A stretch of 64,000 bases of DNA from Streptomyces sp. ISL-10 (lineage in GTDB: Bacteria; Actinomycetota; Actinomycetes; Streptomycetales; Streptomycetaceae). A model generated the notes under the pieces. The model worked only from the letters and a program-made list of their open reading frames with translations, did not search any database and was not told the origin of the DNA. Positions 1 to 64,000 of this stretch are shown here, in pieces. Every line of letters starts with the position of its first letter. The first letter of the stretch is position 1. The translations under genes and the position numbers were made by a program. The stretch covers positions 62,001-126,000 of the forward strand of contig NZ_JAGGOJ010000014.1 in assembly GCF_018614575.1 (NCBI RefSeq). The letters are read 5' to 3'.

Positions 1-1068
1 GCGGAAGGCCTCCGCGGTGTGCAGGAACAGGTCGTTCGCCTCGCACTCACCGATGGTCACCCGCACGCCCTCGCCCGCGAACGGCCGCACCACGACGCCC
101 GCCTTCTCACAGGCGGCCGCGAAGTCGATCGTGCGCTCACCGAGCCGCAGCCACACGAAATTGGCCTGCGTCTCCGGGACGGTCCAGCCCTGCTTGACCA
201 GGGCCTCGTGGACCCGGTTGCGCTCGCACACCAGCGAGCCGACCCGCCCCAGCAGCTCGTCCTCCGCCTGCAGCGAGGCCACCGCCGCGTCCTGCGCGAG
301 CTGCGAGACGCCGAACGGCACCGCCGTCTTGCGCAGGGCGGCGGCCACCGGCTCATGGGCGATCGCGAAACCCACCCGCAGCCCGGCGAGGCCGTACGCC
401 TTCGAGAAGGTGCGCAGCACCGCCACATTGGGGCGGTCGCGGTAGATCTCGATGCCGTCGGGGACGTCCGCGTCGCGGATGAACTCGCGGTACGCCTCGT
501 CCAGCACCACCAGCACATCCGACGGCACCCGGTCCAGGAAGCGCTCCAGCTGCGCCCGGCGCACCACGGTGCCGGTCGGGTTGTTGGGGTTGCAGACGAA
601 GATCAGCCGGGTCCGGTCGGTGATCGCGTCCGCCATCGCGTCCAGGTCGTGCACCTCACCCGCGGTCAGCGGCACCTGCACGGACGTTGCCCCGCTGATC
701 TGTGTGATGATCGGGTACGCCTCGAAAGAGCGCCACGCGTAGATCACTTCGTCGCCGGGGCCTGAGGTGGACTGGAGCAGCGACTGGGCGACGCCCACCG
801 AGCCGGTGCCGGTCGCCACATGCGACGCGGGCACCCCGAACCGCTCGGCGAGCTCATTGACAAGGCCGGTACAGGCCATGTCGGGGTAGCGATTGAAGTT
901 CTGCGCCGCGGCCACGGCGGTCTCCATGACACCGGGCAGCGGCGGATAAGGGTTCTCGTTGGAGGAGAGCTTGAAGGCGACCGGGCCGCCGGCCGCCGCG
1001 GGCTTGCCCGGCTTGTAGGTGGGGATGCCGTCCAGCTCGGCGCGCAGCTTGGGGCTCGTCTCGCTCAC
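1..1068 (-). CDS. HisC-like (aromatic/histidinol-phosphate) aminotransferase, 3' end cut by window edge
   Basis: Fold type I PLP aminotransferase of the HisC/Pat group, which transfers an amino group between glutamate and an imidazole or aromatic keto acid in the cytoplasm. 356 residues are visible and the family is about 359 long, so only the last few residues and the stop lie beyond position 1. Visible marks: the SSNENP substrate loop near residue 35, the NPNNPTGT cofactor loop near 160, the DEAY aspartate/tyrosine pair near 190 and the PLP lysine in TFSKAYG at residue 223. The GTG start is chosen because AGGAGG lies about 7 nt upstream. It is divergent from a LacI-type gene. No other his gene is near, so a stand-alone aromatic aminotransferase (Pat) is as likely as a true histidine-pathway enzyme. 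Confidence 0.85.
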
Positions 1069-1423
1069 CGCAGGTCCTCCTCGATCATCCATGTGGGTAC
1101 CGCATCAATACTCCTCACCTTATGAGGATTCCCAGCTGCTGCGAATGGCCGCAGCCAAGGAAAGGGGGAGTGCTCCGACCTGGCGCGCGCCGGTGGCTCA
1201 CGCCGTGGCGCGCGTCCCTCGTAATGGTGAGTTGAGACCTCTTCGCAACATGGGCCCCCCGACAGGCCCATACGGCCGGATAACCGATACATCGAGCCAA
1301 GTAGCCCCAACTCCCTGGATTTCTATGAGGCTTGAGCGTTAATGATCATGCAGAAACGTGCCTGTCAACGCCTGCATATGCGACCGGCCAGACCCACCGC
1401 GCGAGCCCTACTATCGGCTCGCC
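1069..1423. promoter_or_regulatory. Divergent intergenic region between aminotransferase and LacI-type regulator
   Basis: This 355-bp gap has no convincing coding potential. It must hold the promoters of both divergent genes. A 6-bp inverted repeat, TCCTCA at 1112-1117 and TGAGGA at 1123-1128 with a 5-bp spacer, sits just upstream of the aminotransferase start and could be an operator. A clear LacI-family palindrome was not found by eye. Confidence 0.35.
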
Positions 1424-2536
1424 ATGACAGCAGCAGGGAAGCACCAGGTGAGCCGGACGGACACATCCCGCCGAGGCAGTCGGCAAGGCAGAGCGGGCAT
1501 CCGGGACGTCGCCGCCGCAGCCGGAGTCTCCATCACGACTGTCTCCGACGCGCTCAACGGGAAGGGCCGGCTTCCGGACGCCACCCGCCGGCACGTCCGC
1601 GAGGTCGCCGACCGGCTGGGCTACCGCCCTTCCGCCGCGGCCCGCACGCTGAGAACCGGGAAATCGGGCTTAATCGGCCTGACCGTGACGACGTACGGGG
1701 ACGAACCCTTCACCTTCACGGAATTCGCGTACTTCGCGGAGATGGCGAGAGCCGCGACCTCCGCCGCGCTCGCCCGCGGCTACGCCCTCGTCATCCTCCC
1801 CTCCACCTCCCGCCATGACGTCTGGTCGAACGTCGCACTCGACGGCACCGTCGTCATCGACCCCTCCGACCACGATCCCGTCGTGACCGAGCTGGTGCGC
1901 CAGGGCCTGCCCGTCGTCTCCGACGGACGCCCCGCCGGCACCCTCCCGGTCACCGCCTGGGTCGACAACGACCACGAAGCCGCCGTACTGGACCTGCTCG
2001 ACCATCTCGCCGCCGCCGGCGCCCGCCGGATCGGCCTGCTCACGGGCACCACCACCGACACCTACACCCGGCTGTCGACCACCGCGTACCTCAACTGGTG
2101 CGAACGCGTCCGCCAGGACCCGGTCTACGAGTCCTACCCCGCGCACGACCCGTGCGCGGGCGCCGTCGCCGCCGACCGCCTGCTCGCCCGGCCCGACCGG
2201 CCCGACGCCGTCTACGGCCTCTTCGACCCCAACGGCACCGATCTGCTGGCCGCGGCACGGCGCTACGGCCTGCGCGTCCCCGACGACCTGCTGCTCGTGT
2301 GCTGCAGCGAGTCCACCGTGTACGCCACCACGGAACCGCCGATCACCACCCTCTCGCTCAAGCCCCGCCGGATCGGCACAGCCGTGGTCCAGCTCCTGAT
2401 CGACGCCATCGAGGGAATCGACGAGGACCGGCCGGTCGAGCAGGTGATACCGACCGAACTGATCGTCAGGACGTCCTCACAGCGCCGCCCTCCGCGCACC
2501 ACGGTCAGCCCGCCACGGTCCCCGGCGAAGGACTAG
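1424..2536 (+). CDS. LacI-family transcriptional regulator with a TTA codon
   Basis: DNA-binding repressor of the LacI/GalR family, 370 residues. The N-terminal helix-turn-helix runs over roughly residues 24-70, with the typical IRDVAAAAGVS start, the TTVSDALN recognition helix and the LGYRPSAAARTLRTG hinge. The rest is a periplasmic-binding-protein-like effector domain. Start: ATG 1424 is preferred; an upstream in-frame ATG at 1358 would add 22 residues with poor coding bias. Codon 83 (1670-1672) is TTA, read in Streptomyces by the bldA leucyl-tRNA, so translation may be tied to development. The effector is unknown; no sugar transport genes adjoin, and the divergent aminotransferase is the nearest candidate target. 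Confidence 0.88.
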   Translation: MTAAGKHQVSRTDTSRRGSRQGRAGIRDVAAAAGVSITTVSDALNGKGRLPDATRRHVREVADRLGYRPSAAARTLRTGKSGLIGLTVTTYGDEPFTFTEFAYFAEMARAATSAALARGYALVILPSTSRHDVWSNVALDGTVVIDPSDHDPVVTELVRQGLPVVSDGRPAGTLPVTAWVDNDHEAAVLDLLDHLAAAGARRIGLLTGTTTDTYTRLSTTAYLNWCERVRQDPVYESYPAHDPCAGAVAADRLLARPDRPDAVYGLFDPNGTDLLAAARRYGLRVPDDLLLVCCSESTVYATTEPPITTLSLKPRRIGTAVVQLLIDAIEGIDEDRPVEQVIPTELIVRTSSQRRPPRTTVSPPRSPAKD

Positions 2537-2712
2537 ACCAACCCAATGTGGGGCAAAAAGGGCCGATGAACCGGGGGTGCGTAAGGATTCACCACCCCTG
2601 GTGCGTCACACACCGCCGGGCTCATTCCTATGATGGGCGAACGACACCGCGGACCACCCCGACCAGGCTGGGCCGAGAGGTGAACGGCGGCGCGACGGTG
2701 GTGGAGGGGTCG

Positions 2713-3795
2713 ATGACTCAGGGGGCCGGTCAAGGACCCGTGGTGCGGACGGCGACGCTGCGCGATTTCCGCGTTCCGCCGTACGCGCAGGTTCCCGTTC
2801 AGTCGCAGTCCGTGGACCCCGGCCGATCCGGCCACCCCGGCAACGCGTTTCCCGAGGGCGAGCCGCCGGAGGGCTACACCCCCACCGCGCGCGACCTGCC
2901 CGTGATCACCCGCGGCGGACCGGGCGACACCGTGCAGGTCACGGTCGCCGTGGACGACCGCCCGGCACCCGACGGCCTCGGTCCGCTCTATGTCGTCGGC
3001 GACGTCCACGGTTACCTCGACGAACTCGTCGCCGCGCTCACCGAGAAGGGCCTCATCGACTCCGAGGGCCGCTGGTCCGCGGGCAATGCCCGGCTCTGGT
3101 TCCTCGGCGACTTCACCGACCGCGGTCCCGACGGCATCGGCGTCATCGACCTCGTCATGCGGCTGTCCGCCGAGGCCGCGGCCGCCGGCGGCTACTGCAA
3201 GGCGCTCATGGGCAACCACGAGCTGCTGCTGATCGGCGCCAAGCGCTTCGGGGACACCCCCGTCAACTCCGGGGCGGGTACCGCCACCTTCCAGGCGGCA
3301 TGGCTCCTCAACGGCGGCCAGAAGTACGACATGGACCGCCTGCAGGAGGTCCACCTGCAGTGGATGTCACGGCTGGACGCGATCGTGGAGGAGGACAGCC
3401 ATCTGCTGCTCCACTCCGACACGACCGCCTACCTCGATTACGGCTCGACCATCGAGGACGTCAACGACGCCGTACACGCGATCCTCACCCGTAACGACGC
3501 CGACGAGTGCTGGGACCTCTTCCGCAAGTTCACCAAGCGCTTCGCCTTCCGCGACGAGGGCGGCCCGCAGGCCGTGCGTGAACTGCTGTCCGCATACGGC
3601 GGAAAGCGCGTGGTGCACGGCCACAGCCCGATCCCGTACCTGCTCGGCGAGGTCGGCACCGAGGACGGCGAGGACGACGACCGCCCGGTCGTCGAAGGCC
3701 CGCATGTGTACGCGGACAACCTGGCCATCGCCATGGACGGCGGAGTGACCATGGCCGGAAAGCTTCTCGTCCAGCAACTCCCGCTGCGTGGCTGA
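2713..3795 (+). CDS. Metallophosphoesterase (calcineurin-like)
   Basis: Calcineurin-type phosphoesterase of 360 residues, probably a cytoplasmic protein phosphatase or nucleotide hydrolase that uses two metal ions. The metal-binding motifs appear in order: GDVHG at residues 96-100, GDFTDRGPD, GNHE and a C-terminal HGHS. The first 85 or so residues are a proline/glycine-rich leader without a recognisable domain. ATG 2713 is chosen because GGAGGGG lies 5-10 nt upstream; the frame stays open far upstream but that part overlaps the lacI-type gene and is not coding-like. The substrate cannot be read from the sequence. Confidence 0.85.
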   Translation: MTQGAGQGPVVRTATLRDFRVPPYAQVPVQSQSVDPGRSGHPGNAFPEGEPPEGYTPTARDLPVITRGGPGDTVQVTVAVDDRPAPDGLGPLYVVGDVHGYLDELVAALTEKGLIDSEGRWSAGNARLWFLGDFTDRGPDGIGVIDLVMRLSAEAAAAGGYCKALMGNHELLLIGAKRFGDTPVNSGAGTATFQAAWLLNGGQKYDMDRLQEVHLQWMSRLDAIVEEDSHLLLHSDTTAYLDYGSTIEDVNDAVHAILTRNDADECWDLFRKFTKRFAFRDEGGPQAVRELLSAYGGKRVVHGHSPIPYLLGEVGTEDGEDDDRPVVEGPHVYADNLAIAMDGGVTMAGKLLVQQLPLRG

Positions 3796-3949
3796 CCCGG
3801 CCGACGGCAGGCGATTTACGGAAACCCCCTGTCACGCCGTGCCGTAACCGCTCTACCATCGGCTTATCCGTAGCAGGCTCTCCTCCGTTTCCGCCCAACT
3901 GCCCGGCACCCTCGGGCGATCCGGCCCTACGGAGCATCGGGGGATGCAC

Positions 3950-4768
3950 ATGAACAGCGCTCCGCACCTGCTGAACGAGGACCGCGCCGAGTTCGAGCGA
4001 GTCCTCGACGACGCACTGCGCGACGCCCGCGACCGTCCGGATCCGGCCGCCGCGGAAGCGCGCCTGAGCACGGAACAGCTGCGCACCATGGCCCTCAACG
4101 CGACGGCGCTGATCACCACGTCCGCCGCCGACGAGTACGAGCACTTTGTGAAGGTCCGCGCGGAGATGCGCGCGCCCGACGCCGCGGCCGAGCGCGGCTC
4201 CGTGCTCGCGCCGCCGGTCGGCGAGGTGGCTGAGACGGGTGCCGGATTCGCGGCCGTCATCGCCGTCCTGGCGCCGCTCCTCGCGGGCACGGCCGCGGCG
4301 ATCTTCCTGGTCGTCGGCTACCTCATCAAGATGGTGAGCCCCACCCCGTCCTTCGCCGACACGCTGGTCCGCACCGGATGGGTCTTCGGGGCGATCACGG
4401 CCGCCGCCATGCTGATGGCGGCCGTCGCCCTGCTGCTGACCGCCCTGCGCAACGGCGCGAGCCATGTCGCGGACGGCCGGTCGGCGGACGACCTCCCGGA
4501 GGAGGTCCGGATCGCCAAGGAGGCCTGGTGCGAGGCCCTGCGGGAACGGGGCATCCTCCCCTTCCTGCGCGCTGCCCTGGCCGAACCGGCCACTGCGGCG
4601 TCACCCGCCGATCCCCCGCGCCCCGTGAGCCGCATCCCGAAGATCGGCTACAGCGGACCGGACTTCTCCAGCCCGGCCGAGGGACGGGTCTCGGGCCGGC
4701 GTCCGACCTTCACCAGCCCGGACTTCTCCAGCCCCGACTTCGGCGGCCCCGAACACCAGCCGGACTGA
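3950..4768 (+). CDS. Two-helix membrane protein with repeated DFSSP tail
   Basis: Protein of about 272 residues, function not recognised. The N-terminal ~95 residues are charged and helical. Two hydrophobic segments follow (residues ~100-127 and ~143-166), separated by a short loop, suggesting an integral membrane hairpin with both ends in the cytoplasm. The last ~45 residues are a low-complexity tail in which PDFSSP is repeated (SGPDFSSP, SPDFSSP) and then PDFGGP. Two ATGs are possible, 3944 and 3950; 3950 is preferred because the GGGGG run then sits 6 nt upstream. It is convergent with thiC. Similar tails occur on Streptomyces proteins annotated as transmembrane transport proteins, but nothing here shows transport. 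Confidence 0.7.
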   Translation: MNSAPHLLNEDRAEFERVLDDALRDARDRPDPAAAEARLSTEQLRTMALNATALITTSAADEYEHFVKVRAEMRAPDAAAERGSVLAPPVGEVAETGAGFAAVIAVLAPLLAGTAAAIFLVVGYLIKMVSPTPSFADTLVRTGWVFGAITAAAMLMAAVALLLTALRNGASHVADGRSADDLPEEVRIAKEAWCEALRERGILPFLRAALAEPATAASPADPPRPVSRIPKIGYSGPDFSSPAEGRVSGRRPTFTSPDFSSPDFGGPEHQPD

Positions 4769-4809
4769 CCGCCGACGCGCGTGCTCACAGACACTGCCTT
4801 GAAGACGCC

Positions 4810-4842
4810 GGCGTCCCCCGGAACGTGCGCCGGGGGGACGCC
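4810..4842. terminator. Hairpin between convergent membrane-protein gene and thiC
   Basis: GGCGTCCCCCGG at 4810-4821 pairs with CCGGGGGGACGCC at 4830-4842, leaving an 8-nt loop. It lies between two convergent stops, so it could terminate both transcripts. There is no long T-tract, as is usual in Streptomyces. Confidence 0.6.
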
Positions 4843-4856
4843 GAGACACCGGACGA

Positions 4857-6748
<1,892 letters not shown>

Positions 6749-6765
6749 TGTGCAAAGGTGCCACC

Positions 6766-6793
6766 ACGCTAGCGTCATGTCTGGCGTGCTGAA
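6766..6793 (-). promoter_or_regulatory. Possible promoter of the thiC leader
   Basis: On the minus strand TTCAGC (6793-6788) and TAGCGT (6771-6766) are separated by 16 nt and lie about 20 nt upstream of the riboswitch. The match to the principal sigma factor consensus is only fair. Confidence 0.4.
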
Positions 6794-6828
6794 CAGAGGC
6801 CCCCTCTCGTTCTTGCGATGATCTGTAG

Positions 6829-8157
6829 GTGACCTCATCACCGCAGCGTCCCGATCCGCAGGGCCCCGCCACCGCCCATGTGCACAGTCATGGGCCCGCC
6901 GCGCCCGTCTCCCAGCACCTCCGCAAGGTCATCGCGGCGGTGCTCATTCCCTTCGCGACGGCCGTCCTCGTCGGCCTTGCCGTGCTGTGGCCGGGCGGGA
7001 CGCCCGGCCATGAGCGCTCCGGCGTGGGCTTCGACCGCCAGACCGAGCAGGGCAGGGTGGTGAGCGTCGAGAAGGTCGACTGCAAGGACGTCAACGCCGG
7101 CCAGGTCCCGCCGACCGGCGACACCTCCACACCCGAGGGACGCGAGGCGGTCAACGCGCAGCGGGGCGACTGCGGAAAGGCCACCATCGAGGTCACCACC
7201 GGCAAGGACAAGGGCCGCACCTTCGTCGAGATCGTCCAGCCCGACGCGCCACGACAGCTGCGGGAGGGTCAGGGTGTCGTGGTGGCGTACGCCCCGGACG
7301 CGCCTCGCGATCTGCAGTACTCGGTGACCGATGTGGACCGCGAGTTCCCGATGGCCCTGCTGGCGGGCATCTTCGCCCTGGCGGTCGTCCTGGTGGGGCG
7401 GATGCGCGGCGTGATGGCGCTGATCGCGCTCACCGTCTCCTTCGCCGTGCTGACGCTGTTCATCCTGCCCGCGATCCTGCAGGGATCGAATCCGCTGATC
7501 GTGGCGGTGGTCGGGGCGAGCGCGATCATGCTCATCGCGCTCTACTCGTGCCACGGCATCACCGCGCGGACCTCGGTCGCCGTGCTGGGCACGCTGATCT
7601 CGCTGCTGCTCATCGGTCTGCTCGGCTCGCTGTTCATCGGCTGGGCCAGCCTCAGCGGCAACACCGACGACAACACCGGCCTGATCAAGGGGCTCTACCC
7701 GAACATCGACATGAGCGGCCTGCTGCTCGCCGGAGTCATCATCGGTTCGCTCGGTGTGCTCGACGACGTCACGGTGACCCAGACCTCGGCGGTCTGGGAA
7801 CTGCACCAGGCCGACCCGGACATGGGGCCGCGCGCCCTCTACCGCTCCGCCATCCGGATCGGCCGCGACCACATCGCCTCGGTCGTCAACACCCTCGTGC
7901 TCGCCTACGCGGGCGCGGCACTGCCGCTGCTGCTGCTCTTCTCGATCGCCCAGTCCAGCGTGGGCACCGTGGCCAACAGCGAGCTGGTGGCGGAGGAGAT
8001 CGTCCGGACCCTGGTGGGCTCGATCGGCCTCGTGGCCTCCGTACCGGTGACCACCGTGCTCGCCACTCTGGTCGTCTCGGCGGACCGGCCGGGCCGTCCC
8101 GCCGCCGAGGCGGCCGCGCCCGCGCGGGGCACCCGGGGCAGGCGCCGCAAGAAGTGA
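6829..8157 (+). CDS. YibE/F family multi-pass membrane protein
   Basis: Integral membrane protein of 442 residues. A transmembrane segment near residues 33-53 is followed by a soluble, Cys-containing extracytoplasmic domain (to about residue 160), then by seven or so membrane helices characteristic of YibE/F-like proteins, with a conserved GVLDDVTVTQ stretch between helices. A charged GRRRKK tail ends the protein. The substrate is unknown. GTG 6829 has no clear Shine-Dalgarno sequence, so the message may be leaderless. The gene diverges from the thiC riboswitch and converges on ssgA. Confidence 0.82.
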   Translation: MTSSPQRPDPQGPATAHVHSHGPAAPVSQHLRKVIAAVLIPFATAVLVGLAVLWPGGTPGHERSGVGFDRQTEQGRVVSVEKVDCKDVNAGQVPPTGDTSTPEGREAVNAQRGDCGKATIEVTTGKDKGRTFVEIVQPDAPRQLREGQGVVVAYAPDAPRDLQYSVTDVDREFPMALLAGIFALAVVLVGRMRGVMALIALTVSFAVLTLFILPAILQGSNPLIVAVVGASAIMLIALYSCHGITARTSVAVLGTLISLLLIGLLGSLFIGWASLSGNTDDNTGLIKGLYPNIDMSGLLLAGVIIGSLGVLDDVTVTQTSAVWELHQADPDMGPRALYRSAIRIGRDHIASVVNTLVLAYAGAALPLLLLFSIAQSSVGTVANSELVAEEIVRTLVGSIGLVASVPVTTVLATLVVSADRPGRPAAEAAAPARGTRGRRRKK

Positions 8158-8217
8158 CGGGCACGCGCCGCAGGAGTCACCCGACAGCTCCAGGTGTGGG
8201 CCGGTGGTGACCAGCCG

Positions 8218-8652
8218 TCAACCGGCGTTCTCCTCCGCGAGGATGCGCCCGAGCGCCTCCTCCAGACTGACCTCGAAATCGCCGAGCACGAGCTCCTGAC
8301 CGAGCGGAACCAGCTTGTCCGTACGGTCCAGGAAGGCGACGAGCGGCGGAGCACCGACACGGAACAGCGCGGAGTCGCTCCCGACGCGCAGTCGGATGTG
8401 AACGTCCGACAGCGCGTCGGGCCGGGTCGGCGCGATGTGCACATCGCCGTCCCCACTCGGCGCGTTGATCCCGTCGAGCAGCAGTTCCCGACCAAAAGCC
8501 CAGGTCACGGGCGCGTCACCGGGAAGGTGGAAGGTCATCCGCACCGCATACGGGTCCGAAGTCTCGTAGCGCAGCTCCACGGGGATCCGGAAGGAGAGCT
8601 CTTGGGAAACGAGAAAACTCATCAGAACCTCGGCCTGGACCGACTCGCGCAT
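8218..8652 (-). CDS. ssgA: SsgA sporulation/cell-division activator
   Basis: SsgA-like protein of 144 residues, an actinomycete-specific factor that helps place septa and remodel the wall during sporulation-specific division. Visible: the MRESVQAEV start, followed by SFRIPVELRYE, the TWAFGREL block, GDGDVHI, LVAFLDRTDKLVPLG and a C-terminal acidic helix. This agrees with SsgA itself rather than the SsgB-G paralogues, as does the adjacent upstream ssgR. ATG 8652 is chosen because GAGGT lies 6 nt upstream and the resulting N-terminus matches known SsgA; an internal ATG at 8622 is possible. Expression is expected to depend on SsgR. Confidence 0.93.
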   Translation of the reverse strand: MRESVQAEVLMSFLVSQELSFRIPVELRYETSDPYAVRMTFHLPGDAPVTWAFGRELLLDGINAPSGDGDVHIAPTRPDALSDVHIRLRVGSDSALFRVGAPPLVAFLDRTDKLVPLGQELVLGDFEVSLEEALGRILAEENAG

Positions 8653-8794
8653 CACGTACCTCGCAGTAGATGAAGCAATGAATGAACCGTGCTGACGACA
8701 TGAAGAAAACGGCCGGGAACGATCTCTGCCGACTCTCTGGGCCTTCAGGACGCCATCGTGCTGGAAGCGCCAGCAGATCACAAGGAGTGATATT

Positions 8795-9565
8795 TCAGAT
8801 ACTGATAGAGAACGCAAGCGCCGCCATCAGGCTGCCGACCCCAGCGCTCAGCTGTTCAACTGCAGGTCCCAGCCTGGCCGCTTGGTGAGCAGGGAGGGAA
8901 ATGGCCATCGCCGCAGCTATGTCACCCGCAGTGATCGGAATAGCCGCGCAGACCGTGCCGGCGGCGTACTCCTGACGTTCGACGACCGGCTCCATACGCC
9001 CGAGGGAGCCGAGCCGCTCCAGCAGCGCGTCCCGGTCACGGACCGAGTAGGGCGTCACCTGCTGCACCGGGTGGCGGTCGAGGTGGTCGCGGCGGGCGTC
9101 CTCATCGAGCCGGCTGAGCAGGCACTGTCCGATCGCGTGGGCGTGCCCCGTCTCCGGGAAGTCGGCCCATTCCCGGACGGCCGGGGCGTACGGAGCGTCC
9201 GCCACGGCGACGAGCTCGATTTCACCCTCGCGGTAGACGGCGAAGTAGACGGCGACGCCGATCGCGTCCCGCCAGTGCGTCAGCGAGTCCTCGACTGTGC
9301 TGCGACGCATCTGCACATGTCCGCTCCTGGCCAGCCGGCCGACCGCGTCCCCGAGCGTGAACACGCCTTTGTCGCGGCGGAGATAGTCCTCGTGCGTCAG
9401 TGTGCGCAGCAGGTGATAGGCGGTGGGCAGCGGAATGCCTGCCTCACGCGCGAGCTGCTTCGCAGGGGCTCCGTCCTCATGCGCACCCGCCGCCTCCAGC
9501 AGCCTCAACGCACGCTGCACCGAGCCGATCAGGGTAGGGACAGCGGCATTCGTAGCCCCGGCCAA
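8795..9565 (-). CDS. ssgR: IclR-family regulator SsgR
   Basis: IclR-type DNA-binding protein of 256 residues. The N-terminal winged helix (residues ~10-70: SVQRALRLLEA, AKQLAREAGIPLPTAYHLL) is followed by the IclR effector domain. Located 142 bp upstream of ssgA on the same strand, the arrangement known for ssgR-ssgA in streptomycetes, where SsgR activates ssgA for sporulation. The start is a TTG at 9565 (MAGATNAAV); no in-frame ATG or GTG lies close by and in-frame translation from here gives the full winged helix. Confidence 0.9.
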   Translation of the reverse strand: MAGATNAAVPTLIGSVQRALRLLEAAGAHEDGAPAKQLAREAGIPLPTAYHLLRTLTHEDYLRRDKGVFTLGDAVGRLARSGHVQMRRSTVEDSLTHWRDAIGVAVYFAVYREGEIELVAVADAPYAPAVREWADFPETGHAHAIGQCLLSRLDEDARRDHLDRHPVQQVTPYSVRDRDALLERLGSLGRMEPVVERQEYAAGTVCAAIPITAGDIAAAMAISLPAHQAARLGPAVEQLSAGVGSLMAALAFSISI

Positions 9566-9826
9566 AGGTCACCCCCAGGCGTGGTGACGGGCAGCGCGCC
9601 CGCCCGCGGGGGCCGCCCCCGCGCGGCCGCCGCGACCCGGTGCCCTGAACAGCCGGCCTGAACAGTCGATCAGCTCCGAGACACCATGGAGCGCTGATCA
9701 ACGCACCGGTGCGCAGGATTTTCCGAGGGGGCGGCAGAGAGCTGCCACTCTAATGGCAGCCCCGGCCGGAGGCGGGCTTTGTCCGTGCCGTTCCCCCGGC
9801 CGGGCTAACGGGCCTCCGGCGGCCGC

Positions 9827-10048
9827 TCACCAGTCCTTGCTCGAGGAGCTGGAGGACGTCATGAACTTCCGTACGAGGAAGATCAGTCCACCGACCAGCG
9901 CGACGAACAGCAGCACCTTGAAGAGCACTCCGATCACAAAGCCGATGATGCTGGTGATGAGACCGCCGAACACGGCCAGGGCGATGACAGGCACCGCGAT
10001 CCACTTCACCCACCAGGGCATCCCCGCGAACATCTGCCGCACGGCCAT
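9827..10048 (-). CDS. DUF5326-type small membrane protein
   Basis: 73-residue protein made mostly of two hydrophobic stretches (residues ~14-34 and ~37-59) followed by a basic residue pair and a serine-rich SSSSSSKDW tail. This matches the small actinomycete DUF5326 membrane proteins of unknown function. ATG 10048. It is separated by 261 bp of GC-rich DNA from ssgR and lies upstream of it on the same strand; no operon is evident. Confidence 0.75.
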   Translation of the reverse strand: MAVRQMFAGMPWWVKWIAVPVIALAVFGGLITSIIGFVIGVLFKVLLFVALVGGLIFLVRKFMTSSSSSSKDW

Positions 10049-10170
10049 CGTCCCTACCTCGTTTCTCCGACTGCGTGCTGTCGATGCTAGGCGGCGGACC
10101 AGGGCGTGCGGGGGCCTGCGAGCCCTTGAAGTCCCCTGAGTGAACCCCTAGGGACCGTGCGGTGGCCGGC

Positions 10171-10488
10171 TCAGCTCTCAGGCGGAGAGAAGACCACCAT
10201 GACCCGAAGATCCTCGCTGATGTGGTGGAACTTGTGCGGCACCCCGGCCGGCACATAGACGACGCTGCCCCGCCCGACCTGGGTCGTCTCCATGCCCACC
10301 GTGATCGAGGCCCGGCCGCTGACCACGAAGTAGACCTCGTCCTGGTTGTGGGGCAGCTGCGGGTCGACCTGGCCGGCGTCCAGCGCGTACAGGCCGACCG
10401 ACATGTTCCGCTCGCGCAGGAACTGCAGATACGCACCGTCGTTCGCGGCGCGTTCCGCCTCCAGCTCGTCCAGTCGGAATGCCTTCAT
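10171..10488 (-). CDS. Single-domain cupin protein
   Basis: 105-residue cupin. The two cupin motifs are visible: PHNQDEVYFVVSG (His, Glu metal ligands) near residues 48-60, and VPAGVPHKFHH near residues 80-90, so a mononuclear metal site is probable. Such small cupins act as dioxygenases, isomerases or sensors; the sequence does not decide which. The conserved N-terminal MKAFRLDELEAER gives confidence in the ATG at 10488. Confidence 0.8.
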   Translation of the reverse strand: MKAFRLDELEAERAANDGAYLQFLRERNMSVGLYALDAGQVDPQLPHNQDEVYFVVSGRASITVGMETTQVGRGSVVYVPAGVPHKFHHISEDLRVMVVFSPPES

Positions 10489-10535
10489 CCGCCCGCCCCT
10501 GCACTTGGTCCGACACGTCTGCCACGATCAGACAC

Positions 10536-10913
10536 ATGATGAATTTCCTAGTCAAGACGATCGCCAACGCAGCGGCTCTGCTGGTGGCCATCTGGCTCCT
10601 GCAGGACATCACCCTCACCGGTGACAGCACCGGCAAGAAGGCGTGGACACTGATCCTGGTGGCGCTGATCTTCGGCCTGGTGAACTTCCTGGTCAAGCCC
10701 CTGGTGAAGCTGCTCACGCTGCCGTTGTTCATCCTCACGCTCGGCCTGATCACCCTGGTCGTCAACGCGCTGATGCTGCTGCTCACCTCGTGGCTCGCCG
10801 ACGCGCTGGACCTGAATTTCCACGTCGAGGGCTTCTGGACGGCCGTGCTGGGCGGTCTCATCATCTCCGTCGTCTCGTGGGCGCTGAACGTCGTCCTGCC
10901 CGACAAGGACTGA
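10536..10913 (+). CDS. Phage-holin-IV/YvlD-like four-helix membrane protein
   Basis: 125-residue integral membrane protein with four hydrophobic segments and the motif FGLVNFLVKPLVKLLTLPL in the middle, typical of the YvlD / phage holin family 4 proteins. These are widespread and mostly uncharacterised; no phage genes are nearby, so the phage name is probably only historical. ATG codons at 10536 and 10539 are adjacent and either may be used. Confidence 0.78.
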   Translation: MMNFLVKTIANAAALLVAIWLLQDITLTGDSTGKKAWTLILVALIFGLVNFLVKPLVKLLTLPLFILTLGLITLVVNALMLLLTSWLADALDLNFHVEGFWTAVLGGLIISVVSWALNVVLPDKD

Positions 10914-10964
10914 GCACGGTGTGAGGATCGACGTCGCAGCACACACGGTTGAGGAGCGAGCGGT

Positions 10965-12128
10965 ATGACGGGTACTCCCCGAGGAGACGGCACGCGGGCG
11001 GTACGGGCGGGGCTGCCCGATCCGGTGAAGTACGAACCGGCCCTGCCCGGTCCCGTCTTCGCGGCCCACTTCCATCTGCCCGGTGAGCCCACCGGCCCCT
11101 ACACCTACGGCCGCGACGAGAACCCGACCTGGACGCACCTGGAGCGCGCGATCGGGGAGCTGGAGGCCCCGGGCGAGGCCGTCGAAACAGTCGCCTTCTC
11201 CTCCGGGATGGCCGCGATCTCCGCCGTGCTCATGTCGCAGCTGCGGTCCGGCGACGCGGTGGTCCTGCCCGACGACGGCTACCAGGCACTGCCCCTGGTG
11301 CGCGAGCAGCTCGAGGCGTACGGCATCGAGGTGCGCACCGCCCCGACCGGCGGCGACACACAGCTGTCCGTCCTCGACGGGGCACGGCTGCTGTGGATCG
11401 AGACGCCGTCCAACCCGGGTCTCGACGTGTGCGACGTGCGACGCCTGGCCGAGGCCGCGCACGCGGCGGGCGCGCTCGTCGCCGTCGACAACACGCTCGC
11501 CACCCCGCTCGGACAGCGGCCCCTGGACCTCGGCGCCGACTTCTCGGTGGCCAGCGACACCAAGGGCATGACGGGGCACGGCGACATCCTGCTCGGTCAT
11601 GTGACCTGCCGCGACACCGCGCTCGCGGCGGGCGTGCGGCGCTGGCGGAAGATCGTCGGCGCGATTCCCGGGCCGATGGAGGCGTGGCTCGCGCACCGCT
11701 CGCTCGCCACCCTGCAACTGCGGGCCGACCGGCAGTGTGCGAACGCCCTGGCGCTCGCGCGGGCCCTGGGCGAACGGCCGGAGGTGACCGGTCTGCGCTA
11801 CCCGGGACTGCCCACCGACCCCTCGCACCCGATCGCGTCCCGGCAGATGCGGCGCTTCGGGTGCGTGGTCTCCTTCGTCCTGCCCGACCAGGCGCACGCG
11901 GAGCGCTTCCTGGACGGGCTGCGGCTCGTAGACGACGCCACCAGCTTCGGCGGCGTGCGTTCCACCGCCGAGCGGCGGGGGCGCTGGGGCGGGGACGCCG
12001 TCTCCGAGGGCTTCGTGCGCTTCTCCGCCGGGGCGGAGGACGCGGAGGACCTGGTGGCCGACGTGCTGCGCGCCCTCGACGAGGCCACTGAGGCGGCAGA
12101 GGAGGCAAGAACCGCGGCCGGGCGCTGA
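10965..12128 (+). CDS. Cystathionine gamma-lyase/synthase-type PLP enzyme
   Basis: Trans-sulfuration-family PLP enzyme of 387 residues, acting on cystathionine or related sulfur amino acids. Visible: YGRDENPTW near residue 48, the FSSGMAA cofactor loop at 78-84, ETPSNPGLDV near 146, the VDNT aspartate near 174, and the PLP lysine in SDTKGMTGHGD at residue 200. GTG/ATG choice: ATG 10965 lies after GAGGAGCGAGCGGT. The enzyme has a shorter N-terminus than classical MetB. A perfect terminator hairpin follows its stop. Lyase versus synthase cannot be separated by eye. Confidence 0.85.
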   Translation: MTGTPRGDGTRAVRAGLPDPVKYEPALPGPVFAAHFHLPGEPTGPYTYGRDENPTWTHLERAIGELEAPGEAVETVAFSSGMAAISAVLMSQLRSGDAVVLPDDGYQALPLVREQLEAYGIEVRTAPTGGDTQLSVLDGARLLWIETPSNPGLDVCDVRRLAEAAHAAGALVAVDNTLATPLGQRPLDLGADFSVASDTKGMTGHGDILLGHVTCRDTALAAGVRRWRKIVGAIPGPMEAWLAHRSLATLQLRADRQCANALALARALGERPEVTGLRYPGLPTDPSHPIASRQMRRFGCVVSFVLPDQAHAERFLDGLRLVDDATSFGGVRSTAERRGRWGGDAVSEGFVRFSAGAEDAEDLVADVLRALDEATEAAEEARTAAGR

Positions 12129-12184
12129 CGGCGCTCCGCACGACAACCTCGAAAGGGCCGCGGGTGACCGGGCAGCTCGTGCGA

Positions 12185-12219
12185 ACGGTCCGAGCCTCCC
12201 CCCTCGCGGCTCGGACCGT
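12185..12219 (+). terminator. Terminator hairpin after the cystathionine lyase-type gene
   Basis: ACGGTCCGAGCC at 12185-12196 pairs perfectly with GGCTCGGACCGT at 12208-12219 across an 11-nt loop. It lies 57 bp after the stop and upstream of the lysR-type gene. Confidence 0.7.
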
Positions 12220-12361
12220 CCTGGCTCCTACGCGCGAAGAGCCGTGTGACCAAGGCTAGTTGACTCTGCGTCAGTGTCCAATCACAGTAGCGACAGCGGC
12301 CTATCGACTTATTTATGGTTGGGCGGGTTCGGGCGCAACGTCGGACCGGGAGGGACATGGC

Positions 12362-13252
12362 ATGGATCTGGCCCTGCTGCGCACATTCGTCACGGTGCAC
12401 CGGGCCGGCTCCTTCACCCGCGCAGCGGCGCTGCTCGGCCTGTCCCAGCCGGCCGTCACCGGCCAGATACGCACGCTCGAACGGCAGCTGGGCCGACCCC
12501 TGTTCCTGCGTCAGGCCCGCGGTGTCACCCCGACCACCATCGGTGACGAGCTCGCCCACCGTGCGGCCCCGCACCTGGACGCGCTCGCGGAGATAGCGGA
12601 GGCGGGACTCGACGACGAATCCGCTCTCCGGACGCTCCACCTCGCCGGCCCGCCCGAGTTCACCGCCCTGCGCGCCCTGCCCGCCCTCACCCGGCTGATC
12701 GGCCGGGGCCTTGCCCTGCGCGCCTCGTTCGGCAACGCCGAGGAGACGCTCGAAGGGCTCGCCGCCGGACGTCACGACGTCGCCATCGCCACCGCACGGC
12801 CCCGTGGACGGCTGCTCAGCGCGACCACCCTGTGCGACGAGGAGCACGTCCTCGTCGCCGCACCGCGCTGGGCGGCCCACCTCGGGCCGGACGTGCTCCG
12901 CAAGGGCCATGTCGTTCTCGAACGGCTGCCGGTGGTGGAGGTCCACGAGTCCCTGCCTCTCGTCTCCCGCTACTGGCACGCCGTCTTCGACTCCCGCCCG
13001 GCCGCCGCCGGCGCCGTCATCGCACCCGATCTGCGCGCCGTCCTGGAAGCCACCGCCTGCGGCGCGGGACTCGCCGTGCTGCCGCGCTACCTGTGCGAGG
13101 AAGCGCTGGGCCAGGGCCGCGTCGTCGCTCTCCTCGACCCGCCCGTCCCGCCACTGCGCACGTACTTCCTCGTCATCCGCACCGGGACCCTCGCCCAACC
13201 CCATGTCGCACAGGCGCACGCGGAGCTGCTGCGCGCCGCGGAAGGCTGGTGA
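12362..13252 (+). CDS. LysR-family transcriptional regulator
   Basis: 296-residue LysR-type regulator. The winged helix-turn-helix occupies residues 1-60 (LLRTFVTVHRAGSFTRAA, LSQPAVTGQIRTLE), followed by the two-lobed co-inducer domain. ATG 12362 is chosen because it gives the standard MDL start of the family. Upstream, an AT-rich stretch (around 12300-12320) contains a T-N11-A-like palindromic sequence that may be its own binding site. The neighbours are on the same strand, so no divergent target is evident; the next gene downstream is a NUDIX hydrolase. Confidence 0.88.
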   Translation: MDLALLRTFVTVHRAGSFTRAAALLGLSQPAVTGQIRTLERQLGRPLFLRQARGVTPTTIGDELAHRAAPHLDALAEIAEAGLDDESALRTLHLAGPPEFTALRALPALTRLIGRGLALRASFGNAEETLEGLAAGRHDVAIATARPRGRLLSATTLCDEEHVLVAAPRWAAHLGPDVLRKGHVVLERLPVVEVHESLPLVSRYWHAVFDSRPAAAGAVIAPDLRAVLEATACGAGLAVLPRYLCEEALGQGRVVALLDPPVPPLRTYFLVIRTGTLAQPHVAQAHAELLRAAEGW

Positions 13253-13314
13253 GACGTGGACACAGGAGGGGCGCCGGGAGTTTCAGAAGCCGCGACTTGG
13301 GCCACTCTCTTGCC

Positions 13315-13794
13315 ATGACCGAACGACCAGTGGTCAAGCGCACCGCACGTGCCATTCTGCTCGACGGGAACGACCTCGTCCTGATCAAGCGCACCAAGCC
13401 CGGTGTCGACCCCTACTGGCTCACGCCGGGCGGCGGGGTAGAGCCGGAGGACGCCACCGTCGTCGACGCACTCCACCGTGAGGTCCACGAAGAACTCGGC
13501 GCCAAGATCACCGATGTGGTGCCCTGCTTCGTCGACACGGTCGAGCACATCGCCGACGGTGGTGTGACCGGCGTGAAGGTGCAGCACTTCTTCGTCTGCC
13601 GCCTTGAATCCATGGACCCCTCCCTGCGGCACGGCCCGGAGATCGACGAGCCCTGCGGGGAGTACGAGATCGTGCGCGTCCCCTTCAGCAGGGTCGGGAT
13701 CGCCGCTGTCCATCTCGTGCCGCTGTCCCTGCGCCACTACCTGGACGGCAACATCGAAGGCGTACGCGCGATGCACGCGCCCGACCTGGGCTGA
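13315..13794 (+). CDS. NUDIX hydrolase
   Basis: 159-residue NUDIX-fold pyrophosphohydrolase. The NUDIX box runs over about residues 41-64 with GGGVEPE, HREVHEELG; compared with the G-x5-E-x7-RE-U-x-EE-x-G-U consensus, the first glutamate reads as aspartate or is shifted and there is one extra residue before RE, while the catalytic REVHEELG helix is intact. The N-terminal VKRTARAILLDGNDLVLIKR strand is typical. ATG 13315. It ends 29 bp from the convergent flavohaemoprotein-like gene. Substrate unknown. Confidence 0.85.
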   Translation: MTERPVVKRTARAILLDGNDLVLIKRTKPGVDPYWLTPGGGVEPEDATVVDALHREVHEELGAKITDVVPCFVDTVEHIADGGVTGVKVQHFFVCRLESMDPSLRHGPEIDEPCGEYEIVRVPFSRVGIAAVHLVPLSLRHYLDGNIEGVRAMHAPDLG

Positions 13795-13822
13795 CGCCGA
13801 CGACGGGCACCCGGAGCGGCTC

Positions 13823-15718
13823 CTAGTCGGCCGCCGCCACGAGCTCCTCCAGGGAGTCGTGCCGGATCCGGTCGAACGGAATCCCGATCCCGCGCAGTGC
13901 GTGCACACCGCTGCGGATCATGCCGGGCGGCCCCGAGAGGTACGCGTCGAACCCGTGCCACGGCCCGTACCGGCCGAGATCCCGCACCGCCGACGGGAAC
14001 TGCGCCTGGTCGTCGACCACCGGGCGGACCGACAGCCAGGGATGCGCCTGCTGCAGCCTGAGCATGGTGTCGATGTCGTACAGGTCGTGGTCGGAGCGCG
14101 CCCCGTAGAAGACCTCGACCGTGCGCCTATCGCCGTGGGTGGCCACATCCTCGACGAGCGCCTTGATGGGCGCTATGCCGGTGCCGCCGCCGAGGCAGAG
14201 GAGACCGTTGTCGGTGGTGTGGTCCACCGTCATCGACCCCGCGGGCGGACCGAGCCGCAGGACGTCACCGGGGCGGGCGTGGTGCACCAGCGCGTTCGAG
14301 ACCCAGCCCGCCGGCACGGCCTTGATGTGGAAGGACAGCAGCCCGTCGGCCCGGGGCGCACCGGCGAACGAGTAGTGCCGCCAGATCCTCGGCCACCAGG
14401 GAGTCTCCAGGCTCGTGTACTGCCCGGCGAGGAACCTGTACGGCTGGTCGGGGCGGACCGTGACGATCGCGATGTCCGGGGTACGCAGCTCGTGCGAGAC
14501 GACTTCGGCGTCCCACCACGCGGGCGCGTGCCGCTCGTCCTCGGCCGCCGCGTCGATCATGATCTGCGAGATCGTGGTGTAGGTACGGATCCAGGCGGCC
14601 TCGGTCTCGGCGTCCCAGGTGGTCGTGGCGTACTTCGTCAGCGCCCCGACCAGAGCCTCGCCGACGGCCGGATAGTGCGCGGGCTGCGTGCCGTACTTGC
14701 GGTGGCCCCGGCCGAGATGGCGCAGGTAGTCGGTCAGCACCGCCGCGTTGTCCATGTGCTCGGCCGCGGTCAGCAGTGCCTTGAGCAGCCGGTCGCGCTG
14801 GGAGTCCATGGCGACGGGGAACAGGGACCGCAGCTCGGGGTGACGGATGAAGAGCAGGGCGTAGAAGTACGAGGTGACCTGGTCGGCCACGGGTCCGATC
14901 TCTGCCATGGTCCGCCGCACCAGTACCGCGTCGGGGGACGCGGGAGACGCGGAGGGCGCGGAGGGTGCGGAGTCACCGGTCGGGTCGGAGGGTGGGGTCT
15001 CGCGGGCGGGGGTTCCGGGGGACGGGTCCGATGCCTCGGGAGCGCTGTGGGGCCGTTCCGGGAACGGGCTCTCGCCGTGTTCCGGGGTGCCGTGGGACGG
15101 GCCGGAGAACTCCGTCTGCCTGGGCAGGGGGCCGCTGCCGCGCGGATGGGGCACCGAGGGCTCGAACGTCTCGGCGTGGGCGTGGGGCGCCCGTGCGGTC
15201 GGCTCGCTCTCATGGTCCGGGAGAGGTGTGGTGTGCTCGGGCGACGCCGGCTCAGGTGCGCCTCCCGGAGCGGCCGGGGCGTGGCGGTCGGATGCGGAGG
15301 GATCGGCGGCCGTGTCCGCGACCGCCTCCCGGGCGGCCGGTTCGGCGACGGCGTCCGGTTCCGCGGAAGCGGTCGGCCGCTCCGCGTGTGCCGTCTCGGG
15401 CTCGGGGACGGGTGTCGTCGGGATGTCGCGTACGACGGACAACTGCGGTCGGTTGCGGCGCGACGAGCCGGAACCGACCGGGCGTATCGCCGACACAGAC
15501 CGCGTCGGCAGAGCTGCCGGGCGGCCGTGCTCGCTGCCCTCTGTCCGGCCGCTCTGACCTCCGTGCCCGCCTTCTCCGGTCTCCGAGCGATCGTCCGAAC
15601 CTGCGGCCCCGGACGTCCCGCCTGGCCGGGCCGGCTTCCGGCGAGGCGTGAACCAACCGCCTCCGCCGCTTTCGCCTGACGCGCCGTTGTCGGACGACGT
15701 GGTGGCCCGAGCTTCCAT
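13823..15718 (-). CDS. Flavohaemoprotein-like protein: long disordered N-terminus, globin domain, FAD/NAD reductase
   Basis: 631-residue protein in three parts. Residues 1-260 are low complexity, rich in Pro, Ser, Glu, Ala and Gly, with no fold visible. Residues ~264-400 form a globin domain, with helix E/F region HMDNAAVLTDYLRHLGRGHRKYG carrying candidate haem-ligand histidines. Residues ~405-630 are a ferredoxin-NADP-reductase-like module with the FAD motif RHYSFAGAP and the NAD(P) motif CLGGGTGIAP. The two C-terminal domains match flavohaemoglobins that oxidise nitric oxide. ATG 15718 is preferred (GAGG 8-12 nt upstream) over ATG 15739. The disordered extension is not part of classical Hmp and its role is unknown. 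Confidence 0.85.
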   Translation of the reverse strand: MEARATTSSDNGASGESGGGGWFTPRRKPARPGGTSGAAGSDDRSETGEGGHGGQSGRTEGSEHGRPAALPTRSVSAIRPVGSGSSRRNRPQLSVVRDIPTTPVPEPETAHAERPTASAEPDAVAEPAAREAVADTAADPSASDRHAPAAPGGAPEPASPEHTTPLPDHESEPTARAPHAHAETFEPSVPHPRGSGPLPRQTEFSGPSHGTPEHGESPFPERPHSAPEASDPSPGTPARETPPSDPTGDSAPSAPSASPASPDAVLVRRTMAEIGPVADQVTSYFYALLFIRHPELRSLFPVAMDSQRDRLLKALLTAAEHMDNAAVLTDYLRHLGRGHRKYGTQPAHYPAVGEALVGALTKYATTTWDAETEAAWIRTYTTISQIMIDAAAEDERHAPAWWDAEVVSHELRTPDIAIVTVRPDQPYRFLAGQYTSLETPWWPRIWRHYSFAGAPRADGLLSFHIKAVPAGWVSNALVHHARPGDVLRLGPPAGSMTVDHTTDNGLLCLGGGTGIAPIKALVEDVATHGDRRTVEVFYGARSDHDLYDIDTMLRLQQAHPWLSVRPVVDDQAQFPSAVRDLGRYGPWHGFDAYLSGPPGMIRSGVHALRGIGIPFDRIRHDSLEELVAAAD

Positions 15719-16325
15719 GGTCTGCCTCGCCTCGAACATCTCTCGGTCGGTTCACGCACGTCCGTCTCTCGGAACGTGCCGCACTTACCTGCGCTGTCTC
15801 AGCATCGCCGCCGGCTCATCGCCGCCGCGGCCGTGCTGTGCATCAGGACGACTTACCTCCGATGAAGACTCTGCCTGAACGCCCGCCGTCGCAGCATGGC
15901 AGCCGATTCCCCGGATCGGCACAAAGAGCCGAAAGTCCGGGCAGCCCAACCCCTTTTCGCATTAGGCTCCCTTGCTCCATGTCCCCGCACCGGATCGTGC
16001 CGAGCTCCTGAACTGCTCGTGCGCTCGGGCCGGTCCCAGGCCCCGCGAAGACGGTGTGCGTACAGCTGCCTCATGATCGGCTCGAGCAAAGGGTGGTCGG
16101 CATGCGCCACCACCGCTGTGGGCACAGCTGAGGATCTCCGCGTCCGACATGGAACCACCGTATGCATGACACCCGTCCAGGCCAACCCCGGACTCTGCAC
16201 AGACCCGGTCCGTGATCTTCACCGTCGCAAGGCCCGGCATACCTCCCGTTCACCCGTGTACGCCGACGCCAGTACGGACACTTACTCCCGCTGTCAGACG
16301 ACCGGCCACCCTTCTGCCCGGCACC
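15719..16325. other. Gene-poor intergenic stretch
   Basis: About 600 bp without an ORF that shows streptomycete codon bias. Several short frames are open on both strands but none has a credible start, ribosome-binding site or recognisable domain. It must hold the promoter of the flavohaemoprotein-like gene on the left and of the DUF2269-like gene on the right. No tRNA-like cloverleaf or clear hairpin was seen. Confidence 0.5.
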
Positions 16326-16880
16326 GTGTTTCACGTGAAACCACTCAAGCGCCCCGCCCGCCGGGCAATACTCGTCGTCCATGTCGCCGCCTCCGCGGGC
16401 TGGCTCGGGCTCACCCTCGGTCTGCTCGCGCTTGCACTCACCGCCTGGACCACGGGCTCTGCCCCGGCGGTCGAGGCCTCCTACCGCTCCATGAAGGTCT
16501 TCACGGACTGGTTGCTCCTGCCCCTCGCCTTCCTCACGCTGCTCAGCGGCCTCGTTCTGTCACTCGGCACGAAGTGGGGCCTCGCACGGCACTGGTGGAT
16601 CGCCATCAAGTTCTGGCTGACGCTGGCGACCATCACCGCTTCCGTCTTCGCTCTGCGGCCGGGCGTCAACGACGCCGCCGACAGCGTCGCTTCGGGCACC
16701 GTGGTCGTGGACCCCCGGGATCTCGTCATGGGCCCCGCCGTGTCACTGACCGCCTATCTCTTCATGACCGTGGTCTCCGTGCTCAAGCCGTGGGGGCTCA
16801 CCCGGCGCGGCCGCCGTCTGCGGGTTGCGGTCTCTGCGCCCAAATCGGTGGACGGACGATCCGCTCGTCAGACAGCCTGA
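16326..16880 (+). CDS. DUF2269-like four-helix membrane protein
   Basis: Protein of up to 184 residues with four hydrophobic helices (roughly residues 15-38, 52-72, 90-110 and 132-152) and a conserved TDWLLLPLAFLTLLSGL region in the second helix. It resembles small DUF2269-type integral membrane proteins of unknown function. The start is uncertain: GTG 16326 and GTG 16335 both fall inside a perfect parS sequence, so the first codons would be VFHVK, and no Shine-Dalgarno sequence precedes either. The next gene starts 4 bp after its stop, suggesting co-transcription. Confidence 0.65.
   Translation: MFHVKPLKRPARRAILVVHVAASAGWLGLTLGLLALALTAWTTGSAPAVEASYRSMKVFTDWLLLPLAFLTLLSGLVLSLGTKWGLARHWWIAIKFWLTLATITASVFALRPGVNDAADSVASGTVVVDPRDLVMGPAVSLTAYLFMTVVSVLKPWGLTRRGRRLRVAVSAPKSVDGRSARQTA
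16328..16341. other. parS centromere site 1
   Basis: Perfect 14-bp palindrome GTTTCACGTGAAAC, the Streptomyces parS consensus bound by ParB. It overlaps the first codons of the DUF2269-like gene. Confidence 0.93.
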
Positions 16881-16884
16881 CCCC

Positions 16885-17739
16885 ATGTCGACTCCGCTCT
16901 CCGAGCTGCCCATCAGGCGTCTGACCATCGACGACCTCGTCTCCTGTGCCGATCTCTCGGAAGACCGCGGCTGGCCACGCGAGGATCACAAATGGGGCCT
17001 GCTGCTGACAGCCGGCACGGGGTACGGGGTCGACGATCCGGCGGGCAAGGGACTGGTAGCCGCTTGCGTCCTGACGTCCTACGGCACCGGGCTCGCGGCG
17101 ATCGGCATGGTGCTGGTCGCGGAGCGGTTCGCGCGTCAGGGAGTCGGGCGCCGGCTGATGAAGCATGTCCTGGCGGAGGCCGGGGGCACTCCCCTGACCC
17201 TCCATGCCACGCCCAACGGGCAGCCGCTGTACGAAGAGCTGGGCTTCGCCACCACCGGCCGGGCGGAGATGGTCCGGGGCCACTTCACCGCCACGGACCC
17301 GGCGACCGGAGTGCCGATCCGCCCGGCGACGGCGGAGGACATGGCCGCAGTGGTGCGCCTGGACGCCGAGGTCTTCGGCGTGGACCGCACCCATATGATC
17401 ACTCGCCTGCCGGCCTTCGCCGACCAGCTCCTGGTGGCCGAACAGGACGGCGTACTGACGGGATACGCAGCCGCCTGGCCGAACATGGCCACGCATGTCG
17501 TCGGCCCTCTCATCGCCAAGGACACCGAGACGGCGAAGGCACTGATCACCTCTCTGGCGTCGAACACGGACCGTCCGCTGCGCACTGACATCGACGTGCG
17601 CCACGAGGAACTGCTCGCCTGGGTGAAGTCACAGGGCCTTGAACCGATCGCCTTCAACACGGTGATGACCTACGCCGTCCCGGCGCTGCCGGGCGACTGG
17701 ACCCGCCGATTCGCACCTCTGACAGTCGCGGCGGGCTGA
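16885..17739 (+). CDS. Tandem GNAT acetyltransferase
   Basis: 284-residue protein with two GNAT-like halves. The first half (residues ~8-135) carries the acetyl-CoA loop in ERFARQGVGRRLMKH; the second (residues ~150-284) is a degenerate GNAT/C-terminal domain lacking a clear R-x2-G-x-G/A loop. Such two-domain proteins N-acetylate small molecules or protein amines. ATG 16885 follows the upstream stop by 4 bp, so translation may be coupled. Acceptor substrate unknown. Confidence 0.8.
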   Translation: MSTPLSELPIRRLTIDDLVSCADLSEDRGWPREDHKWGLLLTAGTGYGVDDPAGKGLVAACVLTSYGTGLAAIGMVLVAERFARQGVGRRLMKHVLAEAGGTPLTLHATPNGQPLYEELGFATTGRAEMVRGHFTATDPATGVPIRPATAEDMAAVVRLDAEVFGVDRTHMITRLPAFADQLLVAEQDGVLTGYAAAWPNMATHVVGPLIAKDTETAKALITSLASNTDRPLRTDIDVRHEELLAWVKSQGLEPIAFNTVMTYAVPALPGDWTRRFAPLTVAAG

Positions 17740-17830
17740 GGGTCCGATCCCCGGGCCCGTCCGGGCGTTCCCGCGTCCGCCCACCGCGGTACCGGCAAGC
17801 GGCCGGGAAACTCCTCGATGGATGAGCTCC

Positions 17831-19030
17831 TCAGCGGACGAGCTGGGCCACGCGGTCGTCGGCCGTCGCCTCGGCGGCGGCCTGCTTGTCACGCCGTTCG
17901 AGCGCCGCGGAAAGAAAAGCGAGGACCAGCGCCGAGGCCGCGAGGGCCGCGCCGACCCAGTTGGGAGCGGTCAGCCCCATGCCGGCGGCGATCACCATGC
18001 CGCCCAGCCAGGCCGCAAGGGCGTTGCCGAGGTTGAAGGCGCCGATGTTGACCGCGGAGGCCAGCGTGGGCGCGCCGTGCGCGTGGTCCAGGACGCGCTT
18101 CTGCAGCGGAGGCACCGTGGCGAAGCCCAGTGCGCCGATCAGCACGATCGACACCACCGCGAGGACCTTGTGGTGTGCGGTGACCGTGAACAGGGCGAGC
18201 ACGAGTGCGAGCGCGGTCAGGGTGACATACAGCAGCGGCATCAGTCGCCTGTCGGCGTAACGGCCGCCGATCAGGTTGCCCCCGACCATGCCGGCACCGA
18301 ACAGAACCAGCAGCCAGGTCACGGAGGAGTCGGCGAATCCGGCGACCTCGGTCATCATCGGGCTGATGTAGGTGATCGCGGCGAACACTCCGCCGAAGCC
18401 GAGCACCGTCATCGCCATGGCCAGCAGCACCTGGGCGTTCTTGAAGGCGGCGAGCTCATGGCGCAGCCGCACGCCCTGCGGCTTGGGCATCTCGGGCACC
18501 AGCTTGGCGACACCGGCCAGACCCAGGACACCGAGCCCGGCGACGATGAAGAAGGTGGCGCGCCAGCCGGCGGTCTGTCCGATGAAGGTGCCCAGTGGGA
18601 CTCCGACGACATTGGCGACGGTCAGACCGGTGAACATCATGGCGATGGCGCCCGCCTTCTTCTCCGGCGACACCAGCTCGGCGGCGACGACGGAGCCGAT
18701 GCCGAAGAAGGCACCGTGCGCGAGGGAGGCGACCACGCGTCCCGCGAGCATCACGGAGAAGTCCGGGGCAAGGGCGGAGAGCAGGTTGCCTGCGATGAAG
18801 AGACCCATCAGCAGCATCAGCATCCGCTTGCGCGACACGCGGGTACCGAGGGCGGTCATCAGAGGGGCGCCCAGCACCACGCCCAGGGCGTAGCCGGTGA
18901 CCAGGAGGCCGGCCGTCGGGATCGTGACACCGAAGTCGGCGGCGACCTCGGGCAGCAGCCCCATGATCACGAATTCGGTGGTGCCGATCCCGAAGGCTCC
19001 GACCGCAAGGGCAAGAAGCGCGAGAGGCAT
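17831..19030 (-). CDS. MFS drug-efflux-type transporter (AraJ/Cmx group)
   Basis: 399-residue major facilitator with 12 predicted helices. The DHA1/AraJ-group signature is seen in GIGTTEFVIMGLLPEVAADFGV at the N-terminus, followed by loop 2-3 GTRVSRKRML and the antiporter-type motif C segment in helix 5 (TGLTVANVVGVPLGTFIG). Likely exports a small molecule with proton exchange. It is divergent from a MarR-type regulator with a shared operator, the usual arrangement for inducible efflux. Confidence 0.88.
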   Translation of the reverse strand: MPLALLALAVGAFGIGTTEFVIMGLLPEVAADFGVTIPTAGLLVTGYALGVVLGAPLMTALGTRVSRKRMLMLLMGLFIAGNLLSALAPDFSVMLAGRVVASLAHGAFFGIGSVVAAELVSPEKKAGAIAMMFTGLTVANVVGVPLGTFIGQTAGWRATFFIVAGLGVLGLAGVAKLVPEMPKPQGVRLRHELAAFKNAQVLLAMAMTVLGFGGVFAAITYISPMMTEVAGFADSSVTWLLVLFGAGMVGGNLIGGRYADRRLMPLLYVTLTALALVLALFTVTAHHKVLAVVSIVLIGALGFATVPPLQKRVLDHAHGAPTLASAVNIGAFNLGNALAAWLGGMVIAAGMGLTAPNWVGAALAASALVLAFLSAALERRDKQAAAEATADDRVAQLVR

Positions 19031-19077
19031 GGAGAACCTTCCAGAGATTGCGAGTGCGCTTTACGTGCGTCCACAAT

Positions 19078-19117
19078 AATTGCACGCGCTTGATAATTGC
19101 AAGCGCGGGCAATTGCA
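19078..19117. promoter_or_regulatory. Probable MarR operator between MFS gene and marR-type gene
   Basis: Three direct copies of AATTGCA start at 19078, 19095 and 19111 (17- and 16-bp steps). Overlapping them is a perfect inverted repeat, CGCGCTTG at 19085-19092 and CAAGCGCG at 19100-19107, with a 7-bp spacer. The block lies in the 137-bp gap between the divergent starts, where repression of both genes is expected. Confidence 0.72.
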
Positions 19118-19167
19118 TCGATCGTCTACTCTGATAGCAAGCCGCGCCGGCACCGAGGAGGAGACAC

Positions 19168-19626
19168 ATGACAGCGATCGACCCCGCCCTCACCGCCCTC
19201 GCCCAGGGCTGGTGCGCCCTCTCGCTGTTGCACGGAAAGATCGAGGCGCACATCGAGCGGGCGCTGGAGTCCCGGCACGGGCTGAGCATGCGCGAGTTCT
19301 CGCTGCTGGACGTGCTCAGCCGGCAGCACAGCGGCCCCGGCGGACATCTGCAGATGAAGCAGGTCGCCGACGCGGTCGTCCTCAGCCAGAGTGCGACGAC
19401 CCGGCTGGTCACGCGGCTTGAGGACCGCGGTCTGCTGACCCGCTATCTGTGCGACACCGATCGCCGAGGCATCTACACCGATGTCACGGAGGCCGGCCTG
19501 GCACTGCTGGCCGAGGCCCGCCCCACCAATGACACAGCGCTGCGCGAGGCTCTCGACGAGGCCGCCAAGAACCCCGAGCTCGCCCCTCTCGTCAAGACCG
19601 TCGAAGAGCTCCGGGTCCCCGCGTAG
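19168..19626 (+). CDS. MarR-family transcriptional regulator
   Basis: 152-residue winged-helix regulator. Dimer helices flank the DNA-binding part, with LQMKQVADAVVLSQSATTRLV as helix-turn-helix (residues ~62-90) and the wing DRRGIYTDVTEAG carrying the conserved DxR. ATG 19168, with GAGGAG 8 nt upstream. Divergent from the MFS exporter; by analogy it represses that gene and itself until a ligand is bound. A GNAT gene follows 10 bp after its stop. Confidence 0.9.
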   Translation: MTAIDPALTALAQGWCALSLLHGKIEAHIERALESRHGLSMREFSLLDVLSRQHSGPGGHLQMKQVADAVVLSQSATTRLVTRLEDRGLLTRYLCDTDRRGIYTDVTEAGLALLAEARPTNDTALREALDEAAKNPELAPLVKTVEELRVPA

Positions 19627-19636
19627 TCTGCGGATC

Positions 19637-20089
19637 ATGAGTGAATTGCACATACGCCCCGCGGTCGCCGACGACATCCCGGCGATCGTGGCCCTGCTCG
19701 CCGATGACCCGCTCGGCGCCCAGCGTGAATCACCTGACGACCTCTCGCCGTACACGGCGGCGTTCGAGCGGCTGGCCGCAGACCCCCACCAGCACCCGAC
19801 CGTCGCCGTATGCGACGGTCGGATCGTCGGCACACTGCAGCTGACGATCATCCCCGGCCTCTCCCGGCGCGGCGCCACCCGCTCGATCATCGAGGCCGTC
19901 CGGATCCATGCCGACGAACGCGGCATCGGACTGGGCACTCAGCTCATCAAGTGGGCCGTGGAGGAGTCCCGCAGCCTGGGCTGCCAACTGGTGCAGCTCA
20001 CGTCGGACGCGACCCGGCCCGATGCCCATCGCTTCTACCAGCGTCTCGGCTTCGAGCCCTCCCACGTAGGGTTCAAGCTCAGTCTCTGA
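19637..20089 (+). CDS. GNAT-family N-acetyltransferase
   Basis: 150-residue single-domain GNAT protein. The acetyl-CoA binding loop is visible as RGIGLGTQLIKWAVEES (residues ~95-111) and the C-terminal HRFYQRLGF motif is typical. ATG 19637, 10 bp after the marR-type stop, so the two genes are probably one transcript. This suggests an acetylating detoxification partner of the exporter, but the acceptor is not evident. Confidence 0.85.
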   Translation: MSELHIRPAVADDIPAIVALLADDPLGAQRESPDDLSPYTAAFERLAADPHQHPTVAVCDGRIVGTLQLTIIPGLSRRGATRSIIEAVRIHADERGIGLGTQLIKWAVEESRSLGCQLVQLTSDATRPDAHRFYQRLGFEPSHVGFKLSL

Positions 20090-20140
20090 GCTTCCGGCTG
20101 ACCCTCTGAGCACAGCAGGCCCTCGTCGGCCCGCAATGTC

Positions 20141-20177
20141 AACGGGCCGGACCGTCCTGGGATGAGCCGGCCCGTTT
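20141..20177 (+). terminator. Terminator after the marR-GNAT pair
   Basis: AACGGGCCGG at 20141-20150 pairs perfectly with CCGGCCCGTT at 20167-20176, followed by TT. It also separates the plus-strand pair from the convergent hydrolase gene. Confidence 0.75.
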
Positions 20178-20196
20178 CAAGGGTGGAACCCGACCT

Positions 20197-20210
20197 GTTT
20201 CACGTGAAAC
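20197..20210. other. parS centromere site 2
   Basis: Perfect GTTTCACGTGAAAC palindrome in the intergenic gap, 10 bp beyond the stop of the serine hydrolase gene. Confidence 0.95.
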
Positions 20211-20219
20211 ACGGAGCAG

Positions 20220-21596
20220 TCAGAGGCCGCGCCAGCCGGCTTCGGCCACGCCTCCGGGCACCGCATCACCCGGCTCATAGGGCTCGCGGGTGAACACGAA
20301 CGACCCCAGGTCCAGGTGGCTCACGGAGCCGTCCTCACGACGCACCACCTTGAGCGTCTCGCCCGCGTAGTAACCGTCGAGCCCCGTCCACTCACCATCG
20401 CGACCGGCGACGAAGCGCGACCTCCTGCCTCCACCGCGCAGAGGCTCCAACTCCACGCCCCGATCGGCGACAAGACGCAACCCGTACGCATATGTCCCCC
20501 AGTACCAGGGGCCTGTGAGGTCCAACAGTTCCTGGTCGGCCTCGGGAAGCGGTCGCCACGGCTCGGGGATCCTCGGCTCGGCATCCGCCACGATGCGCAC
20601 GAGATCCGCGGCGACCGTGCCGGTCAGCGGCCCGGACGTCACATTGCTCAGCGCCACAGCGGCGACCCCGTCCTCCACGCTCATCCACAGCCCGGCGAGA
20701 AACCCGGGCAGCGAGCCCGAGTGCCCCACCAGCGTGCGCTGCTCGTTTCGGACGATCTGCATCCCCAGGCCGTAGGAACTGTTCCAGTCCCCGGCTTCAG
20801 CGGGCACCGAGGGAGTACGCATCTCTCGCACGGAAGCGGCGCCCAGCACCCGGTCGTCGCCTTCGGCGAGGAACCAGGCGAACCGGCAGAGGTCTGTCGC
20901 GGTCGACCACAACTGTCCGGCGGGAGCCATGAGCCCGAGGTCCTCGACCGGCTCGGGCAGCAGAACGTCGGCCCAGGGATGCACGGCCCAACCTCCGGCA
21001 TGCGGGGCCCGGGGTTGTGTGCTGGTCCGGCTCAGTCCGAGCGGATCGAGGATCTCCCTCTGGAGAGCCTCCTCCCACGGGACACCGCGGACCGCCTCGA
21101 CGAGCGAACCGAGAAGCGTGTAGCCGGGGTTGGAGTAATGGTGCCTGCGGCCGGGCGGATGCATGCGCGTCTGCTCGCCCAGGACATCGGCGAGTTCGGG
21201 CCGCAGCACGCCGGGAGTCCGTTCCCACCAGGGGGCCGGGGACTCGGCGCTCAAACCGGCGCTGTGCCCAAGAAGCTGAGCGACGGTCACTTCACCGACA
21301 CCCGTGCCCGACAAGTGCTTCTCCAGCGGGTCACTCAGATCGAGCAGCCCCTCGTCACGCAGACGCATCACGAGGACGGCGGTGAACGTCTTGGTGATCG
21401 ACCCGATGCGGTACTGCGTATCGGCGTCGGGTGCGTGACCGTCGATCGAACTGCGACCGCCCGTCCACACCAGACGGCCGTCCCTCAGTACCGCCCCGAC
21501 GAACGAAGGCGTGCGTCCCTCACTCTGCGCCACGGCGATGCGGTGCAGGAGAGCCCTGCGGGTGGCGGGGAGCAGCTCTTCCCAGGATGAAGTCAT
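20220..21596 (-). CDS. Class C beta-lactamase-fold serine hydrolase
   Basis: 458-residue serine hydrolase. The catalytic SxxK is SITK at residues 66-69, the YxN element is YSN near residue 154 in RHHYSNPGYTLLG, and HSGSLPG supplies the third (KTG-like) element. No signal peptide is seen, so it is probably cytoplasmic, unlike secreted AmpC. A C-terminal ~100-residue beta-rich part with GTYAYGLRL resembles the lipocalin-like tails found on such hydrolases. Likely an esterase or peptidase; antibiotic hydrolysis is not implied. Confidence 0.85.
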   Translation of the reverse strand: MTSSWEELLPATRRALLHRIAVAQSEGRTPSFVGAVLRDGRLVWTGGRSSIDGHAPDADTQYRIGSITKTFTAVLVMRLRDEGLLDLSDPLEKHLSGTGVGEVTVAQLLGHSAGLSAESPAPWWERTPGVLRPELADVLGEQTRMHPPGRRHHYSNPGYTLLGSLVEAVRGVPWEEALQREILDPLGLSRTSTQPRAPHAGGWAVHPWADVLLPEPVEDLGLMAPAGQLWSTATDLCRFAWFLAEGDDRVLGAASVREMRTPSVPAEAGDWNSSYGLGMQIVRNEQRTLVGHSGSLPGFLAGLWMSVEDGVAAVALSNVTSGPLTGTVAADLVRIVADAEPRIPEPWRPLPEADQELLDLTGPWYWGTYAYGLRLVADRGVELEPLRGGGRRSRFVAGRDGEWTGLDGYYAGETLKVVRREDGSVSHLDLGSFVFTREPYEPGDAVPGGVAEAGWRGL

Positions 21597-21875
21597 GGGG
21601 CAGGTCTATCGGTGCACGCGCGCTCCGTCGAACCGATTAACAGCGGGCCAAGCCGGCAGAGCCGATGGCTGCGGTCCGAGCCCCGCCCGGAGCGGCACCG
21701 GGGGTCACCGACGGGACCCCGCTGCGGTGCCTTCCGGAGGATTTGTAGGATCTCTCGGCTCATGGCATGAGGCAGCCCGCTGACCTGGTGCTGTGCGACC
21801 AGTCTCACCGTGTGACATAGAAGATCCGTCTCACGAGGGTGGCCATTTCCTCAGCGCAGACGGCAGACTCCGGCG

Positions 21876-22670
21876 GTGACCTCGAACTCCCCGCGCCCCG
21901 CTCGACACGAACCCCTTCCCGCCGACCCTGATCTCTATCCGGATCTCGCGGCTGCTGGCAGTCTGGCCGCGGCCCTGGCACTGGCTGCTGCCGAGCAGGG
22001 GCTCGATCTGGGTGCGGTGCTGAGCAACGATTCGGACCCGCTGCGGACGGTCGGCGTCACCAGCACAACCCCTGGCCGGGAACCCTGCTGGATCTTCATC
22101 GGATCGCAGAGCCGTTGGTTCAACATCAACGGCCCATGCCAAGGCGTTCAGCTGCTCTCGGGCTCGACTTCCGATCTGGGCGAGCTAGCCCGGGCTGCGG
22201 CAGGTTGGCGTGACGGGGCCAGGCTCCGCGAGATCCAGGATGATGCTGCCTTCATTGAGGTGAGCGAGCTGACCGAAGCGCATGAACTCGGTCCGGCCGA
22301 GGCAGTCACCGTGAAGTGGCGACTTCTCTTGGAAGGCTTGCACCAGGACGCCGATCGACTCGACCTCGCCCGCCAGACACTGGCGCTCGCCGAGGCTGCG
22401 TCTGCCGAACCGAAGCTGCGGCAGTTGTATCCGTTCACCAGCCACTGGTCGCTGCACTTCACGACCTGCACCGGGTTCCCGTACTCATGGGACGTGCCGT
22501 TCATCGATCCGCTGAGCGACGGTCGATATCGCGTCTGCGGTCCTTCTCGTGGAACGGTCATCGGTGAAGGCGACACCGCGGCAGCAGCCATCGCCATGGT
22601 GGTGGGCGCGCTTCCGGCGAACTGCGGGCCTGCTGTCGCAGGCACTGCAAACGATCAGCGTCAGGGCTGA
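21876..22670 (+). CDS. DUF6193-like protein
   Basis: 264-residue protein, probably cytoplasmic. A conserved-looking tract LRQLYPFTSHWSLHF near residues 180-195 and the spacing of aromatic residues resemble DUF6193 proteins, which are found in actinomycetes and loosely annotated with natural-product biosynthesis. No catalytic motif was recognised. GTG 21876 is chosen as the most upstream in-frame start in a coding-biased frame; no strong Shine-Dalgarno is present. Its stop overlaps the convergent pseudogene stop by 10 bp. It has no evident partner genes and lies in a patch that looks accessory. Confidence 0.55.
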   Translation: MTSNSPRPARHEPLPADPDLYPDLAAAGSLAAALALAAAEQGLDLGAVLSNDSDPLRTVGVTSTTPGREPCWIFIGSQSRWFNINGPCQGVQLLSGSTSDLGELARAAAGWRDGARLREIQDDAAFIEVSELTEAHELGPAEAVTVKWRLLLEGLHQDADRLDLARQTLALAEAASAEPKLRQLYPFTSHWSLHFTTCTGFPYSWDVPFIDPLSDGRYRVCGPSRGTVIGEGDTAAAAIAMVVGALPANCGPAVAGTANDQRQG

Positions 22671-23724
22671 CTCGCGATCTGACCCTGCATGGTACTGATG
22701 GCCGCGATGACCTTCTCGCCGAAGGGAGTCAGCTTCATGGCCCGGCCGCGTTCCGCGCGTTCAAGCAGTGCCTTTCCGAGGTCCCGTTCGAGGCGGTTGA
22801 TCTGGATCACCAGGGCTGACTGGTGGATGCCGAGATCTCGGGCTGCTTCGGTGAGGGTGGGATAGGACTGGGCTGCCAGTAAGCGCGAGAGTCGTTGCCG
22901 CGCGTATGGGCCGGTGATGGCTTCGCGGAGGATGGCGGGAAGAGCCTCGGCTTCGTCGGCGGTGCGGAGGACGGTCTGGTGGCTGGCTCCGCCGCGTGGC
23001 CGGAGAGGGATGTTGTGGGTGTAGGCCCAGCGGGCCATGTTCGCAGTGCTCATGCCAGCTTCTCGGGCGAGGTCCGGAAGGGTTCGGCGACGATGGACGT
23101 ACTGCTCGATGAGCCATTCCCGGTCGACAGCGCCGCGGCGCCTGTAGTCCTGTGGACCCTCACGGAGAGGGACGCCGTAGTCCCTGGCGAGGTCGGTCAG
23201 CACGCTGCGGGAGAAGCCGGTGAGGGTGGCGATCTGCTGGAGGGACCGGTGTTCGTCGAGGTAGAGCTGGGTGAAGCGCTCTTCCGGGATGGTTTGCCGG
23301 GCTTGCTGCCGGATGCAGCCGGTGGCCCTGGCGGTGTTCTTCGTCAGCGGGGGTGCGGGGGCTGGGTGTTCGTCGAGGACATGACGGATGGCCTCGACGG
23401 TCGTGCCCAGGACATGGGCGGCGTGCTGAACGGGGTGCTGGCGATGGCGGACGAGCTGGTGCAGGCGGGGTAGGTCGACGTGTGCCGGGTCGGGGCCGGG
23501 AAGGGAGAGCCCTGCCAGGTGGCGGGCGGCTGCCAGGTCACGGGCTCGTCGTGAATGTGGTGTGAGGCCAGGAAGGTGAGGGCTTCCTGCTGGAGGGCGT
23601 GTGCGAGTTCGGGGGTCTGAAGCGCGGTGAACCGCAAGGACGTCGCCCGGAACTCTGCCCTGTCGAGCCCGCCCAGGTCGTCGGGGACAGATTCGGCGGG
23701 CAGGCCGCTGAGAGAGGTCGCCCC
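22661..23724 (-). pseudogene. Decayed multi-helix-turn-helix protein (5' truncated, frameshifted)
   Basis: Two overlapping minus-strand frames join into one protein. The upstream frame is open from just after an in-frame TAA at 23727-23725 and reads TSLRFTALQTPELAHAL, ending EPVTWQPP; the downstream frame continues RHLAGLSLPGPDPAHVDL and runs to a TGA at 22661. The shift falls in the GGCGGGCGGC run near 23521-23531. No start codon fits the 5' end, so the N-terminus is missing. The remaining protein has three helix-turn-helix units: SLQQIATLTGFSRSVLTDLA, TLPDLAREAGMSTANMARWA, and a LysR-like winged unit (TLTEAARDLGIHQSALVIQI then LTPFGEKV). One TTA codon occurs near 22890. Multi-HTH proteins of this kind may belong to mobile-element regulators or TniQ-like proteins; that is only a guess. 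Confidence 0.65.
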
Positions 23725-23772
23725 TTACGTCACCCGGAAGAGTGAACGCTCCGAGCTGCGAGTCTCATGATG

Positions 23773-23799
23773 GCTGCATAAATGCCATCCATATGCAGC
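23773..23799. repeat. Inverted repeat in AT-rich scar next to dnaB
   Basis: GCTGCATA at 23773-23780 and TATGCAGC at 23792-23799 form a perfect 8-bp inverted repeat with an 11-bp spacer. The surrounding 23760-23850 stretch is clearly more AT-rich than neighbouring DNA. It could be an operator, or a junction left by insertion. Confidence 0.45.
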
Positions 23800-23846
23800 T
23801 GGCGCTGAGATTATGAAGCTGGATTTGAGACCCTACAAATTCCTGG

Positions 23847-25319
23847 TCACGTCTGGGCCATGTCCACGAAGCGGGAGTAGTGCCCCTGGAACGCCACCGT
23901 GATCGTGGCCGTCGGACCGTTACGGTGCTTCGCCACGATCAGGTCCGCCTCGCCCGCGCGCGGGGACTCCTTCTCGTACGCGTCCTCGCGGTGCAGCAGG
24001 ATGACCATGTCGGCATCCTGCTCGATCGAACCTGATTCACGCAGGTCCGAGACCATGGGTTTCTTGTCCGTACGCTGCTCGGGGCCACGGTTCAGCTGGG
24101 AGAGCGCGATCACGGGGAGCTCCAGCTCCTTGGCGAGGAGCTTGAGGTTTCGCGACATGTCCGAGACCTCCTGCTGCCGGCTCTCGGCACGCTTGGAGCC
24201 ACCCGACTGCATCAGCTGGAGGTAGTCGATGACCACCAGCTTCAGGTCGTTGCGCTGCTTCAGCCGACGGCACTTCGCGCGGATCTCCATCATCGAGAGA
24301 TTCGGCGAGTCGTCGATGTAGAGCGGGGCCTGGGAGACGTCGGGCATCCGGCGCGCCAACCGGGTCCAGTCCTCGTCCGTCATCGTCCCGGAGCGCATGT
24401 GGTGCAGCGCCACACGCGCCTCGGCCGACAGCAGACGCATCGCGATCTCGTTGCGCCCCATCTCAAGGGAGAAGATCACGCTGGGCAGGTTGTTCTTGAT
24501 CGACGCGGCCCGCGCGAAGTCAAGGGCCAGAGTCGACTTGCCCATTGCGGGACGGGCGGCGATGACGATCATCTGGCCGGGGTGCAGGCCGTTCGTCAGG
24601 GAGTCGAAGTCGGTGAAGCCCGTCGGCACACCGGTCATCTCGCCGCTGCGCGAGCCGATCGCCTCGATCTCGTCGAGGGCGCCCTCCATGATGTCGCCGA
24701 GCGGCAGGTAGTCCTCACTCGTCCGCTGTTCGGTGACGGCGTAGATCTCGGCCTGAGCGGAGTTGACGATCTCGTCGACGTCGCCGTCCGCCGCATATCC
24801 CATCTGCGTGATCTTGGTGCCGGCCTCCACGAGCCTGCGCAGCACCGCGCGCTCATGGACGATCTCCGCGTAGTACGACGCGTTGGCGGCCGTCGGCACC
24901 GACTGGACCAGCGTATGCAGATAAGAGGCCCCGCCGACCCGGGTGATCTCACCACGCTTGACGAGCTCGGCCGCGACCGTGATCGGGTCGGCCGGCTCTC
25001 CCTTGGCATAGAGATCGAGGATGGCCTGGAAGACGGTCTCGTGGGCCGGCCGGTAGAAGTCGTGGCCCTTGATGATCTCGACGACATCGGCGATGGCGTC
25101 CTTGGACAGCAGCATGCCGCCGAGAACGGACTGCTCGGCGTCGAGGTCCTGCGGAGGCACGCGCTCGAAGCCGGGACCGCTGTCCCAGCCGGTGCTGTCC
25201 CGGCCGCGGTCGTGCTGGTCGTCACGGCGGCTGTCACTGCCACGGCGGCGAGATGCGGGGAGACGGTCACCCGGACTGTCGGCCGCCCACGGGTCGTCCA
25301 AGGGCTCGGAAATGCTCAC
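23847..25319 (-). CDS. dnaB: Replicative DNA helicase DnaB
   Basis: 490-residue hexameric helicase that unwinds the fork. An N-terminal ~45-residue charged leader precedes the DnaB N domain (QDLDAEQSVLGGMLL), then the RecA-like domain with Walker A ARPAMGKST near residue 233, Walker B VVIDYLQLM, and the DnaB C-terminal segment SDLRESGSIEQDADMV. No intein is present; intein insertion is common in actinobacterial dnaB but the Walker A and other sites are intact here. GTG 25319 is the start. A cluster of DnaA boxes lies 150-240 bp upstream. Confidence 0.97.
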   Translation of the reverse strand: MSISEPLDDPWAADSPGDRLPASRRRGSDSRRDDQHDRGRDSTGWDSGPGFERVPPQDLDAEQSVLGGMLLSKDAIADVVEIIKGHDFYRPAHETVFQAILDLYAKGEPADPITVAAELVKRGEITRVGGASYLHTLVQSVPTAANASYYAEIVHERAVLRRLVEAGTKITQMGYAADGDVDEIVNSAQAEIYAVTEQRTSEDYLPLGDIMEGALDEIEAIGSRSGEMTGVPTGFTDFDSLTNGLHPGQMIVIAARPAMGKSTLALDFARAASIKNNLPSVIFSLEMGRNEIAMRLLSAEARVALHHMRSGTMTDEDWTRLARRMPDVSQAPLYIDDSPNLSMMEIRAKCRRLKQRNDLKLVVIDYLQLMQSGGSKRAESRQQEVSDMSRNLKLLAKELELPVIALSQLNRGPEQRTDKKPMVSDLRESGSIEQDADMVILLHREDAYEKESPRAGEADLIVAKHRNGPTATITVAFQGHYSRFVDMAQT

Positions 25320-25467
25320 CCGCGGCCACCTCCTCCGTCCGCTCCGCGGACCTTTGCCGTGGCCTCTTTCTACGGCACGACACTGACAAAACGGGTCGCC
25401 TGACTCCGCTTGCGGCGAGTCGGGCGACGGTCCACGGTAGGCCCGGCGGCACCGTCAGCCAATCTGG

Positions 25468-25556
25468 TTATCCACAGGCGGTGTGGACGAACGACCAGAT
25501 GCTGTGGAGAACTCTGCGGAACCTGTGCACGGACCGGGGGACAGCACTGTGGATAA
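25468..25556. promoter_or_regulatory. DnaA-box cluster upstream of dnaB
   Basis: The 424-bp gap between dnaB and the MATE gene contains two perfect TTATCCACA boxes in opposite orientation (25468-25476 plus strand, 25548-25556 minus strand). Between them are variants TGTGGACGA at 25482 and TGTGGAGAA at 25503, both minus orientation. No ORF with coding bias occupies the gap. The density suggests DnaA control of dnaB or a DnaA-titrating site. Confidence 0.65.
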
Positions 25557-25707
25557 ACTCATACCGACCTCACCACGCGGCCTCTGAGCTGCGACTTTTC
25601 CGTCCACCGGCTGTGGGGGAGAAAAACTTTGCCGTGCGGATCAAGATCAGAACAAACAGCACACAGGGCGGCGCGACAAGCGTCATGAAGTAAGGGACAC
25701 AATCACA

Positions 25708-25736
25708 TTGCATCTCTTACCTGTGGAAGATTAGAT
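25708..25736 (+). promoter_or_regulatory. Promoter of the MATE gene, leaderless transcript expected
   Basis: TTGCAT at 25708-25713 and TTAGAT at 25731-25736 are separated by 17 nt. The start codon at 25744 sits where transcription would begin, so the mRNA is probably leaderless, in line with the lack of a Shine-Dalgarno sequence. Confidence 0.65.
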
Positions 25737-25743
25737 TGACGCC

Positions 25744-27081
25744 ATGACACAGGCCCCAGCGACCACCGAGGCGCGCCGTCGACGCCACGACCGAGAGATC
25801 ATCGCGCTCGCCGTCCCCGCCTTCGGCGCACTGGTCGCCGAGCCTCTGTTCGTGATGGTCGACAGCGCCATTGTCGGTCACCTCGGCACACCGCAACTGG
25901 CAGGTCTCGGCGTCGCGGCGGCCCTGCTCATGACGGCCGTGAGTGTCTTCGTCTTCCTCGCTTACGCCACCACCGCCGCCGTGGCCCGCAGGGTGGGCGC
26001 GGGCGACCTCCAGTCGGCCATCCGCCAGGGCATGGACGGCATCTGGCTCGCCCTCTTCCTCGGCATCGCCGTCATCGCCGTGACCCTTCCCACCGCTCCC
26101 TGGCTCATCGACCTCTTCGGCGCATCGGACACCGCTGCACCGCACGCGATCACCTACCTGCGCATCTCCAGCCTCGGCATACCGGCCATGCTGATCGTGC
26201 TCGCGGCGACCGGCGTACTGCGTGGCCTCCAGGACACACGCACACCTCTCTACGTGGCCATCGGCGGATTCATGGCCAACGCCGCCCTCAACGCAGGGCT
26301 CGTCTACGGCGCCGGGCTCGGTATCGCGGGCTCCGCCTGGGGCACCGTAGCCGCCCAGTGCGGCATGACGATCGCCTATCTCGTCGTCGTCGTGCGCGGC
26401 GCCCGCAAGCACGGCTCCTCGCTGCGCCCCGACGCGGCCGGGATCAGGGCGAGCGCCCAGGCCGGAGTCCCCCTGCTGGTCCGTACGCTCTCGCTGCGTG
26501 CCGTCCTGATGATCGCCACCGCCGTGGCAGCCCGGCTGGGCGACACGGACATCGCGGCGCACCAGATCGTTCTGTCTCTCTGGAGCCTGCTGGCCTTCGC
26601 CCTCGACGCGATCGCCATCGCCGGCCAGGCCATCATCGGACGCTACCTCGGTGCGAATGATGCCGAGGGAGCCAGGCAGGCATGCCGTCGCATGGTGCAG
26701 TGGGGTGTCGCCGCGGGTGTGGTCCTCGGAGTCCTGGTCGTGGCCTCCCGCCCGCTGTTCATCCCCTTGTTCACCGCGGACCAGGCGGTACAGGACACGC
26801 TCCTCCCCGCACTTCTGGTCATCGCGGTGTCCCAGCCGATCGCGGGAGTCGTCTTCGTACTGGACGGCGTGCTGATGGGCGCGGGGGACGGCCCCTATCT
26901 CGCCCGGGCGATGCTCGTCACCCTCGCCGCGTTCGCTCCGGTCGCCCTGTTGGTCCCCACATTCGGCGGCGGCCTGACGGCACTGTGGTGGGCCATGACC
27001 CTGATGATGACCGTGCGACTGCTGACCCTGTGGTGGCGGGCACGGTCCGGCCGTTGGCTCGTGACAGGCGCGACCCGCTGA
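25744..27081 (+). CDS. MATE-family efflux protein (DinF-like)
   Basis: 445-residue exporter of the multidrug and toxic compound extrusion family with 12 predicted membrane helices. The DinF-branch pattern is visible in the N-terminal EIIALAVPAFGALVAEPLF and DSAIVGHLGTPQLAGLGV, repeated in the second half by RAVLMIATAVAARLGDTDIAAHQIV. Exports cationic or other drugs with sodium or proton exchange; the substrate is unknown. The ATG at 25744 follows a good promoter with no leader. A parS site lies 1 bp after its stop codon and a shared terminator separates it from rplI. Confidence 0.9.
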   Translation: MTQAPATTEARRRRHDREIIALAVPAFGALVAEPLFVMVDSAIVGHLGTPQLAGLGVAAALLMTAVSVFVFLAYATTAAVARRVGAGDLQSAIRQGMDGIWLALFLGIAVIAVTLPTAPWLIDLFGASDTAAPHAITYLRISSLGIPAMLIVLAATGVLRGLQDTRTPLYVAIGGFMANAALNAGLVYGAGLGIAGSAWGTVAAQCGMTIAYLVVVVRGARKHGSSLRPDAAGIRASAQAGVPLLVRTLSLRAVLMIATAVAARLGDTDIAAHQIVLSLWSLLAFALDAIAIAGQAIIGRYLGANDAEGARQACRRMVQWGVAAGVVLGVLVVASRPLFIPLFTADQAVQDTLLPALLVIAVSQPIAGVVFVLDGVLMGAGDGPYLARAMLVTLAAFAPVALLVPTFGGGLTALWWAMTLMMTVRLLTLWWRARSGRWLVTGATR

Positions 27082-27082
27082 C

Positions 27083-27096
27083 GTTTCACGTGAAAC
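27083..27096. other. parS centromere site 3
   Basis: Perfect GTTTCACGTGAAAC palindrome immediately downstream of the MATE stop codon. Confidence 0.95.
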
Positions 27097-27234
27097 TTCC
27101 GCACGAGACGTGACGCCCGAAGCAGGACGACCGCAGGACCGGTGACACTCACAGCACCCACAACACCCGCGGTCCTCGTGACACCGTGCACGAACACGGA
27201 CCCCACACCACCACCCCATCGCAGGGAAAAGCAG

Positions 27235-27264
27235 AAGGGCCGCACCCCGAGGGGTGCGGCCCTT
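27235..27264. terminator. Bidirectional terminator between MATE gene and rplI
   Basis: AAGGGCCGCACCCC at 27235-27248 and GGGGTGCGGCCCTT at 27251-27264 form a near-gapless stem. On the minus strand it is followed by a CTGCTTTTCC tract, so it ends the rpsF-ssb-rpsR-rplI message; it can also end the convergent MATE transcript. Confidence 0.85.
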
Positions 27265-27289
27265 CCTACTGCTCAGTCGAGCGCGCTGC

Positions 27290-27736
27290 TCAGGCGGCGA
27301 CGACCTCGACGCCAAGCTGCGCGGCAACCTCGGGGTGCAGACGCACGGACACCTGGTGCGAGCCCAGGGTCTTGATCGGCGCACCGAGCTCGACGCGACG
27401 CTTGTCGACCTCCGGGCCACCGGCAGCCTTGATCGCCGAGGCGATGTCGGCCGGGGTGACGGAGCCGAAGAGGCGGCCGGCGTCGCCGGAGCGAACAGCC
27501 AGACGCACCTTCACGGCCTCGAGCTGACCCTTGACAGAGTTGGCCTGCTCGATGGTCGCGATCTCGTGGATCTTGCGGGCGCGGCGGATCTGCGCCACGT
27601 CCTTCTCGCCACCCTTGGTCCAGCGGATCGCGAAACCGCGCGGGACCAGGTAGTTGCGAGCGTAGCCGTCCTTGACGTCGACGACGTCGCCGGCGGCACC
27701 GAGGCCGGAGACCTCGTGGGTGAGGATGATCTTCAT
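27290..27736 (-). CDS. rplI: Large ribosomal subunit protein bL9
   Basis: 148-residue L9, which binds 23S rRNA and helps keep the reading frame. The N-terminal [20 protein letters not shown] and [13 protein letters not shown] blocks are typical, followed by the long connecting helix and the C-terminal domain with [13 protein letters not shown]. Last gene of the rpsF-ssb-rpsR-rplI operon; 18 bp after rpsR. ATG 27736 has GGGAAGGGTGA upstream. Confidence 0.97.
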
Positions 27737-27754
27737 ATCTCGGTCACCCTTCCC

Positions 27755-27991
27755 TTATCGCGCGGTGGACGTGTAGGGCAGCAGCGCCATCTCACGGCTG
27801 TTCTTGACGGCCGTGGCGACGTCACGCTGGTGCTGCGTGCAGTTGCCGGTCACGCGGCGGGCACGGATCTTGCCACGGTCGGAAATGAACTTCCGCAGCA
27901 TGTTCGTGTCCTTGTAGTCCACGTATGCGGTCTTGTCCTTGCAGAACGCGCAGACCTTCTTCTTAGGCTTGCGCACAGGCGGCTTCGCCAT
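27755..27991 (-). CDS. rpsR: Small ribosomal subunit protein bS18 (zinc-ligand form)
   Basis: 78-residue S18. Cys14, Cys17, Cys51 and His54 (VCAFC and GNCTQH) are kept, so this is the zinc-binding form; streptomycetes often have a second, cysteine-free S18 controlled by zinc elsewhere. The [11 protein letters not shown] segment is typical of rRNA contact. ATG 27991, with AGGAGA upstream. Confidence 0.97.
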
Positions 27992-28035
27992 GGTGATTCT
28001 CCTGTGTGATCAAGAAGTGGGGGTACGAGCCGCCC

Positions 28036-28617
28036 TTAGAAGGGAGGCTCGTCCGAGTAGCCGCCGCCGGAACCGCCGGAGCTTCCGCCCCAGCCACCCC
28101 CGCCGCCCTGCTGGCCGCCGCCGGCCGGCTCGCTGGTGGCCCAGGGGTCGGCGGGTGCACCGCCGCCCCCCTGCTGCTGACCACCGCCGGGGCCGCCGCC
28201 CCAGCTGCCGCCGCCCTGCTGGCCGCCGCCGTACCCGCCCTGGCCGCCGCGACCGGTGGTCTTGGTGACCTTGGCCGTGGCGTTCTTGAGGCTGGGGCCG
28301 ACTTCCTCGACATCCAGCTCGTAGACCGTGCGCTTGACGCCCTCGCGGTCCTCGTAGGACCGCTGCTTCAGACGGCCCTGCACGACGACGCGCATGCCGC
28401 GCTGAAGCGACTCGGCGACGTTCTCCGCCGCCTGCCGCCAGACCGAGCAGGTGAGGAACAGGCTCTCGCCGTCCTTCCACTCATTGGTCTGCCGGTCGAA
28501 GGTGCGGGGAGTGGACGCGACGCGGAACTTCGCGACCGCCGCACCGGACGGGGTGAAGCGCAGCTCGGGGTCGTCGACGAGATTGCCGACGACCGTGATG
28601 ACGGTCTCGCCTGCCAT
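28036..28617 (-). CDS. ssb: Single-stranded DNA-binding protein
   Basis: 193-residue SSB. The OB-fold occupies residues 1-115 ([45 protein letters not shown]). A glycine- and glutamine-rich linker of about 65 residues follows, ending in the acidic tip DEPPF that recruits replication and repair proteins. Lies between rpsF and rpsR in the conserved operon. ATG 28617. Confidence 0.97.
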
Positions 28618-28691
28618 GGGGGAACCTCTCGGCGGGGATTGCTTCTGGCTGCTTGCTGCTACTCGAACCCGATGACCTCTGAGCTAGAAGC

Positions 28692-28982
28692 TCAGTGGAT
28701 CTCGGGACGGAGGACCTTGGTCCGGAGGACCGACTCGTTCAGGTTCATCTGGCGGTCGAGCTCCTTGACGACCGCAGGCTCGGCCTGCAGGTCGATGACC
28801 GAGTAGATGCCCTCGGGCTTCTTCTTGATCTCGTAAGCGAGACGACGACGGCCCCAGGTGTCGACCTTCTCCACCTTTCCGTTGCCCTCACGGACGACGG
28901 AGAGGAAGTTCTCGATCAGCGGGGAGACAGCGCGCTCCTCGAGATCGGGGTCGAGGATGACCATCACCTCGTAGTGACGCAT
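28692..28982 (-). CDS. rpsF: Small ribosomal subunit protein bS6
   Basis: 96-residue S6, partner of S18 in the 30S platform. [19 protein letters not shown] start and [12 protein letters not shown] segment are diagnostic. First gene of the operon; ATG 28982 has a strong AGGAGGTGGG about 6 nt upstream. No acidic C-terminal glutamate tail. Confidence 0.97.
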
Positions 28983-29252
28983 GTGGAACCCACCTCCTTT
29001 GGACTCAGCGGCCACGGTCGTTCCGTGGCAGGAGGGTCGTGATGCGTGAGCAACGGTATCCGCCGCCACTGACAATCCCCCTCGACGAGGGGTGATCGCG
29101 TCCTGGCCTGGGCAGACACCGGTGCAGACCGTACAGACTACCCGCAGACCGGCTTCCGGTTGAAATCCGGCGGCGGATGGCCGCAATCTGTACGCATCGG
29201 GTGCGCGCGGCGCTACGATGCGCCGCCTTCCGGCACAGCCAGGAGGTGCCTC

Positions 29253-29567
29253 ATGGCACATGCAATGCGACGACGGTCCCCCGCCTCTCTCCTCGCCACG
29301 GACGGCAAGCCTCATCCGCTTCAGGACACCCTGATGGCGGTCACTCTGGCCCTCGGCGCCATCGCATTCGTCTCGGCGATGTTCCACCACCTCCACCTGC
29401 TGAGCTCATGGACCGGCCTGGTGGGCATCTTCACGGGCGGGTACGGACAGTTCATCTCGGCGACCACCCGTGAGCGCTTCCTGCTGATCATCGGGCTGGG
29501 GGCATCGGCTGTGGGCTTCTTCCTCGGCATGGCCCACGGCGGACTCTTCGGCGGGGTCCTCGGTTAG
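29253..29567 (+). CDS. Small membrane protein, three hydrophobic helices
   Basis: 104-residue protein with hydrophobic segments at roughly residues 28-45, 52-68 and 76-98 and a basic N-terminus. Function not recognised. ATG 29253 is supported by AGGAGG 6 nt upstream. It is divergent from rpsF and followed by a strong terminator, so it is probably a single-gene transcript. Conserved at this place in streptomycetes, as far as gene order suggests. Confidence 0.75.
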
Positions 29568-29581
29568 AACACGCCGCATAG

Positions 29582-29607
29582 GGAGCGGGCCGCGTCCGGC
29601 CCGCTCC
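29582..29607 (+). terminator. Terminator after the small membrane protein gene
   Basis: GGAGCGGGCCG at 29582-29592 pairs perfectly with CGGCCCGCTCC at 29597-29607 across a 4-nt loop. Confidence 0.8.
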
Positions 29608-29708
29608 TGCGTACAGCCATTCGGGCCGCTTCCTGAGCGCAGTAGGCTTCGGCGCGAGAGCCGGAGCCCCTGTACCCATGGGGACACACCTGCCGAGGAG
29701 CGCCCCGC

Positions 29709-30827
29709 ATGAGCCTGACCCTGAGGACCATCAGCCGTGAGCAGCATCTGGCGTACATCCAGAGCCTGCCCTCGGCCAGTCACTGCCAGGTCCCGGCGTG
29801 GGCGGACGTGAAGACCGAGTGGCGCTCGGAGAACCTGGGCTGGTTCGACAAGAACGGCGACCTCGTCGGCGCGGGCCTGGTGCTCTACCGGCAGCTGCCC
29901 AAGATCAAGCGGTATCTCGCGTACCTCCCCGAGGGGCCGGTCATCAACTGGTACGCCCCGAACCTGGACGACTGGCTGCAGCCCATGCTGGCGCACCTGA
30001 AGAACCAGGGCGCCTTCTCCGTGAAGATGGGCCCGCCCGTCGTCATCCGCCGCTGGGACGCCCCCGCGATCAAGGCGGGCATCCAGGACCCGGACGTCAA
30101 GCGGCTGCGTGACGTGGAGGCCACCCACATCGAGCCGCGTGCCTTCGAGGTCGCCGACCGGCTGCGCAAGATGGGCTGGCAGCAGGGCGAGGACGGCGGC
30201 GCGGGCTTCGGCGACGTACAGCCGCGGTACGTCTATCAGGTGCCGCTGGCCAACCGGTCGCTGGACGATGTTCTGAAGGGCTTCAACCAGCTGTGGCGCC
30301 GCAACATCAAGAAGGCCGAGAAGGCCGGTGTCGAGGTCGTCCAGGGCCGCTACGAGGACCTCGCCGAATGGCAGCGCCTGTACGAGATCACGGCGGAGCG
30401 GGACCGCTTCCGGCCGCGCCCGCTGTCGTACTTCCAGCGCATGTGGACCGTCCTGAACAACGAGGACCCCAACCGCATGCGGCTGTACTTCGCACGGCAC
30501 AACGGCGTGAACCTTTCGGCGGCGACCATGCTCGTCGTCGGCGGACACGTCTGGTACTCCTATGGCGCCTCGGACAACATCGGCCGCGAGGTCCGGCCCT
30601 CGAACGCGATGCAGTGGCGGATGCTGCGCGACGCCTACGCCATGGGCGCGACGGTCTACGACCTGCGGGGCATCAGCGACTCGCTCGACGAGACGGATCA
30701 CCTGTTCGGCCTGATCCAGTTCAAGGTCGGCACCGGCGGCGAGGCTGTCGAGTACGTCGGTGAGTGGGACTTCCCGCTCAACAAGCTGCTCCACAAGGCG
30801 CTGGACATCTATATGTCGCGCCGCTGA
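29709..30827 (+). CDS. femX: FemX-type peptidoglycan bridge aminoacyltransferase
   Basis: 372-residue Fem-family protein that transfers an amino acid from tRNA to the lysine or diaminopimelate side chain of lipid II; in Streptomyces the bridge is one glycine and FemX adds it. It has the two-lobed GNAT-like fold without the long coiled-coil arm of staphylococcal Fem proteins. Visible: SLPSASHCQVPAWADVK at the start, LWRRNIKKAEKAGVEV in the middle, and YDLRGISDSLDETDHLFGL near the end. ATG 29709. Followed after 103 bp by an alanine-racemase-like gene on the same strand. Confidence 0.9.
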   Translation: MSLTLRTISREQHLAYIQSLPSASHCQVPAWADVKTEWRSENLGWFDKNGDLVGAGLVLYRQLPKIKRYLAYLPEGPVINWYAPNLDDWLQPMLAHLKNQGAFSVKMGPPVVIRRWDAPAIKAGIQDPDVKRLRDVEATHIEPRAFEVADRLRKMGWQQGEDGGAGFGDVQPRYVYQVPLANRSLDDVLKGFNQLWRRNIKKAEKAGVEVVQGRYEDLAEWQRLYEITAERDRFRPRPLSYFQRMWTVLNNEDPNRMRLYFARHNGVNLSAATMLVVGGHVWYSYGASDNIGREVRPSNAMQWRMLRDAYAMGATVYDLRGISDSLDETDHLFGLIQFKVGTGGEAVEYVGEWDFPLNKLLHKALDIYMSRR

Positions 30828-30930
30828 GGACGCCGCGGACCGCTCCGGCGGTGCGAACAACTCCGTAGTCTGTGAAGTCTCGTACCTGTCTTCGATACAC
30901 CGCAGCCACCAGAAAGGTTCCGGGCCGGTC

Positions 30931-31962
30931 ATGGCGCTCTCCCTCTACGTAGACACCGCGCGCTGGCGGGCGCACCAGAAGTCCGTGATCGACCAGTTCC
31001 CCGGCCTCGTACCTGTCTGCAAGGGCAACGGCTACGGCTTCGGCCACGAGCGGCTCTCCGACGAGGCCGCGCGCTTCGGAGCCGACATGCTGGCGGTCGG
31101 CACGACCTACGAGGCGGCGCGGATCAAGGACTGGTTCGGGGGCGACCTGCTGGTCCTCACGCCGTTCCGGCGCGGTGAGGAGCCCGTGCCGCTGCCGGAC
31201 CGCGTGATCCGCTCGGTGTCCTCGGTGGACGGTGTGCACGCCCTGGTGGGTGCGCGGGTCGTCATCGAGTGCATGAGCTCGATGAAGCGTCACGGCATCA
31301 CCGAGCAGGAGCTCGGACAGCTGCACGCCGCGATCGAGGACGTGCGGCTGGAGGGCTTCGCGCTGCATCTGCCGCTCGACCGCACGGACGGCTCGGACGC
31401 CGTCGAGGAGGTCATCGGCTGGATGGACCGGCTGCGCGCCGCCCGACTGCCGCTGCACTCCATGTTCGTCAGCCACCTGCGCGCGGACGAACAGGCGCGG
31501 CTGCAGCAGCAGTTCCCGCAGACCCGGTTCCGGGCGCGGATCGGCACCCGTCTGTGGCTCGGCGACCACGAGGCGACGGAGTACCGCGGAGCGGTCCTGG
31601 ACGTGACCCGGGTGTCCAAGGGGGACCGTTTCGGCTACCGGCAGCAGAAGGCCGCGTCCGACGGCTGGCTGGTCGTCGTCGCCGGCGGCACGTCGCACGG
31701 CGTGGGGCTGGAGGCCCCCAAGGCCATGCACGGGGTGATGCCGCGTGCCAAGGGCGTGGCCCGCGCCGGTCTGGCGACGGTGAACCGCAACCTGTCGCCC
31801 TTCGTGTGGGCGGGCAAGCAGCGCTGGTTCGCGGAACCGCCGCACATGCAGGTGTCGATCCTGTTCGTGCCCTCGGACGCCGAGGAGCCCAGGGTCGGCG
31901 ACGAGCTGGTCGCCCACCTGCGGCACACCACCACCCAGTTCGACCGCATCGTCGACCGCTAG
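30931..31962 (+). CDS. Alanine-racemase-like PLP protein lacking the expected catalytic tyrosine
   Basis: 343-residue protein with the alanine racemase barrel followed by a beta domain. The PLP lysine is Lys31 in PVCKGNGYGFG. In true alanine racemases the second acid/base is a tyrosine in a GYxDG block of the C-terminal domain; here the equivalent place reads VVAGGTSHGVG, and the MDQ motif near the end is also absent. Racemase activity is therefore doubtful. Its position right behind femX suggests a role in cell-wall building. ATG 30931 chosen; AAAGG lies 15 nt upstream. Confidence 0.8.
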   Translation: MALSLYVDTARWRAHQKSVIDQFPGLVPVCKGNGYGFGHERLSDEAARFGADMLAVGTTYEAARIKDWFGGDLLVLTPFRRGEEPVPLPDRVIRSVSSVDGVHALVGARVVIECMSSMKRHGITEQELGQLHAAIEDVRLEGFALHLPLDRTDGSDAVEEVIGWMDRLRAARLPLHSMFVSHLRADEQARLQQQFPQTRFRARIGTRLWLGDHEATEYRGAVLDVTRVSKGDRFGYRQQKAASDGWLVVVAGGTSHGVGLEAPKAMHGVMPRAKGVARAGLATVNRNLSPFVWAGKQRWFAEPPHMQVSILFVPSDAEEPRVGDELVAHLRHTTTQFDRIVDR

Positions 31963-32008
31963 GACAGGCCCTGCTGCCCGGCATTCGCCGGCGCTCGCAG
32001 CGGCGCCG

Positions 32009-33577
32009 TCACGCGGGCGGCTGCGGCCCCGTGCTCTGCGCCGTACCGGCCGGAGTGCCCCATTCCACGCGAGGTCCCTCCACGGCGGGCGCGGCATGCC
32101 GCCGCGGCCGCGCCGCCCGCCCCAGGACGAACACGTCCCCGGCCCCGTCGAGCACTCCGCCCGACGGATCGTCCGACCCGTCCGTTCGCACCACGTCGCG
32201 GTCCGGCATGAGGATGTCCCGCACGATGACGGCGCACAGGTAGAGCGTGCCCAGCAGGTGCACGGCGATGGCGACCTGGTAGCCCTCGGGCGGCAGCCCC
32301 TGGTGCTTCTCGCTGGTCGTGTACGCCAGATACATCCAGATCCCGAGGAAGTACAGGACCTCGCAGGCCTGCCAGACGAGGAAGTCCCGCCAGCGCGGCC
32401 GGGCCAGCGCGGCGAGCGGAATCAGCCACAGCACGTACTGCGGTGAGTAGACCTTGTTGGTGAGGACGAACACCGCGACGACCAGGAACGCGAGCTGCGC
32501 GAACCGGGGGCGGCGCGGCGCGGTCAGCGTGAGCAGGGCGATGCCGGCGCACGCGAGGAGCGTCAGCACCATCGCGTACGTGTTGACCGTCTCCGCCTCG
32601 ATCGACTCACCGGTGCGCTGGGTGATGATCAGCCAGAACGAACCGAAGTCGACCGGCCGCTCCTGGCTGAAGGCGTAGAACTTCTTCCACCCCTCCGGTG
32701 CGAGCAGCATGACCGGGACGTTGACCACGAGCCACGCCGCCACCGCCCCGAAGGCCGCCGTGAGGAACGCCCGCCACCTGCCCGCGCGCCAGCAGAGCAC
32801 CAGCAGCGGCCCGAGCAGCAGGAACGGGTAGAACTTGGCGGCCGTCGCCAGTCCGATGAGGATGCCGGCGGCGAGCACCCGGCTGCGCGACCACATCAGC
32901 ATCGCCGAGGCGGTGAGGGCCACGGCCAGCAGGTCCCAGTTGATCGTCGCCGTCAGCGCGAAGGCGGGGGCCAGGGCGACGAGCAGCGCGTCCCAGGGCC
33001 GGCGGCGGTGCGTGCGCGTGACGCAGACGGCGATGACCGCGGCGCAGACCATCAGCATGCCCGCGTTGATCATCCAGTACAGCTGCTCGCGCTGCATCAT
33101 GTCGTCACCGGCGAGGCCCAGCCAGGAGGCGACGTCGGCGACCCAGGACGCGACCTGCATGAACAGGCCGGTGAGCACCGGGTACTCGAGGTACTCCATG
33201 TCGCCGGGCAGCCGGTCGAAATAGGGAATGCGCCCGTCGGCGAATCCGCGGCCGAGATACAGATGCGGGATGTCCGAGTAGCAGGCGTGTGTGTACTGCG
33301 AACTGGTGCCCCTGAACCAGGCCCAGTTGTAGCAGGGCAGCTTCTGCACCATGCCGAGCGCGAACATGCCGATGGCCACCAGGGCAATGACGCGTACGGG
33401 CGTGAGAGGACCGTTGCCGCCGCGCTGTGCCCAGCGGCCCGCCGGGCCGCCGATCAGCTCGCTGCCGGCCGCGGCGATCCTGTCGCGCCGGGTGGGGCGC
33501 ACATCAGGACTGTCCCGCCGTGCGGGCAGTCCACCGCGGCGGTCCTCGTTCACGCTCGTCTCTTCTGCGCTGGGCAT
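32009..33577 (-). CDS. GT87-type polyprenol-phosphate-mannose-dependent transferase
   Basis: 522-residue integral membrane glycosyltransferase with about ten helices, of the DUF2029/GT87 (PimE/AftA-like) type that uses a lipid-linked sugar donor on the outer face of the membrane. Visible: CYSDIPHLYLGRGFADGRIPYFD in the first extracytoplasmic loop with acidic residues typical of the active site, and ATAAKFYPFLLLGPL in the middle. C-terminal ~60 residues are disordered. Start chosen at ATG 33577 because AGG lies 9-11 nt upstream; ATG 33586 is also possible. Downstream of the class A PBP gene on the same strand, 125 bp apart. Confidence 0.82.
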   Translation of the reverse strand: MPSAEETSVNEDRRGGLPARRDSPDVRPTRRDRIAAAGSELIGGPAGRWAQRGGNGPLTPVRVIALVAIGMFALGMVQKLPCYNWAWFRGTSSQYTHACYSDIPHLYLGRGFADGRIPYFDRLPGDMEYLEYPVLTGLFMQVASWVADVASWLGLAGDDMMQREQLYWMINAGMLMVCAAVIAVCVTRTHRRRPWDALLVALAPAFALTATINWDLLAVALTASAMLMWSRSRVLAAGILIGLATAAKFYPFLLLGPLLVLCWRAGRWRAFLTAAFGAVAAWLVVNVPVMLLAPEGWKKFYAFSQERPVDFGSFWLIITQRTGESIEAETVNTYAMVLTLLACAGIALLTLTAPRRPRFAQLAFLVVAVFVLTNKVYSPQYVLWLIPLAALARPRWRDFLVWQACEVLYFLGIWMYLAYTTSEKHQGLPPEGYQVAIAVHLLGTLYLCAVIVRDILMPDRDVVRTDGSDDPSGGVLDGAGDVFVLGRAARPRRHAAPAVEGPRVEWGTPAGTAQSTGPQPPA

Positions 33578-33611
33578 GGTGCACATCCTGCCGTAAGGGT
33601 CGGTGCACGGA

Positions 33612-33675
33612 GAGGGCCGCCGTCCCTGGCGGGCACAGGCGCGGGGCGCTGCGCATGCCGGGTACGGCGGCCCTC
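33612..33675 (-). terminator. Long-loop hairpin between PBP gene and GT87 gene
   Basis: GAGGGCCGCCGT at 33612-33623 pairs perfectly with ACGGCGGCCCTC at 33664-33675; the 40-nt loop is itself GC-rich. It may attenuate transcription between the two genes. Confidence 0.45.
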
Positions 33676-33702
33676 GGGCGTTGCCGGACCTACGAGCAGG
33701 GG

Positions 33703-36363
33703 CTATTCGGTGCCGTCGGAGCCTCCGATGAAGCCTCCGCCGTTACCGCCGCCGTTGCCGTTGGCTCCTCCGCTGTCGGTGCCCGGTGACATCGAGGGAC
33801 TTGAGGTGATCCCGCCGTTGTCGCCGCCCTGGTCGGTGCCGCTGTTGGCGCCGCCGGTGGGCTCGCAGGTCCAGTCCTCCCACGGGTTGCAGGACGCCGA
33901 GGGCTCGGGGCTCGTCGAGGGGCTCTCCGAGGGGCTCGAGGAGGGGGACTGGGACGGGCTCGAGGACGGCGTGTTGCTGGGCGTCGGCTTGGGACTGACG
34001 GCGCCGCCGCCCCAGACGGCCTCACCGTCGAGCTCCTCCGGCTCGTCGAACTCGATGACCTTGGCTTTCTTGAGCGCCTCGGACATGTACGTCTGCCAGA
34101 TCTGGGACGGGAAGGACGAACCGTGGATCGTGTCCCGGCCACCGGTGCCGTACATCTTCTCGAACACGCGCTTCTTGCCGCTCTTCTCGTCGTCGTCGAG
34201 GCGGTACATGTCGATGGCGGTCGACAGCTGCGGGGTGTAGCCGACGAACCACGCGGACTTGTTGTCGTCGGTGGTACCGGTCTTGCCGGCGACCTGACGG
34301 CCGGGGAGGCGCGCGTTCTTACCCGTGCCGTCCTCGTCGTCGACGACGTCGCGGAGCACATCCGTCACATTGGTGGCGACGGCCTTGGTGAAGACCGTAT
34401 CGACCTCCTCCTCGTGCTTGTAGATCGTCTGGCCCCTGTGCTCGACGGAGGTCACGGAGTACGGGTCGCGCTGCTTTCCGTTGGCCGCGAAGGTGCCGTA
34501 GGCGCCGGCCATACGGATGGCGCTGGGGTCCGAGATACCGAGGGAGAACGAGGGGACGTTCGACTTGACCAGGCTGGATTCGAGCAGACCTGCGTCGACG
34601 GCCGCCTGACGAACCTGCGGGATGCCGACGTCCATGCCGAGCTGCACGAACGGTGAGTTGGCCGAGTGGATCATGGCCTCGCGCAGGCTGATGTTCTTGA
34701 ACGACTCGTCACCGTCGTTGCGCTGGAGCCACTCCTGGCCCTTCTCGTTGCGCCAGATCGAGCCGTCGTAGTTCTTGATCTTGAGCTTGTTGGCACCGTT
34801 GTACCGGCTCTTGTCCGGGTCGACGATGGTGCGCTCATCGCGCCCCTGCTCGGAGCCGAGGTCGGGGTCGCGTACGCCGTCCCGCATCGCGGCGGCCAGG
34901 ACGAAGGGCTTGAACGTCGATCCGACCTGGGCACCGGTCGCGTCGGCGTTGTTGGTGAAGTGCTTCGTCGCGTCCGCGCCGCCGTAGATCGCAACGATCT
35001 TCCCGGTCCCCGGCTCCACGGATGCGCCGCCGAACTGGACGTGGGTGTCCGTCTTCGGCCGCTCCTCGGGGTCGATGTGCTTCTTGTAGATCTCTTTGAT
35101 GGAGGCCTCGAGAGCGTTGACCTTCGTCTTGTCGAAGGTCGTGTGGATCTCGTAGCCGCCCTGCGCCAGCTTCTTCTCGGTCATCCCCTCGTATTTGTTG
35201 AGGAAGTTGGCCTTGGCCAGGTCCACCAGGTAGCCGATCTGCCCACTGAGCTGGGCGTTCTTCTTCGGCTTCTGCGGATTGGGGAACTCCGTGTACTTGG
35301 CGCGCTCCTCTGCCTCGAGGTGGCCGTCCTTGACCATCTCGTCGAGGATCCAGCGCCAGCGCTTCTCGGCTCGGTCCCTGTTGGCCGCCGGCTTCGCCCT
35401 TGAGTCGATCTCCGTGGCACCCGCCGGGTCGTAGTACGTCGCGCCCTTGAGGAGCGTGGCGAGGAACGCGCACTCGCTCGCGTTCAGCTTCTCGGCGTCC
35501 TTGTTGTAGTACGTGCGGGCCGCGGCCTGGATGCCGTAGGCACCCCGCCCGTAGTACGAGGTGTTCAGGTAGCCCTTCATGATGTCGGGCTTGTCCATCT
35601 CGCTGTCGATCTTGATGGAGATGAACAGCTCCTGGAACTTGCGGCTCAGGGTCTGGTTCTGGTCATCCAGCCGCGCGTTCTTCACGTACTGCTGGGTGAT
35701 GGTGGAGCCACCCTGGGTCTCCTGGCCCTTGGCCATGTTGAACAGAGCACGAGCGATACCCATCGGGTCGATGCCCGAGTCCTGCTCGAACGTCTTGTTC
35801 TCCGCGGAGATCACGGCGTCCTGCATCGCCCGCGGGATCTGGTCGATGCCGACGATCTGGCGGTTGATCTCGCCACCCGTGGCGGCCATCTGGGAGCCGT
35901 CGGCCCAGTAGTAGACGTTGTTCTGGGCCGTGGCCGCCTCCGCCTCCTTGGGGATGACGACCATGCTGTACGCGATGGCCGCAGCCACGGTCAGCAGCCC
36001 GAGGAAGCCGATGCACAGCCCCGCGACGAGCTTCCACGACGGCACCCAGCGCCGCCATCCGTACTTGTTGTGGCGCGGGTAGTCGATCAGCCGCTTCTTG
36101 CCGGGAGCCCCTCCGGCTCCGGCACGTCGCCCGCCGCCGGCAGCGGCGGCCTCCGGGGCGCCACGCCTGCGACTGCCGCCCCGCTGGGCAGCGCGCCGGG
36201 CCTCGGCCCGGCTGCCGTAGGCGCGCTCTTCGCCGTGGGACGCGGGGGCTGACGGGGCAGCCCGATCATGTGCTCCGCGGCGGCCGGAAGGCTGGGCGGC
36301 GCGTCGGGCCGCGGCGCGTCCGCCACCCTGCGGCTGTGGCGGTTTGCGTCGGTGCTCGCTCAT
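33703..36363 (-). CDS. Class A penicillin-binding protein (transglycosylase/transpeptidase)
   Basis: 886-residue bifunctional peptidoglycan synthase. A ~110-residue basic cytoplasmic leader precedes one membrane helix (residues ~112-135). The GT51 transglycosylase domain carries AENKTFEQDSGID and QGGSTITQQYVKN; the usual histidine after the second glutamate region reads aspartate. The transpeptidase domain carries the active-site STFK (GSTFKPF), SAN (HSANSP) and KTGT (AGKTGTTDD). The C-terminal ~110 residues are a Ser/Pro- then Gly/Asn-rich extracellular tail. ATG 36363 is chosen for GAGGAG 10 nt upstream and the MSEHRRKPP start. Confidence 0.93.
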   Translation of the reverse strand: MSEHRRKPPQPQGGGRAAARRAAQPSGRRGAHDRAAPSAPASHGEERAYGSRAEARRAAQRGGSRRRGAPEAAAAGGGRRAGAGGAPGKKRLIDYPRHNKYGWRRWVPSWKLVAGLCIGFLGLLTVAAAIAYSMVVIPKEAEAATAQNNVYYWADGSQMAATGGEINRQIVGIDQIPRAMQDAVISAENKTFEQDSGIDPMGIARALFNMAKGQETQGGSTITQQYVKNARLDDQNQTLSRKFQELFISIKIDSEMDKPDIMKGYLNTSYYGRGAYGIQAAARTYYNKDAEKLNASECAFLATLLKGATYYDPAGATEIDSRAKPAANRDRAEKRWRWILDEMVKDGHLEAEERAKYTEFPNPQKPKKNAQLSGQIGYLVDLAKANFLNKYEGMTEKKLAQGGYEIHTTFDKTKVNALEASIKEIYKKHIDPEERPKTDTHVQFGGASVEPGTGKIVAIYGGADATKHFTNNADATGAQVGSTFKPFVLAAAMRDGVRDPDLGSEQGRDERTIVDPDKSRYNGANKLKIKNYDGSIWRNEKGQEWLQRNDGDESFKNISLREAMIHSANSPFVQLGMDVGIPQVRQAAVDAGLLESSLVKSNVPSFSLGISDPSAIRMAGAYGTFAANGKQRDPYSVTSVEHRGQTIYKHEEEVDTVFTKAVATNVTDVLRDVVDDEDGTGKNARLPGRQVAGKTGTTDDNKSAWFVGYTPQLSTAIDMYRLDDDEKSGKKRVFEKMYGTGGRDTIHGSSFPSQIWQTYMSEALKKAKVIEFDEPEELDGEAVWGGGAVSPKPTPSNTPSSSPSQSPSSSPSESPSTSPEPSASCNPWEDWTCEPTGGANSGTDQGGDNGGITSSPSMSPGTDSGGANGNGGGNGGGFIGGSDGTE

Positions 36364-36656
36364 CGAACGACTACTCCTCGGGCAGGCGAGACGCCTGGAA
36401 GCGGCAGTTGAGTTCCGGTCCCCCCGAAATGGATACGGACCAGCTCCCTGGCAGAGCTCATCCGCGGTGCATCCACGGCGATGACGCGCAGGGGCGTCAC
36501 ATGGTTCCCAGTGGTCTGCATGCCGCACAGACTACGCACGGTCAAAACCCCCGAGCGCTGAAGTTCACCCCATATCAGGCAACTGACCACCACCGAATTG
36601 ATGATGTGACGCCGCTCACGATGACCCCTCTTGTCGCATGCGGAGGTCCGCTCTAT

Positions 36657-36689
36657 CGTGCTGATGTATCGAGTCGATACATCAGCACG
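36657..36689. promoter_or_regulatory. 33-bp palindromic operator upstream of padR-type gene
   Basis: CGTGCTGATGTATCGA at 36657-36672 and its exact complement TCGATACATCAGCACG at 36674-36689 flank a single G. The core ATGTAT-N7-ATACAT fits known PadR operators. It lies 46 bp before the padR-type start, in the 372-bp gap between that gene and the divergent PBP gene, so autoregulation is likely and control of the PBP gene is possible. Confidence 0.82.
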
Positions 36690-36735
36690 ACACATCGGAT
36701 GTGCATACGGGCACCGACGGGCAAGGGAGGCGGCA

Positions 36736-37452
36736 GTGAGCAGACGCTCAGGCATCCTTGAGTTCGCCGTCCTCGGTCTGCTCCGCGAAGCCCCGATGCA
36801 CGGGTACGAGCTGCGCAAGCGGCTCAACACCTCGCTGGGAATCTTCCGGGCCTTCAGCTACGGAACCCTCTACCCCTGCCTCAAGACGCTGGTCGCCAAC
36901 GGCTGGTTGATCGAGGAACCGGGAAACGCACCCGAGGACGCCCTCGCCGCATCACTGGCGGGGCGCCGCGCCAAGATCGTCTATCGGCTGACGGCGGAAG
37001 GCAAGGAGCACTTCGAGGAGCTGCTCTCGCACACCGGCCCCGACACCTGGGAGGACGAGCACTTCGCAGCGCGTTTCGCCTTCTTCGGGCAGACGGAGCG
37101 CGAGGTGCGGATGCGGGTCCTGGAGGGTCGCCGCAGCCGGCTGGAGGAGCGCCTGGAGAAAATGCGCGCCTCTCTCGCCCGCACCCGTGAGCGCCTCGAC
37201 GACTACACGCTCGAACTGCAGCGGCACGGCATGGAGTCCGTGGAGCGCGAAGTGCGCTGGCTGAACGAGCTGATCGAGAGCGAGCGGGCAGGGCGGGATC
37301 AGCGACGGCCCTCCCCCGAGAGCACCGCTCAGCAGGACAACACATCAGGAGCGACGGGCGGCCTGCCCCGGCGTCAGGGCAGCGAGTCTTCCGGAGGGAC
37401 ACCTCCCAACGGCTCCACCCCGCCGGATCCGTCCGACGACACCGCCAAGTGA
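36736..37452 (+). CDS. PadR-family transcriptional regulator
   Basis: 238-residue regulator. The PadR winged helix covers residues ~5-85 ([38 protein letters not shown]), a long C-terminal dimer helix pair covers ~100-190 ([23 protein letters not shown] and on), and the last ~45 residues are disordered. GTG 36736 is chosen because GGGAGG lies 6 nt upstream. An excellent palindrome precedes it. Its stop is 59 bp before ino1 on the same strand, so it may be co-transcribed with and control ino1. Confidence 0.9.
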
Positions 37453-37511
37453 GGCCCTGCGCTCCGCAGGGTTTCATCCGGAATACCGAGATCACACAGG
37501 GAGCAACCGGA

Positions 37512-38594
37512 ATGGGTTCGGTTCGCGTAGCCATCGTCGGCGTGGGCAACTGCGCCGCCTCGCTGGTGCAGGGCGTCGAGTACTACAAGGACGCCGACCC
37601 GGCCGGCAAGGTGCCGGGTCTGATGCACGTCCAGTTCGGCGACTACCACGTGCGTGACGTCGAGTTCGTTGCCGCCTTCGACGTGGACGCCAAGAAGGTC
37701 GGCCTCGACCTGGCCGACGCCATCGGCGCCAGCGAGAACAACACCATCAAGATCTGCGACGTGCCGTCCACCGGCGTCACCGTGCAGCGCGGCCACACCC
37801 TGGACGGTCTGGGCAAGTACTACCGTCAGACCATCGAGGAGTCTCCCGAGGCCCCGGTCGACATCGTCCAGGTCCTCAAGGACAAGCAGGTCGACGTCCT
37901 GGTCTGCTACCTGCCCGTCGGTTCCGAGGACGCTGCGAAGTACTACGCGCAGTGCGCCATCGACGCCAAGGTCGGCTTCGTCAACGCCCTCCCGGTGTTC
38001 ATCGCCGGCACCAAGGAGTGGGCGGACAAGTTCACCGAGGCCGGTGTCCCGATCGTCGGCGACGACATCAAGTCGCAGGTCGGCGCCACCATCACCCACC
38101 GTGTGATGGCGAAGCTCTTCGAGGACCGGGGCGTCATCCTGGACCGCACGATGCAGCTGAACGTCGGCGGCAACATGGACTTCAAGAACATGCTCGAGCG
38201 CGAGCGTCTGGAGTCCAAGAAGATCTCGAAGACGCAGGCCGTCACCTCGCAGATCCCGGACCGCGACATGGGCGAGAAGAACGTCCACATCGGTCCGTCG
38301 GACTACGTGGCCTGGCTGGACGACCGCAAGTGGGCATACGTCCGCCTGGAGGGTCGTGCCTTCGGTGACGTCCCGCTGAACCTGGAGTACAAGCTCGAGG
38401 TGTGGGACTCGCCGAACTCCGCGGGTGTCATCATCGATGCCCTGCGCGCCGCGAAGATCGCCAAGGACCGCGGTATCGGCGGTCCGATCCTCTCCGCGTC
38501 CTCGTACTTCATGAAGTCGCCGCCGGTCCAGTACTTCGACGACCAGGCGCGGGAGAGCGTCGAGAAGTTCATCAAGGGCGAGGTCGAGCGCTAA
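37512..38594 (+). CDS. ino1: Inositol-3-phosphate synthase
   Basis: 360-residue NAD-dependent enzyme that turns glucose 6-phosphate into myo-inositol 3-phosphate, used for phosphatidylinositol, mannosides and mycothiol. Visible: the nucleotide loop [16 protein letters not shown] at the N-terminus, the NALPVFIAG and [15 protein letters not shown] active-site blocks, the [11 protein letters not shown] segment, and [13 protein letters not shown]. The short length is the actinobacterial/archaeal form. ATG 37512. Downstream of a PadR gene and followed by a strong terminator. Confidence 0.96.
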
Positions 38595-38612
38595 GCGTTC
38601 GACCTGTCCGAT

Positions 38613-38653
38613 CGAGGAGGGTCCCCGGGTCATCGGCCCGGGGACCCTCCTCG
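38613..38653 (+). terminator. Strong terminator after ino1
   Basis: CGAGGAGGGTCCCCGGG at 38613-38629 pairs perfectly over 17 bp with CCCGGGGACCCTCCTCG at 38637-38653 across a 7-nt loop. Confidence 0.9.
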
Positions 38654-38671
38654 TATGTGACGCTTGCTCAC

Positions 38672-39940
38672 ATGTCCGCTGTACGTGATCTGCGCGTACT
38701 ACTGCGCCTGTCCGACTTCCGCCGACTGCTGGCCGTCCGACTGCTCTCCCAGGCGGCCGACGGCGTCTATCAGGTCGCGCTCGCCGCGTACGTGGTCTTC
38801 TCACCCGAGAGGCAGACCTCCCCGGCGGCCATCGCCTCCGCCATGGCCGTCCTGCTGCTCCCGTACTCCTTCGTCGGCCCCTTCGCCGGTGTACTTCTCG
38901 ATCGCTGGCAGCGCCGACAGGTCCTTCTCCACGGCAACCTCCTGCGCGCCGTCCTCGCCGGCGGTACGGCGCTGCTGATCCTGTTCTCGGTGCCGGACTG
39001 GCTCCTCTACGCCTCCGCGTTGTCCGTCACGGCCGTCAACCGGTTCGTCCTGGCCGGACTGTCGGCCGCCCTGCCCCGGGTGGTCGACGCCGACCGCCTC
39101 GTCATGGCCAACTCCGTCTCGCCCACCGCAGGCACCCTGGCCGCCACCGCCGGCGGCGGGCTGGCCTTCCTGGTCCGTCTCGTCGCCGCCGAGTCCGATG
39201 CCGTGGTGGTGCTACTCGGGGCGGTGCTCTATCTCTGCTCCGCCGTGGCGTCGCTGCGCATGGCGCGTGAACTGCTCGGCCCCGACCCGGAGCTCGTGCA
39301 GCCCCGTCTGCTCGTGGCGATCGCCTCCACGGCACGTGGGCTGATGGGCGGGCTGCGGCATCTCGCACAGCGCCCTCCGGCGGCTCATGCGCTGGCAGCC
39401 ATGACGCTGATGCGGTTCTGCTACGGGGCGCTCACCGTGATGGTGCTGATGCTGTGCCGGTACGCCTGGTCCGAAACCGAATCGGACGGGCTTGCCCTCC
39501 TCGGCCTGGCACTCGCCTTCTCGGGCGCGGGGTTCTTCGCCGCTGCTGTGCTGTCACCCTCGGGCGTCGGACGTCTCGGCCGGTACGGCTGGATGGTGGC
39601 CTGTGCCGCGACGGCGGCCCTCCTGGAACCGGCGCTAGGCCTGCCGTTCAGGCCCGGGCCGATGCTGGCCGCCGCCTTCGTTCTGGGGCTCGTCACCCAA
39701 GGGGCGAAGATCGCGACGGACACGATCGTCCAGACCACCACGGACGACTCCTTCCGCGGCCGGATCTTCGCTCTCTACGACATGCTGTTCAATGTGGGCT
39801 TCGTCGGAGCGGCCGGTCTCGCGGCACTCATGCTGCCCCCGGACGGCAGATCGGCTCCGCTGGTCGGGTTGGTCGCGGCGGTCTATGCGGTGGTCGCGGT
39901 GGCGCTGGCCCGCGGGAAGCGTTCCGGGGAGATGCCATAA
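38672..39940 (+). CDS. MFS transporter
   Basis: 422-residue major facilitator with 11-12 predicted helices. The start RVLLRLSDFRRLLAVRLLSQ and the segment LPYSFVGPFAGVLLDRWQRR are typical of the MFS_3/enterobactin-exporter-like group. ATG 38672 is chosen; GTG 38657 in frame would add five residues. It begins 19 bp after the ino1 terminator. Two parS sites lie just after its stop. Substrate unknown. Confidence 0.85.
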   Translation: MSAVRDLRVLLRLSDFRRLLAVRLLSQAADGVYQVALAAYVVFSPERQTSPAAIASAMAVLLLPYSFVGPFAGVLLDRWQRRQVLLHGNLLRAVLAGGTALLILFSVPDWLLYASALSVTAVNRFVLAGLSAALPRVVDADRLVMANSVSPTAGTLAATAGGGLAFLVRLVAAESDAVVVLLGAVLYLCSAVASLRMARELLGPDPELVQPRLLVAIASTARGLMGGLRHLAQRPPAAHALAAMTLMRFCYGALTVMVLMLCRYAWSETESDGLALLGLALAFSGAGFFAAAVLSPSGVGRLGRYGWMVACAATAALLEPALGLPFRPGPMLAAAFVLGLVTQGAKIATDTIVQTTTDDSFRGRIFALYDMLFNVGFVGAAGLAALMLPPDGRSAPLVGLVAAVYAVVAVALARGKRSGEMP

Positions 39941-39955
39941 AGCCGCCGGGGCGAT

Positions 39956-39969
39956 GTTTCACGTGAAAC
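39956..39969. other. parS centromere site 4
   Basis: Perfect GTTTCACGTGAAAC palindrome, 16 bp after the MFS stop codon; first of a close pair. Confidence 0.95.
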
Positions 39970-39999
39970 ACCGCCCCGCCGCAGTCGTCCCAGGCGCAT

Positions 40000-40013
40000 G
40001 TTTCACGTGAAAC
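40000..40013. other. parS centromere site 5
   Basis: Perfect GTTTCACGTGAAAC palindrome, 44 bp (about four helical turns) from site 4 and 18 bp from the stop of the convergent CCA enzyme gene. Confidence 0.95.
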
Positions 40014-40031
40014 ATCGCACCCGTTGCTCGC

Positions 40032-41498
40032 TCAGCCCTGAGCCGCCCACCACTCCTTGAGCGCGGCAACAGCGGCATCGTGCTCCATCGGCCCGTTCTC
40101 CAGACGCAAATCGAGGAGGAACGCATACGCCTTGCCGATGACCGGACCCGGCCCCACGCCCAGGACCTCCTGGATCTGGTTGCCGTTGAGGTCCGGCCGG
40201 ATCGCGTCCAGCTCCTCCTGCTCCTGCAACTGGCCAATGCGCTCTTCCAGCCCGTCGTACGCCCGGGAGAGCGCAGTGGCCTTCCGCTTGTTCCGGGTCG
40301 TGCAGTCCGAGCGCGTCAGCTTGTGCAGCCGGGTCAGCAGCGGCCCGGCGTCCCGCACATAGCGCCGCACCGCCGAATCCGTCCACTCGCCGGTGCCGTA
40401 GCCGTGGAAACGCAGATGCAGCTCGACGAGCCTCGCGACGTCCTTGACCATCTCGTTCGAGTACTTGAGCGCCGCCATCCGCTTCTTGACCATCTTCGCT
40501 CCCACCACCTCGTGGTGATGGAAGGAGACGCGCCCGTCCTTCTCGAACCGCCGCGTCCTCGGCTTTCCGATGTCGTGGAGCAGAGCAGCGAGCCTCAGCA
40601 CCAGGTCCGGACCGTCGTCCTCGAGGTCGATGGCCTGGTCGAGCACAGTGAGCGAGTGCTCGTACACATCCTTGTGGCGGTGGTGCTCATCACTTTCGAG
40701 ACGCAGCGCAGGCAGCTCGGGCATCACATACTCGGCGATCCCGGTGTCCACGAGCAGCCCCAGACCCTTGCAGGGCTGCGCGGACAGCAGCAGCTTGTTC
40801 AGTTCGTCGCGCACACGTTCAGCGGAGACGATCTCGATGCGCTGGGCCATCGCCCTCATGGCGGCCACCACCTCGGGCGCCACCTCGAAATCGAGCTGAG
40901 CCGCGAACCGGGCGGCGCGCATCATGCGCAGCGGATCGTCCGAGAAGGACTCCTCGGGGGTGCCGGGCGTCCTGAGCACGCGCGCCGCGAGGTCCCCAAG
41001 GCCTCCGTGCGGGTCGATGAACACCTTCTCCGGAAGGGCCACGGCCATGGCGTTCACCGTGAAGTCCCGACGGACGAGGTCCTCCTCGATGGAGTCGCCG
41101 TAGGACACCTCGGGTTTGCGCGACGTCCGGTCATAGGCCTCCGAACGGTAGGTGGTCACCTCGATCTGGAAGCGCTGCACCTCGTCCCCGACCCGGCCTT
41201 CCTTCTGCGCGCCGACCGTGCCGAAGGCGATGCCGACGTCCCAGACCGAGTCCGCCCACGGCCGGATGATCTTCAGTACGTCCTCGGGCCGAGCGTCCGT
41301 CGTGAAGTCGAGATCGTTGCCGAGCCGGCCGAGAAGTGCGTCACGTACCGACCCTCCGACCAGGGCGAGACTGAACCCGGCCTCCTGGAAACGGCGGGCA
41401 AGATCGTCGGCGACCGGTGACACCCGCAGCAATTCGCTCACCGCGCGGCGTTGCACCTGGTTCAGGGCGTTGGGGTTGTCTTCATTGGCGTTCGGCAC
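40032..41498 (-). CDS. cca: CCA tRNA nucleotidyltransferase
   Basis: 488-residue class II nucleotidyltransferase that builds or repairs the 3' CCA end of tRNAs. Visible: LVGGSVRDALLGR and the catalytic GNDLDFTTDA (DxD) near residues 48-70, RRDFTVNAMA, DPLRMMRAARF, then a C-terminal HD phosphohydrolase region with LLHDIGKP. GTG 41498 gives the sequence start VPNANEDN; there is no Shine-Dalgarno and a TACCCT stands just upstream, so the message may be leaderless. An upstream in-frame ATG at 41654 would add a poorly biased leader. Confidence 0.93.
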   Translation of the reverse strand: MPNANEDNPNALNQVQRRAVSELLRVSPVADDLARRFQEAGFSLALVGGSVRDALLGRLGNDLDFTTDARPEDVLKIIRPWADSVWDVGIAFGTVGAQKEGRVGDEVQRFQIEVTTYRSEAYDRTSRKPEVSYGDSIEEDLVRRDFTVNAMAVALPEKVFIDPHGGLGDLAARVLRTPGTPEESFSDDPLRMMRAARFAAQLDFEVAPEVVAAMRAMAQRIEIVSAERVRDELNKLLLSAQPCKGLGLLVDTGIAEYVMPELPALRLESDEHHRHKDVYEHSLTVLDQAIDLEDDGPDLVLRLAALLHDIGKPRTRRFEKDGRVSFHHHEVVGAKMVKKRMAALKYSNEMVKDVARLVELHLRFHGYGTGEWTDSAVRRYVRDAGPLLTRLHKLTRSDCTTRNKRKATALSRAYDGLEERIGQLQEQEELDAIRPDLNGNQIQEVLGVGPGPVIGKAYAFLLDLRLENGPMEHDAAVAALKEWWAAQG

Positions 41499-41680
41499 AA
41501 CAGAAAAGGGTACGTGCCCGGGCCGACCGGAGCGCCCCGGTTTACGGCGACCCCGGAAGACCCTTGCGATCTTGTGATGCACTCCGCGGCACTTCGACAC
41601 AGCGGGCCTCGTTACCATGCCTGGACGCAAGAACCAGAGAACCACCACCGGCAAGCAGACGACGAGGGACGGGCGAGCGC

Positions 41681-44035
41681 GTGGCCGAGGCGGCAGACTT
41701 CCAGGGGATGCGTACTTCTCCTGCCCGCCGGTGGCTGCGTCGCTCAGCCTCCCTGCTCACCGGCGTACCTCTCGTGGCCGGGCTGCTCGGCGGCCCCGCG
41801 GCGCCGGCGGCGCATGCCGCGGAGGACGCCACCGGGTCGCGGACGGTCGATGTGTCTCTCGACACGTTCACGCCCTCGGCGCCGGGCAAGAAGGACACGA
41901 TCGTCATCTCCGGCACGGTAATCAACGAGGGCAAGCAGACGATCACGGACGCACACGTCGATCTGCGAGTGGGGCAGAAGCTGTCCGGTCGGACCTCCAT
42001 CGACCGTGCCGCGGAGCGCACCGGTTACTACCCAGGCCTCGACGGCCCGGAGATCGATGACAAGTACGCGGTCGAGATCCCACGGCTCGCCTCCGGCATC
42101 AGCCATGACTTCCGGCTCTCCGTCCCCGCCGACGAGCTCGACCTCGACGAGGACGGCGGCGTCTACCAGCTCGGGGTCTCGCTCTCCGGGCAGACCGCGA
42201 GCCTGCCGTTCGACCAGGTGCTGGGCATCGAGCGCACCTTCCTGCCGTGGCAACCCGAGGCGGCGGAGAAGAAGACGCGTCTGACCTACCTGTGGCCGCT
42301 GATCTCCTCCACCCATCTCACGTCCGAGACGGGCTCCGACGAGCAGCAGACGCCCGTCTTCGAGGACGAGTCGCTGGCAGCCGAGCTGTCCACCGGTGGC
42401 CGCCTCGATCAGCTCGTCTCCCTCGGCAGGGAACTGCCGGTCACCTGGGTGATCGACCCCGACCTGCTGGCCACCGTTGACGCCATGACGCGGGACTACC
42501 AGGTCAAGAAGGGGAACACCACGGTCCCCGGCAAGAACCAGGCCGTGGCCAAGCGCTGGCTGAGCGATCTCGAAGCGGCGGTGAAGGACCGCAAGGTCGT
42601 CGCCCTGCCGTTCGCCGATCCCGATCTGGCCTCCTTGGCCCACCGCGGCAAATCCGTCTCCGGCTCCCTCAGCCATCTGAAGCCGGCCACCGAGGTCGCC
42701 GCGATCACGGTGGAAACCGTCCTCCATGTGAAGGCGTCGACCGATTTCGCCTGGCCCGTGGAGGGGGCGATCGACTCCTCGATCGTCGATGTGGCCACGT
42801 CGGCCGGTGCGCACAAGGTGATCGCCCGTAGCGACAGCCTCCAGGACAGCCTGGGCTACACGCCCACCGCGGCCCGGCCCATCGGCGGCGGCACGACCGC
42901 GGTCGTCACCGACTCACGGCTCTCCAAGGCGTTCCAGGGCGACATGACCCGGTCGGACACCTCCACACTCGCCGTCCAGGAGTTTCTCGCCCAGTCACTC
43001 GCCGTGCTGCATCAGGCCCCAGCCAAGCAGCGCAGCATCGTCGTCGCCCCCCAGCGTGTGCCCACGGCCGTCCAGGCCCAGTCCATGGCTCGTGCCCTCC
43101 AGGCCCTCGGCACCCAGCGATGGACCCAGCCGCTGGACCTGGTCGCCGCCGCGGACGCGAAGCCGGACGCAGACGCCAACACCAAGGTGCCCAGCACTTC
43201 CCAGTACCCGGGCAAGCTCCGCAAGCAGGAGCTGCCCGTCGAGGCGTTCCAGGACGTCAGGGGCACTCAGGAAGGCCTCGACATGTTCGAGGGCATCCTC
43301 ACCCAGGCCGACCGGGTGAACACGCCCTTCGGCAGGGCCATAGACCGCGAGCTGTCGGCCTCCTGGCGGGGCAACCCCGCGGCGGCCCAGCAGTACCGCA
43401 ACGGCGTGCGGAGCTATCTGCGGGACCTCACGGAAGAGGTCCAGCTGATCGAGAAGTCGGATGTGACTCTCTCCGGCCGCAGCGCCACGATTCCGGTCAC
43501 CGTGCAGAACGAGCTGGTCCAGGGCATCGACCATCTGGTGCTCCGGCTCACCTCGCACAACCCGACGCGTCTGAACCTCGACGGCGACAAGGGCATCGCC
43601 GAGCAGCGGGTCCAGATCGACGGCGGCCACAGCCAGACGGTGAAGTTCCCCGCGACGGCCAATGTCAACGGTCAGGTCCAGATGACCGCGCAGCTCTACA
43701 CGCAGGACGGCAAGCTGTACGGCCAGGCCATGGACTTCACGGTGAAGGTCTCCGAGATCACACCGACGGTCATGCTGGTGATCGCGGGCGGCGTTCTGCT
43801 TCTCGTGCTCGCCGGCATCAGGATGTACACCCAGCGCAAGCGCGCCGGCGCCGACGAGACGGCGGCTGCGGAGGCCGAGGAAGCGTCGAACGACGACGAC
43901 ACCGCCCGGGACGGGGCGGAAGGCACGCGGCGTGACATCGACGGCCCGGATCGCGGGCAGGCGAGTGACCTCGGACCGGAAACCCGACCCGAAAGCGGCG
44001 ACCCGTCGGGCGCTGGTGAGAAGGTGGACCGTTGA
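41681..44035 (+). CDS. DUF6049 secreted, membrane-anchored envelope protein
   Basis: 784-residue protein. An N-terminal signal sequence (RRWLRRSASLLTGVPLVAGLL, ending near AAHAAEDA) is followed by a ~680-residue extracytoplasmic region, one transmembrane helix near residues 700-720 (VMLVIAGGVLLLVLAGI) and an acidic cytoplasmic tail of ~65 residues. It matches the actinobacterial DUF6049 proteins that always lie next to murJ. Function unknown; the location suggests envelope or peptidoglycan assembly. GTG 41681 is preferred; ATG 41708 would still keep the signal peptide. 42 bp upstream of murJ, so probably one operon. Confidence 0.85.
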   Translation: MAEAADFQGMRTSPARRWLRRSASLLTGVPLVAGLLGGPAAPAAHAAEDATGSRTVDVSLDTFTPSAPGKKDTIVISGTVINEGKQTITDAHVDLRVGQKLSGRTSIDRAAERTGYYPGLDGPEIDDKYAVEIPRLASGISHDFRLSVPADELDLDEDGGVYQLGVSLSGQTASLPFDQVLGIERTFLPWQPEAAEKKTRLTYLWPLISSTHLTSETGSDEQQTPVFEDESLAAELSTGGRLDQLVSLGRELPVTWVIDPDLLATVDAMTRDYQVKKGNTTVPGKNQAVAKRWLSDLEAAVKDRKVVALPFADPDLASLAHRGKSVSGSLSHLKPATEVAAITVETVLHVKASTDFAWPVEGAIDSSIVDVATSAGAHKVIARSDSLQDSLGYTPTAARPIGGGTTAVVTDSRLSKAFQGDMTRSDTSTLAVQEFLAQSLAVLHQAPAKQRSIVVAPQRVPTAVQAQSMARALQALGTQRWTQPLDLVAAADAKPDADANTKVPSTSQYPGKLRKQELPVEAFQDVRGTQEGLDMFEGILTQADRVNTPFGRAIDRELSASWRGNPAAAQQYRNGVRSYLRDLTEEVQLIEKSDVTLSGRSATIPVTVQNELVQGIDHLVLRLTSHNPTRLNLDGDKGIAEQRVQIDGGHSQTVKFPATANVNGQVQMTAQLYTQDGKLYGQAMDFTVKVSEITPTVMLVIAGGVLLLVLAGIRMYTQRKRAGADETAAAEAEEASNDDDTARDGAEGTRRDIDGPDRGQASDLGPETRPESGDPSGAGEKVDR

Positions 44036-44077
44036 GCGATGTGGTGGCCGGTCGGCCGGGGACGATGAGGTGGGGTA

Positions 44078-46231
44078 GTGATGAACGCGCCGTACGACGG
44101 TGACCGCGGCCAAGGCACGGGTGAAGACCCGGCCGGCCAGGTCCCGCCGCCGCATCAGCCCGCTCCCGATCAGTTTCCCCAGGATCCCTACGTCCAGGAC
44201 GCCTACGCCCCCGACCCCTTCCAGTCGCAGGACCTCTCGGCCCAGGACCCGGTGGCCGAGGCGCTCTACGACCGGTCGGCGCACCCCCCACCGCCTCCGG
44301 GCACCTACCCGGAACCGCAGCCGCTCTACCAGCAGCCTCCTGCCTCCGCGTACGCCCCCGACCCCCGCGTCTGGGCCCAGACGCCGCCGCCCGAGCCGGA
44401 GGGGCCCTTGCGCCATCTCCCCTACGGGGACGCGGCCCGGACCACCGAGTTCACCGGCGTGGACGATCTCGTCACCCGCGCCGGCGACAACACCCCGGAA
44501 CCCGACGCATTCGCCCACCTCTTCCGGGACCAGCAGACCTCGGCGCAACCGGCTCCGGCACCCGAACCCGTGCCCGCGGCGCCCGCGCCGAAGAAGCCGG
44601 CCGGGAAGGCCTCGGGTCTGCTGAGGTCCAGCGCTGTGATGGCGGCCGGCACGCTGGTCTCCCGTCTCACCGGCTTTGTCCGCAGCCTGGTGATCACCGC
44701 GGCGCTGGGTGCGGCTTTTCTGGGTGACACATACACGGTCGCGTACACCCTGCCGACGATGATCTACATCCTCACCGTCGGCGGCGGGCTGAACTCTGTC
44801 TTCGTGCCGCAACTGGTGCGGGCGATGAAAAACGACGAGGACGGCGGCGAGGCCTACGCCAACCGCCTGCTCACCCTGGTGATGGTGGCGCTGGGCGCCA
44901 TCGTCGCCCTTGCCGTGTTCGCCGCGCCGCTGCTGATCCGGCTGATGTCGGACACCATCGCGAGCGACCAGGCGGCCAACAGTGTCGCCGTCACCTTCGC
45001 CCGCTACTGCCTGCCCACGATCTTCTTCATGGGCATCCATGTGGTCATGGGCCAAATCCTCAATGCCCGTGGGAAGTTCGGCGCGATGATGTGGACCCCG
45101 GTCCTCAACAACATCGTCATGATCACCACGTTCGGCCTCTTCATCTGGGTGTACGGCACCTCCGCCGAATCACAGATGGGTGTGCAGACGATCCCGCCGG
45201 AAGGCGTCCGTCTCCTCGGCATCGGAACCCTGCTCGGACTTGTCGTCCAAGCTCTGGCGATGATTCCGTACCTGCGTGAGACTGGCTTCCGCTTCCGCCC
45301 GCGGTTCGACTGGAAGGGCCACGGCCTGGGAAAGACGGTGAAGCTGGCCAAGTGGACGGTGCTCTTCGTCCTCGCCAACCAGGCCGGTGTGCTCGTCGTC
45401 ACCCAGCTCGCCACCGCGGCCGGTGAGGCCTCGGGTAAGCAGGGGGCGGGCTTCATCGCCTACACCAACGCCCAGCTCATCTGGGGCATGCCCCAGGCCA
45501 TCATCACCGTCTCCGTGATGGCCGCCCTCCTGCCACGCATCTCCCGCGCCGCCCACGACGACGATCCGGGTGCCGTACGGGACGACATCTCCCAGGGGCT
45601 GCGCAACTCCGCGGTCGCCATCGTCCCGGTCTCCTTCGCGTTCCTCGCGCTGGGCGTCCCGATGTCCACGCTGCTCTTCGCGTCGAGCGGCCAGGAGGCC
45701 GCCCGGGGCATGGGCTTCATCCTGATGGCCTTCGGTCTCGGCCTCATCCCCTACTCCGTGCAGTACGTCGTGCTCCGTGGCTTCTACGCGTACGAGGACA
45801 CCCGGACCCCGTTCTACAACACGGTCATCGTCGCCGCGGTCAACGCCGGTGCCTCCACGCTGTGTTACGTGCTGCTCCCGGCCCAATGGGCCGTTGTCGG
45901 CATGGGCGCCTCCTACGGATTCGCCTACGCGGTGGGTGTCGGAGTCGCCTGGCGACGGCTCAAGAAGCGCCTCGGCGGCGATCTGGACGGCCCGCATGTG
46001 ATGCGGACCTACGCACGGCTCTGCATGGCCTCCGTACCGGCCGCGATCGCGGGCGGTACAGCCGCCTTCGGCGTCATCAGGGCACTGGGCAGCGGCGCGG
46101 GCGGCTCAGTGGTGGCACTGGTCGTCGGCGGAGCCGTACTGCTGGGCGTCTTCTTCGTCGCGGCGAAGAGGATGCGCATCGCGGAACTCAACGCCATGGT
46201 CGGCATGGTCCGAGGACGTCTCGGTCGCTAG
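44078..46231 (+). CDS. murJ: Lipid II flippase MurJ (MviN)
   Basis: 717-residue MOP-superfamily protein that moves lipid II to the outer face of the membrane. The first ~180 residues are a Pro/Gln/Asp-rich cytoplasmic extension; 14 membrane helices follow, starting SSAVMAAGTLVSRLTGFVR, with GDTYTVAYTLPTM and the NARGKFGAMMWTPVLNN segment conserved. Start GTG 44078 or ATG 44081, with GAGGTGGGG just upstream. Unlike mycobacterial MviN, which carries a pseudokinase on its C-terminus, here the pseudokinase is the next, separate gene. Confidence 0.95.
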   Translation: MMNAPYDGDRGQGTGEDPAGQVPPPHQPAPDQFPQDPYVQDAYAPDPFQSQDLSAQDPVAEALYDRSAHPPPPPGTYPEPQPLYQQPPASAYAPDPRVWAQTPPPEPEGPLRHLPYGDAARTTEFTGVDDLVTRAGDNTPEPDAFAHLFRDQQTSAQPAPAPEPVPAAPAPKKPAGKASGLLRSSAVMAAGTLVSRLTGFVRSLVITAALGAAFLGDTYTVAYTLPTMIYILTVGGGLNSVFVPQLVRAMKNDEDGGEAYANRLLTLVMVALGAIVALAVFAAPLLIRLMSDTIASDQAANSVAVTFARYCLPTIFFMGIHVVMGQILNARGKFGAMMWTPVLNNIVMITTFGLFIWVYGTSAESQMGVQTIPPEGVRLLGIGTLLGLVVQALAMIPYLRETGFRFRPRFDWKGHGLGKTVKLAKWTVLFVLANQAGVLVVTQLATAAGEASGKQGAGFIAYTNAQLIWGMPQAIITVSVMAALLPRISRAAHDDDPGAVRDDISQGLRNSAVAIVPVSFAFLALGVPMSTLLFASSGQEAARGMGFILMAFGLGLIPYSVQYVVLRGFYAYEDTRTPFYNTVIVAAVNAGASTLCYVLLPAQWAVVGMGASYGFAYAVGVGVAWRRLKKRLGGDLDGPHVMRTYARLCMASVPAAIAGGTAAFGVIRALGSGAGGSVVALVVGGAVLLGVFFVAAKRMRIAELNAMVGMVRGRLGR

Positions 46232-46351
46232 GACGGACCGACCCTGGCACAACCATCGTCGGACGTCGCGTGTCGTGCATAGCGTCCGACTGTGGGCACA
46301 ATTGGCATGGCGTTTGGATACGGCGCAACGGATGGGGAGGCAGGAACGACG

Positions 46352-48097
46352 GTGGCGGAACGTAGCACGGCTGCCGTCGACGTGGCCGACAACGGCGGGG
46401 ACGAACCGCTGACCGCACAAGCGGGCAAGGCCACGACCGACGGGGCGGCAGAATCCCAGAAGACTGCGGAGACGACCGCACCGGAAGACGGCGAGGCGAA
46501 GACCGGAACAAAGAGCGCGGCGAAGGGCGGGGAGCTCTCCCACTCGACACCTGAACTGCACAGCGGCCACAAACTCGCCAGACGCTACCGCCTGGAGGAG
46601 TGCGTCACCCGTCTGGACGGTTTCAGCAGTTGGCGTGCCGTCGACGAGAAACTGCGCCGGGCCGTAGGCGTCCACCTCCTGCCCGCCGACCACCCCAGGG
46701 CTCGCTCCGTTCTCGCGGCCGCCCGCTCATCGGCCCTTCTCGGCGACCCGCGGTTCGTCCAGGTCCTCGACGCCGTCGAGGAGAACGACCTCGTCTACGT
46801 CGTCCACGAATGGCTCCCCGACGCCGTCGAGCTGACCACGCTGCTGGCCGCCGGCCCTCTGGAACCCCACGACGCCTACCAGCTCGTCGAGCAGGTGTCG
46901 TTGGCCATGGCCGCGGCCCACCGCGAGGGGCTCGCCCATCTCCGGCTCACCCCCGGCGCAGTTCTGCGGACGTCCACCGGGCAGTACCGCATCCGCGGCC
47001 TGGCGGTGAACGCAGCTCTGCGCGGCATCTCCGCCGAGCGCCCTCAGCGCACCGACACCGAGGCGATCGGCGCCCTACTGTACGCCGCGCTCACCCAGCG
47101 CTGGCCGTACGAGAACGATGCGTACGGCCTCTCCGGGCTCCCCAAGGGTGTCGGTCTTGTCGCACCCGACCAAGTGCGCGCCGGCATCCATCGCGGACTG
47201 TCGGAACTGGCCATGCGCGCTCTCGTCAACGACGGCGCCACCGCATCCCGCCAGGAGCCGCCGTGCACCACGCCGGACGAACTGGCGAAGGCGGTCGCCG
47301 CGATGCCGCGCATCCGGCCGCCGGAGCCTGCGTTCACCGCGCCGCCGGAGTACCAGCGCACCACCTATCAGCAGGGCAACTACGGCCGCCCGGCCTCCCG
47401 GCCGGGCATGGGCGTCACCCAGGCGGCGCCCACACCGCCCGCCCCGCTCGAGAGCCGTACCGGCAAGGCACTGAAGTGGGCCGTGTCCGCGCTCCTCATC
47501 GCGGCGCTGGGCCTCGGCAGCTGGCAGGTGGCCGACAAGCTGCTGGGCCAGGAGAACGGCGCCAAGGAACCCAAGACCTCGGAGACGTCCATCACGGGCG
47601 GCGAGAACGAGAAGCCCAAGGCTCCCATCCCCCTTGCCGTCCAGTCGGCACAGGAGTACGCCCCGGACGGCGCTCCCCAGAACGCGGGGAACGTCGGTGC
47701 CGCCCATGACGGCGACAGCACGACGTACTGGCGGACCAAGAGCTACTTCGACGGACCGGAATTCGCTCCCTCGGTGAAGCAGGGTGTGGGCATTGTCTTC
47801 GACCTGGGTTCTGAGAAGGACGTCTCCAACGCGTCCATAGCGTTGCGCTACAGCGGAGATCACACCACGATCAGCCTCTACGCCGCTGATTCCCTGTCGC
47901 CGTCCGGCCCGGTGGCCTCCATGACACAGATCGCCGCCGGACAGACCAGTGGATCGGCACTCACGTTGACGGCCAAGAAGCCGGTGACAAGCCGTTATGT
48001 CCTGCTCTGGATGACCGCGATGCCGCACTCGTCGAACGACGAGTACAGCGGCACCGGTTACAAGCAAGGCATCACGGACGTCACGTTCACCGGCTGA
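46352..48097 (+). CDS. Membrane pseudokinase with extracellular carbohydrate-binding-like domain
   Basis: 581-residue protein. Residues ~1-75 are disordered. Residues ~78-300 have a serine/threonine-kinase fold (RRYRLEECVTRLDGFSSWRA, VYVVHEWLPD) but the catalytic signatures are missing: the VAIK lysine position reads VGVHLL, the HRDLKPEN loop reads HLRLTPGAV, and DFG reads RGLAV. One membrane helix lies near 385-405 (ALKWAVSALLIAALGLGSWQ). The extracellular ~170-residue part (GNVGAAHDGDSTTYWRT) looks like a discoidin-type beta-sandwich. This matches the C-terminal part of mycobacterial MviN. GTG 46352 has GGGGAGG upstream; upstream in-frame starts exist at 46292 and 46307. Confidence 0.85.
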   Translation: MAERSTAAVDVADNGGDEPLTAQAGKATTDGAAESQKTAETTAPEDGEAKTGTKSAAKGGELSHSTPELHSGHKLARRYRLEECVTRLDGFSSWRAVDEKLRRAVGVHLLPADHPRARSVLAAARSSALLGDPRFVQVLDAVEENDLVYVVHEWLPDAVELTTLLAAGPLEPHDAYQLVEQVSLAMAAAHREGLAHLRLTPGAVLRTSTGQYRIRGLAVNAALRGISAERPQRTDTEAIGALLYAALTQRWPYENDAYGLSGLPKGVGLVAPDQVRAGIHRGLSELAMRALVNDGATASRQEPPCTTPDELAKAVAAMPRIRPPEPAFTAPPEYQRTTYQQGNYGRPASRPGMGVTQAAPTPPAPLESRTGKALKWAVSALLIAALGLGSWQVADKLLGQENGAKEPKTSETSITGGENEKPKAPIPLAVQSAQEYAPDGAPQNAGNVGAAHDGDSTTYWRTKSYFDGPEFAPSVKQGVGIVFDLGSEKDVSNASIALRYSGDHTTISLYAADSLSPSGPVASMTQIAAGQTSGSALTLTAKKPVTSRYVLLWMTAMPHSSNDEYSGTGYKQGITDVTFTG

Positions 48098-48127
48098 CGG
48101 AGAACGAAGCGGGGAGGGGGCTCACCG

Positions 48128-48832
48128 TTGGACGACGCCACACTCGGCGACGCGAGCGACCAGGATCTTCTGGCCCGCCATGTCGCCGGGGACCCCGATG
48201 CCTTCGGTGAGCTCGTGCGGCGCCACCGCGACCGGCTGTGGGCGGTGGCGCTGCGCACCCTGGGGGACAGGGAGGAGGCCGCGGACGCCGTCCAGGACGC
48301 CCTCGTCTCCGCCTTCCGCGCCGCCCACACCTTCCGCGGCCAGTCCGCCGTCACCACTTGGCTGCACCGCATCACCGTGAACGCCTGCCTCGACCGGGCC
48401 CGCAAAGCGGCCTCCCGCAAGACTTCTCCCGTCGACGACACCGAACGACTGGAACAGCTGCTGGAGCCCCATGAGTCCGCCGAGGCGCCCGCCGAGCGCC
48501 ACGACCTCCATCGCGAGCTCCTGGCCGCACTGGCCAAGCTGCCACCGGATCAGCGGGCCGCACTCGTGCTGGTGGACATGCAGGGCTACCCCGTCGCCGA
48601 AGCCGCGCGAGTCCTCGACGTACCCACCGGAACGATCAAGAGCCGGTGTGCCCGGGGACGAGCCCGACTGCTGCCCATGCTCACCCACCTCCGTGCGGAG
48701 AGCGGGGATGACCCCGACGTCAGCGAGGAAAGGAACCGGACGCCGGGGAAATCCGTCCCACCGGAGTCGGGAGCAAGAAGGACCGGGCCGAACGGCCCAG
48801 CGGCTGTGAAGGGCGGAGGTGGGCGCGCGTGA
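48128..48832 (+). CDS. sigM: ECF sigma factor SigM
   Basis: 234-residue extracytoplasmic-function sigma factor. Region 2 (HVAGDPDAFGELVRRHRDRL through TFRGQSAVTTWLHRI) and region 4 (LPPDQRAALVLVDMQGYPVAEAARVL, GTIKSRCARGRARL) are both complete; ~65 disordered residues follow. Start is TTG 48128, supported by GGGGAGGGGG about 9 nt upstream. The next gene starts inside its stop codon and encodes a zinc-type anti-sigma protein. Position between murJ/pseudokinase and trxB is that of sigM in streptomycetes. Confidence 0.9.
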   Translation: MDDATLGDASDQDLLARHVAGDPDAFGELVRRHRDRLWAVALRTLGDREEAADAVQDALVSAFRAAHTFRGQSAVTTWLHRITVNACLDRARKAASRKTSPVDDTERLEQLLEPHESAEAPAERHDLHRELLAALAKLPPDQRAALVLVDMQGYPVAEAARVLDVPTGTIKSRCARGRARLLPMLTHLRAESGDDPDVSEERNRTPGKSVPPESGARRTGPNGPAAVKGGGGRA

Positions 48833-49731
48833 CATCGAGCGACAGGTCCGGCACCACACAGCACCCGGACGTCTCAGAGATCTCCGACCTCAGCGAAGGT
48901 CTTCTTCCTCCCTCCCGCGCGGCCGACGTGCGCCACCACCTCGAAGACTGCCCCTTGTGCGCAGACGTCCTGAGCTCGCTGGAAGAGATCCGGGGGCTCC
49001 TGGGGACCATCCCGGGCGCAGCGCGCATGCCCGCCGACATCGCCGGCCGGATCGATGCCGCCCTGGCGGCGGAGGCGGTCCTCGCTGCCAGCGCGCCTGC
49101 CGATGCCGCCCATGTTTCACGTGAAACACCGACGCCGCCCGAGTCCACGACGGACACGAACCCTCCTGCCGCGGACCGGCCCGCGGGGCGCTCGCGTGGC
49201 TCGACCGGCCCCGGCCGCAACCGTAGGACCCGCCGTCGGCGGGTGGCCGTGCTCGGCGCCGTCTTCAGCGCTGCTGCCGTCGGGGTCAGCGTCCTGATCC
49301 TCCAGTCCGTGCAGACGCAATCGGGGAGCGATTCCGGTACCTCAAAGGAGGCCAGCGTCAGCGCCGACACCGGAGAGTTCTCGGGGGCGTCGATCCAGGA
49401 CCGCGTGCAAACGCTGCTCGCGGCCGCCTCCCAGGCCGAGCCGAGGATCGAGAGGGCACCCTCGCTCGACGCCGAGACCTCCACGGTCTCGCCCAAGAGC
49501 TCGCCGGAAACCTCGGTGCCGTCATGCATCCAGCAGGGCACCGGCCGGTCGGACCGCCCCCTCGCCTTCGAGCAGGGCCGATACGCGGGCGTCGACGCCT
49601 ACCTCGTCGTGATAGCGCACCCCACCGACGCAACGCGGGTCCAGGCGTATGTCGTCGATGCGGCGTGCGTCGGCAACACCGCCGCGGGTGCGGGGACGCT
49701 GTTGCACACGGAGACCTACCCTCACCACTGA
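48829..49731 (+). CDS. Membrane-bound anti-sigma factor with zinc motif
   Basis: 300-residue protein. The N-terminal zinc-binding anti-sigma fold has HHLEDCPLC (H-x3-C-x2-C) near residues 36-44. One membrane helix follows at residues ~137-157 (RRVAVLGAVFSAAAVGVSVLIL), then a ~140-residue extracytoplasmic domain. GTG 48829 overlaps the sigM stop by 4 bp (GTGA), so the two are translationally coupled; it is expected to hold SigM at the membrane until a signal releases it. A perfect parS lies inside the gene, encoding HVSRET. Confidence 0.88.
   Translation: MTSSDRSGTTQHPDVSEISDLSEGLLPPSRAADVRHHLEDCPLCADVLSSLEEIRGLLGTIPGAARMPADIAGRIDAALAAEAVLAASAPADAAHVSRETPTPPESTTDTNPPAADRPAGRSRGSTGPGRNRRTRRRRVAVLGAVFSAAAVGVSVLILQSVQTQSGSDSGTSKEASVSADTGEFSGASIQDRVQTLLAAASQAEPRIERAPSLDAETSTVSPKSSPETSVPSCIQQGTGRSDRPLAFEQGRYAGVDAYLVVIAHPTDATRVQAYVVDAACVGNTAAGAGTLLHTETYPHH
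49114..49127. other. parS centromere site 6 (inside the anti-sigma gene)
   Basis: Perfect GTTTCACGTGAAAC palindrome within the coding region, reading HVSRET in the protein between the zinc domain and the membrane helix. Confidence 0.94.
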
Positions 49732-49760
49732 ACACCTTGCCTGTGCCGCTTCGACGTCCC

Positions 49761-49787
49761 GGGAATGCAAGCCCCGTAGGATCCGTT
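49761..49787 (+). promoter_or_regulatory. Sigma-R promoter of trxBA
   Basis: GGGAAT at 49761-49766, then exactly 18 nt, then GTT at 49785-49787, matches the GGAAT-N18-GTT consensus of the disulfide-stress sigma factor SigR. It lies 69 bp upstream of the trxB GTG. Induction of trxBA by oxidised thiols via SigR is well established in Streptomyces. Confidence 0.92.
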
Positions 49788-49855
49788 GGGTGGGGTGAGA
49801 CCTTGTAACCCGCCCCGTAGGCAGTTGGCAGTCTGCAGAGACGAGGAAAATACCC

Positions 49856-50830
49856 GTGAGCGACGTCCGCAACGTGATCATCATCGGCTCCGGGCCCGCG
49901 GGCTACACGGCCGCGCTCTACACCGCGCGCGCTTCGTTGCAGCCGCTGGTGTTCGAGGGTGCCGTCACCGCCGGTGGCGCACTGATGAACACGACCGATG
50001 TGGAGAACTTCCCCGGCTTCCGCGACGGCATCATGGGTCCGGATCTGATGGACAACATGCGCGCCCAGGCCGAGCGCTTCGGTGCCGAACTCGTTCCCGA
50101 CGATGTCGTGGCCGTCGATCTCACGGGCGAGATCAAGACCGTCACGGACACCGCCGGAACCGTGCACCGCGCGAAGGCCGTGATCGTCACCACCGGCTCG
50201 CAGCACCGCAAGCTGGGTCTGCCGAACGAGGACGCTCTCTCCGGACGTGGCGTCTCCTGGTGCGCCACGTGTGACGGGTTCTTCTTCAAGGACCAGGACA
50301 TCGCCGTCGTCGGCGGTGGCGACACCGCCATGGAGGAGGCCACCTTCCTTTCGCGCTTCGCCAGGTCCGTCACGATCGTCCACCGTCGTGACACGCTGCG
50401 CGCCTCCAAGGCGATGCAGGAGCGCGCCTTCGCCGACCCGAAGATTTCGTTCGCCTGGAACAGCGAGGTCGCGGAGATCCACGGCGACCCGAAGCTCACC
50501 GGTCTGACCCTGCGCAACACCAAGACGGGCGAGACCTCGCCGCTCGCCGTGACCGGCCTGTTCATCGCCGTGGGCCACGACCCGCGCACCGAGCTGTTCA
50601 AGGGACAGCTCGAGCTCGATGACGAGGGCTACCTCAAGGTCGACGCGCCCTCCACGCGCACCAACCTTCCGGGTGTCTTCGCCGCGGGCGACGTCGTCGA
50701 CCACACCTACCGTCAGGCCATCACGGCCGCCGGCACCGGCTGCTCCGCCGCCCTGGACGCCGAGCGCTTCCTCGCCGCCCTCTCGGACAGTGAGAAGGTC
50801 GCCGAGCCCGAGAAGACCCCCGTGGTCTGA
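49856..50830 (+). CDS. trxB: Thioredoxin reductase
   Basis: 324-residue flavoenzyme that reduces thioredoxin with NADPH. Visible: FAD loop [14 protein letters not shown], active-site WCATCDG near residue 135, NADPH loop [12 protein letters not shown], and the C-terminal [17 protein letters not shown] 49856. Followed after 50 bp by trxA, forming an operon behind a SigR promoter. Confidence 0.97.
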
Positions 50831-50880
50831 CCTGAGAACCGCACTCCCCCTACACCCCGCAAAGAAGTAAGGAGGACGCC

Positions 50881-51213
50881 GTGGCCGGCGACCTGAAGAA
50901 CGTGACCGACGACTCTTTCGAAGAGGACGTCCTCAAGAGCGACAAGCCCGTACTGGTGGACTTCTGGGCCGCCTGGTGCGGCCCCTGCCGCCAGATCGCG
51001 CCGTCGCTTGAGGCCATCGCGGCTGAGCACGGCGACAAGATCCAGGTCGTGAAGCTCAACATCGACGAGAACCCGGCCACCGCGGCGAAGTACGGCGTCA
51101 TGTCCATCCCGACACTGAACGTCTACCAGAACGGCGAGGTCGCCAAGACCATCGTCGGCGCCAAGCCGAAGGCCGCGATCATCCGCGACCTCGAGGGCTT
51201 CATCGGCGAGTAG
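50881..51213 (+). CDS. trxA: Thioredoxin
   Basis: 110-residue thioredoxin; the active site is AWCGPC near residue 34 and cis-proline is in SIPTLNVY. GTG 50881 with AAGGAGGA 4-8 nt upstream. Second gene of trxBA; a parS and a strong terminator follow. Confidence 0.97.
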   Translation: MAGDLKNVTDDSFEEDVLKSDKPVLVDFWAAWCGPCRQIAPSLEAIAAEHGDKIQVVKLNIDENPATAAKYGVMSIPTLNVYQNGEVAKTIVGAKPKAAIIRDLEGFIGE

Positions 51214-51226
51214 TCATCGCCTCGAT

Positions 51227-51240
51227 GTTTCACGTGAAAC
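51227..51240. other. parS centromere site 7
   Basis: Perfect GTTTCACGTGAAAC palindrome 13 bp after the trxA stop, just ahead of the trxA terminator. Confidence 0.95.
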
Positions 51241-51245
51241 GTCGC

Positions 51246-51280
51246 ATGGGCTCATCCCCACCTCGGGGATGAGCCCATTT
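51246..51280 (+). terminator. Terminator of trxBA
   Basis: ATGGGCTCATCCCC at 51246-51259 pairs perfectly with GGGGATGAGCCCAT at 51265-51278, followed by TTTCTCTT. It lies between convergent genes and may serve both. Confidence 0.88.
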
Positions 51281-51313
51281 CTCTTGCCGACGTCACCAGG
51301 GGGCCTGTCGGCC

Positions 51314-51931
51314 TCACAACGGTCGCAGCGCCGGCTCCTTCTGGACCGCGCCCAGCAACCGGTCCAGAGCCAGCTCAACGTCTTCCTTCCAGGAGAGCGT
51401 CGTCCGAAGCTCCAGCCGCAGCCGGGGGTGTGTCGGATGCGGTCGAACCGTCTTGAAGCCCACGGCGAGCAGATGGTCTGCGGGCAGTACGCATGCTGGC
51501 TCCTTCCAGCGAGCGTCCCCGAATGCCTCGATCGCCCGAAAGCCCCGCCGCAGCAAATCCTTGGCGACGGTCTGCACAATCACCCGCCCCAGTCCCTGGC
51601 CCTGATAGCCGGGCATCACCCAGGCGGTGATGAGCTGCACCGCGTCCGCGGCGACCGGACTCGTGGGAAAGGCCATCGAGCGGGGCACATAGGCAGGTGG
51701 TGCGTAGAGAACGAAGCCCACCGGAACATCATCGACATAGACGACGCGGCCGCACGAGCCCCAGTCGAGGAGGACGGCCGAGATCCAGGCTTCCTTCTCG
51801 AGCTCCGGCGTCCCCGCCTTTACCGCTGCCTCGCCGCTGACCGGGTCGAGTTCCCAGAAGACACACGCACGACAGCGCTGGGGAAGGTCCGAAAGGTTGT
51901 CCAGCGTGAGCGGTACGACTCGACGCCCCAT
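51314..51931 (-). CDS. GNAT-family N-acetyltransferase
   Basis: 205-residue GNAT protein. The acetyl-CoA loop is MPGYQGQGLGRVIVQT (residues ~107-122) and the N-terminal VVPLTLDNLSDLPQRCRACVFWELDP is conserved at this locus in streptomycetes. ATG 51931, with GGAGGAG about 6-10 nt upstream. Downstream of parB on the same strand; role in segregation is not implied. Acceptor unknown. Confidence 0.85.
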   Translation of the reverse strand: MGRRVVPLTLDNLSDLPQRCRACVFWELDPVSGEAAVKAGTPELEKEAWISAVLLDWGSCGRVVYVDDVPVGFVLYAPPAYVPRSMAFPTSPVAADAVQLITAWVMPGYQGQGLGRVIVQTVAKDLLRRGFRAIEAFGDARWKEPACVLPADHLLAVGFKTVRPHPTHPRLRLELRTTLSWKEDVELALDRLLGAVQKEPALRPL

Positions 51932-52077
51932 GGAGGCTCCTCCTCACTGCCCTGATGCGCCGCGCTCCGCGCGGCAGCCAGCGCGCTCCGCTCCAGAAGC
52001 AGGCTGCTGACGAATCCGCCTACTGCCCCAAGTCCCAGACCTGCTGTCACCAGTTGGCTGCGGCTCACCGCTCGCAT
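51820..52077 (-). CDS. Possible small membrane protein overlapping the GNAT gene
   Basis: 85-residue frame starting ATG 52077 with a basic N-terminus (MRAVSRSQL) and one hydrophobic segment (residues ~9-28, [20 protein letters not shown]). Its last 37 codons overlap the start of the GNAT gene in another frame, where codon bias favours the GNAT gene. The N-terminal part looks real, with a GGGGG run before the ATG; the true end may differ. Function not recognised. Confidence 0.4.
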   Translation of the reverse strand: MRAVSRSQLVTAGLGLGAVGGFVSSLLLERSALAAARSAAHQGSEEEPPWGVESYRSRWTTFRTFPSAVVRVSSGNSTRSAARQR

Positions 52078-52174
52078 GGCCCCCGCCCTCCCTCTGAGGT
52101 GGCTCAAGGTGGATGCGTCATACCAGAACGCATCGTATCCACCCAGCCCCGGCACGGATACCGCACCACGGCAA

Positions 52175-52215
52175 AGGGCGGGTCGTGTTCCCTGAACCGG
52201 AACACGCCCCGCCCT
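52175..52215 (-). terminator. Terminator of parAB
   Basis: AGGGCGGG-T-CGTGTTCC at 52175-52191 pairs with GGAACACG-C-CCCGCCCT at 52199-52215, a 16-bp stem with a single mismatch. It lies 24 bp after the parB stop. Confidence 0.8.
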
Positions 52216-52238
52216 GCCGTTGGCGGCGAACGAAAGCC

Positions 52239-53339
52239 TCAGACGTCTACGCCCTCGGCAGGCTCGTCGCTCAACCCGTTCTCCAGGACTCGCCCCTCAC
52301 CAGGGGCCAGCGTGCCCAGGATCCTCTCCAGATCGTCTATCGACGCGAACTCGACGACGATCTTCCCCTTCTTGTGCCCGAGGTCGACCTTCACCCGCGT
52401 CTCGAAGCGGTCCGAGAGCCGGGAGGCAAGATCACTGAGTGCGGGGGACAGCCGGTTCCCCGCTCGCGGGCCCTTCGGCTTGGGCGTGCTCTTGAGCCCC
52501 GAGTTGAGCAGAGTGACGATCTCCTCGACCGCCCGCACCGAGAGCCCCTCGGCCACGATGCGATGGGCCAGCCGGTCCTGCTCGTCCGAATCATCGACGG
52601 AGAGCAGCGCACGCGCATGCCCCGCAGACAGAACGCCGGCAGCGACCCTGCGCTGCACGGGCGGTGAAAGCTTGAGCAGCCGCAGCGTGTTGGAGACCTG
52701 CGGACGCGAGCGACCGATGCGGTCGGCCAACTGGTCATGGGTGCAGTTGAAGTCCTTCAGCAGCTGGTCGTAGGCAGCTGCCTCCTCCAGCGGGTTCAGC
52801 TGCGCCCGGTGCAGGTTCTCCAGCAGGGCGTCCAGAAGAAGCTTGTCGTCCTCGGTGTGCCGGACGATCGCGGGGATCCGCTCCAGGCCGGCCTCACGGC
52901 AGGCCCTCCAGCGGCGCTCACCCATGATGAGCTCGTAGTGGTCCGGTCCCAACTGCCGTACGACAACGGGCTGGAGGAGTCCGACCTCTTTGATGGAGGT
53001 GATCAGCTCGGCGAGTGCGTCTTCGTCGAAGATCTCACGGGGCTGGCGCGGATTCGGGGTGATCGCGTCGAGCGGCACCTCCGCGAAGTGCGCTCCCGCC
53101 GGCTCGCTCGGCCGCGATGCCTCGTCGTGGTCCACCACGGCCCCGGCCGCTTCCGGCGCCGTGGCAGCCGCGGGAAGGGTGGCGACCTTGGCCGCCGCCA
53201 CCCCGCGGTCCGTGGTCAGCACTGGAGCCGCCACCGGAGAGGCGGTGGCACCCGACGACAGGGACACCTGCTTCTCCTGGGGAGCAGCGGGGATCAACGC
53301 ACCGAGCCCACGCCCCAATCCTCTACGTCGCTCGCTCAC
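52239..53339 (-). CDS. parB: Chromosome-partitioning protein ParB
   Basis: 366-residue centromere-binding protein that loads on parS and spreads as a CTP-dependent clamp. After a disordered leader (residues ~15-85) comes box I ([20 protein letters not shown]), box II with [12 protein letters not shown] (CTP/arginine patch), the helix-turn-helix ([20 protein letters not shown]) and the C-terminal dimer domain. The N-terminal [13 protein letters not shown] is the ParA-contact motif. GTG 53339 overlaps the parA stop by 4 bp (GTGA). Confidence 0.97.
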
Positions 53340-54409
53340 TGAATCCCCTCCGAGATGTTCTGCTGATGGTTCTGAGCCGCGTGGGCATGCTGCGGGTCGT
53401 AGTGGACCCCTACGCCCCGGAGCGCGATCTCGCGGGCGGCTTCGAGGTACGACAGGGAGCCACTCGAACCCGGATCGTAGGTGAGCACCGTCTGCCCGTA
53501 GCTCGGAGCCTCCGAGATGCGCACGGACCGCGGAATGCTTGTCCGTAGGACCTCGTCCCCGAAGTGGGTGCGCACCTCCTCAGCCACCTGCGAGGCGAGC
53601 CGGGTCCGGCCGTCGTACATGGTGAGCAGGATCGTCGAGACATGGAGCGAGGGGTTCAGGTGTCCTCGCACCAGGTCCACGTTGCGCAGCAGCTGACCGA
53701 GCCCTTCCAGCGCGTAGTACTCGCATTGGATGGGGATGAGGACTTCCGCGCCGGCGACCAGTGCGTTGACGGTCAGCAGGCCCAGCGACGGCGGGCAGTC
53801 GATGAGGATGTAGTCCAGCGGCTGCTCGTAGGCCTGGATGGCGCGCTGAAGTCTGCTCTCCCGCGCCACCAGCGACACCAGCTCGATCTCCGCACCGGCG
53901 AGATCGATGGTGGCGGGAGCGCAGAAGAGTCCTTCGACGTCGGGGACGGGCTGGACCACCTCGGCGAGGGGCCTGCTCTCTACCAGGACGTCATAGATAG
54001 AGGGGACTTCCGCATGGTGATCGATACCCAACGCCGTGGAGGCGTTGCCCTGGGGGTCGAGGTCCACCACCAGAACGCGCGCTCCGTGCAGGGCGAGCGA
54101 GGCGGCAAGGTTGACCGTCGTGGTGGTCTTCCCTACGCCACCCTTCTGGTTGGCGACAACCATGACGCGTGTCTGCTCAGGTCGGGGCAGACCCTCACCG
54201 GCACGCCCCAGCGCCTCCACGGCCAGCTGTGCAGCGCGGCCGATGGGGGTGTCGTCCATGGGCGGCGGTGTTTCACGTGAAACATCCTCCCCCGGGGACT
54301 CGGTACGGGGACCGGGGACCGGATCGGTCATCGGTCCCGCGATGTTGGCGTCGGACCGCAAGGATTCACTCTCCTCGACTTCAGGCTCGCGATGAGGAGA
54401 GCCTGCCAT
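53336..54409 (-). CDS. parA: Chromosome-partitioning ATPase ParA
   Basis: About 357-residue Walker-type ATPase that positions origins in growing and sporulating hyphae. Deviant Walker [13 protein letters not shown] near residue 95, Walker A' [10 protein letters not shown], Walker [16 protein letters not shown] ~85-residue N-terminal leader contains the residues DVSRET, encoded by a parS site. ATG 54409 is chosen because it gives the N-terminus usually annotated ([14 protein letters not shown]); the frame stays open to a GTG at 54574 that lies in another parS, so a longer form is possible. Operon with parB. Confidence 0.93.
54270..54283. other. parS centromere site 8 (inside parA)
   Basis: Perfect GTTTCACGTGAAAC palindrome inside the N-terminal leader of parA, where it encodes DVSRET. 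A ParB-bound site within its own operon could give feedback on parAB expression. Confidence 0.95.
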
Positions 54410-54558
54410 GCTTTTGGGGTCGTGAACCAGCGAGGCCCGTGGTTCTGTGGAGGAATCCACCTCTGTGGACAACTCCGTGGCCCGTAGGAGGGGCTTGCGG
54501 CCCTTTACCGGGGCGGCCGCACGGCCGCGGCTGATGATTCCCTGCAGCAGTGAGCGAC

Positions 54559-54572
54559 GTTTCACGTGAAAC
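54559..54572. other. parS centromere site 9 (parA upstream region)
   Basis: Perfect GTTTCACGTGAAAC palindrome 150 bp upstream of the chosen parA start, between parA and rsmG. In the extended parA frame it would encode VFHVK. Confidence 0.95.
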
Positions 54573-54657
54573 ACGATGCACGCGCCGCATCACCGAACCA
54601 GGACGACACTCCGAAATGTGTACGTATGGAAGCTTGTATGGCTCAGCGGACTACGGG

Positions 54658-55374
54658 TCAGCGGCGACGGCGCGTTCGGCTCGTCCTGGCGGCCTTCGCG
54701 CGCTTGGCGGCGAACCTCACACCGCCCGGGCTCTCACCCACCTCGACCCGTACGACAGTGGACAGCGGGTCGACGATTCCTTCACCGACATGGAGAACGG
54801 ATGTCTCCACCACTCCGAGCTTGCTCAGCGCGGCCCGGGCGCCCTGGATCTCCTCCTCCGCGGTATCGCCCTTGAGTGCCAGCATCTCGCCATAGGGGCG
54901 AAGCAGAGGGACGCCCCAGCCGGCCAGCCGGTCCAGCGGTGCCACGGCCCGCGCCGTCACCACATGCACCGGAGGTACCTTGCCCAGCATTTCCTCGGCC
55001 CTGCCCCGGACCACGGTCACATGGTCGAGGCCCAGCAGCTCGACGACTTCCTGGAGAAAGTTCGTACGCCGCAGCAGGGGTTCGAGAAGGGTGATCTTGA
55101 GGTCCGGCCGGACGAGTGCGAGCGGGATACCCGGAAGCCCGGCGCCCGAGCCGACATCGCACACCGTCACCCCCTGCGGGACGACCTCGGACAGCACAGC
55201 GCAGTTCAGCAGGTGGCGCTCCCACAGTCGGGGCACCTCACGCGGGCCGATCAGACCGCGCTTGACCCCCGCATCCGCGAGCAGCTCCGCATACCGCACG
55301 GCCTCCGGAAAGAGCTCTCCGAATACCGTCCGCGCCGCCTCGGGCGCCTGGGGAAGCTCTGCTGCCTCCGTCAC
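54658..55374 (-). CDS. rsmG: 16S rRNA m7G527 methyltransferase RsmG (GidB)
   Basis: 238-residue SAM-dependent methyltransferase acting on G527 of 16S rRNA; loss gives low-level streptomycin resistance and antibiotic overproduction in Streptomyces. Visible: LWERHLLNCAVL, SAM loop VCDVGSGAGLPGIPLAL, EPLLRRTNFLQEV and the TARAVAPLDRLAGW block, then a basic RTRRRR tail. GTG 55374 is chosen (AAGGA about 10 nt upstream); the in-frame ATG at 55398 would add eight residues. Confidence 0.95.
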   Translation of the reverse strand: MTEAAELPQAPEAARTVFGELFPEAVRYAELLADAGVKRGLIGPREVPRLWERHLLNCAVLSEVVPQGVTVCDVGSGAGLPGIPLALVRPDLKITLLEPLLRRTNFLQEVVELLGLDHVTVVRGRAEEMLGKVPPVHVVTARAVAPLDRLAGWGVPLLRPYGEMLALKGDTAEEEIQGARAALSKLGVVETSVLHVGEGIVDPLSTVVRVEVGESPGGVRFAAKRAKAARTSRTRRRR

Positions 55375-55442
55375 GGGAACCGTCCTTCCATACCGCACTG
55401 CCGCTCAGGGCTGTGGTGGCTGACTATTCAGGCTGACAAAGA

Positions 55443-55472
55443 TCGGCCCCGCCTGCGAACAGACGGGGCCGA
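55443..55472 (-). terminator. Terminator between jag and rsmG
   Basis: TCGGCCCCG at 55443-55451 pairs with CGGGGCCGA at 55464-55472, with an inner CTG/CAG pair and a CGAA loop. On the minus strand it is followed by TCTTTGTC, so it ends the rpmH-rnpA-yidD-yidC-jag transcript. Confidence 0.82.
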
Positions 55473-55484
55473 CAGAACATGGGG

Positions 55485-55997
55485 TCAGGCAGGGAGTACG
55501 ACGACGAAGCGCTGGGGCTCCTCGCCCTCGGACTCGCTGCGCAGCCCCGCGGCCGCGACCGCGTCGTGGACGACCTTGCGCTCGAAGGGCGTCATGGGGT
55601 CGAGCTTGACCGGCTGACCGGTGGTCTTGACCTCGTTGGCCGCCTTGGCGCCGAGCTCGGCCAGCTCGGTGCGCTTCTTCGCCCGGAAACCGGCGATGTC
55701 GAGCATGAGGCGGCTGCGGTCACCGGTCTCGCGGTGCACGGCCAGGCGCGTCAGTTCCTGGAGGGCTTCGAGGACCTCGCCGTCCCGGCCCACGAGCTTC
55801 TGCAGGTCCCGGCTGCCCGCCTCACTGATGATCGAGACCGCAGCTCGGTCCGCCTCGACGTCCATGTCGATGTCACCGTCGAGGTCGGCGATGTCGAGCA
55901 GACCCTCGAGGTAGTCAGCCGCGATCTCCCCTTCCTGCTCGAGGCGGGTCAGGGTGTCGCCACCCTCGGCGGCGGCGGAGATGGTGCCTTCCGTCAC
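55485..55997 (-). CDS. Jag/SpoIIIJ-associated RNA-binding protein (KH-R3H)
   Basis: 170-residue protein with a KH-like domain (residues ~45-110, IISEAGSRDLQKLVGRDGEV) and a C-terminal R3H domain (LDPMTPFERKVVHDAV). It lacks the long N-terminal Jag domain of other bacteria. Always next to yidC; probably binds RNA at the membrane insertase. GTG 55997 with AAGGAG 7 nt upstream; its start lies 15 bp after the yidC stop. Confidence 0.93.
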   Translation of the reverse strand: MTEGTISAAAEGGDTLTRLEQEGEIAADYLEGLLDIADLDGDIDMDVEADRAAVSIISEAGSRDLQKLVGRDGEVLEALQELTRLAVHRETGDRSRLMLDIAGFRAKKRTELAELGAKAANEVKTTGQPVKLDPMTPFERKVVHDAVAAAGLRSESEGEEPQRFVVVLPA

Positions 55998-56011
55998 GGA
56001 TGGACTCCTTC

Positions 56012-57301
56012 TTACTTCTTGGACGACGGGTGCTTGGGGCGCTGCTGGCCCTTGCGCTGCCCGGACTTTGCCTGTCCGGGCTTGGCCTGGCGGGCGGATC
56101 CGGTGGCCTTGCCACCGCCGGCCTTGGGCTTGGCGCCCTCGGCGGACCCTTCCTTTTGCAGCGACGTCTTGGACGTGGAGTCGGCCGGGCCTTCGGTGTC
56201 CTTGGCCGCACCCGGGGTGCCGACCGCGGTCTGGCGCCGTGCCTTGCTCTGCCGCTTGGGCTGCTGGCGCCGCTGAGCGCCGCTGCCACCCTCGGCCTCG
56301 GCCACTGCCGTCTCGCTCTTGGCCACCGTGCCGTCCGCCTGGGCGGCCAGGCCGGCCTTCGCCAGCCCGGTGATGAACCGGCGCTCGTTGTCGTTGCGGT
56401 CCGTCCCCTTGGCCACGATGGCCTGGACGACGGTGCGCTTGCGCCGCGAGCGGACCTCGCCGTGCGCGACGACGCTCTTGAGCAGGCGCTGCAGGTAGTG
56501 GTCCTGGGCCTTGCTGCCCGGGGTCGGGTTCTGGTTGATGACGTACATCTGCTGACCCATGGTCCACACGTTGGTGGTCAGCCAGTAGACGAGGACACCG
56601 ACCGGGAAGTTGATGCCCATGACGGCGAAGATCACCGGGAAGATGTACATCAGCATCTTCTGCTGCTGCATGTACGGCGTCTTGACCGTGAGGTCGACGT
56701 TCTTCTGCATCAGCTGGCGCTGCGTGTAGAACTGCGACGCGGACATCATGATGATCATGATCGCGGTGACGATGCGGACGTCCGTCAGGGAGGCCTTGAG
56801 CACCTCGACCTTCTCGGGCGAGTCCATGAACTTGGCGGCGATCGGAGCACCGAAGATATGTGCCTCACGCGCACTGTCGACGAGGCTCTTGTTCAGCACG
56901 CCGATCTCGTCACCCGAGGCGATCTTGCTCAGCACGTGGTACAGCGCGAAGAAGAACGGCGACTGCGCGAGGATCGGAAGGCACGAGGAAAGCGGGTTGG
57001 TCCCGGTCTCCTTGTACAGCTTCATCATCTCTTCGGACTGACGCTGTCGGTCGCTCTTGTAGCGCTCCTGGATCGCCTTCATCTTCGGCTGGAGCGCCTG
57101 CATGTTCCGGGTCGACTTGATCTGCTTCACAAAGAGCGGGATCAGGCAGATCCGGATGAGGATCACCAGCGACACGATGGACAGTCCCCAGGCCCAGCCC
57201 GTGTCCGGGCCGAAGATCGCCCCATAGAGCTTGTGGAACTGGACGATGATCCACGAGACAGGTGTGGTGATAAAACTGAAGAGACTGGCAATCGTGTCCA
57301 C
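56012..57301 (-). CDS. yidC: Membrane protein insertase YidC
   Basis: 429-residue Oxa1-family insertase with five membrane helices (about residues 1-270) and a C-terminal basic, low-complexity ~130-residue extension ending KHPSSKK that probably contacts ribosomes. Visible: [19 protein letters not shown] with the conserved hydrophilic-groove arginine, and [16 protein letters not shown]. The long periplasmic P1 domain of proteobacterial YidC is absent, as expected for a Gram-positive. GTG 57301. Three bp after yidD. Confidence 0.95.
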
Positions 57302-57304
57302 TAA

Positions 57305-57664
57305 TCAGGCTCCTTGAGCATTGGGCGAGGTCTCTGCGGCCGGGCTCGGGGTTCCGGGGGCCGACCCCGGGGCAGGCGCATCAGCGGCGGAGTGCCCGCC
57401 CTTGCTGCCACGCAAGGCATCGCGCAGCATTTCGTGCCACCGTGGGCGCTTGCGCGGGGGCACATGATCCACACCTCCGGGCGACCACGGGTTGCACCGC
57501 AGAATCCGCCAGGCGGTCAGGGCTGTGCCTTTCACCGCGCCGTGCCGGTCGATGGCCGTAAATCCATAGTGGGAACACGACGGGTAGTACCTGCAGACAG
57601 GTCCCAGCAGCGGGCTGATCGTCCACTGATAGAGCTTGATCAGTGCCAGCAGTGGGTACTTCAT
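57305..57664 (-). CDS. yidD: Membrane protein insertion efficiency factor YidD
   Basis: 119-residue member of the YidD family, which lies between rnpA and yidC and aids insertion. Visible: [27 protein letters not shown] with its cysteines, and [20 protein letters not shown] ~40-residue Pro/Ala-rich tail is added at the C-terminus. ATG 57664 overlaps the rnpA stop by 4 bp. Confidence 0.93.
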
Positions 57665-58032
57665 CGCGCGCCCCCTCCCAGCAGCCGCTGCAGAGCGACG
57701 TCCAGGTCTCGGGCCAGCTGTGCATGGTCGGCGTCGCCCGCACCGGGCAGCGCCCGTACGACCACCAGGCTACCGGGGGGCAGCTCGGACAGCCGATCGC
57801 GCATGAGGTGGCGCAGTCTCCGCTTGACCCTGTTGCGTACGACAGCTCCGCCCACGGCCTTGCTCACGACGAAACCCGCACACGTCGGGGGAGCGCTCTC
57901 CCCAGGCGCGTGCGGGTCCGTAGCACCGCTGCGTAGATGGACGACGAGGAGCGGGCGACCGGCCCGGCGTCCTCGGCGTACCGCAGTCGCGAAGTCCTCG
58001 CGCCGCCTCAGCCGATTCTCGGTAGGCAGCAC
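57661..58032 (-). CDS. rnpA: Ribonuclease P protein component
   Basis: 123-residue RNase P protein that binds the catalytic RNA and tRNA precursor leader. [21 protein letters not shown] start and the RNR box [19 protein letters not shown] are diagnostic. GTG 58032, 18 bp after the rpmH stop. Confidence 0.95.
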
Positions 58033-58050
58033 GTCACGACCTGTTCGCGA

Positions 58051-58188
58051 TCAGGCGGACAGGTTGGCGCGACCCTTGCTGCGACGGTTCGCCAGGATGG
58101 CGCGACCGGCACGGGTACGCATGCGCAGGCGGAAACCGTGGGTCTTCGCACGACGACGGTTGTTCGGCTGGAAGGTGCGCTTGCTCAC
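58051..58188 (-). CDS. rpmH: Large ribosomal subunit protein bL34
   Basis: 45-residue, highly basic L34. Minus-strand translation from the GTG at 58188 begins [19 protein letters not shown] and ends in SKGRANLSA before the TGA at 58053-58051. First gene of the rnpA operon and divergent from dnaA, the arrangement seen in most bacteria. Confidence 0.97.
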
Positions 58189-58419
58189 TCGGGGGCTCCA
58201 GAAATGATTCGTTGATGGCGGGACATCGCCTGGCTGTCACCGTGCGCCCACGAGTAGCTCGCGATTACGCCCGAGTGCACCGCTTCACAATCACAGACCG
58301 TGATCTTTGCCCATCGGAGGCAGGCGGCAGCAGCCATCGACAACTCGACCTGGTTACGGTACGCGCGGCTACGCCATCCGGTCAAACCAGGCCGATGATG
58401 GACCTCGCTGTACACAGGC

Positions 58420-58462
58420 TGTGGACAACAACTTGAACCGCATGGCTCGGCCTGACTACCGT
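58420..58462 (+). promoter_or_regulatory. dnaA promoter with adjacent DnaA box
   Basis: The 360-bp gap between rpmH and dnaA holds a perfect TTGTCCACA box on the minus strand (TGTGGACAA at 58420-58428). Just after it stand TTGAAC (58433-58438), 18 nt, and TACCGT (58457-58462), a plausible promoter about 85 bp before dnaA. The box next to the -35 suggests autoregulation. The rest of the gap must hold the rpmH promoter; no gene is seen. Confidence 0.65.
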
Positions 58463-58548
58463 GGCTGAACTCGGATTCCTTTCCTGCCTGTCTTCCCATC
58501 CCGTCCCGAGAACCACACATTCGTGGGACCTGTGAGAGAGCGTGCCTT

Positions 58549-60396
58549 GTGGCTGACGTACCTGCCGATCTTGCCGCAGTGTGGCCACGAGTGCTGGAGC
58601 AGCTCCTCGATGAGGGCCAGCAGGGCGTCGAGCCCAAGGACAAGCAGTGGATCGAGCGCTGCCAGCCTCTCGCACTCGTCGCCGACACCGCGCTGCTCGC
58701 CGTACCCAACGAGTGGGGCAAGCGCGTGCTCGAAGGCCGGCTCGCCCCGCTGATCAGCGAGACGCTGAGCCGCGAGTGCGGCCGCCCGATCCGGATCGCG
58801 ATCACCGTCGACGACTCCGTGGGCGAGCCCCCGGCCCCCCAGGCACCGCCCGCACACCAGCAGCAGGCGCCCCGCTACCAGGGACCTCAGCACGACGAGC
58901 CGCGCCAGAACGGGGACACATACGACGGCTCCCGCCAGAGCGACCCGTACGACGGACCGCGCCAGGGCGGCGACGCGTACGAGACCGGGCGCCAGGGCGG
59001 CTCCCCCTATGACAGCGGCGGCTACGGCCACCGCCCTTCGCCCGACGACGGCTTGCCGAACGTGCGCCCGTCGTACCCCGAGTACCAGCAGCAGCGCCCC
59101 GAGCCCGGCGCCTGGCCGCGCGTCCAGGAAGACCTCAACTGGCAGCAGCCCCGTCTCGGCGGTTTCCAGGAGCGCGATCCCTACGCCTCGGCACCGCCCG
59201 GACGGTCGCAGCACGACTACCGGCAGCCGCCCGAGCGCCAGCAGTACGACCCGCGCGCCGAGCGTCAGCTCCCCGAGTCGCAGGCCCCGCACCGCGGCGG
59301 CCCGTCGGGCGCACCCGGACCGCTCGGTGCCAAGCCCTCGCCGGCGCCCGGCCCCGGCGAGCCGCATGCCCGGCTGAACCCCAAGTACCTCTTCGACACG
59401 TTCGTCATCGGCGCGTCCAACCGGTTCGCGCACGCCGCTGCCGTCGCGGTGGCCGAGGCGCCGGCCAAGGCGTACAACCCCCTTTTCATCTACGGGGAGT
59501 CGGGGCTCGGAAAAACGCATCTGCTGCACGCCATCGGGCACTACGCCCGCAGCCTCTACCCGGGCACCCGGGTGCGGTACGTGAGCTCGGAGGAGTTCAC
59601 CAACGAGTTCATCAACTCGATCCGCGACGGCAAGGGCGACACCTTCCGCAAGCGCTACCGCGATGTGGACATCCTGCTGGTCGACGACATCCAGTTCCTC
59701 GCGAGCAAGGAGTCGACGCAGGAGGAGTTCTTCCACACCTTCAACACGCTCCACAACGCCAACAAGCAGATCGTGCTGTCCTCGGACCGCCCGCCCAAGC
59801 AGCTGATGACCCTGGAGGACCGGCTGCGGAACCGTTTCGAGTGGGGTCTGACCACCGACGTACAGCCGCCTGAGCTGGAGACGCGTATCGCGATCCTGCG
59901 CAAGAAGGCCGTGCAGGAGCAGCTCAACGCCCCGCCGGAGGTACTGGAGTTCATCGCGTCCCGCATCTCGCGGAACATCCGTGAACTGGAGGGCGCGCTG
60001 ATCCGGGTGACGGCGTTCGCCTCGCTCAACCGGCAGCCGGTCGACCTCGGTCTCACCGAGATCGTGCTCAAGGACCTGATCCCGGGCGGCGAGGACGCGG
60101 CCCCCGAGATCACCGCAGCGGCGATCATGGCGGCCACGGCGGACTACTTCGGCCTCACGGTCGAGGATCTGTGCGGATCTTCGCGCAGCCGTGTGCTGGT
60201 GACGGCGCGCCAGATCGCGATGTACCTGTGCCGAGAACTCACCGATCTGTCGCTGCCGAAGATCGGCGCGCAGTTCGGCGGGCGCGACCACACGACCGTG
60301 ATGCACGCGGACCGCAAGATCCGGGCGCTGATGGCGGAGCGGCGGTCCATCTACAACCAGGTCACCGAGCTCACCAACCGCATCAAGAACGGCTGA
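58549..60396 (+). CDS. dnaA: Chromosomal replication initiator DnaA
   Basis: 615-residue initiator. Domain I is residues ~1-90; domain II is an unusually long Gln/Gly/Tyr/Asp/Pro-rich linker (~95-275), typical of streptomycetes; domain III is the AAA+ ATPase ([20 protein letters not shown], Walker [10 protein letters not shown], Walker [11 protein letters not shown]); domain IV binds DNA with [17 protein letters not shown] 58549, giving the [16 protein letters not shown] start known for the genus. Plus strand, towards oriC and dnaN. Confidence 0.97.
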
Positions 60397-60419
60397 CCCA
60401 GCCCCCGGCACGGCCTGCG

Positions 60420-60454
60420 AAGGCGCCCACGGGACGAGATCCCGCGGGCGCCTT
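60420..60454 (+). terminator. Terminator of dnaA
   Basis: AAGGCGCCC-A-CGGGA at 60420-60434 pairs with TCCCG-C-GGGCGCCTT at 60440-60454 with one mismatch and a 5-nt loop, 24 bp after the dnaA stop. Confidence 0.78.
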
Positions 60455-60900
60455 CGACGTTCCCGGGGCCCTGCCGGCGCCTCGCCGATGGGCCCACCGG
60501 TCCCCCGCCGGCACCCGCCGGAGCGTCGTCGGAGGGAGCCGGCGGGCCACCGCCGGCCGGAGACTCACCGTCCCCGCCGGAGACTCGCCAGAAGCGCCCT
60601 GCGGTGGCCCACCGACCGGAGACCGGATGTCCTCGCCGGCACCCGACGGTGCCCCCGGAGCGTCGACCGAGCCCTTCGGCCGGAGACCCGATACCCGCGC
60701 CGGCTCGCGCCTCAGCCAGCCGGGAGCCCCGCCGGTGCCCCCGGGCGCATCCCTGATCCCGCCGGAGGCAGGCGCGGAGCAGAGGCCCGCGACGCAGGCC
60801 CGTCAGTCCTCGCCAGACGTCCCCGGGCGCCTCGCCGACGGCCCGCAGGAGGAGTCCGGGACCCTCACGGCGCACCGCCGTCCGCGCTTCCCCCGGAAGA
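60455..60900. repeat. GC-rich spacer with degenerate short repeats between dnaA and oriC
   Basis: This stretch has no convincing gene. It carries repeated CCGG-rich words, including GCCGGAGACTC at two places (around 60553-60595) with related CCGGAGACC copies near 60630 and 60680, and many CGCCGG cores. Open frames on both strands here have no domain or ribosome-binding site and are rejected. Confidence 0.45.
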
Positions 60901-60931
60901 TCGTGTTCGAATACCACCCGGCCCCCGCCCG

Positions 60932-61429
60932 TTCTCCACAGAACTGGGCACGATCTTCCGTCCACAGCCTGGGGACCGGGAAGTTGTCCAGATTCGGTCC
61001 ACAGGCCGGCCGGTGCAGCGGATGTCGGGCCAGGTCAGCCGGTTGTGGATTTGTGGCCGGACGCCCTCCACAGTCTGTGGACAGAGAAATCGTCCACAGA
61101 CCTTGATCCACGTTGTCCACCGGCAGCCCACAGGCAGGGCTCCGTTGCCCACAGCTTTTCCCCACCCCTGTCCACTGTTCGGCAACGCAACACCCCCGCT
61201 CACCGGGTCGAGTGAAAGGCGTCACACCAAGGAGGTCGGTTGGCCTGTGGGGAACGTGGGTAAAGCTGGGGACGGCACTGGGGAGAAGTCCCCGTGGGCT
61301 GTGCATCGGGTGTGCAGAACTTTCCGGTGTCCACAGAAGCACGGGGTTGTCCACGGCTCCCGCCCACAGGCGCGGTGGACAAAAAACGGGCCCTGACCTG
61401 CGCGGACGACGTTATCCACGGTTTCCACA
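60932..61429. other. oriC: Chromosomal replication origin oriC
   Basis: Non-coding region between dnaA and dnaN with at least 17 DnaA-box-like 9-mers in both orientations. Closest to the streptomycete consensus TTGTCCACA: TTGTCCAGA at 60984, TCGTCCACA 61090, TTGTCCACC 61113, TTGCCCACA 61145, GTGTCCACA 61327, TTGTCCACG 61347, TTGTCCACC (minus) 61374-61382, TTATCCACG 61412; further variants at 60932, 60958, 60995, 61044 (minus), 61064, 61076 (minus), 61168, 61246 (minus) and 61421. The boxes fall into two groups split by a gap around 61180-61320. A locally AT-richer stretch follows near 61430-61470. Confidence 0.95.
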
Positions 61430-61640
61430 GGCCCTACTACTACTCCCACTTAGAGTTACCGGGAAATTCGCTTGGAAGACGGGCCTGTGCACAACTCGGG
61501 CCCGGAGCGCCCCGTACCTCTTGGCGCGACTTGACCCCGACCCGCACCGACTGTCGGCGCCGTGCGTCAGACTGGTCTCCGGCATCAAGCCGACGACGAA
61601 GGCCAGCAGGGCGAGCCAGCAACAGCAGGAGGCGGTTCCG

Positions 61641-62771
61641 GTGAAGATCCGGGTGGAGCGCGATGTACTCGCGGAGGCGGTGGCCTGGGTGGCCCGCAGC
61701 CTCCCGGCCCGTCCGCCGGCGCCCGTACTCGCAGGCCTTCTTCTGAAGGCGGAGGACGGCGCCCTCAGCTTCTCCAGCTTCGACTACGAGGTCTCGGCCC
61801 GTGTCTCTGTGGAGGCGGAGATCGACGAGGACGGCACCGTCCTCGTTTCCGGCCGCCTGCTCGCCGACATCTGCCGCGCGCTGCCCAACCGTCCGGTGGA
61901 GATTTCCACAGACGGTGTACGGGCGACCGTGGTCTGCGGCTCCTCGCGGTTCACCCTCCACACCCTGCCTGTGGAGGAGTACCCCGCACTTCCGCAGATG
62001 CCGACCGCCACCGGCACCGTGCCCGGCGAGGTCTTCGCCTCCGCCGCCGCCCAGGTCGCCATCGCCGCCGGTCGCGACGACACCCTTCCCGTGCTGACCG
62101 GTGTGCGTATCGAGATCGAGGGCGACACCGTCACCCTGGCCTCCACCGACCGCTACCGCTTCGCGGTCCGCGAGTTCCTGTGGAAGCCCGAGAGTCCGGA
62201 CGCCTCGGCCGTCGCCCTGGTGCCCGCCAAGACGCTCCTCGACACCGCCAAGGCGCTGACGAGCGGCGACACGGTCACGCTGGCGCTGTCGGGCTCCGGT
62301 GCCGGTGAGGGCCTGATCGGTTTCGAGGGCGCCGGACGGCGGACCACGACCCGTCTGCTCGAAGGCGACCTGCCGAAGTACCGCACGCTGTTCCCCACCG
62401 AGTTCAACTCGGTGGCCGTCATCGAGACCGCGCCGTTCGTCGAGGCTGTCAAGCGTGTCGCCCTCGTCGCCGAGCGGAACACCCCGGTGCGCCTCAGCTT
62501 CGAGCAGGGCGTGCTGATCCTGGAGGCCGGCTCCAGCGACGACGCACAGGCTGTGGAGCGTGTGGACGCACAGCTGGAAGGTGACGACATCTCGATCGCC
62601 TTCAACCCGACCTTCCTGCTGGACGGCCTCAGCGCGATCGACTCGCCGGTCGCCCAGCTGTCCTTCACCACGTCCACCAAGCCCGCGCTGCTGAGCGGCA
62701 GGCCGGCCGTGGACGCGGAGGCGGACGAGGCGTACAAGTACCTGATCATGCCGGTGCGCCTGAGCGGCTGA
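61641..62771 (+). CDS. dnaN: DNA polymerase III sliding clamp (beta subunit)
   Basis: 376-residue clamp of three similar domains. Visible: KIRVERDVLAEAVAWVARSL at the start, PVLAGLLL, PNRPVE, and the C-terminal YKYLIMPVRLSG. GTG 61641 is chosen because AGGAGG lies 9 nt upstream; the frame is open further back through oriC, but that part is not coding. Followed after 101 bp by the 6-phosphogluconate dehydrogenase gene. Confidence 0.96.
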   Translation: MKIRVERDVLAEAVAWVARSLPARPPAPVLAGLLLKAEDGALSFSSFDYEVSARVSVEAEIDEDGTVLVSGRLLADICRALPNRPVEISTDGVRATVVCGSSRFTLHTLPVEEYPALPQMPTATGTVPGEVFASAAAQVAIAAGRDDTLPVLTGVRIEIEGDTVTLASTDRYRFAVREFLWKPESPDASAVALVPAKTLLDTAKALTSGDTVTLALSGSGAGEGLIGFEGAGRRTTTRLLEGDLPKYRTLFPTEFNSVAVIETAPFVEAVKRVALVAERNTPVRLSFEQGVLILEAGSSDDAQAVERVDAQLEGDDISIAFNPTFLLDGLSAIDSPVAQLSFTTSTKPALLSGRPAVDAEADEAYKYLIMPVRLSG

Positions 62772-62872
62772 CCAGCGGCTTCTGAGCGCCTGACCCCACA
62801 GGTGTGCACCCGTGTCCGGGCGTAGTCTCGGACGCGGGTAGGAAACGGCACTCAACGATTGAGGAATCTCTG

Positions 62873-63751
62873 ATGGAGCTCGGTCTCGTCGGCCTCGGCA
62901 AGATGGGCGGCAACATGCGCGAGCGCATCCGCCGCGCAGGCCACACCGTCATCGGCTACGACCGCAACCCGGATCTCGCGGATGTCCACAGCCTTGAGGA
63001 GCTTGTGGGCAAGCTCAAGGGCCCGCGCGTCGTCTGGGTCATGGTCCCGGCGGGTGCCGCGACCCAGTCCACGATCGACGAGCTGGCGGAGCTGCTCTCC
63101 CCCGGTGACATCGTCGTCGACGGCGGGAACTCCCGTTGGACCGACGACGAGAAGCACGCCGTCGAGCTGGGCATCAAGGGCATCGGCTTCGTCGACTGCG
63201 GTGTCTCCGGCGGTGTCTGGGGCCTGGAGAACGGTTACGCCCTGATGTACGGCGGCGACGCCGAGCACGTGGCCAAGGTCCAGCCGGTCTTCGACGCGCT
63301 CAAGCCCGAGGGCGAGTTCGGCTCCGTCCACGCGGGCAAGGTCGGTGCCGGCCACTTCGCCAAGATGGTTCACAACGGCATCGAGTACGCCATGATGCAG
63401 GCCTACGCCGAGGGCTGGGAGCTGCTGGAGAAGGTGGACTCCGTCACCGACGTGCGCGAGGTCTTCCGCTCCTGGCAGGAGGGCACGGTCATCCGTTCCT
63501 GGCTGCTCGACCTCGCGGTCAACGCCCTGGACGAGGACGAGCACCTCGAGAAGCTGCGCGGCTTCGCGCAGGACTCCGGCGAGGGCCGGTGGACCGTCGA
63601 GGCCGCGATCGACAACGCCGTGCCGCTGCCGGCGATCACCGCGTCGCTGTTCGCGCGGTTCGCGTCCCGCCAGGACGACTCCCCGCAGATGAAGATGATC
63701 GCCGCGCTGCGCAACCAGTTCGGCGGCCACGCGGTGGAGAGCACGAAGTAA
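62873..63751 (+). CDS. gnd: 6-phosphogluconate dehydrogenase, short decarboxylating form
   Basis: 292-residue NAD(P)-dependent enzyme converting 6-phosphogluconate to ribulose 5-phosphate. The nucleotide loop is [12 protein letters not shown], the substrate loop [27 protein letters not shown] and catalytic [18 protein letters not shown]. It is the short (~300-residue) type common in actinobacteria, about half the classical form. ATG 62873 with GAGGAA upstream. Its place between dnaN and recF is conserved in Streptomyces. Confidence 0.95.
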
Positions 63752-63810
63752 TCCACAGGCTGTGCACCAGGCGGTGCGCAGCCACGCCGGGGGAAGGTCG
63801 GCGCCACACC

Positions 63811-64000
63811 ATGCACGTCACGCATCTGTCGCTGGCCGACTTCCGCTCGTACGCCCGGGTCGAGGTCCCTCTCGATCCGGGCGTCACCGCTTTCGTGGGG
63901 GCGAACGGGCAGGGGAAGACCAATCTGGTCGAGGCCGTCGGTTATCTCGCGACCCTGTCCAGCCACCGGGTGTCCTCGGACGCGCCGCTGGTGCGGATGG
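63811..64000 (+). CDS. recF: RecF recombination/repair ATPase, 3' part outside window
   Basis: First 63 codons of RecF, an SMC-like ATPase that helps load RecA at gaps. The N-terminal [19 protein letters not shown] and Walker [14 protein letters not shown] are clear. ATG 63811 has GGGGGAAGG 10-18 nt upstream. The gene continues past position 64000. Confidence 0.95.

Follow-up and report, generated by a model that had tools for sequence, protein, structure and literature searches.

A probable TniQ/TnsD-like selector remnant in an internally deleted Tn7-like transposon behind dnaB of Streptomyces

The window, a stretch of 64,000 nucleotides from Streptomyces sp. ISL-10 (contig NZ_JAGGOJ010000014.1, positions 62,001 to 126,000), contains a short element directly behind dnaB, in which a broken tniQ gene and a cargo gene lie between two transposon ends. 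The features are as follows.

20220-21596, minus strand: serine hydrolase gene (name assigned by eye from the sequence), bordering the insertion site on the far side
21744-23837, minus strand (that of tniQ): whole remnant element, 2094 bp between two transposon ends
21744-21850, minus strand: right end, beyond the DUF6193 gene; stretch shared with the L013 element, inner border arbitrary
21876-22670, plus strand: full-length DUF6193 cargo gene, 264 aa, convergent with tniQ (PF19692, 138 bits)
22661-23518, minus strand: TniQ C-terminal segment in the frame of the stop codon, with homeodomain-like units and a LysR-type winged helix
22715-22870, minus strand: winged helix of LysR type, residues 297-348 of P0001 (PF00126, E 3.8e-12)
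23018-23473, minus strand: three predicted trihelical HTH units (low-confidence AlphaFold2 single-sequence model, sub-threshold Pfam HTH matches), approximately 23369-23473, 23177-23284 and 23018-23122, with helices grouped by eye
23491-23724, minus strand: preceding TniQ segment in another frame, starting after a stop and without a start codon
23728-23837, minus strand: left (tnsA-side) end, sharing 75-76% identity with the L013 and L048 ends over 106-110 bp
23847-25319, minus strand: target gene dnaB, with the element beginning 9 nt past its stop codon

We translated the segment 22661-23724 in all frames. The minus-strand frame that ends with the stop codon at 22661-22663 stays open to beyond 23518, and the homologous part upstream lies in a different frame, directly after a stop codon (23725-23727) and without a start codon, as the initial annotation had described. 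Homology to TniQ switches frame between 23491 and 23518, close to position 23525, where the shift had been placed, and the TTA codon mentioned there is present at 22880-22882. The stretch 23491-23712 is 57% identical to residues 536-609 of the TniQ protein of L013, an element on a Streptomyces plasmid. The last ~285 codons of the window tniQ are free of stops. The translations and the PF00126 match (46.4 bits, cut-off 26.6) bear out the proposal of a truncated and frameshifted HTH protein with a LysR-like winged helix. The two homeodomain-like units proposed in front of the winged helix are less well defined, as they gave only sub-threshold Pfam HTH matches, and a BLASTP comparison of the two window units with each other gave no alignment. 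In the AlphaFold2 single-sequence model (mean pLDDT 63), the helices can be grouped by eye into three trihelical units, rather than two, and a winged HTH. One such HTH region of the relative L011 exceeds the cut-off of Pfam HTH_17 (30.3 vs 27 bits).

A tblastn search of 72,556 plasmid records matched 52 records, many of them annotated as TniQ family protein, and the best E value of the window protein against plasmid TniQ proteins (2e-124) rules out chance. Judged by homology and domain order, the segment 22661-23724 on the minus strand is the C-terminal part of a predicted TniQ/TnsD-like target selector of about 880 residues, which agrees with the suggestion of a decayed mobile-element regulator or TniQ-like protein. 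The window copy is an ordinary decayed remnant, and its worth lies in the family and the site behind it. A sequence search of solved structures with the L042 protein gave no TniQ match, only matches at E 0.073 and 0.33, the latter being a LysR-type MetR domain. A phage origin of the element was rejected, as 50,697 phage records contained no match; there is one weak relative on a viral contig (22% identity).

The L013 element is 7455 bp long, has TGTAGGGTCTC and TGTAGGATCTC as its inverted ends and is flanked by the 5-bp duplication GCTCG. Ends of this type (TGTAGGATCTC / TGTAGGGTCTC) are present in the window at 23827-23837 and 21744-21754, with inverted-repeat arms at 21741-21754 and 23827-23840 that are 93% complementary. 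Because the L013 end pair is also found in the window, the TniQ tail lies inside an element of 2094 bp. Both the window and the relatives have TGT...ACA ends with repeated box motifs. In the left end of the window, TCTCA, TCTCA and TGAGA stand at offsets 7, 27 and 70; these offsets recur in many dnaB-linked copies, and the boxes are probable TnsB sites. The right end opens a stretch of 930 bp that begins at the terminus and is 87% identical to L013, and the DUF6193 gene is 84% identical to the gene at the same place in L013. While the transposition genes have been lost, this cargo gene appears to be intact. The initial annotation had included neither the two ends nor the cargo gene.

The element retains about 110 bp at its left end, the right end, the cargo gene and the sequence for the TniQ C terminus. 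It has lost tnsA, tnsB and tnsC, homologues of which are absent from the window, together with the first ~535 codons of tniQ. Presumably a deletion removed these parts and a frameshift broke the remainder of tniQ, so that only the ends and the cargo survived. A 5-bp target duplication is absent from the window copy (GAATT before the left end and AATCC after the right end, minus strand), which makes it a remnant and not a whole member of the Tn7-like transposons. The missing duplication could be explained if two copies once stood in tandem, like the pair in L045, and a deletion occurred between them. The window's genome contains no second copy, only a 59-bp match, and a search for tnsB at E 1e-5 found none in this genome, although an empty result of this search does not by itself demonstrate absence; with no tnsB found, the element is presumably immobile now.

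In the relatives, the TniQ domain is N-terminal, PF00126 is mostly C-terminal, and the gene follows tnsA-tnsB-tnsC. Intact homologues next to a transposase and an AAA ATPase, which had been proposed as a check, do exist, as L013 has consecutive genes for a TnsA-like protein, a transposase, an AAA/TniB ATPase and TniQ, followed by a convergent DUF6193 gene. The homologues are also much longer than the short frame, with 19 relatives of 791-1008 residues when read from the N-terminal match onwards. All seven relatives scanned have the PF06527 TniQ domain at the N terminus, and six have PF00126 toward the C terminus, five of them above the cut-off; the exceptions are L066 (26.5 bits, cut-off 26.6) and L013 (none). 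The two shortest TniQ relatives, L013 and L062, are without the LysR part, based on Pfam for L013 and on reading its end for L062. A CCCH motif like the TnsD zinc finger is present in 19 of 24 TniQ translations, and the other five start too late to include it.

The partner genes were assigned with profiles of differing strength. The TnsA-like proteins of L013 and L055 match NF033179 (TnsA_like_Actin) with 248.3 and 249.7 bits (cut-off 110), and Pfam PF08722 gives 20.5 bits for the L013 protein, under its cut-off of 26.5. The transposase of the relatives carries an HTH and an integrase core. For L013 and L055, the best E values with integrase-core models are 4.9e-21 and 3.4e-21, below the cut-offs of those models (rve in L013, 23 bits, cut-off 32.6), and a Mu transposase C-terminal domain is annotated in L012 and L018. 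Among the Pfam and NCBIfam profiles, no TnsB-specific family model matched these transposases. The TnsC-type ATPase of L013 is above the cut-off for both AAA_22 (47.3 bits) and TniB (39.6 bits) and has no NCBIfam match. Judged by their genes, the relatives appear to possess the components expected of Tn7-like elements, i.e., a TnsB-type transposase, a TnsA-like protein, TnsC and a TniQ with a zinc finger. On a plasmid of Mycolicibacterium vanbaalenii, a second, short TniQ (385 aa, PF06527) follows the long one (L018:9289-10446). Three small proteins (111, 104 and 131 aa) are encoded near the right end of L092 (12260-13391) and in relatives. They recur in 10, 18 and 16 loci, including some dnaB intervals that lack tns genes, and have no Pfam match above cut-off.

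The initial annotation had placed the tail in a generic accessory patch. Instead, it lies at a recurrent insertion site directly behind dnaB. A search of 295 genomes of the genus Streptomyces with the 180-residue TniQ tail matched 40 places, that of the window among them, in 32 genomes; because the tail was the query, fragments that retain it are over-represented. The remaining 39 TniQ places were all examined and grouped in 34 loci. A dnaB gene is present in 16 of these loci, 15 times close to that of the window and once divergent (L049), and in 15 of the 16 an element end stands 7-11 nt behind the dnaB stop, the exception being L056. The other 18 loci do not show dnaB, and at least three of them end at a contig edge. 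L043 is a contig made of one element, and in its genome an end follows dnaB where a different contig breaks off (L096); the hydrolase gene usually found next to dnaB is present in L044; and L062 stops at a contig edge.

To look at the site independently of the protein, we scanned 392 genomes of the genus for the end of dnaB with its stop, followed after 7-13 nt by TGNAGG. The pattern was found in 58 genomes, with the exact TGTAGG in 42. The inverted end (CCTNCA) was found in four of the 392, none of them exact and one at a place also among the 58. When 20 of the 58 places were examined, eight had family genes or a DUF6193 gene (L095, L099, L100, L103, L107, L111, L114 and L102) and 12 had none of the genes sought; in L102, the divergent element lies farther off and does not start at the matched end. 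Some pattern matches are probably due to chance or far decayed. Among 37 ends, of which 20 came from the 7-13 nt pattern and which were read with a script that allowed 5-14 nt, the spacing behind the dnaB stop was 10 nt in 22, 9 nt in 5, 8 nt in 4, 11 nt in 4 and 7 nt in 2. An exact TCTCA or TGAGA box is present in 26 of these ends and absent from 11.

Exact 5-bp duplications at dnaB were found in L052, L055, L099, L103, L113 and L046. The scan covered 40 loci, 11 of which gave some match (that of L094 is probably spurious), and in many loci without a match one end lies outside the examined stretch or has diverged. Empty sites also exist. The interval between dnaB and the hydrolase gene is 0.7 to 9.8 kb when an end stands behind dnaB, and 11 relatives without an exact end comprise three with a near-empty interval (L116, 60 bp; L117, 16 bp; L118, 50 bp) and eight with 301-2830 bp between the genes. 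Three of these eight (L076, L119 and L123) resemble decayed ends by eye. In L125, TGCAGG stands at 12 nt and the interval is 1000 bp long.

The site is not restricted to one dnaB gene. An end stands behind the stop of divergent dnaB genes in L012 (7 nt), a plasmid of Mycolicibacterium alvei, and in L049 (10 nt) and L132 (8 nt), which would be plasmids as well. In L128, from another family, an end lies 14 nt past a dnaB-like gene. A wider search with the last 250 TniQ residues matched 9 of 246 genomes, five of them outside the genus, and one of these five shows the link with dnaB in the stretches examined. No dnaB is present in the stretches examined for L126 (a short contig), L127, L129 and L130, all outside the genus; G460 was covered at one of its three places.

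Two tandem elements lie 5 bp apart behind dnaB in L045 (4241-16880), which suggests that target immunity is weak or absent. Short elements with both ends behind dnaB, in which no tns genes were found, are present in L103 (9167-12432), L106 and L109. That of L103 is 3266 bp long, with an exact duplication and a DUF6193 gene, and these three may be non-autonomous forms.

Elements are also found at other places. Close relatives are inserted in plasmids away from dnaB (L013, L015 and L092), and the TniQ proteins of L092 and of the dnaB-located L061 share 97% identity. By analogy with the two-pathway life of Tn7, this pair hints at a second targeting pathway that may operate without a recognised TnsE; no second selector was identified in these elements. 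In more distant clades, the elements lie 1-22 nt past the stop codons of other genes, which we take from reading the sequence to be NlpC/P60-like (L066 and L067), a gene with an OmpA-like C terminus (L048) and GH15-like (L073); on the same basis, the L075 element lies near what is presumably a tRNA-Met gene. L066, L067, L048, L073 and L075 would form a natural series of retargeted selectors. In a quick tree of 19 TniQ proteins, the dnaB-located elements are scattered over several divergent lineages.

Several other explanations have to be weighed. The PF00126 match at the C terminus could indicate a decayed gene for an ordinary LysR regulator. However, the winged helix is at the C-terminal instead of the N-terminal end, the LysR substrate-binding domain is absent among the matches, and the full-length relatives are TniQ proteins. 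The initial annotation had already called the architecture unlike that of ordinary LysR regulators, and the TniQ homologues and the domain order refute the LysR reading, to which we attach almost no credence. The frameshift near 23518 lies in a G+C-rich stretch of a single assembly and might be a sequencing error, which we consider unlikely. As the 5' side of tniQ is also cut off, beside the transposon end, the remnant reading is independent of the frameshift. It is also conceivable that the C-terminal frame of 180 residues still encodes a functional DNA-binding protein that has been domesticated, for example to act as a repressor or to occupy the dnaB site and so keep new insertions out. The stop-free last ~285 codons would fit with this, as would the recurrence of C-terminal pieces annotated 'LysR family transcriptional regulator' in public records (L012, L017 and L091) and the uneven distribution of window-only changes over the codon positions (12, 6 and 16). 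However, tail-keeping fragments are over-counted with the tail as the query, and the intact homologue L043 gives 13, 10 and 13, so that the codon positions do not separate the two cases. We regard domestication as quite improbable.

With regard to the site, dnaB could be a passive hot spot, where insertions survive because they lie behind an essential gene and where TniQ has no specificity for dnaB. The positions of other clades 1-22 nt behind other stops and of L075 near tRNA-Met are in line with this. On the other hand, the insertions at dnaB have a single orientation (42 exact ends against 0 exact inverted ends), all 37 ends keep a spacing of 7-11 nt, which is 10 nt for 22 of them, and divergent dnaB genes are re-used. 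This makes a passive hot spot very unlikely.

The explanation that we consider highly probable is that the window contains the DNA-binding tail of a TniQ/TnsD-like selector in an internally deleted Tn7-like transposon, which inserted at an attachment site formed by the 3' end of dnaB. Several observations speak against it: the window copy has no target duplication, 18 of the 34 loci do not show dnaB, elements with close TniQ proteins lie at other places, one of five genomes outside the genus shows the link, dnaB-located elements are scattered over divergent TniQ lineages, and no TnsB-specific model matched. This 3' end is probably the main attachment site of the Tn7-like family and would be read by the C-terminal HTH array. 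Seen in the relatives are the order tnsA-tnsB-tnsC-tniQ-cargo, the ends, the 5-bp duplications, the fixed place and orientation, the spacing, the empty sites and the domain order. The reading of DNA by TniQ, including that of dnaB, is proposed by analogy. The C-terminal HTH array and LysR-type winged helix would bind the conserved last codons of dnaB, and the N-terminal TniQ/zinc-finger part would recruit the AAA+ protein TnsC. As in Tn7, TnsC may then bring in the transposase, and the ends bound by TnsA and TnsB would be placed about 10 nt beyond the dnaB stop, with the tnsA end first, so that the essential gene is spared.

With more reserve, we favour a joint reading of all places. There may be an actinobacterial Tn7-like family whose selector, consisting of TniQ, a homeodomain-like HTH array and a LysR-type winged helix, recognises the 3' codons of genes for dnaB-type helicases, on chromosomes as well as plasmids and across more than one family. 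Near-identical elements would enter plasmids elsewhere, which would amount to two pathways as in Tn7, with no recognised TnsE, and related clades would have re-aimed the array to other gene ends.

Tn7 generates a 5-bp duplication, its tnsA-side end adjoins the target gene, and TnsD has a length of 508 residues. Unlike TnsD, the selector described here has about 880 residues and a C-terminal array ending in a LysR-type winged helix. No TnsE was seen in these elements, in a comparison that did not include a profile search for TnsE. According to the part of the source consulted, the binding site of TnsD is the 3' end of the glmS coding sequence, and Tn7 inserts about 20 bp behind the stop (PMC2918618). 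The elements here resemble Tn7 at attTn7 in having a 3' gene end as the target, an intergenic insertion and one orientation, with binding by the selector presumed, and also in the CCCH zinc finger in the N-terminal part of the selector and the partners TnsA, TnsB and TnsC; they differ in that the target is dnaB and not glmS and in the insertion about 10 nt behind the stop (PMC2918618, as far as consulted).

Benler et al. (2021), in the part available to us, describe a second, actinobacterial Tn7-like clade, none of whose members is experimentally characterized (PMC8649781). The elements here come from the same host phylum and may belong to that clade; 'dnab' is absent from the main text of that paper. 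Faure et al. (2023) report long C-terminal multi-HTH extensions of TnsD proteins, proposed to read the attachment site (PMC10293859, seen in part). The selector here likewise combines a TniQ core with a long C-terminal extension of multiple HTH domains, and neither 'dnab' nor 'lysr' occurs in the main text of PMC10293859. In the sections consulted, a 2024 review lists few attachment sites of Tn7-like elements, namely glmS, comM, yhiN, parE, tRNA genes and CRISPR-guided sites, and Tn5053 is said to target plasmid resolution sites (PMC11406308). Tn5053-type elements share TniQ and a TniB-type ATPase with the elements here, which differ by the TnsA-like gene and by a target at a gene 3' end; 'dnab' is absent from the main text of this review. 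The only paper found with both 'TniQ' and 'dnaB' appears, in the part seen, to use DnaB as a negative control (PMC10991518). In the openly searchable literature, we found no description of a dnaB site for Tn7-like, TniQ or TnsD elements; subscription papers, preprints and supplements lay outside this search and may already record it. Searches for TniQ or Tn7-like elements in Streptomyces and for dnaB as an island site showed no such site among the matches listed.

If the proposed role of dnaB is true, it adds an attachment site in a genus of antibiotic producers, where 42 to 58 of the 392 Streptomyces genomes sampled have an end behind dnaB, and it would offer a landing place shaped by evolution at which DNA could be inserted. 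The related selectors with different target genes could then reveal the rule by which such proteins read DNA. The annotations of L012, L017 and L091 also suggest that some 'LysR family' fragments in databases are in reality TniQ tails.
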